DNA from: a virus
Reading direction: 5' to 3' (one strand)
Virus record (IMG/VR): IMGVR_UViG_3300030390_000428
Location: 401-29,415 of that record
Length of the DNA stretch: 29,015 bases
Shown: positions 1 to 29,015 of the stretch, piece by piece
How the letters are laid out: every line of letters begins with the position of its first letter
How positions within the stretch are numbered: position 1 is the stretch's first letter
Notes under the pieces: generated by a model
The model's input: the letters and a program-made list of their open reading frames with translations, nothing else
What the model was told of the DNA's origin: nothing
Databases searched by the model: none
Position numbers and translations under genes: made by a program

Positions 1-2
1 CA

Positions 3-89
3 GGTCGATTTATTCACATTGATGCCTGTACCCAAGACGATTTTCCTGAGATCGAGAACTATCCAGAAGAGACTATCTGGTCGTACTAA
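3..89 (+). CDS. M15 endolysin, C-terminal fragment (second copy of the gene end)
   Basis: This is the 3' part of the endolysin gene cut by the window edge. Read from position 3 it encodes the same last 28 residues as the full gene at 28543-28965, including the FIHID motif that carries the last zinc-binding histidine, and it ends at a TAA at 87-89. Four third-position changes separate the two copies without altering the protein. It is best read as the same locus seen twice because the genome closes on itself, not as a second lysis gene. Confidence 0.85.
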   Translation, partial: GRFIHIDACTQDDFPEIENYPEETIWSY

Positions 90-109
90 TTTCGTAGTAA
101 CTCCCATTT

Positions 110-135
110 GCCTCACTTATGTGGGGCTTTTTTTT
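110..135 (+). terminator. Rho-independent terminator after the endolysin
   Basis: A 7-bp stem (GCCTCAC at 110-116 pairing with GTGGGGC at 121-127, one G-U pair) with a TTAT loop is followed by eight T residues. It would end the late lysis transcript and insulate the early promoter that starts about 20 bases further on. Confidence 0.85.
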
Positions 136-154
136 GCCTATCGTTAATTAAATG

Positions 155-183
155 TTTTACTTTCTCTAAACTTGTGATATGAT
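155..183 (+). promoter_or_regulatory. Sigma70-like early promoter P1
   Basis: A -10 box TATGAT lies at 178-183. A weak -35 lies at 155-160 (TTTTAC, 17-nt spacer) or 156-161 (TTTACT, 16-nt spacer). It sits directly after the terminator and ahead of the first gene at 221. Five bases below the -10 begins TACATTAATCAA (189-200), a motif found at the same distance below the promoter at 5600. Confidence 0.65.
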
Positions 184-220
184 CGCTTTACATTAATCAA
201 TCAAACAAAGGGTAATTCAC

Positions 221-655
221 ATGACAGACTTCAATTATGGTGTATATCACAACGATACTTTAAACAACGCTATCGACAAGTGTAGGGATGGTATCGCCGA
301 GCGTAAGCAGTTAATTAAAGATTTTACTAAAATACTTAATAACCCCAAAGGGTACAGCAAGAAAAAACTTGATGGTTTAGCTTACAGGGTAGAAAACGCA
401 AAATGTCTTATCAAGATACTTGGCGAAGAGATAATAGAAATTCAAGAAGAATTGGCAAAAAGAGAGGCTGAGGTTTATGGTTTTTTAGACCTCAGTAGAC
501 CGCTTGCAAAAATTAGAGAAGCAAACGAAGAAATTGAAGCAGATGAAAATCTTACAGAATGCGAAAAAGACAAAATGCTTTTTTTCAATGCTTTTGAATA
601 CAAAGAAAGATGCGGAAGAATTAAGGAACTAAGATCAATTCAGGGGAGACTATAA
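221..655 (+). CDS. Unknown coiled-coil early protein
   Basis: This 144-aa protein is rich in Lys, Glu, Ile and Leu and is predicted by eye to be almost entirely helical, with coiled-coil character around residues 50-110. No catalytic motif, signal peptide or membrane segment is visible. It is the first gene behind promoter P1 and its terminator, so it should be among the earliest genes expressed. The start is preceded by an AAAGGG ribosome site at a suitable distance. I do not recognise a family. Its position suggests a takeover or recombination-accessory role, but that is only inference. Confidence 0.75.
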   Translation: MTDFNYGVYHNDTLNNAIDKCRDGIAERKQLIKDFTKILNNPKGYSKKKLDGLAYRVENAKCLIKILGEEIIEIQEELAKREAEVYGFLDLSRPLAKIREANEEIEADENLTECEKDKMLFFNAFEYKERCGRIKELRSIQGRL

Positions 656-656
656 C

Positions 657-854
657 GTGACAGACATTAATAAACTTTCTGACTACGAGCGCGGTGAGTA
701 CGACTGCGTTCATGGTCATCAAGCAAGAGAAGACTCAGACGAATACTACAGAGGCTATGGCGAGACGTATGCTAAAGAAGCCAATGCAACTTGGTACTCT
801 GAGCAAATCTTTGAGCCATTTATAACTAAAACTTTAGGAGCAAAATATGAGTAA
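657..854 (+). CDS. Unknown small acidic protein, GTG start
   Basis: This 65-aa acidic, tyrosine-rich protein has no recognisable motif. The start is a GTG one base after the previous stop, with an AGGGGAG ribosome site 10-15 bases upstream. The 3' end overlaps the DUF1071 gene by 8 bases, so the two are probably translationally coupled. Small Tyr/Asp/Glu-rich proteins of this kind are common in phage early regions (general observation), but nothing here fixes a function. Confidence 0.7.
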   Translation: MTDINKLSDYERGEYDCVHGHQAREDSDEYYRGYGETYAKEANATWYSEQIFEPFITKTLGAKYE

Positions 855-1455
855 CGTATGGAAAACGCTATCTGCTATTGATGTGTCGAACCACATAGAC
901 ACTAAAGGCGGCTTGCATTATCTATCTTGGGGGTGGGCTTGGTCTACCCTCTGCGAACACTATCCTGATTCTAGCTACAGCTACACCGAGCCTAGATGGT
1001 GCGACAAGACCAACACTGTAGAGGTCGAGGTAACAGTAACAGTTGAGGCTAAGGCGGTTACAATGTGGCTACCTGTTATGGACTTCAGAAACAAGGCTGT
1101 TGAGAACCCAACAAGCAGAGACATATCTGATGCGCGTATACGCTGTTTAGTTAAGGCGATTGCAATGCATGGTCTAGGAATGTGCTTGTATATGGGTGAG
1201 GTTAAGCCGCAGAAAGTAACTGACGCGACAAAAGAAAAGGAAGCCTATCAGGATATGATTGTTGACTTACTGCCTAGCGTTAAAGCTATCAAAGACGGCA
1301 TTGCCGCCAATGATTACTCTACAGCTAACGAGGCATGGAAAGAGCTGACAGATGTTGAGAAACAACTGCTATGGGTTGCCCCCAGTCGCGGTGGAGTGTT
1401 CAGCACTCAAGAACGCGCTATTATGAAAACCACAGAATTTCGAGAAGCAAACTAA
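847..1455 (+). CDS. DUF1071 single-strand annealing protein (Sak3-like)
   Basis: The N-terminal half (about residues 1-118) carries the pattern of the DUF1071 family: WKTL..IDV, then YLSWGWAW, then a conserved stretch ending in DARIRCLVKAIAMHGLG. In phages this family (Sak3-type) is linked to single-strand annealing recombination, pairing complementary strands during replication and repair. The C-terminal 80 residues are more variable and helical. The ATG follows an AGGAG site. The gene lies just upstream of an SSB-like gene, a typical pairing. No dedicated exonuclease such as an RecE or lambda Exo homologue is seen nearby. The family assignment is from recognition of motifs, not from a search. 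Confidence 0.85.
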   Translation: MSNVWKTLSAIDVSNHIDTKGGLHYLSWGWAWSTLCEHYPDSSYSYTEPRWCDKTNTVEVEVTVTVEAKAVTMWLPVMDFRNKAVENPTSRDISDARIRCLVKAIAMHGLGMCLYMGEVKPQKVTDATKEKEAYQDMIVDLLPSVKAIKDGIAANDYSTANEAWKELTDVEKQLLWVAPSRGGVFSTQERAIMKTTEFREAN

Positions 1456-1470
1456 CTAGGAGAAGTAAAA

Positions 1471-1791
1471 ATGAAACTAAGAGTAAATGTAAGTATCGAT
1501 TGTTTAAAAATAGACAAGTCACGCATGAAGACAGTGACAAAAAAGGATGGTAGCAAGGCGGCATATATTGATCTGACGACCTACCTAGACACTGACAAAA
1601 ATAGTGATTTTGGAGATCATGGCTTTATCAGTCAGCAGTTAAAGCAGGAAGAGCGCGAAGCAGGGACTCAGACCCCCATTCTTGGCAACTGCAAGGTTGT
1701 CTGGTCTGATCTAGATGAGGTGGCACAAGAGCCAACAAGACCTGCTGACCCAAAGCAGAATGAAATACTTGATGATGATATTCCGTTCTAG
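1471..1791 (+). CDS. ssb: Single-stranded DNA-binding-like protein
   Basis: This 106-aa protein has a beta-rich N-terminal part and ends in the acidic tip DDDIPF (residues 101-106), the hallmark by which bacterial and phage SSB proteins recruit partners. It is shorter than host SSB, so the OB fold must be compact and divergent. Its place directly after a DUF1071 annealing gene, with a 15-base gap containing AGGAG, supports a role in coating single strands during replication and recombination. The tail motif is seen directly; the OB fold is inferred and not proved. Confidence 0.75.
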   Translation: MKLRVNVSIDCLKIDKSRMKTVTKKDGSKAAYIDLTTYLDTDKNSDFGDHGFISQQLKQEEREAGTQTPILGNCKVVWSDLDEVAQEPTRPADPKQNEILDDDIPF

Positions 1792-1799
1792 TTAAAAAC

Positions 1800-1817
1800 C
1801 CCGCCCCGAAGGGCGGG
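1800..1817 (+). other. Perfect 7-bp hairpin with CGAA tetraloop in the gap after ssb
   Basis: CCCGCCC (1800-1806) pairs fully with GGGCGGG (1811-1817) around a CGAA loop. No T-run follows on the plus strand, so it is not a classical terminator in the direction of the genes. It may act as an mRNA 3'-end stabiliser, a processing site or a weak attenuator ahead of the XRE gene. On the minus strand it would be followed by a short T-run. Confidence 0.6.
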
Positions 1818-1880
1818 TAAACCATAGGAGTGATGATCGGGGAAAACCATCACCGACAATATACCACAGGAGAATATTCA

Positions 1881-2075
1881 ATGATAGATTTTGGCGAGTG
1901 CTTAAAGAAGGCACAGCAAGAAAAAAACGTAAACAGTTCACAGCTTGCAAGGTTAGTTGGCGTTCACAGGCAACAGGTTAATATCTGGCGCAATAAAACC
2001 AACGTGAGGTTAGATACTGCCATCAAGATTTGCAGTGCGTTAGAATACAATTTAGATGAGTTTGTCGGGCTATAA
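1881..2075 (+). CDS. XRE/Cro-type small DNA-binding regulator
   Basis: This 64-aa protein is essentially one Cro/CI-type helix-turn-helix domain. Helix 2 lies about SSQLARLVGV and the recognition helix about RQQVNIWRNK (residues 19-38). The pattern closes with TAIKICSALEYNLDEFV, typical of XRE proteins. The start at 1881 is chosen because AGGAG lies 7-11 bases upstream and the protein then begins at the domain; an upstream in-frame ATG at 1833 would add an unlikely 16-residue leader. It is the only classical repressor-like protein in the genome. With no integrase present it is more likely a Cro-like lytic timing regulator than a prophage repressor. Confidence 0.85.
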   Translation: MIDFGECLKKAQQEKNVNSSQLARLVGVHRQQVNIWRNKTNVRLDTAIKICSALEYNLDEFVGL

Positions 2076-2082
2076 AAGAAAA

Positions 2083-2102
2083 CCCCCTAAAAAGGGGGCT
2101 TT
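2083..2102 (+). terminator. Short hairpin terminator after the XRE gene
   Basis: CCCCCT (2083-2088) pairs with AGGGGG (2093-2098) around an AAAA loop, followed by CTTT. The stem is strong but the T-run is short. It is probably a partial terminator closing the first early operon. Confidence 0.55.
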
Positions 2103-2103
2103 A

Positions 2104-2481
2104 CAAATGCAAGTATTATTGCAATACTCTATGTGCGGATAGAGAAAAGATAGTCTAACACAGTCTTATAGTGTCTTGTAAAATTCAATCCTTTCTTTTT
2201 TCGCGCTTTAGTTATCGGGCTAGAGGCTGATGAATCCCTTAAATAAAACATCAGAGCGAAGTTGACCCTCTTGACATAGCCCCAAAAGCAGATCGGTTTC
2301 TGCTGATGGATAGATTAGATATTCGATACGATAACGAATTAACCGCGAAGTCGCTTTGCCCTTTGATCTAAAATTTAACTTTTTGTTGTTAAAGGGTGAA
2401 ACGTGTCTTTGAATATATATTTGAATACACATTTAATCACATAATCAGGCGAGGCTTGTCCGAGCCATAGGAGATACAAAA
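2104..2481 (+). promoter_or_regulatory. Non-coding control region with several dyads
   Basis: About 380 bases carry no convincing gene on either strand. Visible elements are a 17-bp dyad AGTATT-5-AATACT (2112-2128); an adjoining hairpin CTCTAT-6-ATAGAG (2127-2144); CTGATG (2227-2232) against CATCAG (2249-2254); a hairpin AGCAGA/TCTGCT around 2288-2305; and a TTAAC/GTTAA pair around 2375-2392. The region separates the XRE operon from the replication and recombination operon. It could hold operators for the XRE protein, an origin, or a small RNA; the sequence alone cannot decide. Confidence 0.5.
2409..2437 (+). promoter_or_regulatory. Candidate promoter for the replication operon
   Basis: TTGAAT (2409-2414), a 17-base spacer and TTTAAT (2432-2437) make a moderate sigma70-like promoter about 45 bases before the first gene of the operon. 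An imperfect variant of the motif found below the other two early promoters (ACATTTAATCA, 2429-2439) overlaps it. Confidence 0.4.
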
Positions 2482-2703
2482 ATGACACAGATATCAAGAG
2501 TTCTACAGTACTTAGAAGATGGAAACAAACTAACCTGCCTAAATGCTTTTAATGAGCTTGGCATTACTAGGGTAGCCGCTAGAATCTTTGAACTTAAAAA
2601 GCTAGGGCATCCAATCCAGAAGAAGACGATTACAGTTACCAACCGATACGATGAGAAATGCAGTGTCGCTGAATACTATATGGGTGATAACAATGTTGCT
2701 TAA
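2482..2703 (+). CDS. Small helix-turn-helix protein (HTH_39-like)
   Basis: This 73-aa protein matches the layout of the phage helix-turn-helix family often called HTH_39. An initial helix (ISRVLQYLEDG) is followed by LTCLNAFNELGITRVAARI as the turn and recognition helix, then a short wing (ELKKLGHPI) with TITV strands. Such proteins bind DNA and are usually found in phage early operons. A ribosome site AGGAG lies 8-12 bases before the ATG. Its last 11 bases overlap the next gene. It leads the operon behind the control region, so it could be an autoregulator or a replication accessory protein. Confidence 0.75.
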   Translation: MTQISRVLQYLEDGNKLTCLNAFNELGITRVAARIFELKKLGHPIQKKTITVTNRYDEKCSVAEYYMGDNNVA

Positions 2704-3061
2704 TAACGGGAACACTTACGAGGCAGATCAGGCAGACATTATCCAGTGGGAAAAGACCTATCCCGCGATCAATGTTTACCAAGAACTGAATGCAATGGAG
2801 TCGTGGCTTGATGCTAATCCTACGCGCAGGAAAACACCTAAAGGAATCAAGAGGTTTATTAATTCTTGGTTGAGCAGAGCGCAAGATCGTGGCGGCTCAC
2901 CGCAGGTTAAATCAAAAACCCACAGCATCAGGAACAGGAACATTGAAGACAGCCTAGCAGATGTGTCTTGGATTGCTAACGTAGAAGCAAAGAACAGAGC
3001 CATCAATCATTTTATGGGTAAGTATGGCTTTTACTGGGATGGGGAGAGAAAAAATGGGTAG
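2693..3061 (+). CDS. Replication-protein-like domain (phage replisome-organiser C-terminal type)
   Basis: The 122-aa product holds a pattern that recurs in phage replication initiation proteins and related Gram-negative phage genes: W...YPAINVYQELNAM, then WLDANPTRRKT, then GIKRFINSWLSRAQDRGG (about residues 19-65). In larger homologues this segment follows a DNA-binding domain; here the protein is only this segment plus a basic tail, so the DNA-binding half may be supplied by the HTH protein encoded just upstream. The ATG at 2693 is preferred over an in-frame ATG at 2651 because it sits at the end of the HTH gene with an 11-base overlap. The replication role is inferred from family memory. 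Confidence 0.6.
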   Translation: MLLNNGNTYEADQADIIQWEKTYPAINVYQELNAMESWLDANPTRRKTPKGIKRFINSWLSRAQDRGGSPQVKSKTHSIRNRNIEDSLADVSWIANVEAKNRAINHFMGKYGFYWDGERKNG

Positions 3062-3305
3062 TACAAAGAAAGTTTTATATAAAGGCAAGCACCCTGATTT
3101 AGTTAATGGTAAATCATACGGGTATGAAGATTACGCTAGGGTTGCAGGTGTTGGCTATAAGAGTCTCTATTCGAGGCTCTACGGAAAAAATGTCGTAACT
3201 GATATTGATCTTAGACCAATTAGAACGCCTGTTAATATTGGAAAGAGTAAACCTAAATGGGATGGTAACGACTTATCTCAAAAGTGGCTTAGTCGGTCTT
3301 TATGA
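3054..3305 (+). CDS. Unknown small basic protein
   Basis: The 83-aa product is basic. It contains a possible helix-turn-helix-like stretch, YEDYARVAGVGYKSLYSRLYG, at about residues 23-43, where a short helix, a glycine turn and a second helix can be imagined. I do not recognise the family. The ATG at 3054 is chosen because GGGGAGAG precedes it and it overlaps the previous gene by 8 bases. The end overlaps the NinB gene through an ATGA. By context it belongs to the replication and recombination operon and may be a DNA-binding accessory. Confidence 0.65.
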   Translation: MGSTKKVLYKGKHPDLVNGKSYGYEDYARVAGVGYKSLYSRLYGKNVVTDIDLRPIRTPVNIGKSKPKWDGNDLSQKWLSRSL

Positions 3306-3760
3306 CTGAGGGGGCATTTGTGAAGTTTAACAACAAAGATGAAGTAAATAAGAAGGTGAAGTTCCTAATTGAGGATATGCTCAACTGGGATTTCACCACC
3401 CCCCTTGCAGTTAAGTTAGAGCCATACCAGAACCCAAGAAGCCTGAACCAGAATGCTTTGTTACATATGTGGTGCAGAGAGATCGTAAAAGGCATGAAAA
3501 AGAAAGGTTTTGAGGTTTCAGAAGGTGACCCAGTAGAGGCATGGAAGCTCTGGCTAAAGCGCAGGTTCTTAGGCACAGATGATTTCAGGATAAGCAACAC
3601 CAAGATCAGCGGTCAGGTAAAACCCAGTAGCCGACTGGGAAAGGGCGATATGGTGCATTTTCTAGATCAGTGCTATCATTGGGCAAGTGAGCAGGGGATA
3701 AAACTAACCATACCGCGAGAAAGCGAATATGCGGAGTTAAAAAACCAACAGGAGCAATAG
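3302..3760 (+). CDS. ninB: NinB-like recombination protein (lambda Orf family)
   Basis: The 152-aa length and motifs fit the NinB/Orf family: the RSLNQNALLHMWCREI stretch near residues 47-62 (compare the RSL.QN.. core of lambda Orf) and the C-terminal pattern KGDMVHFLDQCYHWASEQGI, which covers the helix that precedes the family's end. Lambda Orf is a dimeric recombination mediator that can stand in for RecFOR by helping to load annealing or RecA proteins on SSB-coated DNA. That fits with the DUF1071 and SSB genes upstream and NinG downstream. The start uses ATGA overlap with the previous stop. Confidence 0.85.
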   Translation: MTEGAFVKFNNKDEVNKKVKFLIEDMLNWDFTTPLAVKLEPYQNPRSLNQNALLHMWCREIVKGMKKKGFEVSEGDPVEAWKLWLKRRFLGTDDFRISNTKISGQVKPSSRLGKGDMVHFLDQCYHWASEQGIKLTIPRESEYAELKNQQEQ

Positions 3761-3763
3761 GGA

Positions 3764-4945
3764 ATGGATAAGATTGACCCAAGAACACTGTTAGCGTTAG
3801 ACATACCAAAAACCGATAGACAAATTGAATACCTAAAAGCCGCAATAGAATACGGCTCAAACTCTAAAGCCGCTAAGGAGCTAGGGATTAATCGCAGGTC
3901 AATCGACCGCAGTATTCAACTGGTAGAGCGCAAAGCCGCCTCCGTAGGTGTAGCACCACACCGAAACCTAACACGCCAAACCGCAGAGGGATTTGAAGCC
4001 AAACGAATCTCAACAGCATACAAAGAAGACGGCTCAGTTGCCTTGCAATGGGTTATCCAAGAACCCCACAAACGCGATATGCGGGCGAAGATCGAAGCCC
4101 TACTGGATGGGTTGGTTGATGATATAACAGGGCTTAAAAAGCCATCTAAGCCGCCTAAAGAGGTAGATGAAGACTATTGCGCCATGTATCTGATAGGCGA
4201 CCATCATTTCGGGATGCTTGCGGACTCAGATACTAAGCTAGATGACGATGATTGGGATGTGAAGATTGCCTCTAAGATTCTAGTTAACGCGACTGATCGA
4301 CTAGCCAAGAGGGTCGGAAACGCGCATACAGGTGTTTTAGTTAACGTGGGTGATTTCTTTCACGCTGATAGCAGTGCCAACACCACCACAGCAGGAACGC
4401 CAGTGGACGTTGATACACGCATTGGAAAGACGTTTAAACTAGCAGGTCGGTTGTTCCAGATTCTTATTGATAAGATGCTAGAGACCCATCAGGAAGTGGT
4501 CGTAATTAATGTTCGCGGCAACCATGATTCTGATATGGCTTGCCACCTATCGAGTTGTTTAGAACTACTATACGACAGAGAGCCGCGAGTTAATGTGCTA
4601 AAAAACTACTCAAAGTTCCTGCACTGGGAATGGGAAAACAATCTTTTTGTCTACCATCATGGTGATAGAATAAAGCATGAGCAGATTCTGCAAGCGGTAA
4701 TAACCAACCTAGATGATGAATGGTCGCAGTGTAAGAACCGATATTGTCACTTAGGGCATATTCACCACCACATGAGCAGAGAAGTAGGCTCTATGCAATT
4801 CAGTCATTGGGGTAGCCTAACAGCTACCGATCAGTGGCACAGCGATTCAGGTTATGGTGCAGAGCGATCTATGACGGCGATCGTTTATCACAAGCAGTAT
4901 GGCGAAGATTCAAGAGTAAAAATTAACGTGGATGCAGTCAAATGA
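3764..4945 (+). CDS. Calcineurin-like metallophosphoesterase with N-terminal HTH
   Basis: The 393-aa protein has all five blocks of the Mre11/SbcD-type metallophosphoesterase fold: D146-x-H148, G196-D197, G252-N-H-D255, H298-H-G300 and G331-H-I-H334. These residues bind two metal ions and hydrolyse phosphoesters. The first 60 residues look like a separate helix-turn-helix (SKAAKELGINRRSIDRSIQ, residues 34-52), joined by a lysine/proline linker at about 125-135. Mre11-type enzymes act as DNA nucleases; this one would join recombination with NinB and NinG, though a nucleotide-damage or RNA role is not excluded. It starts 3 bases after ninB with AGGAG upstream. Confidence 0.85.
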   Translation: MDKIDPRTLLALDIPKTDRQIEYLKAAIEYGSNSKAAKELGINRRSIDRSIQLVERKAASVGVAPHRNLTRQTAEGFEAKRISTAYKEDGSVALQWVIQEPHKRDMRAKIEALLDGLVDDITGLKKPSKPPKEVDEDYCAMYLIGDHHFGMLADSDTKLDDDDWDVKIASKILVNATDRLAKRVGNAHTGVLVNVGDFFHADSSANTTTAGTPVDVDTRIGKTFKLAGRLFQILIDKMLETHQEVVVINVRGNHDSDMACHLSSCLELLYDREPRVNVLKNYSKFLHWEWENNLFVYHHGDRIKHEQILQAVITNLDDEWSQCKNRYCHLGHIHHHMSREVGSMQFSHWGSLTATDQWHSDSGYGAERSMTAIVYHKQYGEDSRVKINVDAVK

Positions 4946-5148
4946 GCAGAGTAATTAAATTCCCAGAGGGCGATGATGATGGAACTGATGACAACGATAT
5001 CAGAGTTACTAAAGAGTTCTGTAGTACTTGTGGTGGCGGGCTTGAGTTGTGGACTTCTAGCGATCTTGTGGCTTATGGTGTTTGTTCTTATTGTGATATG
5101 GGAGTTGGTTCACAGCCCATTATACTTGTTAAGGCTACTGAGCATTAA
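4942..5148 (+). CDS. Small zinc-ribbon-like protein
   Basis: This 68-aa protein has an acidic N-terminus and two cysteine pairs, C27-x-x-C30 and C48-x-x-C51, spaced as in a zinc ribbon. It overlaps the phosphoesterase stop by an ATGA and ends one base before NinG, so it is certainly part of this operon. No other motif is visible. A zinc ribbon of this size could bind DNA or a partner of the recombination machinery; the function is unknown. Confidence 0.7.
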   Translation: MSRVIKFPEGDDDGTDDNDIRVTKEFCSTCGGGLELWTSSDLVAYGVCSYCDMGVGSQPIILVKATEH

Positions 5149-5580
5149 ATGGCAAAGCGCAAAAAAGCAACAGTAGCCCAAGAGGTAGAGAAAGCCGCCA
5201 AGCTATTGCAAAGATACGTCAGGCTCAAAGCCTCAGACGATAACGGATACTGCCAGTGCGTAACCTGCGGCAAGGTAGATCACTATAAGGCGATGCAAGG
5301 CGGTCACTTCTACAGCAGACGGCACACAGTTTTTAAGCTGTTCGAGGAGAACATTCACCCCCAATGCCCTGCCTGTAATGTCTATGGTATGAAAACAACC
5401 AGAACGCAGGAAGCCTATCGCATATACATGGAAGATATGTACGGAGCTAGACGAGTCAGGGCGATGCAGAAGCTATCTTGGAGAGCATCACCCAAGTTTA
5501 ACCGCCAAGAAGTGATAGAATTTCAGAGGGAATTGAAGGAAAAAATCAAGGATGAAGAGTACAGAATAGGGGAATATTGA
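5149..5580 (+). CDS. ninG: NinG/Rap-like recombination endonuclease
   Basis: The 143-aa protein matches the NinG (Rap) family. A helical N-terminus is followed by C35-x-C37-x-x-C40 (YCQCVTCGK), MQGGHFYSRR (residues 49-58) and NIHPQCPACNVYG (residues 68-80, Cys73 and Cys76), then a C-terminal helical region. Lambda Rap is a structure-specific endonuclease acting on Holliday junctions and D-loops in RecBCD/Red-linked recombination. Length is a little shorter than lambda NinG (about 200 aa), lacking part of the N-terminal extension. The gene starts immediately after the zinc-ribbon gene and ends the operon; a strong promoter follows. Confidence 0.85.
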   Translation: MAKRKKATVAQEVEKAAKLLQRYVRLKASDDNGYCQCVTCGKVDHYKAMQGGHFYSRRHTVFKLFEENIHPQCPACNVYGMKTTRTQEAYRIYMEDMYGARRVRAMQKLSWRASPKFNRQEVIEFQRELKEKIKDEEYRIGEY

Positions 5581-5599
5581 AATAAAGTTATGCAAAGTG

Positions 5600-5628
5600 T
5601 TGACAATGTATATTAATAGGTTTACAGT
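5600..5628 (+). promoter_or_regulatory. Strong sigma70-like promoter P2 with overlapping operator dyad
   Basis: A perfect -35 TTGACA (5600-5605), a 17-base spacer and a -10 TACAGT (5623-5628) precede the accessory-gene cluster. A 17-bp dyad with 7 of 8 paired positions (AGGTTTACAGTACACCT, 5618-5634) covers the -10, so a bound repressor would block polymerase. The motif TACATTAATCAA (5634-5645) starts five bases below the -10, as at P1. Confidence 0.75.
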
Positions 5629-5664
5629 ACACCTACATTAATCAAATACATAAGGAATACACAC

Positions 5665-5913
5665 ATGAAATTTAACCGAATTGAAGCGACTGAACTTAAA
5701 AATGGTAAATACAGATTTGAGGCTGTTGAGTCTAATGGAGAAAAGCACCTTATCAGAAAAGCAGGCAATCTAACAAAAGGTGTGGTGCAGTGGAATAGTG
5801 GTACTTTTAGCTTTAACATTGCCGAAGCACACGATTCTAGAGCGGTTGGTCGTGTAGCAAGAATCTATACTCCAGAAAACGGAATTGACGTTATTGCTTA
5901 CAAAGCAAAATAA
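5665..5913 (+). CDS. Unknown small beta-rich early protein
   Basis: The 82-aa product has alternating hydrophobic and charged residues suggesting a small beta barrel or sheet (KYRFEAVES, HLIRKAG, GVVQWNSGTFSFNI, ARIYTPENGIDVIAY). There is no cysteine, signal peptide or catalytic motif. It is the first gene behind the strong promoter P2, with an AAGGAA ribosome site, so it is likely made in quantity early in infection. Early, highly expressed small proteins often inhibit host functions or defences, but nothing in the sequence proves that here. Confidence 0.75.
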   Translation: MKFNRIEATELKNGKYRFEAVESNGEKHLIRKAGNLTKGVVQWNSGTFSFNIAEAHDSRAVGRVARIYTPENGIDVIAYKAK

Positions 5914-5920
5914 TCTAATC

Positions 5921-5936
5921 GCCCCCGAAAGGGGGC
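5921..5936 (+). other. GC hairpin with GAAA tetraloop between accessory genes
   Basis: GCCCCC (5921-5926) pairs with GGGGGC (5931-5936) around a stable GAAA loop. No T-run follows, so it is not an efficient intrinsic terminator. It resembles the hairpin at 1800 in build and position (just after a gene stop inside an operon), suggesting an mRNA stabiliser or partial attenuator. Confidence 0.55.
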
Positions 5937-5958
5937 AACTAATCAAGGGGAAATACAG

Positions 5959-6144
5959 ATGAATAATAGAATTTTGGAAGATGCACTTCACATCTACAAG
6001 CACTGTATATCAGTGCGTGATGCTAAAAAGACAATGCGTTCTAATTTTTGGCTTAATCAGTCAGTTAATTATAAAAAAGCTGTATGGAGCAAATTGATCG
6101 ATTTATGCGAAGCAAATGGATATTTTGAAGAGGTGCAAAAATGA
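5959..6144 (+). CDS. Unknown small helical protein
   Basis: This 61-aa protein is predicted to be helical and has no motif I recognise. It has AAGGGG upstream at good spacing and ends with an ATGA overlap to the next small gene. It lies in the accessory cluster behind P2. Confidence 0.6.
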   Translation: MNNRILEDALHIYKHCISVRDAKKTMRSNFWLNQSVNYKKAVWSKLIDLCEANGYFEEVQK

Positions 6145-6314
6145 ACGATTTATTTCAGTTATCGTACATGGATATTAAGCGCAGAGATAGCCAAGCTACA
6201 GACAAGCGCGACAGTATCAAGGGCATTCTAGCGGCTGTTACTTTGTTTGCTATGTATGCAATCGTATCAACTATGGACTACCAAGACTGCTTGCGAGGTG
6301 CTACATCATGTTAA
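6141..6314 (+). CDS. Small single-span membrane protein (57 aa)
   Basis: The 57-codon frame starts at an ATGA overlap with the previous stop and ends inside the next gene (7-base overlap), so it fits the operon precisely. Residues about 28-45 (GILAAVTLFAMYAIVSTM) form one hydrophobic segment after a charged N-terminus, and two cysteines lie in the short tail. The positive charges just before the span suggest the N-terminus stays in the cytoplasm. The function is unknown; small phage inner-membrane proteins often act in exclusion or host takeover. Confidence 0.6.
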   Translation: MNDLFQLSYMDIKRRDSQATDKRDSIKGILAAVTLFAMYAIVSTMDYQDCLRGATSC

Positions 6315-6772
6315 TCTATGAGGACTTTGTATCTAAGCACTACGATGCTCTGTATAAGGAAGATTCTAGACTGTCTGACCTACCTGATGCCGCACTAGAT
6401 GAAGCTGTTTACATCTGGCTCAACAGTCACAAAACTTGGTTCGAGGACATATACCCTGCAACATTTAGCAGAGGCGTAGGCAAGATAGCCACAGAAATGC
6501 TGTTTGGCAAAGCACCATCAGCAAGCAAGATAGTTTCTAACTTGTTCATTGCTATGGCAGAAGACTCACCTGATGAGTACGATAAGGATGACCGATGGTG
6601 GTCAGAGGCGTTAGAAACGCATCTAGATAGCATTGTTAACTTAGGTAACTTTGCTGACGACCTTAGAGATAGAATCTACCTGTACCTAGAACACACAATA
6701 GAAGAAGCAATCTTTGATGAGTTCGCAAAGCAGAAAGGCGAAAACGATAGGGAGCATGGAATCTATGACTGA
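6308..6772 (+). CDS. Unknown acidic accessory protein
   Basis: The 154-aa protein is acidic, rich in tryptophan and aromatic residues, and mainly helical by eye. No family is recognised. It lacks a signal peptide or membrane span. It overlaps both neighbours by a few bases, so it is in the P2 accessory operon. A low isoelectric point and early position would suit a DNA-mimic or inhibitor role, but this is speculation. Confidence 0.7.
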   Translation: MLIYEDFVSKHYDALYKEDSRLSDLPDAALDEAVYIWLNSHKTWFEDIYPATFSRGVGKIATEMLFGKAPSASKIVSNLFIAMAEDSPDEYDKDDRWWSEALETHLDSIVNLGNFADDLRDRIYLYLEHTIEEAIFDEFAKQKGENDREHGIYD

Positions 6773-6929
6773 TTTAGCGAGAAAATGGCAAGAACTTAGA
6801 GACGAATACCCACCTCTAGAGATACCGCACGACAAAGAGGAGCGCACACAGTTCGAAAACTGGGTTGCAGAAATGGGATTTGATGGGATAATTGGAATTA
6901 ATAGGGTGAAGCAAGATGACAAAAACTAA
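6765..6929 (+). CDS. Unknown small acidic protein (54 aa)
   Basis: The protein of 54 residues is predicted to be helical at the N-terminus (LARKWQELRDEYPPLEIPHD) and has no known motif. The ATG at 6765 is preferred over upstream in-frame ATGs (6714, 6717, 6756) because AGGGAG lies at correct spacing and the overlap with the previous gene is only 8 bases. Confidence 0.55.
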   Translation: MTDLARKWQELRDEYPPLEIPHDKEERTQFENWVAEMGFDGIIGINRVKQDDKN

Positions 6930-7104
6930 AAAAGCAATAAAAGAGGTAAACCAGATGGCAGATAAAGCGATATTAAAAGCGCAGTTTGATGCGTATAAAG
7001 CTAAAGCAAAAGCATGGTTAGCTGTCGAAGTATACGGACATAGCAGGGGAAAGATTCTACTAGCGGTATTTGTAATGGTTGCCGCAGTAATTACAGCTTC
7101 ATAG
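6916..7104 (+). CDS. Small C-tail-anchored membrane protein
   Basis: The 62-aa product has a lysine-rich helical N-terminal part and one C-terminal hydrophobic segment (ILLAVFVMVAAVITAS, residues 47-62), which suggests a tail-anchored inner-membrane protein. An alternative start at 6955 (with AGAGG upstream) would give 49 residues. It overlaps the previous gene by 14 bases and is the last member of the P2 cluster. The function is unknown. Confidence 0.55.
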   Translation: MTKTKKAIKEVNQMADKAILKAQFDAYKAKAKAWLAVEVYGHSRGKILLAVFVMVAAVITAS

Positions 7105-7270
7105 TGTAACCCCTAGTAGCGGGCATCCTCCAAAAGCCTGATTAGCCAGAGTGGTTCACTGGTGCTACGAAACGAACCATTCACTCAGGTAATAACCCCC
7201 ATAGCTAAAAAGCATTAGATTGCGTTCTAAGCCCTCTATATAATCCCGCCTTAACAACCTGAGCCTCCCT
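7105..7270 (+). other. Non-coding foldable element ahead of the packaging genes
   Basis: No gene is visible in these 166 bases. The stretch 7137-7189 can fold: CCTGA (7137-7141) pairs with TCAGG (7185-7189) and TGGTTC (7152-7157) with GAACCA (7174-7179), leaving a 16-base loop. The position, just upstream of terminase, is where cos or pac sites commonly lie, but no consensus for such a site can be recognised. Confidence 0.4.
7239..7244 (+). promoter_or_regulatory. Possible promoter -10 box (TATAAT)
   Basis: A perfect TATAAT lies 27 bases before a 33-codon frame. The best -35 is weak (TTAGAT at 7215-7220, 18-base spacer), so this is only a candidate. Confidence 0.3.
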
Positions 7271-7372
7271 ATGAAAACCATCCTTATACTGGCGATAATC
7301 GCCCTAGTATTGATTGCCTATGACGATTTAGGCGGTAGATATATGAGAAAAGACGAACACCCTGAAAATTAA
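7271..7372 (+). CDS. Putative 33-aa membrane peptide
   Basis: The frame encodes a hydrophobic N-terminal segment (TILILAIIALVLIAY, residues 3-17) and a charged tail. No good ribosome site precedes the ATG, but TATAAT lies about 30 bases upstream. It could be a small membrane peptide or a chance frame; its hydrophobicity pattern is protein-like. Confidence 0.35.
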   Translation: MKTILILAIIALVLIAYDDLGGRYMRKDEHPEN

Positions 7373-7376
7373 TTGC

Positions 7377-7406
7377 TTGACTGTAAAGCATTAGTTATAG
7401 TATATA
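7377..7406 (+). promoter_or_regulatory. Promoter P3 for packaging and structural genes
   Basis: TTGACT (7377-7382) with TATATA (7401-7406) at 18 bases, or TTGCTT (7373-7378) with TATAGT (7396-7401) at 17, gives a sigma70-like promoter. A dyad ACTGTAA (7380-7386) against TTATAGT (7395-7401), 6 of 7 pairs, overlaps it and could be an operator. It lies 35 bases before the first gene of the late block. Confidence 0.6.
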
Positions 7407-7440
7407 GGCGATAGATAGAACCAATAATGAGGTAACTACT

Positions 7441-7695
7441 ATGATGAGCCTAGAACTAACTAACAAGATCAACACTTGTAAAGAGAACGGATGGACTGAT
7501 TTATTGTCTAAGCTAGACGAGATCACCCAGAGCCTAATCGAGAACCCTAGTGCAGGGCATCAGATCAAAACAGCATTAGTCTTTTGGAAAGATGCGGTTG
7601 AATGTCGCGCCAAAGGACTACCCCCACAAGAGCATGATATAATAATCAAGAACCCTAAGATGAATGTTCGAGAAACATTCGGAGCTGATATGTAA
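7441..7695 (+). CDS. Unknown small protein ahead of terminase
   Basis: The 84-aa protein is helical, with no recognised domain. A second ATG follows the first immediately; GAGGTAA lies at good spacing. It ends one base before the terminase small subunit gene and leads the late operon behind P3. A role in packaging or in late regulation can be guessed from place alone. Confidence 0.65.
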   Translation: MMSLELTNKINTCKENGWTDLLSKLDEITQSLIENPSAGHQIKTALVFWKDAVECRAKGLPPQEHDIIIKNPKMNVRETFGADM

Positions 7696-7696
7696 G

Positions 7697-8062
7697 ATGG
7701 GAAGACCCAAATGGATTCCAGATGCAGATATATGCGCTAGAGCCTCAGAAATGGCATCTAGGGGCTTAACTGTAGCTCAGATAGCTGATTGCTTAGGGGT
7801 ATCTGAATCGACCATGTACAACAAGCAGGAAGAGTATTTAGAGTTTATGGACTCTATAAAAAGGGGGAGAAGTAAAGGCATGGAAGAGATCACTAATGCA
7901 TTGTTTGAGAAAGCTAAAGCAGGTGATAATACTTCTATGATCTTCTACCTCAAGACAAGAGACAGAGAGAACTGGGGCGAGCAGTACATAGAACCAGTCA
8001 AAGAGATTCCACCTATCAATATAACTGTCCACCCTGATGCAATTAACAAAGCCTCAGAGTGA
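7697..8062 (+). CDS. terS: Terminase small subunit
   Basis: The 121-aa protein begins with an N-terminal helix-turn-helix (LTVAQIADCLGVSESTMYNKQEEY, about residues 24-47) followed by a helical part and FEKAKAGDNTSMIFYLKTRDRENWGEQ, a pattern that closes many phage small terminase proteins. These bind the packaging site and form a ring that hands DNA to the large subunit. The ATG at 7697 begins MGRPKW, typical of the family, and is favoured over the in-frame ATG at 7664. The gene overlaps the large subunit by 26 bases. Confidence 0.8.
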   Translation: MGRPKWIPDADICARASEMASRGLTVAQIADCLGVSESTMYNKQEEYLEFMDSIKRGRSKGMEEITNALFEKAKAGDNTSMIFYLKTRDRENWGEQYIEPVKEIPPINITVHPDAINKASE

Positions 8063-9248
8063 AATCTTCTGCTCACCCTCTAGATTTAGAGCGGTAGTAG
8101 CAGGAAGACGATTCGGTAAGACGTTCCTATCAACAGGAGAGATACTTAGAGCCGCTGTTGGGGGTGCTAACAGGAACTGTTGGTATGTCAGCCCTACCTA
8201 TGGGGCGAGCAAAGAGATTGCTTGGGATATGCTTATACAGACTATTCCAGTAGAGTATGTTGCTAAGACCAACGAAACATCCCTTACAATTAAGCTAATT
8301 AATGGCAGTGTAATAGCCCTTAAAGGTGCAGAGAAGCCACACAACCTGCGTGGTAGAGCATTAGACTTTGTGGTGCTAGATGAGTTTGCAGATATGCGCC
8401 CAGAGGCATGGTATGAGGTTCTAAGACCATCTCTATCTGATAGGCAAGGTAGCGCACTATTTATCGGTACACCTAAAGGCAGAAACCATTTCTACGATCT
8501 ATGGGCTAAAGGTTTAGATGGTGCAGAGGGATGGGATTCATTTCAGTACACAACACTGCAAGGCGGCAACGTACCAGAGAAAGAGATTGAGCAAGCCAGA
8601 AACGATCTAGACGAGCGCACTTTTAACCAAGAATACTGCGCTGAATTTGTCACCTACTCAGGTTTAATATATTATGCCTTTAGTAGAGAGCTATCAGTAG
8701 AGCCTATCGAGGACAATGGTGGTACACTACATATTGGCATGGATTTTAACCTAGACCCAATGAGTGCTGTTATATGCTTGAGGCATGGACAAGACTTACT
8801 GGCTATAGATGAAATCGTTATGTATGGGTCTAACACAGATGAGATGGTTGCTGAGATAAAGGATAGGTATCCTAACAGGCACTGTATTATCTACCCTGAC
8901 CCTGCATCAAGACAGCGCAAAACAAGCGCAGGTGGTCGGACTGATTTGTCGATCTTACAAAACGCAGGGTTTAGCGTTAAGGCGAAGAAAGCTCACCCAT
9001 TGGTCAGGGATAGAATCAATGCGGTTAATAGTCGATTACTGTCAGGTGATGGTACTCGGCATTTGTTTGTTTCGCCTAATTGCAAGCAAACGATTAAGAG
9101 TTTAGAAAGACAGACTTATAAAGAGGGTACAAGTATTCCTAACAAAGATGGCACTGACCACATGAATGATGCGTTAGGCTATCTGGTAGAGTATTTGTTC
9201 CCAATTAGAACCGAATATAACACCCCGCAACCTACTAGGTGGACTTGA
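8037..9248 (+). CDS. terL: Terminase large subunit (ATPase and nuclease)
   Basis: The 403-aa motor shows a Walker A variant GRRFGKT (residues 23-29), Walker B VVLDE (112-116), coupling motif GTP (144-146) and an RNase H-like nuclease with aspartates D236 (GMDFN), D288 (YPDPA) and D374 or D378 near DHMNDALGY. It drives ATP-dependent packaging through the portal and cuts genome ends. The length is on the short side for the family but nothing essential is missing. Start MQLTKPQ is typical. Its stop overlaps the portal start by one base (TGATG). Confidence 0.95.
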   Translation: MQLTKPQSEIFCSPSRFRAVVAGRRFGKTFLSTGEILRAAVGGANRNCWYVSPTYGASKEIAWDMLIQTIPVEYVAKTNETSLTIKLINGSVIALKGAEKPHNLRGRALDFVVLDEFADMRPEAWYEVLRPSLSDRQGSALFIGTPKGRNHFYDLWAKGLDGAEGWDSFQYTTLQGGNVPEKEIEQARNDLDERTFNQEYCAEFVTYSGLIYYAFSRELSVEPIEDNGGTLHIGMDFNLDPMSAVICLRHGQDLLAIDEIVMYGSNTDEMVAEIKDRYPNRHCIIYPDPASRQRKTSAGGRTDLSILQNAGFSVKAKKAHPLVRDRINAVNSRLLSGDGTRHLFVSPNCKQTIKSLERQTYKEGTSIPNKDGTDHMNDALGYLVEYLFPIRTEYNTPQPTRWT

Positions 9249-10759
9249 TGGAAAACAGCGTAATTGAAAACACACACCCAATCTATGAAGACTACAAGTT
9301 CAGATGGTCTTTCTATCTCAGAAGCTACATGGGTGGAGAAGATTATAAAGAGGGTGGCTACCTAACAAGCTACATCTCAGAAGACAAAGACGAATATGCT
9401 AGACGTTTAGACCTTACCCCGATGGACAACCACTGCAAGAACATTGTCCACATCTACTCTAGTTTCCTATGGCGCGTACCGCCAACCAGAGCATTCAACA
9501 GCCTAGCCAACAACAGCGCACTACAGCCGTTTCTAAAAGATTCTGATCTTGATGGTCGGTCTTTTAATGCGTTCATGAGACAAGCGCAGGTTTGGTCTAG
9601 CGTATATGGGCACGTTTGGTTAATGATTGATAAGCCTCAGTCTAATGCATCTACAAGAGCAGAAGAACTAGACCAAGAGATTCGCCCCTATATGACTTTG
9701 ATCACACCAGAGAACGTGTTTGACTGGAAGTATGAGCGCACTTCTAGCGGTCGGCATAAGCTAGTCTATCTAAAGGTCAGAGAGTCAGTAGATCGCATTA
9801 GCAACACCGAGACAGAGGTTTACTACAGAGTATGGCGTGAAGATACTATCGAGACTTGGCGCGCTACTAACAACGAAGAAGAGCACCTAGAGACTATCGA
9901 CAATACACTAGGCAAGATACCTGCTGTTTTCCTACCTGCTAACAGATCGCCTTTACGCGGTATTGGTACAAGTGATATCGCTGATGTGTCGTATATGCAA
10001 CGAGCTATCTATCAGGAACTATCAGAAGTAGAACAGTTGATTCGTATCAGTAACCACCCAACACTGGTTAAGACGTTTGAGACTGATGCTAGTGCAGGGG
10101 CAGGTGCAGTAATTAACTTACCTGATGATATGGATGGCAACCTAAAGCCATACCAGATGCAACCATCAGGGGCTAACCTAGATGCTGTTATGAAGTCTAT
10201 TAAAGATAAGGTTGAGTCTATCAACCGAATGGCTCACATGGGTGCAGTGCGTGGCACTGAAGCTATGACACAGTCAGGCGTAGCAATGCAGACAGAGTTC
10301 CAGATGCTGAATGCTAAACTGGCAGAAAAGGCAGACATACTAGAACTAGCAGAAGAGCAGATATTCGACCTGTTTTGTCAGTGGCAACAAGTACCCAATG
10401 ACGTAGAGGTGTTCTATCCTGATGCGTTTGATCTTAGAGACTACGACAAAGAGCTTGTATTCCTACAGCAGATGCGTGCCACAGGCGTTAAGTCCATGAC
10501 CCTAGCACAAGAGATCGACAAGAAGATCGCTGATCTAGTGCTTGATGACGATATGCTAGCGAAGGCGCATAATGAGATTGAGATCACCACACAGACTGTT
10601 GGCGACTTCTCAGAAAAGACCCAGATATATAGCTATCACATTGATGCAGGTGTTGTTACAGCTAACGAGGTCAGAGAAAAGATTGGTCTTGAGGATGTGG
10701 CAGGTGGCGATACTCTTATCGAGCCGCGTGATGATGGCGGTAGTACAGAGCAAGTCTAA
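9248..10759 (+). CDS. Portal protein
   Basis: The 503-aa product sits between terminase and the MuF head protein. It has portal-like features: an N-terminal FRWSFYLRSYMGG region, a central beta part (ETEVYYRVWREDTIETW), the QRAIYQELSEVEQLIRISNHPTLV segment, and a long helix followed by acidic C-terminal sequence. Portals form the 12-fold vertex through which DNA enters and leaves. The ATG at 9248 is chosen over a GTG at 9239 because of the TGATG junction with terL. Family is identified by order and pattern, so the subfamily is uncertain. Confidence 0.85.
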   Translation: MENSVIENTHPIYEDYKFRWSFYLRSYMGGEDYKEGGYLTSYISEDKDEYARRLDLTPMDNHCKNIVHIYSSFLWRVPPTRAFNSLANNSALQPFLKDSDLDGRSFNAFMRQAQVWSSVYGHVWLMIDKPQSNASTRAEELDQEIRPYMTLITPENVFDWKYERTSSGRHKLVYLKVRESVDRISNTETEVYYRVWREDTIETWRATNNEEEHLETIDNTLGKIPAVFLPANRSPLRGIGTSDIADVSYMQRAIYQELSEVEQLIRISNHPTLVKTFETDASAGAGAVINLPDDMDGNLKPYQMQPSGANLDAVMKSIKDKVESINRMAHMGAVRGTEAMTQSGVAMQTEFQMLNAKLAEKADILELAEEQIFDLFCQWQQVPNDVEVFYPDAFDLRDYDKELVFLQQMRATGVKSMTLAQEIDKKIADLVLDDDMLAKAHNEIEITTQTVGDFSEKTQIYSYHIDAGVVTANEVREKIGLEDVAGGDTLIEPRDDGGSTEQV

Positions 10760-12690
10760 TGGCGGCAGATACTGATCACTTTGATGCTTTAGACAGCCTA
10801 GCTGATACGCATCAGAAGAAACTAGCCGAGTCTTTAGTAACTCTTGAAAACAGAATTGCTGATCTGGTAGCAACTGCGCCCCTACAAGATGGCAAGCTGT
10901 TTGATTTAGAGTGGGCAGTTAATGCGCGTAATGAGTTAAGACAAGCAATCGATGAAGACTACCTGACAGAAGTAGACAGCATTATCAGGGACTACGACCA
11001 AGTTGCAGTCGATGCGGCAACTATGCTTGGCGAATATGGCGACATTGTACAGCTAGACCAAGATGTAGTCGGTCAGCTACAACAGATGACGTTTCAGGGG
11101 TTTGAAGACTTAGGCGCAGAGCATTTAGATATAATCTCGAAGCAGGTTTATGAAAGCACGCTAACAGGCGCAACCTTTGCCAACAGTGTTAACGCGGTCA
11201 GAGAAGTGGTCGGCAAGGATATGGCAAGGCACGCTAGTCAGCAGGTGCATGATTCGTTGATGCAGTTTGATCGCGCAGTAAACACCAAGATAGCCCTCGA
11301 CTCAGGTGCAGAAAAGTTTAAGTATCGCGGCTCTGATGACAGTAAGACCAGAACTTTTTGCAGAAAGCACGTTGATAAGGTCTACACAATAGATGAGATT
11401 AACGAGATTTGGCAAGGTGAATGGGCAGGTAAAAGCAGTTCTAATGCCTTTGCTACAGCAGGGGGATATAACTGTAGGCATAGATTTAGACCAGTATTTG
11501 ATGAGGTTGCTGAGGAGGTAGTTGAGGAGGTTGCACCACCCCCAGAGCCAGAGCCAGTAACAGACTTGCAGACTAAGCCTATCAAGAAGCTATCTAAAGC
11601 GGCGGCAGTTAAGTCGGCAGAGAAAAAGCTTAAGTATAAGCCAGAGCAATGGAAGACAGTTAGTGAGGGTAGTAGAGACTTTTACAGCTATCCTGTAGAC
11701 AGTGATGGCACTCCTATGTTGCGCTTTAGGGGAAAGGGAATATCACAGTACTCAAACTATACAACAAGAGTCAATTCGTTCAATCTACAGACTGGCAAGG
11801 TTACAGGGACAACATTCTCGGCAGAAACGCTTACCCTAGTGGATAACGCGCTAGACATAACCGCAGACCTGTCAAAGCAATACAAGATACCGCAGATTCG
11901 AGCAATCACACCAACAGGCGATAAGAGTGCGGCAATGTCTATGGGCGATATGAATCTTTCTATTAACGCATCATACTGGAAGCCTAGAGCGGCAACTGCG
12001 TTCGTGGATGAAAGCGAGATAAGAAAGAGCATTGCCAAAGAGACTGCAAAGCTTAGAGCTTTAGATGATGATATGCAGTTGCTAGCAGATAAGTACGCAG
12101 AGACTAAAGCAAAGTATTTTGAAACTAGAGACTACGCGCTTTTAGAGGAATACAACGGCTACGCTGACGACTACAACAAGAAGCGCAGTGCGAAAATGCG
12201 AGTCAATAGAAGCATTAGTCGAATGGAGCAGTCTATAAGACCGCAGACAGCTAGCACTTGGCGAGTCGGTGATGACCTAAAAGACAGACCAGAACTAGCT
12301 TCAAGATATTTTGACGACCCTGTCGATAAGTTCAACAATACTGTTGTGCATGAATACGGACACACACTGCACCAAGAATACAACAGAATCGGTACAGAGC
12401 GCGGCAAGGGGCTAATGTCAGAGCCACCTGTAGAAAAGTATCTGGCACATTTATTTTATGACAAGAAAAACAAAAAAAAGCTAAACCCTAACAACGTGTA
12501 TCCTACAGGCTACAGTGAATATAACCATCACGAATGGTTCGCTGAAAGTTTTAGCCTGTACAACATGGGCAGAAAAGACCTAGTAGACCCAAAGCTAGTT
12601 AACCTGCTAGACGAAATGAAGAAAAATAAAGGGCATCTTGATGTATTTGATGGCTTTGATTTCAAACTAGGAGAAGTTATAGATGAGTAA
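10759..12690 (+). CDS. MuF-type head morphogenesis protein fused to a zinc metallopeptidase
   Basis: This 643-aa protein has three parts. Residues about 120-246 carry the MuF head-morphogenesis pattern ending GGYNCRHRFRPV. A Glu/Pro hinge follows (about 249-268). The rest is an added domain with HEYGH at 531-535 and HHEWFAESF at 590-598, a gluzincin layout in which His531 and His535 plus Glu592 or Glu596 would bind zinc and Glu532 is catalytic. Normal MuF proteins end soon after the CRH motif. MuF C-terminal fusions to toxin or peptidase domains are known in phages and are carried in the capsid; ejection with the DNA or use as a maturation protease are both possible. TAATG joins it to the portal gene. 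Confidence 0.85.
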   Translation: MAADTDHFDALDSLADTHQKKLAESLVTLENRIADLVATAPLQDGKLFDLEWAVNARNELRQAIDEDYLTEVDSIIRDYDQVAVDAATMLGEYGDIVQLDQDVVGQLQQMTFQGFEDLGAEHLDIISKQVYESTLTGATFANSVNAVREVVGKDMARHASQQVHDSLMQFDRAVNTKIALDSGAEKFKYRGSDDSKTRTFCRKHVDKVYTIDEINEIWQGEWAGKSSSNAFATAGGYNCRHRFRPVFDEVAEEVVEEVAPPPEPEPVTDLQTKPIKKLSKAAAVKSAEKKLKYKPEQWKTVSEGSRDFYSYPVDSDGTPMLRFRGKGISQYSNYTTRVNSFNLQTGKVTGTTFSAETLTLVDNALDITADLSKQYKIPQIRAITPTGDKSAAMSMGDMNLSINASYWKPRAATAFVDESEIRKSIAKETAKLRALDDDMQLLADKYAETKAKYFETRDYALLEEYNGYADDYNKKRSAKMRVNRSISRMEQSIRPQTASTWRVGDDLKDRPELASRYFDDPVDKFNNTVVHEYGHTLHQEYNRIGTERGKGLMSEPPVEKYLAHLFYDKKNKKKLNPNNVYPTGYSEYNHHEWFAESFSLYNMGRKDLVDPKLVNLLDEMKKNKGHLDVFDGFDFKLGEVIDE

Positions 12691-12859
12691 ATATTTAGAT
12701 ATGGGGCGAAAGCTAATAAAGGAAGACCCTCTGCCAGATGATGTGGTGGAGAGGTTAGATCGGTTGTACGACCTTATAGACCCAGACGAGCTAGATGAGT
12801 TTCTGTTTCTGTATGAGGCTGTGCATTTAACTGTAAACTTGCTTGACGAGGATGAATGA
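12683..12859 (+). CDS. Small acidic protein overlapping the MuF-peptidase gene
   Basis: The 58-aa frame starts 8 bases before the end of the MuF-peptidase gene, with AGGAG about 10 bases upstream, and its stop overlaps the next micro-gene. It is strongly acidic (about a third Asp/Glu) and probably two or three helices. Codon use looks like its neighbours. A small acidic protein coupled to a peptidase domain might be an inhibitor or immunity factor or a chaperone for packaging it, but no family is recognised. Confidence 0.65.
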   Translation: MSKYLDMGRKLIKEDPLPDDVVERLDRLYDLIDPDELDEFLFLYEAVHLTVNLLDEDE

Positions 12860-12933
12860 TGCCAAAAGGCGCAGGAACATACGGAAGCAAGGTCGGAAGA
12901 CCTAAGAAAAAGAAGCGCAAGGTTAAGAAATAG
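12859..12933 (+). CDS. Ultra-basic 24-aa micro-protein (MPKGxGTYG type)
   Basis: The frame begins MPKGAGTYGSKVGRPK and ends in a run of lysines and arginines (11 of 24 residues basic). It shares a TGATG junction with the preceding gene and lies just before the scaffold gene. From memory, similar MPKG-GTYG-GRPKK micro-proteins occur near capsid genes of other phages, which supports it being real; this was not checked. Electrostatic binding to packaged DNA or to acidic partners is plausible. Confidence 0.6.
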   Translation: MPKGAGTYGSKVGRPKKKKRKVKK

Positions 12934-12982
12934 CTTGTGTTAAACTAACGATTCACCAACTACTCCTAGTGAGGAACGCAAC

Positions 12983-13648
12983 ATGAGCGATACAATCATG
13001 GAAACCACAGAAGAAGCTGAGACTGAAACAGCGGCAGTAGAAACACAGGCAAAGACATTTTCACAAGTAGAGCTAGACCGAATCGTAGCTGATCGGATTG
13101 CTAGAGAACAGCGCAAGTTTGATAAGCGGCTAGGCGGCATTAACTTAGATGAAGCCAAAGAGCTACTTACTCAAAAGGAACAGGCTGAGATTGAGCAACA
13201 GAAACAGCGCGGAGAGTTCGATTCTATCTTGAAGAATACTGTCGAAAAGAAAGATGCAGTTATCAACAGTTACAAGTCTAGGTTGCAAGAGACGTTAATT
13301 GATGGACAGTTAACCAGTGCGGCTAGTCGGAATAACGCAGTTGATACAGCACAAGTAACTCAACTCTTAAAAGGCAAGACCAGACTTAATGATGATGGTG
13401 TTGTTGAGATTGTAGATAATAACGGAACACCTAGATATAATGATAAAGGTGATCTGTTATCTGTCGATGAGATGGTTACAGAATTTTTAACTGTTAACCC
13501 ACACTTTGTGCGCGCCTCTGGTGGCGGTGCAGGAAGCATGGGTAATACAGGTGGCTCTACTCCGAAGCCTCAATCGGTGGATTGGATGGTCGAGAATTGG
13601 AATAGCGGTGGCAAAGAAGCCTATACTGCTATGAAGAGGAAAGGCTAA
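12983..13648 (+). CDS. Capsid scaffolding protein
   Basis: The 221-aa protein has the scaffold signature: an acidic Thr/Glu-rich N-terminus, a long charged coiled-coil (QVELDRIVADRIAREQRKFD through the Gln/Glu-rich stretch, residues 28-90) and a Gly/Ser-rich segment (residues 179-192, GGGAGSMGNTGGST) before the C-terminal helix. It lies immediately upstream of the major capsid gene, the usual place. Scaffolds nucleate procapsid assembly by binding the capsid protein through the C-terminal helix and leave or are degraded. GAGG precedes the ATG. Confidence 0.8.
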   Translation: MSDTIMETTEEAETETAAVETQAKTFSQVELDRIVADRIAREQRKFDKRLGGINLDEAKELLTQKEQAEIEQQKQRGEFDSILKNTVEKKDAVINSYKSRLQETLIDGQLTSAASRNNAVDTAQVTQLLKGKTRLNDDGVVEIVDNNGTPRYNDKGDLLSVDEMVTEFLTVNPHFVRASGGGAGSMGNTGGSTPKPQSVDWMVENWNSGGKEAYTAMKRKG

Positions 13649-13682
13649 ATTATTTTTCTTTCTATTTATTGAGGTTTTAAAA

Positions 13683-14576
13683 ATGGCTATATCAGGTACT
13701 AATTCAACAACTTTAGACGATCTATTTGTAAACATTGTGGCGCAAGCCCGTTTCACTGCTGAAGAGCAAAGCCTAATGCTAGGTCTTGTAACTCAGTACA
13801 ACATTGCAGGACAAGCAGGTAAATCTGTACAAATTCCTAAATACCCTGCAATCACTGCGACGGCTTTGGATGAAGGTACTGCTCCTAGTGATACTGACGT
13901 TTCAACTTCATCTGTAACAGTAACTTGTGCAGAAGTAGGTAACAGCGTTCTACTAACTGATCTTGCGGCTATGGGCGCAGGTAACCCTGCTGATGAGCTT
14001 GGCACTGTTCTTGGTAACGCTATCGCTACTAAGATCGACAAAGACTTAATTGCTTTGTTCTCTGGTTTTAGTGGTTCAGTAGGAACTGTAGGTTCGGCGA
14101 TTACTGTTAAAGATCTATTTAAAGCGGCGGCTACTTTGCGTAATGCTAAAGTAACTGGCAATTTGGCGGCTGTAGTTCATCCTTTCCAAGCGTATGAACT
14201 AAAGAAAGGGCTAACTAACACCTTCGCTAACCCAAATGGCGGAGACCTACAAAACGAAGCTATGCGAAATGGCTATGTTGGTTCTATTGCGGGCATTGAT
14301 ATTTACGAGTCAAGCAATATTGCAGTTGCGGCTGATCTTGGTGCTAATGGCATTGTCGGCGGTACTGGTGATGATGCTGATACTGCAAATCAAGCTGTTG
14401 CAGGTATTTTTGCACCAGAAGCACTTGCTATTGCAATGAAGACTGAGTTCAACTTAGAAACACAGCGTAACGCTACACGCAGAGGCACTGAGTTAGTTGC
14501 TACTGCTATCTATGGCGTTGCTGAGTTAGATGATACCTATGGTGTTAAATGTATCACTGACGGCTTTATGTCTTAA
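13683..14576 (+). CDS. Major capsid protein (HK97-like fold)
   Basis: The 297-aa protein is Ala/Gly/Thr-rich, and its place between scaffold and head-tail genes identifies it as the major capsid protein. Features include an E-loop-like basic stretch (AGKSVQIPKYP, residues 44-54), a long central helix (ELGTVLGNAIATKIDKDLIALF) and the A-domain helix region with AAVVHPFQAYELKKGL, then a C-terminal LETQRNATRRGTELVATAIYGVAELD, all consistent with the HK97 fold. There is no long N-terminal delta domain, in keeping with a separate scaffold. GAGG and an A/T-rich leader precede the ATG, and a strong terminator follows. The fold assignment is inferred from context and pattern. Confidence 0.9.
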   Translation: MAISGTNSTTLDDLFVNIVAQARFTAEEQSLMLGLVTQYNIAGQAGKSVQIPKYPAITATALDEGTAPSDTDVSTSSVTVTCAEVGNSVLLTDLAAMGAGNPADELGTVLGNAIATKIDKDLIALFSGFSGSVGTVGSAITVKDLFKAAATLRNAKVTGNLAAVVHPFQAYELKKGLTNTFANPNGGDLQNEAMRNGYVGSIAGIDIYESSNIAVAADLGANGIVGGTGDDADTANQAVAGIFAPEALAIAMKTEFNLETQRNATRRGTELVATAIYGVAELDDTYGVKCITDGFMS

Positions 14577-14590
14577 TAAGCGATACGAAT

Positions 14591-14622
14591 GCCCCTACTT
14601 AGGTGGGGGCTATTCTTTTTTC
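14591..14622 (+). terminator. Rho-independent terminator directly after the capsid gene
   Basis: GCCCCTAC (14591-14598) pairs with GTGGGGGC (14603-14610), 8 bp with one G-U, around TTAG, followed by TATTCTTTTTT. It probably lets capsid mRNA accumulate while lowering expression of the tail genes downstream by partial read-through. Confidence 0.85.
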
Positions 14623-14632
14623 TGAGGTTAAT

Positions 14633-14908
14633 ATGGCGATTACATATAGAGGCGAAAGGTTCAGCGGCTATAATAAGCCCAAAAGAACATCTGGTCATTC
14701 GACTAAGTCTCACGCCGTATTAGCTAAAGAAGGAGATAAGATTAAGCTGATTAGATTCGGACAGCAGGGTGCAGATAACAAGCCACCTAGAAAGAATGAA
14801 TCAGCGGCAGATAAAGCAAAGCGGGCTTCATTTAAAGCACGCCATGCAAAGAACATAGCCAAAGGCAAAATGTCTGGGGCTTACTGGGCTGACAAGGTGA
14901 AATGGTAA
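14633..14908 (+). CDS. Conserved small basic structural-region protein
   Basis: The 91-aa product is highly basic. Its second half (SFKARHAKNIAKGKMSGAYWADKVKW, residues 66-91) resembles a pattern I associate with small proteins after the capsid gene of other phages. No biochemical role is established. A decoration or DNA-contact role in the head is possible. The ATG at 14633 follows GAGG; an upstream in-frame start at 14603 would lie in the terminator stem. It joins the next gene by TAATG. Confidence 0.75.
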   Translation: MAITYRGERFSGYNKPKRTSGHSTKSHAVLAKEGDKIKLIRFGQQGADNKPPRKNESAADKAKRASFKARHAKNIAKGKMSGAYWADKVKW

Positions 14909-15321
14909 TGGCATTTTCAGAAGATAAAGACTTACAAAACCTAGTGCCTGACATTCTACAGCTAGGCATTGATACGTTCAGCGATGAACACGATAAAGCG
15001 CAGAACGATATTATCCGCGAACTGAGAATAGGTTGGTGGGATAAGAAAGGGTTATCAGGCGAGCTAAACAGCGCGTACCTGACAGACTCACAGTTTACAC
15101 GATGTGCATCATACTTGGTGTTGTGGAAGTACGCATTGCCTCAGTTAACTAACTGGGTTGATGGCGATAGATTCCAGAGCATGATCACTTTCTATAAGTC
15201 GCGTTATGGCGAAGAGTTAGATAGTATCCTAAGAGATGGTATTGAGTACGATGCTGATAATGATAGTGTCGTAACAGAAGACGAGAAGAAGTCTATCCAT
15301 AGCGGTAGATTGAGTAGATAA
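14908..15321 (+). CDS. Head-tail adaptor / head completion protein
   Basis: The 137-aa protein is predicted mainly helical (DLQNLVPDILQLGIDTF, IIRELRIGWW, CASYLVLWKYALPQL), like the gp6/gp15-type connectors that extend the portal. It is the second gene after capsid and precedes a gp10/gpS-like and a tail-terminator gene, the normal order of connector genes. ATG at 14908 is chosen over one at 14902 because AAGGTGA then sits at the right distance. The exact connector class cannot be fixed by eye. Confidence 0.7.
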   Translation: MAFSEDKDLQNLVPDILQLGIDTFSDEHDKAQNDIIRELRIGWWDKKGLSGELNSAYLTDSQFTRCASYLVLWKYALPQLTNWVDGDRFQSMITFYKSRYGEELDSILRDGIEYDADNDSVVTEDEKKSIHSGRLSR

Positions 15322-15743
15322 TGCAGGTCAATATCACGACCAATGCCAAGAAGGTACAAGAGGCATTAAAGCAGAAAGGCAAAGATGTTAAACAAAGCCT
15401 TAAGCGCGCGCTATCTATAACAGCCCAAGAGGGCATTAACATCATTGAGGATAGAACTCAGGATGGTGTTGGATACAAAGGTGGCGCTTTTAAAAGTTAT
15501 TCTGAGAAGTACGCAAAGTTTAGAAGAGATAAGGGTAGAGGTAAGAGAGTAGATTTACAGTTCTCTGGCAGAATGCTTGGCTCTATGACTAGCAAGGCAG
15601 ACAGTAAAAAGGCTACTATCTTTTTTACTAGAGCCGCAGAAGCTAAAAAGGCGGCTATGAATGACAAGACCAGACCATTCTTTGGCTTTAACAGGCAAGA
15701 AGAGAAACGGCTTGCAAATATATTCTTTAGGAACATCAAATGA
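15321..15743 (+). CDS. Tail-completion / virion morphogenesis protein (HK97 gp10- or gpS-like)
   Basis: This 140-aa basic protein has the layout of phage virion morphogenesis or gp10-type proteins: an N-terminal helix with paired lysines (KKVQEALKQKGKDVKQSLKRAL), a middle with RVDLQFSGRMLGSM (residues 76-89) and RPFFGFNRQEEKRLANIFF near the end (residues 118-136). Such proteins close the head-tail joint. TAATG couples it to the adaptor gene and ATGA to the tail terminator gene. Confidence 0.75.
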   Translation: MQVNITTNAKKVQEALKQKGKDVKQSLKRALSITAQEGINIIEDRTQDGVGYKGGAFKSYSEKYAKFRRDKGRGKRVDLQFSGRMLGSMTSKADSKKATIFFTRAAEAKKAAMNDKTRPFFGFNRQEEKRLANIFFRNIK

Positions 15744-16174
15744 GCATCAGAGAAGACATAGCGGTTAACTTGGTAGAAACACTACAGGACATTAGACAGC
15801 CTGTAAAAGTGAAGTATGTGACAAGAGAGCCGTTTGATTTTGATAAGCTATCGAATGCTCAATTTCCTGCTATACTTGTGCAGAGTTCAGACGAAGACAG
15901 GGAGAATGATACTGTCGGTGGCTCTATATCGCACAGGATGGCAACAATTAATTATCAGCTTGTATGCTACGTTAAAGGCAGTCAGATAGACACTGCTAGA
16001 AATGCTATCATAGAGGCTGTTGAAGAAAGTCTTGAAACTGACAAAACTAGAGGCGGTGTTGCCCTAGATACACAGATTATTAGTGTTGAGACAGACGAAG
16101 GTTCTATAGCACCGATTGGCGGTGTAATTTTAACTCTGCGTGTACTGTATAAGTATCAGCGCGGTACACTTTAA
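15740..16174 (+). CDS. Tail terminator protein
   Basis: The 144-aa protein has the mixed alpha/beta pattern of tail terminators: an N-terminal helix (IREDIAVNLVETLQDI), a strand with PAILVQSSDED, the central YQLVCYVKG strand, a helix (ARNAIIEAVEESLE), and a final strand (GVILTLRVLYKYQRG). Terminators cap the tail tube at the correct length and dock it to the head. The location immediately before the tail tube gene supports the call. Confidence 0.75.
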   Translation: MSIREDIAVNLVETLQDIRQPVKVKYVTREPFDFDKLSNAQFPAILVQSSDEDRENDTVGGSISHRMATINYQLVCYVKGSQIDTARNAIIEAVEESLETDKTRGGVALDTQIISVETDEGSIAPIGGVILTLRVLYKYQRGTL

Positions 16175-16192
16175 CTTTATGAGGTAACACAA

Positions 16193-16594
16193 ATGGCAAC
16201 ATTCACAGGAAGCAGTGGCGTAGCAAAAATAGCATTAAACGGCGGCTCAGTCGCAGTAGTTGGCGAGGTTCGTTCATTTAGCATTGAAACATCAGCAGAC
16301 ACTATTGAAGATAGCGCAATCGGTGATTCAGCGCGTACATACAAAGCAGGATTAGAAAGCTCGACAGTAAGCCTTGAATGCTACTGGGATGATACTAATC
16401 CCGCACAGCTCGATTTAGATGGTAGGGCAGATGTTGATTTTGAAATCTATCCGACTGGTACTGGCACAGGTGAAAAATACTATACAGGTGGCGGTATTGT
16501 CACTAGCAAATCAATCAGCACTTCTTTTGATGGTATGGTTGAAGCTAGTTTTTCAATCCAAGTATCTGGAGCAGTAACAGAAGCAACAGCGTAA
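16193..16594 (+). CDS. Major tail tube protein
   Basis: The 133-aa product is Gly/Ser/Thr-rich and beta-strand-rich, with the typical tail tube look: VRSFSIETSADTIEDSAIGD, then YKAGLESSTVSLECYWDD, then a final strand pair near residues 108-127 (SKSISTSFDGMVEASFSIQV). It would polymerise into the tube through which DNA passes. GAGG precedes the ATG. It lies between the tail terminator and the tail-assembly chaperone genes. Confidence 0.85.
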   Translation: MATFTGSSGVAKIALNGGSVAVVGEVRSFSIETSADTIEDSAIGDSARTYKAGLESSTVSLECYWDDTNPAQLDLDGRADVDFEIYPTGTGTGEKYYTGGGIVTSKSISTSFDGMVEASFSIQVSGAVTEATA

Positions 16595-16611
16595 TTAGGG
16601 GAGTATAAACC

Positions 16612-16959
16612 ATGGGACTAGCTAAAGAGTTACGCAAGAGAAGAGAAGTTAAGGCAAGAGAAGTTGTTGTGCCTGAGTGGGGTGACGATTCTGGAGCGTT
16701 CAAGTTGTATTGCAGACCAATAACCTGCAACGATATGAACCAACTACAGAAGAAGCACCCAAACTTCTTAAACAATACCACAATTGCCGCTATGGTCGAT
16801 CTGATTATTATGAAAGCAGAAGATCAAAGTGGCGATAGGTTGTTTACTGCGGCAGACGATAAGATCGAACTGATGGGCGAGCAGACAGATGTTATATCTG
16901 AAATTGCTAATCAAATGTTTGCTGAGATTGTGTCTGAGGAAGATTTAGCAAAAAACTAA
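16612..16959 (+). CDS. Tail assembly chaperone, short form (G-like)
   Basis: The 115-aa protein is the unshifted product: a basic N-terminus, VPEWGDDSGAFKLYCRPITCND, a helical middle, and EEDLAKN at the end. Together with its frameshifted longer form (see 16612-17105) it coats the tape measure protein during tail assembly, as gpG and gpGT do in lambda. It starts behind a GGGGAG ribosome site and lies directly between tail tube and tape measure genes. Confidence 0.85.
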   Translation: MGLAKELRKRREVKAREVVVPEWGDDSGAFKLYCRPITCNDMNQLQKKHPNFLNNTTIAAMVDLIIMKAEDQSGDRLFTAADDKIELMGEQTDVISEIANQMFAEIVSEEDLAKN

Positions 16960-17105
16960 AAACCGATCACTGGAGATTTAATTTAATATCTCTGGCTGAT
17001 CGGCTTCACATGACTATAGACGAAGTAGAGCAAATTAGCGTTACTGAGTTTAATGAGTGGATGGCATATTTCCAAATACTAAAGGATTCCGATTCTGATG
17101 GCTAA
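16612..17105 (+). CDS. Tail assembly chaperone, -1 frameshift form (GT-like)
   Basis: A -1 shift at 16950-16956 joins the short form to an otherwise startless frame, giving 164 residues. The extension reads through LISLADRLHMTIDEVEQIS and EFNEWMAYFQ, which matches the usual LADRLxMTxDE...EFxEWMAY pattern of gpT-type segments. It ends at a TAA at 17103-17105, overlapping the tape measure start by 8 bases. In lambda the GT form binds the tube protein and the G part the tape measure. The shift is inferred from sequence, not shown experimentally. Confidence 0.85.
16950..17003 (+). promoter_or_regulatory. Programmed -1 ribosomal frameshift signal
   Basis: The heptamer A AAA AAC (16950-16956) is in the 0 frame. 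After a 6-base spacer comes a stem: 16963-16977 pairs with 16988-17003, 15 pairs with one bulged C and two G-U pairs, around a 10-base loop. This is the classical geometry of a -1 slip with a stimulatory stem-loop. The 0-frame stop lies directly after the heptamer. Confidence 0.9.
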
Positions 17106-18930
17106 CCAAAATCTTAATATCACGATTAAAGCCTTTGATAAAACTAAGGGTGCATTAGGCTCTGCCGCTAAAGGTATCAAGGCTGTTGGCTCTTCTTTAT
17201 TTAGCATGAAAACTGCTTTAATAGGTGTTGCAGGTGTTGCAGGGTTTGGCTTGTTGGTGAGAAGTTCTTTAAATGCAACAGACTCCCTTGCAAAGACTTC
17301 AAGTAAAATCGGAACAACCACAGAAGCACTGGCTAAAATGCGTTTCGCGGCAGAGCTTACTGGTGTTGCCGCAACAACAATGGATATGGCTTTGCAGAGA
17401 TTCACTAGACGAACTGCTGAGGCGGCTAAAGGTACTGGTGAAGCTAAGGGTGCATTAAGAGAGCTAAACATAGATGCCAAAGCTATGCTCAAGCTACCTC
17501 TTGATGAGCAGATGAGAGAGTTAGCAAAGGCTTTTGAGGGCGTAGAAACACCCGCCGACAAGGTCAGGTTAGCTATGAAGCTGTTTGACTCCGAAGGTGT
17601 AGCCTTAGTTAATACGCTTGGACTTGGTGCAGATGCTTTAACTGAAATGATGAATGAGGCTGATGCTCTTGGTATTACTTTATCATCTTCTGCGGCAAAG
17701 GGTGTAGAAGATGCTAACGATTCATTTACCCGCCTTAAAACACTTCTAAAGGGATTGACAGACCAAACAGTAGCTAAACTAGCCCCTGCGCTACAGGCTG
17801 TTACAGACAAACTGGTTGCGTTTGGTAAAGAAGCGGCAGGTGGTGATTTTGAAAAGATTGGTGCGACTATAGCCAACAAGATTATTGAAGGCTTTAAAAA
17901 GATAGTTGTAGTTTTCCAAAGCATTTTAAATGTTATTGGTGAAACTGCACATACTATAAAGCAAGTCTATAGAAATATATTTAGCAGTGCTGATACAAAG
18001 AAAAACGAGCTAGAATTGGAGAGGTTGAAGAAAGCCGCCTTCAAAGCAGGAATATCAATTGCTAAGGCTCTTGACCCTGATTCTAATTATATAGAAAGAC
18101 TATCAGATGCTAATCGAGAAATAGTTTTAAATATCAATAGAATACAGGGTGAACTTAATAGAATTAGTGCTGTTGAAACTGAGGAATATTCCCCTTTTGA
18201 CTTCTCTGATTTGCTTGCACAGTTAAACGAAGTGCAACAGGCTGTAGGTTCTGCAGTCCCAGACTTTCCCGAAATAAAACCAGATATAACTGGTGTTAAT
18301 AATGCGAAAGAAGCATTCAAGCAATGGTCAGATGCTATAGAGCCAGTAGATTCTCAACTGCAAAGTCTTGGTGTTAAAACTATGGATACTTTTACAAACT
18401 CTATCTCTAGCGCGATTCAGGGGACAGCTAAATTAAGCGATTCTTTCAAGGCTATGGCACTGAATGTAGTTGACAGCTTAACTAAAATGCTTGTGCAGTA
18501 TTACATTACCAAGCCTCTGTTTGATATGTTTACTAGTTCATTTGGCGGCACATCTGCTACACCTTCACAATTGCCTATGGGGTCTACAGATTTTCAGAGT
18601 GGTTTTAATCCACAGTTTATAGGTAATGGTGGTGGGTTTACTGGTCACGGCTCAAGAACAGGCGGCTTAGATGGTAAAGGCGGGTTTCAGGCTATGCTCC
18701 ACCCTAACGAGACAGTTATTGACCACACAAAGCCAAGTCGATCAATGCGTTCATCAGGCGGTCAAAGCATTGTGGTTAATCAAACTATAAACCTGACAAC
18801 TGGCATTCAATCTACAGTTAGAGCAGAGATACAGAGCATGATGCCACAAATTAACGAATCAACTAAGGCGGCTGTTGCTGAGGCAAGGTCGAGAGGCGGT
18901 AGCTACAGCAAAGCCCTGCTAGGAGTCTAA
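17098..18930 (+). CDS. Tail tape measure protein
   Basis: The 610-aa protein has an Ala/Lys-rich helical N-terminus (NITIKAFDKTKGALGSAAKGI), a hydrophobic stretch (MKTALIGVAGVAGFGLLV), long helical repeats, and a C-terminal part with DSFKAMALNVVDSLTKMLVQYYITKPLF and GGLDGKGGFQAMLHPNETVID, typical of lambda-type tape measures. The length sets the tail at roughly 90 nm using the usual 0.15 nm per residue. It overlaps the frameshifted chaperone by 8 bases and sits at the expected place. Confidence 0.92.
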   Translation: MANQNLNITIKAFDKTKGALGSAAKGIKAVGSSLFSMKTALIGVAGVAGFGLLVRSSLNATDSLAKTSSKIGTTTEALAKMRFAAELTGVAATTMDMALQRFTRRTAEAAKGTGEAKGALRELNIDAKAMLKLPLDEQMRELAKAFEGVETPADKVRLAMKLFDSEGVALVNTLGLGADALTEMMNEADALGITLSSSAAKGVEDANDSFTRLKTLLKGLTDQTVAKLAPALQAVTDKLVAFGKEAAGGDFEKIGATIANKIIEGFKKIVVVFQSILNVIGETAHTIKQVYRNIFSSADTKKNELELERLKKAAFKAGISIAKALDPDSNYIERLSDANREIVLNINRIQGELNRISAVETEEYSPFDFSDLLAQLNEVQQAVGSAVPDFPEIKPDITGVNNAKEAFKQWSDAIEPVDSQLQSLGVKTMDTFTNSISSAIQGTAKLSDSFKAMALNVVDSLTKMLVQYYITKPLFDMFTSSFGGTSATPSQLPMGSTDFQSGFNPQFIGNGGGFTGHGSRTGGLDGKGGFQAMLHPNETVIDHTKPSRSMRSSGGQSIVVNQTINLTTGIQSTVRAEIQSMMPQINESTKAAVAEARSRGGSYSKALLGV

Positions 18931-19500
18931 ATGTCACTATCATTCCCTTTAACATTTCCAAGCGTAGGTATCTCGAATTTTGACTTGCGTTATAGGAAAT
19001 CAGTTGCAGTTTCAGAGTCGCCATTTACCTACGCACAGCAAGTGCATGATTTTGGCGGCGGTAGATGGGAGGCAGAGGTATCGTTAGCACCTTTAACATT
19101 TGCCGAGGCTAGAAGTATAGATGCATTTTTTATTGGCTTAGAAGGGCGAAAAGGCACGTTTTTAATGGGTCACCCTTTACACACAGCCAGTGGTTCTGCT
19201 GATGTTGATAATGAGTCTATAGGGGCATTTAATATAGATTTAGATGGCGCAGATGCATTTCCCGCAGGGACTTATTTTTCAATTGCCAATCATCTTTATA
19301 TGCTGACCTCTGCAAAAGCATCAGGAAGCAATCAGTCTGTAGAGATACAGCCCCCATTACGAACAGATACTACCACTAACACTAGCTTGGATTTTACTAA
19401 TCCTCTCGGAGTATGGCGACTATCCACTAACGATGTGAATAGTCACACAGATGTGAATGGCTTATTCTATTATTCATTTTCTTGCACTGAGGCTATCTAA
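18931..19500 (+). CDS. Distal tail / minor tail protein
   Basis: The 189-aa beta-rich protein has a pattern familiar from minor tail proteins downstream of the tape measure: LTFPSVGISNFDLRYR, then GGGRWEAEVSLAPLTFAEAR, then FLMGHPLHT (residues 77-85). It begins immediately after the tape measure stop. It likely forms the distal-tail ring that joins the tube to the hub. The precise family name is uncertain. Confidence 0.7.
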   Translation: MSLSFPLTFPSVGISNFDLRYRKSVAVSESPFTYAQQVHDFGGGRWEAEVSLAPLTFAEARSIDAFFIGLEGRKGTFLMGHPLHTASGSADVDNESIGAFNIDLDGADAFPAGTYFSIANHLYMLTSAKASGSNQSVEIQPPLRTDTTTNTSLDFTNPLGVWRLSTNDVNSHTDVNGLFYYSFSCTEAI

Positions 19501-20102
19501 TGTCCAGAACTTTAGCCACAGCAATGGAAGAAGCTATTACCGCAGATTTAGTGCGCCCAGTATTCTTAGTAGATTTAATGTTTTCGTCTGCAATCTACCT
19601 TTCAACTATTATCGGTGAAACTGTCTACAATAATGGTTCAGGTGATAACAGTTATTATGGAGTTGGCGAGCTTTTGAAAATGTCACCTGTAGACGAAGTC
19701 CAAGACTTAGGCGCGGCAGGAATAACACTAAATCTTTCAGGCATAAACGGAACAGAGTTATTGAATAAGGCTTTAACGGAAGATTATCAAGGTAAAACTG
19801 TTACTATTAGGCTCGGTGCTTTAGATGCACAAGGAGCATTGGTTAATAATCCTATAGTAATATTTGCAGGTTTTATGGATGTTATGTCATTAAGTGAAGG
19901 CGGCGGTACTGCTGTTATACAGCTAACAGTAGAAAATAAACTAATACGCCTAGATAAAACAAATGTTCGGAGATACACAAGCCAAGATCAGAGGGCTGTA
20001 CACTCGACAGATAAGGGTTTCGATTACGTCACAAATATAGCTAACAAAGATATAACATGGGGCGCACAAACAGAAAAGGCGGCAAAACAACAACTACAAT
20101 AG
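19500..20102 (+). CDS. Tail hub-type protein (DUF2163-like)
   Basis: This 200-aa protein matches a set I associate with DUF2163-like hub proteins: ADLVRPVFLVDLMF, then GITLNLSGINGTELLNKALTEDYQGK, then TVENKLIRLDKTNVRRYTSQDQ and GFDYVTNIANKDITWG near the end. It joins the distal tail to the tip protein. TAATG couples it to the gene before. It would normally be followed by a tail peptidase gene, but here a GNAT-fold gene follows. Confidence 0.7.
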   Translation: MSRTLATAMEEAITADLVRPVFLVDLMFSSAIYLSTIIGETVYNNGSGDNSYYGVGELLKMSPVDEVQDLGAAGITLNLSGINGTELLNKALTEDYQGKTVTIRLGALDAQGALVNNPIVIFAGFMDVMSLSEGGGTAVIQLTVENKLIRLDKTNVRRYTSQDQRAVHSTDKGFDYVTNIANKDITWGAQTEKAAKQQLQ

Positions 20103-20110
20103 GGGGCAAT

Positions 20111-20560
20111 ATGAAGCTACAAGAAGAAGCATTAACAGAAATTTGTGAGGATATAAAGCCACTAATTCAAATGCACTGGGAACAAGTAGCCCTTAACAAA
20201 GATAAAATTAAACTTAATCCAGATTGGGATGAGTATCACAGACTGTATAACGCAGGAAACTTAAAAATATATACAGCCCGCAAAGAGCATGAACTGGTTG
20301 GTTATTTTATCGTAGCGGTAGGAAAAAACATCCACTATAAAGATCATTTGTTTGCTAATTGCGATATTATATACGTGAAGCCAGACAGTAGAGCAGGGAT
20401 GACGGGTTACAAATTGATTAATTTTGCGACAGCAGAATTGCAAAAAATAGGTGTTTCGGTTTTAAACATAAACACTAAAACGCACTTACCTTTTGATAAG
20501 CTACTATTAAGAATGAAGTTCGGGCTTATAGAAAGATTATATTCTAAATTTATAGGTTAA
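20111..20560 (+). CDS. GNAT-fold acetyltransferase-like protein in the tail module
   Basis: The 149-aa product follows the GNAT order. Helical segments (LTEICEDIKPLIQMHWEQVA) are followed by YTARKEHELVGYFIVAV (strands 2-4), CDIIYVKPDSRAGMTGYKLINFA, which is the acetyl-CoA loop region with a degenerate R-x-x-G-x-G/A-like motif (SRAGMTGYKL), and a C-terminal strand-helix pair. ATG at 20111 has an AGGGGG site; the upstream frame start would overlap the hub gene. Such genes occur in tail or virion modules of several phage groups; the target is unknown. Confidence 0.7.
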   Translation: MKLQEEALTEICEDIKPLIQMHWEQVALNKDKIKLNPDWDEYHRLYNAGNLKIYTARKEHELVGYFIVAVGKNIHYKDHLFANCDIIYVKPDSRAGMTGYKLINFATAELQKIGVSVLNINTKTHLPFDKLLLRMKFGLIERLYSKFIG

Positions 20561-20562
20561 TT

Positions 20563-23307
20563 ATGGCAGTTGCGGCATTCACAGCATTAGTTCAAACAGT
20601 CGTAACAATAGCAGGTGGTACTGCTTTTGGTGCAATGGCTTTCCTTGGGCAAACTGGATTTCATGCATTTTTAGCGATGACTGCTACATATGCAGTATTG
20701 GGTGCAGTTAGTCGGGAGCTTTTTGCACAGCCAAGCCTAGACACAATGAATGGCATTAATTTTAATGTTCGCGATCCTGCGGCAACTAGAAAAATAATAT
20801 ACGGCAAGTGTAGAGTTGGTGGCGCAATTGTTTTCTTCAATACATCAGACACAGACAACAACTATTTGCATTTAGTTATTGCGGTTGCGGGACATGAAAT
20901 AGAGAGTTACGAGCAGGTATATTTTGGTGATAGAAAAGTATGGGAAAGCGGAAGCTACATTGATGATGGCACAATAGATTGGGAAGACCATTGTCTGTTG
21001 AGTTTTCACAAGGGCGACCAGACAGCGGCAGACAGCACTTTAGTAGATGCGGCAACTGGTTTCACTAGCGACCACAAACTACTAGGCACTGCTTACGTTT
21101 ATGTAAGGCTAGATTATAATGCTGAGATTTATGTTTCGGGCGTTCCAAATGTTTCTTTTGTTGTAAAAGGCAAAAAAGTTTTAGACCCTAGAAGCGCATC
21201 TACAGCATACAGCAACAACCCCGCCCTTATTGCTTATGATTACCTATTAGATACTGAATATGGTTTAGGTGAAAGCGCGGCAAACATAGACACAGCATCA
21301 GTAATTGCATCTGCAAACATTTGCGATGCTACAGTAACAATTACAGGTGCAACACAGAAAGCCTTTGAATGTGATGGCGTACTAGATAGCGGTACAAATA
21401 TCAAAGTTAACCTAGAGTCTATACTTTCAAGCATGATAGGTTCGGTTAGTTACTATAATGGCAAGTTTTCGATCATAGCGCACAATCATTACACAGCTAT
21501 TTCTGATGCAGTTGATACGTCCATGATTGTTTCTCCGATACAGGTAAGCACAAAGCGAAGCAGGAAATCTCAGCACAATACAGTCAAAGGGCAATTCATC
21601 TCAGAAGAAAACGATTATGTTGTTGCTGATTACCCTGTACAGAAAAATGCCTCTTACATAACTGAAGACGGGCAAGAAATGCCGCTTAATATGACTCTAG
21701 CGATGACAACTAATAACGTCAGGGCGCAAAGAATCGCAAAGCTAGTTATGGAGAAATCGCGACAGCAAATGACGATTAGCCTTGAGCTAAATCTAAGCGG
21801 TTTGAAATACGCGGTCGGTGATAATATTAAAATTAATTATGCTCGTTTTAGTTGGACAAACAAAGAGTTCGAAGTTACGAGTCTACAGCTATTGCCAGAC
21901 CCTGAGCGCGGATTAATTGTTTCTATTAAAGCAGTAGAAAATAATGCATCTGCCTATGCTTGGGTTGCGGGTGATGCAGTTGCTTTTGTTGTTGCGCCTC
22001 AAGTTGACGTTTACGATGGAACTACTGTAATTGCTCCGACCAATATTAAAGTATACGCAGACGAGGAAGATAACCATGTAAGAATAGTTTGGCAGGGTGT
22101 AAAAGAGTCAGATGGAGCAGACCCCGCTGAACCTTATTTTAGCCATTATGAAATTTTAGCAAAACGTCAGGGCGGACAACCCCAACAGCAAATAAGACAC
22201 ACAGACGAAACATTCATTACAGAATACGAATATCACTGGAGTAGCAGAGCAAAAGTGGACAGAAATTTATTCTTTGAGGTGCGAGCGGTTAATTTGCGAG
22301 GTTACAAGAGCGCACCACTAGCATCTGCTGTAGTTGCAAGAAATGATGTGTTTCCAGATATACAAGATAACCAGTACAAAAAGGTTTTCTCAACAATTGC
22401 AGAGCCAACAGAAGATCAGCTAACCGCTTTAATTATTGATGCGGGTTATACTCTTGAGGATGGGTTAGAAATTTCTTATATTAGGGTGGATGGTTCAGGT
22501 GCTGTTATAGACACTCAAGATTATATTTACGAATCGAGTCTTATGATTCTTAATCAATCAACAACATTGCAACCCACATCAGAAGGGGCAGATACAATTG
22601 CAGTAACCAACGGAGATTTTAACCCTCCCTACGATGGTTGGACTGTTCAGGGAAACTCGATTACATTCAGTTCGCTATTTTTTAATCATTTTTTATTGTT
22701 TACTAATTCTGGTGGTGATCATTACGCCTACCAATTTATTGAAGATACTGACAATGAAGAAAGGCAATTAAATTTCAAAATAACAAATATGACTAGCGGG
22801 CAAATTGTAGCTAGAGTTATGGATGCTACAACAATGACACAAATTGTCATCCAGAATTTTACGGCAAATGGTGATCATTCTCTAGCTTTTACTAGCACAA
22901 GGAACTATGCAATTGTTTTCTATGGGTATGCTGATGATGATACTAATGCTGAACTAGACCTTGTAACGATCACAGCTCCGCAGACTGATGCAGGGCAAAA
23001 ATATACATTCCAAATTGATACAGAGTCGGCTGTTACTTGGGGGGTTTCTACTAGTGCTACTACTGGAATACCAAGCACAGGTGTGACGACACCAAACGCA
23101 GGTTTCACGGGTACAAACCTTAGAAAGCCCAATGGTAATGCATATGTAGAATATTCTTTGCTAAGAAATAAGGCTAACGTAGGGTTTTCACAGCAAACTA
23201 TTACAGTGACTGCTGAATGGACTGAAAGCGAAATAATAGACGGGCAACCGACTACACTGATAAAATCAGCAGAGCGATCAGTTATTCTAAAAGCTGAGGT
23301 TTTATAA
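20563..23307 (+). CDS. J-like tail tip / central hub protein
   Basis: The 914-aa protein resembles phage J-type tip attachment proteins. It has a hydrophobic N-terminus (residues 1-52), RKIIYGKCRVGGAIVFF (76-92), the hub region with YDYLLDTEYGLG and SGLKYAVGDNIKINY, a fibronectin-III-like part (about 480-595, with VRIVWQGVK and FEVRAVN) and a beta-rich, CBM-like module (about 676-806, GDFNPPYDGWTVQGN) before a C-terminal beta domain. It would form the host-recognition tip. The extra C-terminal modules make adsorption specificity likely to sit there. Confidence 0.85.
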   Translation: MAVAAFTALVQTVVTIAGGTAFGAMAFLGQTGFHAFLAMTATYAVLGAVSRELFAQPSLDTMNGINFNVRDPAATRKIIYGKCRVGGAIVFFNTSDTDNNYLHLVIAVAGHEIESYEQVYFGDRKVWESGSYIDDGTIDWEDHCLLSFHKGDQTAADSTLVDAATGFTSDHKLLGTAYVYVRLDYNAEIYVSGVPNVSFVVKGKKVLDPRSASTAYSNNPALIAYDYLLDTEYGLGESAANIDTASVIASANICDATVTITGATQKAFECDGVLDSGTNIKVNLESILSSMIGSVSYYNGKFSIIAHNHYTAISDAVDTSMIVSPIQVSTKRSRKSQHNTVKGQFISEENDYVVADYPVQKNASYITEDGQEMPLNMTLAMTTNNVRAQRIAKLVMEKSRQQMTISLELNLSGLKYAVGDNIKINYARFSWTNKEFEVTSLQLLPDPERGLIVSIKAVENNASAYAWVAGDAVAFVVAPQVDVYDGTTVIAPTNIKVYADEEDNHVRIVWQGVKESDGADPAEPYFSHYEILAKRQGGQPQQQIRHTDETFITEYEYHWSSRAKVDRNLFFEVRAVNLRGYKSAPLASAVVARNDVFPDIQDNQYKKVFSTIAEPTEDQLTALIIDAGYTLEDGLEISYIRVDGSGAVIDTQDYIYESSLMILNQSTTLQPTSEGADTIAVTNGDFNPPYDGWTVQGNSITFSSLFFNHFLLFTNSGGDHYAYQFIEDTDNEERQLNFKITNMTSGQIVARVMDATTMTQIVIQNFTANGDHSLAFTSTRNYAIVFYGYADDDTNAELDLVTITAPQTDAGQKYTFQIDTESAVTWGVSTSATTGIPSTGVTTPNAGFTGTNLRKPNGNAYVEYSLLRNKANVGFSQQTITVTAEWTESEIIDGQPTTLIKSAERSVILKAEVL

Positions 23308-24525
23308 ATGAGTTGGAATAAAAATATAAAAAGAATATCAGGCAATATGGTCATAGATGGCACATTGACTGCTGACCAAATAAAGACTGACAGCCTAACA
23401 GCTAACAAGTTTACAGGTGCAACTGAGGAAGAATACTACAACTTTTTCGATGATACGACTATTGGCTTTAATTCTTTTACTGTTGTTCACGAGTTCGACT
23501 TTCCTTCAACTGAATTAAATTTAGTTAAGGGAAGGCATATTAAAATTGAATACAATGCGAAACTAGCAACAGGAACAAGTGGACAGGTAAGCCCATCTGT
23601 TGAGTTGCAGACGGAAATTAAAGTTCCAGATACACCAAGCTATAGAGGCATTGGTAGAGGGTATCACGTTAGCTTTCCATCTACAGGAATGCAAAGAATA
23701 GAATTTAACGGGAACGTAGTTAATCGTTTTGGTTGCGGTAGTGTTGGTGCAATTAGCTCCTATAGGGTATATAGAAACTTACATTTTAGGCAAAATGTTG
23801 AACAATCAGAATTAGTTGTAAATGGCGGGTTTTCTGGCATAAGCAATTGGGTTGGTTCTGGCGGTACTTTTTCACACTATTTAGGAACTGCTTATATAAC
23901 TCAAGATGCTAACGCAGACAGAGCATACTTTTATCAGGCAGTGACTGTTGAGGTTGGTAAGAAATATAGATTTAGCGGGCTATCTTACACAAATTCGAAT
24001 ACGTCAGGTGCAAAATTACACATTTCAACTAGCAGTGATATTGCAAATGCGTTTCTATCATCAGACCCTTTTTCAGCTAATTCTGGCAACCGAACTTATA
24101 CTAAAGATTTTATTGCCACAACCACTACTGTTTATGTTATGGGTGAAGCCACATCATCTACAAGCGGGCAATATGCAGTCTTTGATAACTTTAGCCTTAA
24201 AGAATTACAAGAAAAAACGTATGTCGATGTAACCACATCAGGCGGGCAAATTGTACCCACTGGCGGCGATGCTTATGTTTATCATCATCCATTTGGGGCT
24301 ACTTCATCAGGAGATTGGGCGGTAGTTGATACGCGAAAAATAAGTTACCGAACTGTACCTTTTAACCATTTTTTGCAGATAACTAGTGAAGTGTATCTTG
24401 GTGCTGAAACAATTACTTATGAGTGTAGATTACGAATAAAACACTTAGCTTTTGGTGATACATTAACAACTGAGCCAAGTAAAGTTTTGATGCAGAGCAG
24501 AATGATTGGAGAGCAGTCATCATGA
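23308..24525 (+). CDS. Tail fibre / receptor-binding protein with carbohydrate-binding-like module
   Basis: The 405-aa protein starts with a tail-attachment stretch familiar from tail proteins (GNMVIDGTLTADQIKTDSLT, residues 12-31). Residues about 168-300 resemble a jelly-roll carbohydrate-binding module (LVVNGGFSGISNWVGSGG, then AVTVEVGKKYRFSG and VFDNFSLKEL). The end is beta-rich. It follows the tip gene without a gap and probably sits on the tip, binding a surface glycan. This is inferred from pattern. Confidence 0.7.
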   Translation: MSWNKNIKRISGNMVIDGTLTADQIKTDSLTANKFTGATEEEYYNFFDDTTIGFNSFTVVHEFDFPSTELNLVKGRHIKIEYNAKLATGTSGQVSPSVELQTEIKVPDTPSYRGIGRGYHVSFPSTGMQRIEFNGNVVNRFGCGSVGAISSYRVYRNLHFRQNVEQSELVVNGGFSGISNWVGSGGTFSHYLGTAYITQDANADRAYFYQAVTVEVGKKYRFSGLSYTNSNTSGAKLHISTSSDIANAFLSSDPFSANSGNRTYTKDFIATTTTVYVMGEATSSTSGQYAVFDNFSLKELQEKTYVDVTTSGGQIVPTGGDAYVYHHPFGATSSGDWAVVDTRKISYRTVPFNHFLQITSEVYLGAETITYECRLRIKHLAFGDTLTTEPSKVLMQSRMIGEQSS

Positions 24526-24770
24526 TAATTGTAGGATATGAGTCACGAACAACAGAAGACCCGTACTCGGAAGAAATTGTAGTTAGCCGCCATGACACCA
24601 AACAAGAAGCTAACTCTGCAATGATAGAGTTACGCATAGCGCAACAAGGAAACGACAATCTGTTACAATACTTCTATGCTTTAAATAAAACAGATACAGA
24701 ATATAAAATCACTGGCGTAGTGGATAAAGATAAACCACTACCCCCAACTGCACCAGATGGCGAGGATTAA
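24522..24770 (+). CDS. Unknown small tail-region protein
   Basis: The 82-aa product has no recognised motif. It ends in a proline-rich acidic tail (DKPLPPTAPDGED). It overlaps the fibre gene through an ATGA and precedes the next tail gene by one base. It may be a small tip or fibre assembly factor. Confidence 0.6.
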   Translation: MIIVGYESRTTEDPYSEEIVVSRHDTKQEANSAMIELRIAQQGNDNLLQYFYALNKTDTEYKITGVVDKDKPLPPTAPDGED

Positions 24771-24771
24771 A

Positions 24772-25125
24772 ATGAGCGCAGGCAAATATGATATAACGAT
24801 AGATCAAGGTTCAGACTTTAAGCTAACTCTGGTCATTAAAGATGGTGATGCAGTTAGAAACTTAGATGGGCATTTTGCTAGAGGGCATTTGCGAGCTTCA
24901 ATGGATACCGCACAGCATTGGGCGTTTGATTTTACAGACAGCAGTTACAACAGCAGTGGTACGCTAGTAATGAAGATGGCAAATGATGTAGTCGCAAACA
25001 ATGGCAACACAGCACTTAGCGAAGGAAACTATTTTTACGATGTCGAGATATACACATCAGGCGATGCGACAGTTGAGCGCATTCTACAAGGCAAAGCAAA
25101 GGTTACAAGAGAGGTGACTAGGTAG
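24772..25125 (+). CDS. Small beta-rich tail-fibre-region protein
   Basis: The 117-aa product opens KYDITIDQGSDFKLTLVIKDGD, a pattern I have seen in small tail-fibre-region proteins of other marine phages, and is a predicted beta sandwich, perhaps linking the fibre to the tip. ATG at 24772 follows GAGG; the TAGTG junction couples it to the S74 fibre. Confidence 0.6.
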   Translation: MSAGKYDITIDQGSDFKLTLVIKDGDAVRNLDGHFARGHLRASMDTAQHWAFDFTDSSYNSSGTLVMKMANDVVANNGNTALSEGNYFYDVEIYTSGDATVERILQGKAKVTREVTR

Positions 25126-26039
25126 TGGGTGTTGCAGTTACTGAGAACGTAACGACTGTCACAGCAACAGGTGGTGTAACTGTAGATATTACAGAGAACA
25201 CAACCAGTGTTTCGGTGTCTGATAATACTGCGACCCTCACAATTGCACCTAGCGAAACATCTGTATCTGTAACAGGTAACACAACCGCTATTAATGTGAC
25301 TAGCACAGACACTAGTGTGAATGTCACAAGCGACTCTATTGGTACGTCTGGCAGTCAAACACTTTTTGGCAACCTGACTATAGAATCTAGGGGCGCACTT
25401 AGCAATGTCCTCTATGAGCATCTTACTTTTAAGCACGAAGATACAGCTGTGCAAATAGCAGGTAAGATTAATGCAATTACCAATACAAATGCACCTGCGG
25501 GATTATGCATAGGTGTTAATAAGGGTGCTATAAAGTTTTTTGATGGATTCAATCAACGCTCAATTTCGCCTTGTGATGTAGATACTGGAAGCACTACCGA
25601 TAACATAGTTAAGGTTGGTAATTCTTTTTCGAGGTTTGCGATAGGGTATTTTGCAAGCGGAATAGCAACATCATCTGACAGAAATGAAAAAAAAGATATT
25701 GAACAATTAAACGAAGCAGAGTTACGAGTTGCGACAAAATGCAAAACTCTACTAAGAAAATACCGAAGAACAGAAGCAATTGCAGAAAAAGGTGTAAATG
25801 CTCGCATTCATTTTGGTATAATCGCACAAGATTTAAAAGATGCTTTTACATCAGAAGGCTTAGATGCTCACCGATACGCTATGTTTATGTCTGATACATG
25901 GTATGAGACAGAAGAAAATGGCATAGCCTATCCTAGCCTAAATGATGTTCAAGAAGACTTGCGAGAAATTGCAGTAGAGAAAACAAGGCTTGGCATTAGA
26001 TACGAACAATTACTAGCATTTATAATAGCGGCTTTATAA
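25125..26039 (+). CDS. Tail fibre with S74 intramolecular chaperone
   Basis: The 304-aa protein has a Thr/Val/Ser-rich shaft of short beta repeats (residues 5-68), a head region, and a C-terminal S74 chaperone beginning at SDRNEKKDI (residues 184-192). In known S74 domains autocleavage occurs just before the serine and uses a Ser-Lys dyad five residues apart; here Ser184 and Lys189 fit. The end LGIRYEQLLAFIIAAL (289-304) is the usual final helix. The chaperone drives trimerisation of the fibre and is then removed. The start is a GTG inside a TAGTG. Confidence 0.85.
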   Translation: MGVAVTENVTTVTATGGVTVDITENTTSVSVSDNTATLTIAPSETSVSVTGNTTAINVTSTDTSVNVTSDSIGTSGSQTLFGNLTIESRGALSNVLYEHLTFKHEDTAVQIAGKINAITNTNAPAGLCIGVNKGAIKFFDGFNQRSISPCDVDTGSTTDNIVKVGNSFSRFAIGYFASGIATSSDRNEKKDIEQLNEAELRVATKCKTLLRKYRRTEAIAEKGVNARIHFGIIAQDLKDAFTSEGLDAHRYAMFMSDTWYETEENGIAYPSLNDVQEDLREIAVEKTRLGIRYEQLLAFIIAAL

Positions 26040-26040
26040 T

Positions 26041-26292
26041 ATGAAAATTGAAAATGGCGAAGCAAAAATACCTTTTAGCACAATTGTAATAGTGGTTATA
26101 CAGGTCGTAGCAATGGTCGCATTCGCTACAAATTTATCTGCGGATTTAGATAAAAGCGAAGCAGAGCTAATCAGGCATGATATTAGAATCAGCCAAATAG
26201 AAGCACAGATGCAGAATCAGCAAATTATACTGGCTAGAATGGATGAAAATTTAAAACACGTTATCAAGAAAATTGATACGCTACAAAAATGA
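26041..26292 (+). CDS. Small membrane protein with coiled-coil (lysis-region)
   Basis: The 83-aa product has one transmembrane segment (residues 12-30, FSTIVIVVIQVVAMVAFAT) and a coiled-coil tail. It lies one base after the S74 fibre gene and overlaps the next gene through ATGA. The topology resembles pinholin- or spanin-type helper proteins, but no family is recognised. Confidence 0.6.
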   Translation: MKIENGEAKIPFSTIVIVVIQVVAMVAFATNLSADLDKSEAELIRHDIRISQIEAQMQNQQIILARMDENLKHVIKKIDTLQK

Positions 26293-26909
26293 AACCTCTA
26301 TTTCTACTGTTTTTTTTAGCATTGACAGTTGAGGCTAATGAGCAGGGTAGTTTGAACAACTATCATGGCGAGAACAGTGTAGCTAACAGTAACAACAACA
26401 CGACCGATACAAGTACCACCACCGAAAACACCTACAACGGCGCAGGTTCATCAAGCGAAATCCCAGTAGGTTCTGCAATAAGCCCAACCTTTATGTCTAA
26501 TGGTTCTGATACTTGCTTGAAAGGAATAGCAGGTTCAGTGCAGACAGTGGCTATTGGCTTTAGTTCTGGCGGTTACACCTTAGATGTAGACTGTACAAGG
26601 CTAAAATATTCACGAATGCTTTCTACTCTTGGGCTAAAAGTGGCGGCAGTTTCTATGCTCTGCCAGAGCGAGGAAGTTTATAAATCGATGTTGTTAGCGG
26701 GTTCACCATGCCCGTTTATAAACAATGGGAGATTAGTCGCGGGGAAGCGGGGGTTGATGCTGATAAAGCAGAACCCAGAACTATATATTCCTGATTACAA
26801 AAAGAATCAGAAGTATTACAACGGCATTCTCCAAATAGGTAAGGTGAGCGAAGATGTGGAAGAAGATAGTATCTCTATTAGCGATAAGTACCGCAGTACA
26901 AAGCAATGA
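26289..26909 (+). CDS. Exported protein with Cys-containing domain
   Basis: The 206-aa product has a Sec signal peptide (MKPLFLLFFLALTVEA, likely cut after Ala16), an Asn/Thr-rich linker, and a domain with cysteines (SDTCLKGIAGSVQTVAIGFSSGG and VDCTRLK, then LCQSEE and SPCPF). There is no lipobox. It would reach the periplasm or be placed on virions. Its position before the lysis genes is unusual for a structural protein. I have a loose memory of similar proteins in other marine phages, with no known function. Confidence 0.65.
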   Translation: MKPLFLLFFLALTVEANEQGSLNNYHGENSVANSNNNTTDTSTTTENTYNGAGSSSEIPVGSAISPTFMSNGSDTCLKGIAGSVQTVAIGFSSGGYTLDVDCTRLKYSRMLSTLGLKVAAVSMLCQSEEVYKSMLLAGSPCPFINNGRLVAGKRGLMLIKQNPELYIPDYKKNQKYYNGILQIGKVSEDVEEDSISISDKYRSTKQ

Positions 26910-27684
26910 GCTTGATAACCTGATTGACAGCAGTTCTGCTATTGTTGATCAAATAAATACTGGCGTTAAGTTAGTTGGCGCGGCTACCGATTACGCGCAC
27001 ACTGGTGGCGGTTTATCTAATGGAAATCTATCAAGTACAGCACACATTAGTGAGGCGCAAGTTAATGCCTATAATTCTGCCTTATCTAACATGACCGCCT
27101 ATGAGCCTTATGGCGCACCCGTCAAAGAAGTGCTAGAGAATATGGCAATGGATTCATTAACGGAAATGGAGACACACATCCAGACATTCACCGAAGTGGT
27201 TGTGGATATGATCTCAGTACAGCAGGTAGCAGAGAAAGCAGAAACAGCAAGCACCCCTAAGCAAGAGGAGGAGGTGCAAATCTTTGTTGCCCAGAATCAA
27301 GAGATGCTTACAATAGATCAAGATGATGTAGACACATACAACACCAGTGTTGACCAGATAGAGACATCAGCTAACGAAGCATCCGCCTACCTAGCCGTAG
27401 CGAACAGCGAGGCAGTAGAATACCTACAGCAATCTATAGAGGATAAGAACACAACCTCTGCGGATGTTAATATCTTCTATGATGCAGGGGCGCAGTGGGT
27501 AGCAATGGGCTACAACACAACTAGAAACCTCACTGCTGTATACTTAAATGGTAGCGATGCATTTGGTTTGGATTTGTACTACAGCGGGGCAGATATTCTT
27601 GCTTTAGGTACAGAGTCAGAGTTCTATAAAACATCACCAATTGGCATGGGCTACGATTGTTTCTTTGATATGGATTGCGAATAA
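26854..27684 (+). CDS. Second exported protein, overlapping the first
   Basis: The 276-aa acidic protein also begins with a signal peptide (MWKKIVSLLAISTAVQS, likely cut near Ser17) and has no lipobox. It is helical in the middle (MDSLTEMETHIQTFTEVVV and the Ser/Ala-rich 140-185) and ends in an aromatic domain with a cysteine pair (YDCFFDMDCE). It overlaps the preceding exported gene by 56 bases in another frame, with AAGGTGAG just upstream of its ATG, so the two are coupled. A paired periplasmic or particle-associated role is likely but unproven. Confidence 0.65.
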   Translation: MWKKIVSLLAISTAVQSNELDNLIDSSSAIVDQINTGVKLVGAATDYAHTGGGLSNGNLSSTAHISEAQVNAYNSALSNMTAYEPYGAPVKEVLENMAMDSLTEMETHIQTFTEVVVDMISVQQVAEKAETASTPKQEEEVQIFVAQNQEMLTIDQDDVDTYNTSVDQIETSANEASAYLAVANSEAVEYLQQSIEDKNTTSADVNIFYDAGAQWVAMGYNTTRNLTAVYLNGSDAFGLDLYYSGADILALGTESEFYKTSPIGMGYDCFFDMDCE

Positions 27685-28154
27685 TGATTGAAGACAGCGA
27701 GTTAAAAATAGGCGGTCAGACATTTAAGGGCGCGTGGATTATGGTGGTCTTGGCAATTGGCTCTACCATTGGCGGGGGCGTGTGGACGGCATCAAGCCTA
27801 TATGGAAGGCTAGAGGCAGTCGAATCAGTGCAAGTTCCAGACGTAACACCTTTGCATGAATCTATACAACTGATAGAACAACAGCTTAAAGACAACGATA
27901 TAAGCCAATTAAGCGCGAAATTAGCCACTTTAGGCACAAACCTGATAACTATATCATCTCAACAAGAAAGGCTCTTAGAAATCACTACAAGCGTATCTAA
28001 GCTAGAGAAAGATATTGAGACCATGCGAGCCATTGTCGCAAAGGCTGAACTGGTTGTTGAGGATGTAAATCAGATTAAGGCTAATTGGGATACAGCAAAA
28101 ACAGAGTATGACGATATTTGGCGCGCACTTGATGCACTAGCCATGCCGCTATAA
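27684..28154 (+). CDS. Membrane-anchored coiled-coil protein (spanin-like topology)
   Basis: The 156-aa product has a short N-terminal part (GGQTFKGAW), one transmembrane segment (residues 16-38) and a coiled-coil of about 100 residues. Such N-in/C-out coiled-coil proteins next to a holin fit i-spanin or other lysis helper roles, although no outer-membrane lipoprotein partner is seen. The ATG at 27684 gives a TAATG junction with the upstream gene. Confidence 0.6.
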   Translation: MIEDSELKIGGQTFKGAWIMVVLAIGSTIGGGVWTASSLYGRLEAVESVQVPDVTPLHESIQLIEQQLKDNDISQLSAKLATLGTNLITISSQQERLLEITTSVSKLEKDIETMRAIVAKAELVVEDVNQIKANWDTAKTEYDDIWRALDALAMPL

Positions 28155-28169
28155 CAGGAGAAGACAACC

Positions 28170-28541
28170 ATGTGGATGAATTTAATTGCACCAGTAGCCA
28201 AGTTAGCAGGTGGCTTCATGAAGAACAAAGCAGAAGAGAAGCAAGCTAAACACAAAGCCAAGATGCACATGATAAAGAATGATGCCGACTGGGAAACCAA
28301 GATGGCAGAGGCTTCTAATTCGTCATTTAAGGATGAATTTTTCGTAATTGTTTTGAGTTTTCCATTGTTTTTTATTGGCTACGCTGTTGGTGTAGATGAC
28401 CCTGCTATCATTGATAGGGTGAAAGAGGGCTTTAACGCTTTAAACGAACTGCCAGATTGGTATCAATATTTGCTTTTTATAGCAGTTAGTAGTAGTTTTG
28501 GCATCAAAGGTGCTGACAAAATAATGAAGATGAGGAAGTAA
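28170..28541 (+). CDS. Holin (GTA_holin_3TM-like)
   Basis: The 123-aa product has an amphipathic N-terminal helix (LIAPVAKLAGGFM), a charged middle, and two hydrophobic segments (57-75, FFVIVLSFPLFFIGYAVGV; 98-115). This matches the GTA-type holin family, with a short first segment that may act as a third span. It lies directly before the endolysin. It would permeabilise the inner membrane at the right time to release the M15 enzyme. AGGAG precedes the first of two closely spaced ATGs. Confidence 0.75.
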   Translation: MWMNLIAPVAKLAGGFMKNKAEEKQAKHKAKMHMIKNDADWETKMAEASNSSFKDEFFVIVLSFPLFFIGYAVGVDDPAIIDRVKEGFNALNELPDWYQYLLFIAVSSSFGIKGADKIMKMRK

Positions 28542-28542
28542 C

Positions 28543-28965
28543 ATGACTAGCAAAAAGCCAAAGGCTAAAAGCGAAAAGGTAGAGAACAAGTATTTCTCAC
28601 ATAAAGAATTGAAGTGTAAACACACAGGCGAGAACAAGTTTGACCCTGACTTTTTAGACTTGCTGACTAAGATTAGAATTGAATGTGATTTTCCATTCGC
28701 TATATCTAGTGCTTACCGATCACCACAGCACCCGATAGAGATGCGTAAATCACGCGCAGGGGCGCACACATCAGGCAAGGCTGTTGACATATTGTGTCGC
28801 GGAGAAAATGCCGTAAAGCTCGTTTCTGTAGCTATAGCGTTTGGCATTACCCGCATTGGCATACAGCAGAAAGGTTCAGGTCGATTTATTCACATTGATG
28901 CTTGTACCCAAGACGACTTTCCTGAGATCGAGAATTACCCAGAAGAGACTATCTGGTCGTACTAA
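28543..28965 (+). CDS. Endolysin, M15-family peptidase (peptidoglycan L,D- or D,D-type)
   Basis: The 140-aa enzyme carries the M15 layout: YFSHKELKC at 17-25, SSAYRSPQH (55-63), GAHTSGKAVDI (73-83, with zinc ligands His75 and Asp82) and FIHID (115-119, zinc ligand His117). It would cleave peptidoglycan peptide bonds to free the progeny. It has no signal peptide and no extra cell-wall binding domain, as usual for Gram-negative hosts with holin-dependent release. A strong terminator follows the stop. Confidence 0.9.
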   Translation: MTSKKPKAKSEKVENKYFSHKELKCKHTGENKFDPDFLDLLTKIRIECDFPFAISSAYRSPQHPIEMRKSRAGAHTSGKAVDILCRGENAVKLVSVAIAFGITRIGIQQKGSGRFIHIDACTQDDFPEIENYPEETIWSY

Positions 28966-29015
28966 TTTCGTAGTAACTCCCATTTGCCTCACTTATGTGG
29001 GGCTTTTTTTTGCCT
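28877..29015. repeat. Terminal direct repeat, right copy
   Basis: This matches bases 1-139 of the window, differing only at 28902, 28917, 28935 and 28938, all silent third positions of the endolysin. It marks where the circular map repeats itself. Confidence 0.9.
28986..29011 (+). terminator. Rho-independent terminator after the endolysin (right copy)
   Basis: This is the same GCCTCAC/GTGGGGC stem, TTAT loop and eight-T run as at 110-135. It ends the late transcript. Confidence 0.85.

Follow-up and report, generated by a model that had tools for sequence, protein, structure and literature searches.

A MuF head protein of marine phages carries a metallopeptidase-like C-terminal tip and a linked small partner gene

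We describe a phage MuF head protein that ends in a C-terminal tip, predicted to be a zinc metallopeptidase distantly related to the ATLF family, and whose gene is followed by a small partner gene. Sequences or structural models show that the two domains are fused, that the tip has a peptidase-like fold and residues, that a partner gene exists and is linked to the tip, and that the two are exchanged as a cassette. MuF-metallopeptidase fusions are already known; the present one is a variant set apart by its tip family, partner gene and phage group. With moderate confidence, we favour a capsid-borne peptidase destined for the infected cell and restrained by its partner.

A MuF core joined to a peptidase-like tip

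The protein is encoded in the window, the whole 29,015-nucleotide stretch of viral DNA analysed here, by an open reading frame at 10759-12690 (+ strand; ATG at 10759, stop at 12690, 643 aa). Its start codon overlaps by one base the end of the portal gene directly upstream. The features of the locus are as follows.

10759..11496, + strand: MuF core (residues 1-246), head protein; from the translation, PF04233 (E 5.8e-5) and core-only homologs of ~246-252 aa
11497..11568, + strand: acidic, proline-rich hinge (residues ~247-270); from the translation and relatives; the cassette junction
11569..12687, + strand: tip (residues 271-643), predicted ATLF-like zinc metallopeptidase domain of 373 aa; from model and profiles
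12010..12237, + strand: coiled-coil insertion of two helices (residues ~418-493; tip-model helices 148-186 and 189-223)
12349..12363, + strand: HEYGH (residues 531-535), with H531 and H535 probable zinc ligands and E532 the probable general base; from the translation and relatives
12511..12513, + strand: Y585, seven residues before E592, invariant in 41 tips; probable transition-state tyrosine
12532..12546, + strand: EWFAE (residues 592-596), with E592 the probable third zinc ligand; E596 is invariant too
12683..12859, + strand: partner gene, 58 aa; its first 8 nt lie within the peptidase gene; conserved Glu45, codon at 12815-12817
12856..12933, + strand: Lys-rich mini-gene, 25 aa, after the partner; in core-only relatives it lies directly 3' of MuF

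The landmarks reported by the initial annotation, namely a MuF core ending in GGYNCRHRFRPV (residues 235-246, just before the hinge), an acidic-proline hinge, HEYGH at 531-535 and HHEWFAESF at 590-598, are all present in the translation. The PF04233 profile matches weakly, at the E value given above in a whole-record search and at E 0.033 with hmmscan, both below the Pfam cut-off; that cut-off was exceeded by all four tip-bearing relatives scanned. At the hinge, core-only relatives and a locus with a different tip (L005) diverge from the window. The fusion of a MuF head protein to a metallopeptidase-like tip, as originally proposed, is supported, the tip having conserved ligands and a predicted ATLF/M34-like fold.

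Conservation of the catalytic residues

HExxH, far from being lost in most relatives, was kept in 81/81 tip sequences read, and we reject its occurrence by chance. These comprise two genome loci and 79 viral loci (80 retained of 99 found, minus L031, whose contig ends before the motif), and HExxH was not among the patterns used to search for them. E[WF]FAE is present in 77 of the 81, a figure biased because this stretch served as a search pattern; the other four (L061, L062, L064 and L065) belong to one family, with L061 reading EWFCE at this position. Across 41 non-redundant tips the set of HExxH, Tyr and Glu is invariant, and H538 is invariant among tips as well. With these residues the tip would be a catalytically complete ATLF/M34-like zinc endopeptidase.

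Predicted fold and kinship to ATLF peptidases

The ATLF profile (PF07737) matches the window protein at E 7.7e-4 with 19.7 bits, below the Pfam cut-off of 27.4, and we therefore call the tip a distant ATLF relative and not a member. The same profile matches 39/41 non-redundant tips at E<=0.1 (best 6.7e-6). Searched against the PDB, a tip profile matched lethal factor (E 4.7e-5) and Pro-Pro endopeptidase (E 0.013); a phmmer search of the PDB with the single protein found no zincin (best E 0.18).

The AF2 model of the window tip (pLDDT 89.5, pTM 0.88) returned no zincin among the fold matches listed, because its coiled-coil insertion filled the match lists. We therefore sought a fold match with the model of a compact relative, L101, from which the two-helix insertion is missing. 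This model matched the lethal factor catalytic domain (Z 10.8, 174 residues, 3.8 Å) and the Pro-Pro endopeptidases PPEP-1 and PPEP-3 (Z 7.7, 141 residues, 3.2 Å, 20% identity); Foldseek alone, run with it against the PDB, gave nothing at E<=0.001. Comparison with zincin families thus supports the annotated peptidase indirectly, through L101, which resembles lethal factor, and not through the window's own tip model. The predicted fold is ATLF/M34-like. Common to the tip and ATLF peptidases are HExxH, the L101 fold match and a tyrosine seven residues before the Glu ligand, a role and spacing that we take to be those of PPEP-1 and lethal factor (variants Y178 and E143 of PPEP-1 are named in PDB titles). 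Unlike them, the tip scores below the Pfam cut-off, carries a coiled-coil insertion and is joined to a phage head protein.

A small partner gene linked to the tip

The initial annotation overlooked the partner gene, as it did the cassette exchange, the second HExxH domain on the same core and the Vibrio genes adjoining DarA_N. A partner ORF lies behind 39 of the 40 testable non-redundant tip genes and in 0/20 core-only loci first checked, which were not de-duplicated. A wider scan found partner-family paralogs (A2, 80-93 aa) adjoining tip-less MuF genes in 6/63 core-only loci and following another HExxH domain in two, so the family is not solely tip-linked. Judged by the window and L029 copies (dN 0.088, dS 0.645), the partner gene is under purifying selection. 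Across 19 loci, divergence between tips goes with divergence between partners even after divergence of the MuF cores is accounted for (partial r 0.50, 0/2000 permutations). Pfam and PHROGs matches of the partners scanned were weak (best E 0.0089). When clusters were left out in turn, 4/39 partners fell below E 0.01 (L057, L059, L077 and L100), L047 and L093 gave E 0.019, L110 gave E 2.2 and L052 was unmatched, so that L052 and L110 were not recovered; holding out the 32-member cluster, with seven left for training, recovered L057 alone. Homology across all partners is accordingly not secure.

Glu45 is present in 42/44 tip-linked partners, replaced by Asp in L052 and by Thr in a MuF-less Vibrio locus (L110). 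An acid occupies this position in 0/12 A2 paralogs, tip-free or second-copy, although these 12 form one related group. In L039-L041 a collagen-like chain is joined to the partner, giving a protein of 482 aa, and this looks like a virion structural role, which counts against the favoured reading. Tip and partner might then serve as a platform for docking at the head or neck. The partner would be a small virion protein, at times extended by a collagen-like chain, and the peptidase would act on the virion or at the surface of the cell. In SPP1 the capsid accessory protein gp12 is collagen-like (PMC6316719), and the A2 paralogs found without a tip also fit such a platform. Yet the collagen-like fusion occurs in one set of near-identical contigs only, the SPP1 MuF protein gp7 is placed in the procapsid interior (PMC6316719), and the glutamate of tip-linked partners is missing from the A2 paralogs. 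We consider this structural reading unlikely.

Exchange of tip and partner between MuF cores

By sequence, tip and partner behave as a cassette that is swapped on and off MuF cores. In L005 the core is 96% identical to that of the window, but the HExxH domain attached to it is another one, which does not match the tip, and the small gene is unrelated. L006, with a core 91% identical, has neither tip nor partner. The C-terminal domain therefore varies between near-identical cores, as the core scan also found. Conversely, L002 shares 53% identity with the window in the core, 87% in the tip and 83% in the partner. The second HExxH domain (tip B) found on the same core is followed by a small gene in 9/9 scan loci as well as in L005. 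Profile comparison detected no relation between the two kinds of partner, A and B, and the alignment of tip A with tip B is confined to 23 columns around HExGH.

In close relatives the MuF protein is a core of about 246-252 aa that lacks the peptidase, and 64/79 classifiable loci of the core scan have no tip of any kind, which qualifies the initial suggestion that the domain brings real benefit. Core-only relatives match in terminase, portal, scaffold and capsid proteins, and the tip is absent throughout the whole records of four of them (L006, L009, L014 and L018). Of the two roles first put forward, action on a host protein and processing of head proteins, the former is favoured because these close relatives have no peptidase anywhere in the four records. 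Head proteases are common in phages, and cleavage of scaffold, capsid or MuF itself during assembly would be in line with the match of PHROG 595 (head maturation protease) to the window protein (E 1.3e-8). Its best stretch, residues 124-427, stops before the catalytic HExxH motif, so the PHROG name is ruled out as an identification of the tip. Listeria phage B054, moreover, has a separate gene annotated as a maturation protease. Head processing is in our judgement distinctly improbable. The B054 minor head protein weakly matches tip B, and gp5 of that phage, at the partner's position, matches neither partner profile.

In the siphophage Aegir, tip and partner (the latter with a profile E of 1.3e-4) accompany a MuF core unmatched by the window core in tblastn. 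When named phages were searched by tblastn, using four tip queries, tip A turned up solely in HTVC026P, Aegir and Kolga. HTVC026P is a cultured SAR11 phage, and the Aegir sequence is a partial genome from the Kolga population. Scanning for the tip with a single protein gave three close loci only, and plasmids searched with the L047 tip gave no match. Among the papers listed for pelagiphage HTVC026P and for ejected metalloproteases, none dealt with this protein.

Comparison with known systems and proposed role

The locus resembles the MuF polymorphic toxins (Jamet et al. 2017, PMC5576092; Apk2, PMC12226406) in its MuF N-terminus after the portal, its exchangeable C-terminal enzyme and its small downstream gene. 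Of 191 MuF toxins surveyed, 89.4% have a small downstream ORF and 20% a metallopeptidase domain (PMC5576092), and the immunity protein IapK occludes the active site of its MuF toxin (PMC12226406). SPP1 gp7 is described as a portal-targeted MuF protein of the procapsid interior, present in few copies and dispensable for assembly; it is of the carrier type, with no peptidase tip mentioned in the portion of the source drawn on here (PMC6316719), whereas the window MuF has one.

By analogy with gp7, the core would dock the protein at the portal, inside the capsid. The small gene's product may be a helical protein that binds its cognate tip and suppresses its activity while the producing cell makes particles, and probably within the particle too. 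At infection the MuF protein or its tip would exit with the DNA, and the peptidase would act on some protein of the host; the simplest candidate is one that hinders early infection.

Polyvalent phage proteins such as P1 DarA/DdrB, which are presumed to be injected, likewise contain a zincin, with 12 MPTase clades published; they are large and multi-domain, while the window protein is a two-domain MuF fusion (Iyer et al. 2017, PMC5512222). Self-processing has been proposed for the zincin domains of P1 DdrB and N4 vRNAP (PMC5512222), and the long, acidic, proline-rich hinge would suit a tip with no host target whose substrate is MuF or the tip itself, cleavage taking place either in the head or once injected. 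No other cargo domain for release was recognised, however, and self-cleavage leaves a dedicated partner gene and the swap between two HExxH domains unexplained, making it the least probable of the readings considered.

MuF toxins are reported as exclusive to temperate phages, mostly of Firmicutes, with no known toxin domain on MuF proteins of virulent phages, the association with temperate life reaching p = 0.055 in that phage set (PMC5576092). The tip phages differ: they are marine, and no tyrosine integrase (PF00589) was found in 27/27 records, 21 of them tip-bearing, although records may be fragments. Lysogen immunity would therefore not be an obvious need here, a point against the favoured reading. 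A serine recombinase (PF00239) is present in 2/14 records.

On the Vibrio contig three genes, each overlapping the next, encode DarA_N, a stand-alone tip and a partner-like protein with a fused InPase domain. DarA_N is a P1-type antirestriction domain. A tip search of 369 genomes of this genome's class matched that genome alone. A more specific form of the capsid-borne peptidase can be envisaged, in which Glu45 plugs the zinc site in trans, the partner stays bound through assembly and packaging, and is lost as the tip passes the portal. The enzyme would then turn on only in the new host and remove a defence protein, a task hinted at by the DarA_N neighbour in Vibrio. We hold this form to be doubtful, the more so because the Vibrio partner lacks the glutamate.

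Implications

MuF effectors elsewhere are explained by lysogeny, and a cassette exchanged among marine phages in which no tyrosine integrase was found calls for another reason to carry an enzyme with its restraint, or for a hidden temperate life. Were the ejection-activated form correct, 'immunity' in phages without integrases would let the particle hold an active protease in reserve and would not be there to protect a lysogen. With one enzyme domain, one protein of ~60 aa and named isolates, the cassette offers a short, testable system for what phages deliver with their DNA.

The MuF-tip gene and its surroundings

The window's record is a virus of 29,415 bases, and terminase, portal, scaffold, major head protein, tape measure and tail fibre proteins are among the neighbours of two overlapping genes:

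10759-12690: MuF-tip ORF, 643 aa, overlapping the portal stop by one base
12683-12859: partner ORF, 58 aa, overlapping the peptidase gene by 8 nt

All the parts that the initial annotation named in the longer ORF are present in its translation, although its MuF domain (within core residues 1-246) was recognised weakly in a whole-record search and Pfam scan. Elsewhere, window positions 3764-4945 encode an exonuclease (PHROG 704) that also matches calcineurin-like and HTH domains of Pfam weakly.

The tip resembles a zinc peptidase

In sequence and modelled fold, the C-terminal 373-aa domain (the tip, or tip A) looks like a zinc peptidase, and peptidase activity is predicted. Pfam ATLF aligned to residues 527-604 of the window protein at E 7.7e-4, under the Pfam cut-off; of the 41 non-redundant tips, 39 matched it with E values of 0.1 or lower, down to 6.7e-6. 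Against PDB, a profile of the 41 tips scored E 4.7e-5 with the catalytic domain of lethal factor and 6.9e-5 with a zinc metallohydrolase lipoprotein; for Pro-Pro endopeptidases, E values began at 0.013. The ligands expected for such an enzyme held up among relatives: H531, H535 and E592 were unvarying across the 41 tips, as were E532, H538, Y585, F594 and E596 (whole-protein numbering). Y585 lies seven residues N-terminal to E592, the spacing of the catalytic Tyr and Glu ligand in PPEP-1 and lethal factor.

An AlphaFold2 model of the window tip (pLDDT 89.5, pTM 0.88) ordered a helix, three strands, an HExxH helix (251-270 of the tip) and a Glu helix (320-332), with a coiled-coil hairpin (148-223) separating the strands from the HExxH helix. 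Because of this hairpin, its fold-search lists were filled by coiled-coil matches, and the likeness to zincins proposed initially emerged instead through a compact relative, L101 (pLDDT 89.4, pTM 0.89). L101 aligned best in structure with the catalytic domain of lethal factor (Z 10.8, 3.8 A, 174 residues) and next with PPEP-1 (3.2 A, 141 residues, 20% identity) at Z 7.7, where values under 8 are common by chance according to the tool's warning; Foldseek alone gave the L101 model no significant match in PDB.

A small gene accompanies the tip

We examined 41 non-redundant representatives drawn from 82 sequences including the window, one of which (L037) ends too early to judge. A partner-type ORF followed the tip in 39 of the 40 judgeable representatives, starting from 20 nt before to 4 nt after the end of the tip stop codon; the exception, L109 (an Endoriftia draft), has broken frames. 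Thirty-seven of these ORFs span 57-75 aa, with L039 (482 aa) and L110 (249 aa) the others. Position 45 was Glu in at least 90% of an alignment of 37 partners, and Glu (42/43) or Asp (1/43) in tip-linked partners counted without L110. A partner profile trained without either protein matched gp31 of HTVC026P at E 1.2e-19 and gp16 of Aegir at E 1.3e-4; 32 of 39 partners formed one cluster at 35% identity, and a leave-cluster-out test recovered 4/39 below E 0.01. Judged by sequence, all partners are likely one family. Between the window and L029, dN/dS was 0.088/0.645 for the partner and 0.070/0.734 for the tip.

The partner was absent from 20/20 loci carrying the MuF gene without a tip ("core-only"; 17 from IMG/VR, several near-identical, and 3 pelagiphages). 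A Lys-rich 24-25 aa peptide (GTYGSKVGRPKKKKRK) follows the partner at window 12856-12933 and lies directly 3' of MuF in 17/17 core-only loci (L006-L022); at some further core-only loci its place is taken by a different basic gene of 40-49 aa.

Cassette exchange among related cores

Relative to the window, locus L005 was 97% identical in terminase (79 residues present), 88% in portal, 96% in core and 97% in scaffold, with a dissimilar tip, and L006 was 91% identical in core and lacked a tip. L002 was 72% identical in portal, 53% in core, 87% in tip, 83% in partner, 79% in scaffold and 50% in capsid. Among the best 80 of at least 556 core-family relatives, tip A occurred in 6, a second HExxH domain (tip B) in 9 and no tip in 64, with one locus incomplete, L011 and L046 classed from earlier searches, and at least four loci (L113, L114, L165, L175) repeating contigs in other sets; these shares are no estimate for nature because the query contained tip-bearing cores. 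These 80 showed no other kind of tip.

In the same 80, a family-A small gene followed 6/6 A tips, and a small gene of another family (FGxxPxxxG ... PYxE) followed 9/9 B tips, as it did in L005; profile comparison found no relation between the two families. Tip and partner distances correlated after removal of core distances (partial r 0.50; 0/2000 permutations; 19 loci), in a permutation that takes no account of relatedness.

Tip B (L005, L147, L151, L152, L163, L168, L169, L177, L187, L189) matched PHROG 4728 (head morphogenesis) in 10/10 and, weakly, minor head protein gp4 of Listeria phage B054 (28%, E 3e-5), a phage whose maturation protease is annotated separately. It carries the motif HEYGHHxD ... 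SDIxDAxxxG ... GHGxxYY ... FANL, sits on the same MuF core as tip A and is accompanied by a small gene of its own.

Results against the proposed mechanism

Partner paralogs, termed A2, adjoin the MuF gene at 6 of 63 core-only loci among the best 80 of at least 556 (L176, L178, L182, L184, L185, L188; 80-93 aa, charged tail, no Glu45). They also follow two B tips, and L039, L041-L044 and L046 each have one as a second copy. The position 45 acid was absent in 12/12 A2 proteins, all belonging to a single related group; they might be orphaned remnants or have a structural role. A fusion of the partner to a collagen-like chain, adjoining a fibre-like gene, occurs in L039-L041:

L039, 4840-7544: head-module genes lying between MuF and scaffold, encoding a partner-domain::collagen-like protein of 482 aa, a fibre-like one of 246 aa and a further partner paralog

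A tyrosine integrase was absent from 27/27 records searched (21 tip-bearing, 6 core-only; the whole Kolga record lay outside the set), and a serine recombinase was present in 2/14. The integrase absence fits poorly with a lysogeny account of MuF toxins.

Other settings of the tip

According to PMC8163748, siphophage Aegir is a partial genome from the Kolga population. Its MuF protein bears tip A on a core that gave no match to the window's. In Vibrio sonorensis contig L110 the tip occurs without MuF:

L110, 2422-3474: DarA_N gene, overlapping the tip gene
L110, 3464-4312: stand-alone tip gene, overlapping the partner-like gene
L110, 4309-5058: partner-like N-terminus with InPase domain

That N-terminus, with Thr at the Glu45 position, was missed by the partner profile when held out. 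In P1, DarA is an antirestriction protein associated with the head, and the L110 arrangement suggests another setting in which the tip is delivered. P1 DarA is one of the query proteins in PMC5512222.

Proposed mechanism

MuF-metallopeptidase fusions are known in general (e.g. PMC5576092). The passages retrieved from open literature on MuF toxins, metallopeptidases and zincins, lethal-factor-like capsid proteins and SPP1 gp7 describe neither these phages nor this tip family and its partner. Databases may contain similar unpublished fusions, since entries titled Lethal factor and Minor capsid protein are among the neighbours in a viral structure library.

The MuF protein gp7 of SPP1 is bound by the portal, which carries it into the procapsid; gp7 is not required for assembly, and virions lacking it are infectious in only about 25% (PMC6316719). 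By analogy, the tip would ride within the capsid and exit with the DNA. We propose that the partner holds the peptidase in check within the producing cell, where it would be needed because synthesis of the peptidase takes place in the cytoplasm late in infection; one known MuF toxin has an immunity protein that occludes the toxin's active site (PMC12226406). Of the two roles initially suggested, head processing is disfavoured because tip-less relatives exist, and action on a host protein is retained as a proposal. Given the DarA_N neighbour in Vibrio, our guess is that the tip would target a host defence protein.

Follow-up and report, generated by a model that had tools for sequence, protein, structure and literature searches.

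Does the short gene in front of the tape measure gene of this uncultured marine tailed phage encode one product or, through a change of reading frame at its end, two? In phage lambda, the tape measure protein is bound by gpG and by gpGT, a frameshift product made at a low level, whose T part binds the tail tube protein; this G/GT arrangement is widely conserved among long-tailed phages (PMC5009743). The DNA analysed here, hereafter the window, comprises 29,015 nucleotides (positions 401 to 29,415 of IMG/VR record IMGVR_UViG_3300030390_000428). A preliminary description of the window had proposed a complete -1 frameshift cassette with an unlisted GT-type chaperone extension, and the heptamer, the adjacent stop, the hairpin after 6 nt and the 49-codon -1 frame were all found where it had placed them (Table 1). 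As set out below, the locus is almost certainly, as judged from its sequence and that of its relatives, a lambda-type G/GT programmed -1 ribosomal frameshift site.

Anatomy of the Putative Frameshift Site

The 3' end of the chaperone gene reads GCA AAA AAC TAA, with the heptamer in the phase needed for a -1 shift. The -1 frame is entered at the CTA codon at 16956 and, in the window translation, runs through 49 open codons to TAA at 17103-17105, so that the end of the extension overlaps the tape measure ATG at 17098. The heptamer alone is weak evidence, because 33 genes of the window contain 44 in-frame X_XXY_YYZ heptamers, of which only the one at 16950-16956 lies directly before a stop. Chance is nevertheless untenable as an explanation, since the whole arrangement is kept in 80 of 80 relatives (the best 80 of 262). 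Elsewhere in the window, a second in-frame A AAA AAC (3739-3745) lies 15 nt short of the end of gene 3302-3760, probably by chance.

Table 1. Features of the predicted G/GT locus and its neighboring tail genes (window coordinates).
Feature	Position	Strand	Evidence or remark
Tail terminator	15740..16174	+	phrog_4204, E 1.4e-7; Pfam Phage_tail_terminator_7, E 1.2e-6
Major tail tube protein	16193..16594	+	phrog_10528, E 1e-15
0-frame tail assembly chaperone (gpG equivalent), 115 aa	16612..16959	+	phrog_344, AlphaFold/PDB match, gene position
GAGG, Shine-Dalgarno-like, candidate upstream stimulator	16936..16939	+	10 nt before heptamer in window, 7 nt in most relatives
Slippery heptamer A AAA AAC	16950..16956	+	Conserved in relatives
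0-frame stop (TAA) abutting heptamer	16957..16959	+	Conserved adjacency
-1 frame extension (gpT equivalent), 49 aa plus stop	16956..17105	+	phrog_337, codon-position variability, uninterrupted in relatives
Probable stimulatory RNA hairpin, 15 bp, one bulge	16963..17003 (arms 16963-16977, 16988-17003)	+	Fold, compensatory changes, synonymous shuffles
Tail tape measure protein	17098..18930	+	phrog_9483, E 2.8e-59; Pfam Tape_meas_lam_C, E 3.5e-6

Protein Families and Gene Neighborhood

Profile searches assigned both parts of the putative fusion to families expected of a G/GT pair. The 0-frame protein matched the phrog_344 tail assembly chaperones (E 4.8e-7), and the extension, whose GT-type identity had been proposed from its letters, matched the phrog_337 tail proteins (E 2.7e-5 for the window), as did 18 of the 21 extension members. 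An AlphaFold model of the 0-frame protein, predicted with the window and IMG/VR sequences as the only input rows, was of moderate confidence (pLDDT 64); its top PDB match was the HK97 tail assembly chaperone 2OB9 (probability 1.00, E 0.014), and its viral structure matches include named tail assembly chaperones. In Pfam, Phage_tail_T (E 0.019 on the extension, below the cut-off) and Phage_tail_APC were matched below threshold, and the extension had sub-threshold matches only. The NCBIfam search gave no match, and a PDB sequence search with the chaperone profile returned nothing relevant.

The gene order also corresponds to that of a G/GT system: terminator, tail tube, G, T, and tape measure follow one another, with the terminase, portal, and major head protein upstream, and the chaperone thus lies between the major tail protein and the tape measure. 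Further into the tail module, an acetyltransferase-like ORF (20057-20560; phrog_1249, E 1.3e-9) overlaps the end of the tail gene at 19500-20102, although its true start may be further downstream. The protein encoded at 25125-26039 matches tail fibre and tail spike C-termini in its C-terminal half (phrog_7121, E 1.2e-29), and its N-terminal part is repetitive and rich in Thr, Val, and Ser.

Conservation in Relatives and Sister Clades

In the window's clade, sampled as the best 80 of 262 IMG/VR relatives, each of the 80 sequences has TAA or TGA immediately preceded by A AAA AAC or G GGA AAC, the latter in 17 of the 39 distinct ones. The -1 frame is open for 47-51 codons in each of the 80. A DNA similarity search against cultured phages gave no match, and protein searches were therefore used. 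Roseobacter phages (CRP-8xx and CRP-406) and Pelagibacter phage HTVC026P have a homologous chaperone (~40% identity), an identical AAAAAAC-TAA junction, and a homologous -1 extension. Two sister clades were then gathered using the proteins of Roseobacter phage CRP-821 and Pelagibacter phage HTVC026P, and 83/83 and 81/81 of their members (164/164) have A AAA AAC with the stop immediately behind it. Across all 245 sequences examined, TAA or TGA directly follows the heptamer, a strictness of adjacency that the preliminary description had missed.

Interruption of the -1 frame in relatives, which would speak against a translated extension, was seen in none of the 80 clade relatives and none of the 164 sister-clade sequences. 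The three shortest sister-clade extensions (30, 36, and 41 codons) are just as long as the retrieved locus allows, and we infer that they end at that border and not at a stop. Heterozygosity in the extension, by -1 codon position, is 0.19, 0.15, and 0.39. Substitutions thus fall mostly at third positions, which is the pattern of a translated frame and shows, at the level of sequence variation, that the -1 frame is under purifying constraint.

The cultured relatives that were checked lack the T extension in their annotation, as the public records of Roseobacter phages CRP-821, CRP-406, and CRP-811 and Pelagibacter phage HTVC026P (L095, L096, L097, L098) give the short chaperone only and leave the ~140-170 nt before the tape measure empty. 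The terms "complete" and "unlisted" in the preliminary description are apt for the state of annotation, but not as a claim of novelty.

It is worth noting that the two neighboring genes can differ sharply in their relatedness to the window (16612-18930). In contig IMGVR_UViG_3300017742_000977 (L004/L088), the chaperone is 97% identical and the adjacent tape measure only ~41%, while L045/L081 show the reverse pattern (chaperone 75%, tape measure 86%). These identity contrasts suggest recombination, or very uneven divergence, at the chaperone/tape measure border.

A Clade-Specific Hairpin Downstream of the Heptamer

The hairpin that begins 6 nt after the heptamer has a 10-nt loop and a bulged C at 16996. 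Folding of 16957-17010 gave a minimum free energy of -19.5 kcal/mol (z -5.95), with none of 200 dinucleotide shuffles as stable, and only 0.3% of plus-strand 54-mers in the window fold as well; when 178 nt are folded, the hairpin also appears in the centroid structure. It is not a by-product of coding, since it is stable relative to codon shuffles that keep the -1 amino acids, with z -4.8 in the window, a mean z of -4.4 over 39 distinct sequences, and a mean z of -3.2 with a stricter clade-derived codon pool. Rfam gave only a sub-threshold snoRNA match attributable to chance. The strongest local plus-strand RNA fold of the window lies elsewhere, at 13489-13548 (-26 kcal/mol in 54 nt), within the gene at 12983-13648 and just upstream of the major head protein.

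Comparison among relatives bore out the 15-bp stem that had been noted from the window, its arms being kept with compensatory changes. With the window's structure as reference, 84% of cells are paired, while sliding the partners leaves no more than 44.5% paired, and 26 cells are changed on both sides compared with 10.7 expected in shuffles, although such counts overstate the number of independent events because the shuffle controls correct only partly for shared ancestry. The outer seven pairs have one common register. The inner helix is shifted by one base between sequences with A AAA AAC and those with G GGA AAC, and 90% and 91% of cells, respectively, are paired when each group is read in its own register. 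For this reason, RNAalifold retained just 5 pairs on the pooled alignment, a discrepancy that is resolved by splitting the alignment by heptamer type. At the closing pair 16963-17003, 24 of 37 sequences have C-G and 13 have G-C, and this swap and the register change are the strongest single items of covariation. Taken together, the sequence comparisons show that the hairpin is evolutionarily maintained in the window's clade, and its stability, its spacing, and its compensatory pairs are those of a hairpin-stimulated frameshift signal in the style of dnaX or IS3. The 6-nt spacer lies inside the range of 5-8 nt at which stimulatory structures usually begin (PMC4066793).

By contrast, the same stretch in the sister clades carries no hairpin signal (mean z -0.5 and -0.2). 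The stem-loop component of the proposed cassette is thus present and conserved, but it is specific to the window's clade, and it is not indispensable to the system, as the sister clades keep the slip site without it. Their lack of a hairpin leaves some room for the reading that the frameshift is real and the hairpin serves something else, such as RNA processing, mRNA stability, or shielding of the tape measure start. We consider this improbable, given that the whole clade keeps a distance of ~6 nt between the heptamer and the hairpin, that the stem has undergone compensatory change, that a terminator scan found no terminator-like site, and that the tape measure start is ~95 nt further on.

A second candidate stimulator, also missed in the preliminary description, is located upstream. 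In the window's clade, 30 of 31 distinct sequences, which are related to each other, have GAGG at a distance of 7 or 10 nt upstream of the heptamer. In the Roseobacter-phage clade, 32 of 34 have the motif at 7 nt; it is absent in the Pelagibacter-phage clade. Because its signal against synonymous shuffles is weak (mean z -0.7 and -0.4), a dnaX-like stimulatory role for GAGG is offered as a suggestion only.

Alternative Routes to the T Product

Two routes to a T product that dispense with ribosomal frameshifting were considered and found unlikely, on the sequences with G GGA AAC and on the distribution of ATG codons. The fusion might arise by slippage of RNA polymerase on the A run, given the A6 run in the window and the longer A9 run before the chaperone stop in the Pelagibacter-phage clade (L180-L259; GTAAAAAAAAAC at ~2763-2776 in locus L096). 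The G GGA AAC sequences have no homopolymer at the same place, however, and a downstream hairpin with ribosomal spacing and maintained pairing fits ribosomes, so that we give transcriptional slippage very little credence for the window; in the Pelagibacter-phage clade, it is a possible alternative route because the A run is longer there. It is equally hard to credit that T is a separate small gene begun at an internal start codon of the -1 frame: the window does have an ATG at extension codon 19, and relatives have start-like codons at several positions, but no ATG position is common to all (33/45 have one at codon 8, 18/45 at codon 19, and 26/45 at codon 27), such a start would remove the first part of the extension, where conservation already begins at the slip codon, and the invariant heptamer-stop pair would be left unexplained.

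Proposed Mechanism and Comparison with Known Systems

We therefore favor ribosomal frameshifting, in which a small fraction of ribosomes very probably slips at the end of the chaperone gene and makes a longer partner protein. Most ribosomes would terminate at TAA 16957 after making G, the 115-aa chaperone, while in a minority the tRNAs would move back by one base and re-pair on A AAA AAC, and translation would continue for 49 codons in the -1 frame, yielding a G-T fusion. By analogy with lambda, the T part of this fusion is expected to join the complex of tape measure and G to the tail tube protein. The hairpin probably increases the slip rate through ribosome pausing or pulling, and the upstream GAGG may add to the slip, as in dnaX. 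With the stop abutting the heptamer, slipping and termination would be direct alternatives. In E. coli, which may not be the host of this phage, A AAA AAC promotes slippage far less than A AAA AAG does (PMC5009743), and a stimulator would thus be a sensible addition.

The locus resembles the lambda G/GT genes and their HK97-like siphophage homologs in its position between tail tube and tape measure, its short chaperone with a -1 extension, the heptamer at the end of G, the phrog_344 and phrog_337 families, and the fold match to 2OB9; it differs from them in that A AAA AAC directly abuts the stop. Frameshifting of 6-7% has been measured for two HK97-like chaperone genes (PMC3711429). The same two heptamers, serving the same protein pair, are reported at the G-T sites of haloarchaeal viruses, with G GGA AAC in HCTV-1 and A AAA AAC in HCTV-2 (PMC5009743), although the hosts are not related. 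The conserved downstream hairpin sets the window apart from the Roseobacter and Pelagibacter phages, in which none is conserved at the same place, and from most surveyed phage clusters, as a hairpin was possibly relevant in only one of five (PMC4066793). This survey agrees with the earlier remark that many phage G-T sites lack a convincing stem. In its working, the predicted signal would also be like that of E. coli dnaX, which combines an upstream Shine-Dalgarno-like motif (in the window, a candidate stimulator), an A-rich heptamer, and a downstream hairpin; dnaX is a different gene and not a homolog, its heptamer is A AAA AAG, and its frameshift product is the shorter one.

Implications

Overall, sequence comparison indicates that this uncultured marine tailed phage carries a real and conserved G/GT cassette of a kind already known, to which are added a clade-specific, unusually well conserved hairpin and a heptamer that strictly abuts the stop. 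The known picture of how G/GT pairs arise is unchanged. More speculatively, the stop may be a working part of the G/GT switch in a wide group of marine phages, with the heptamer held against it to let slippage compete with slow termination; a hairpin that sets the ratio would be an addition of the window's clade, and the Pelagibacter and Roseobacter sister clades would manage without one. We regard this as possible rather than probable; if true, the G:GT ratio would be tuned by release factors together with a clade-specific RNA structure. Sister clades that share the slip site but differ in having a hairpin provide a clean comparative set for the contribution of the hairpin, and the finding adds an unannotated, predicted T-domain product for this marine phage group.
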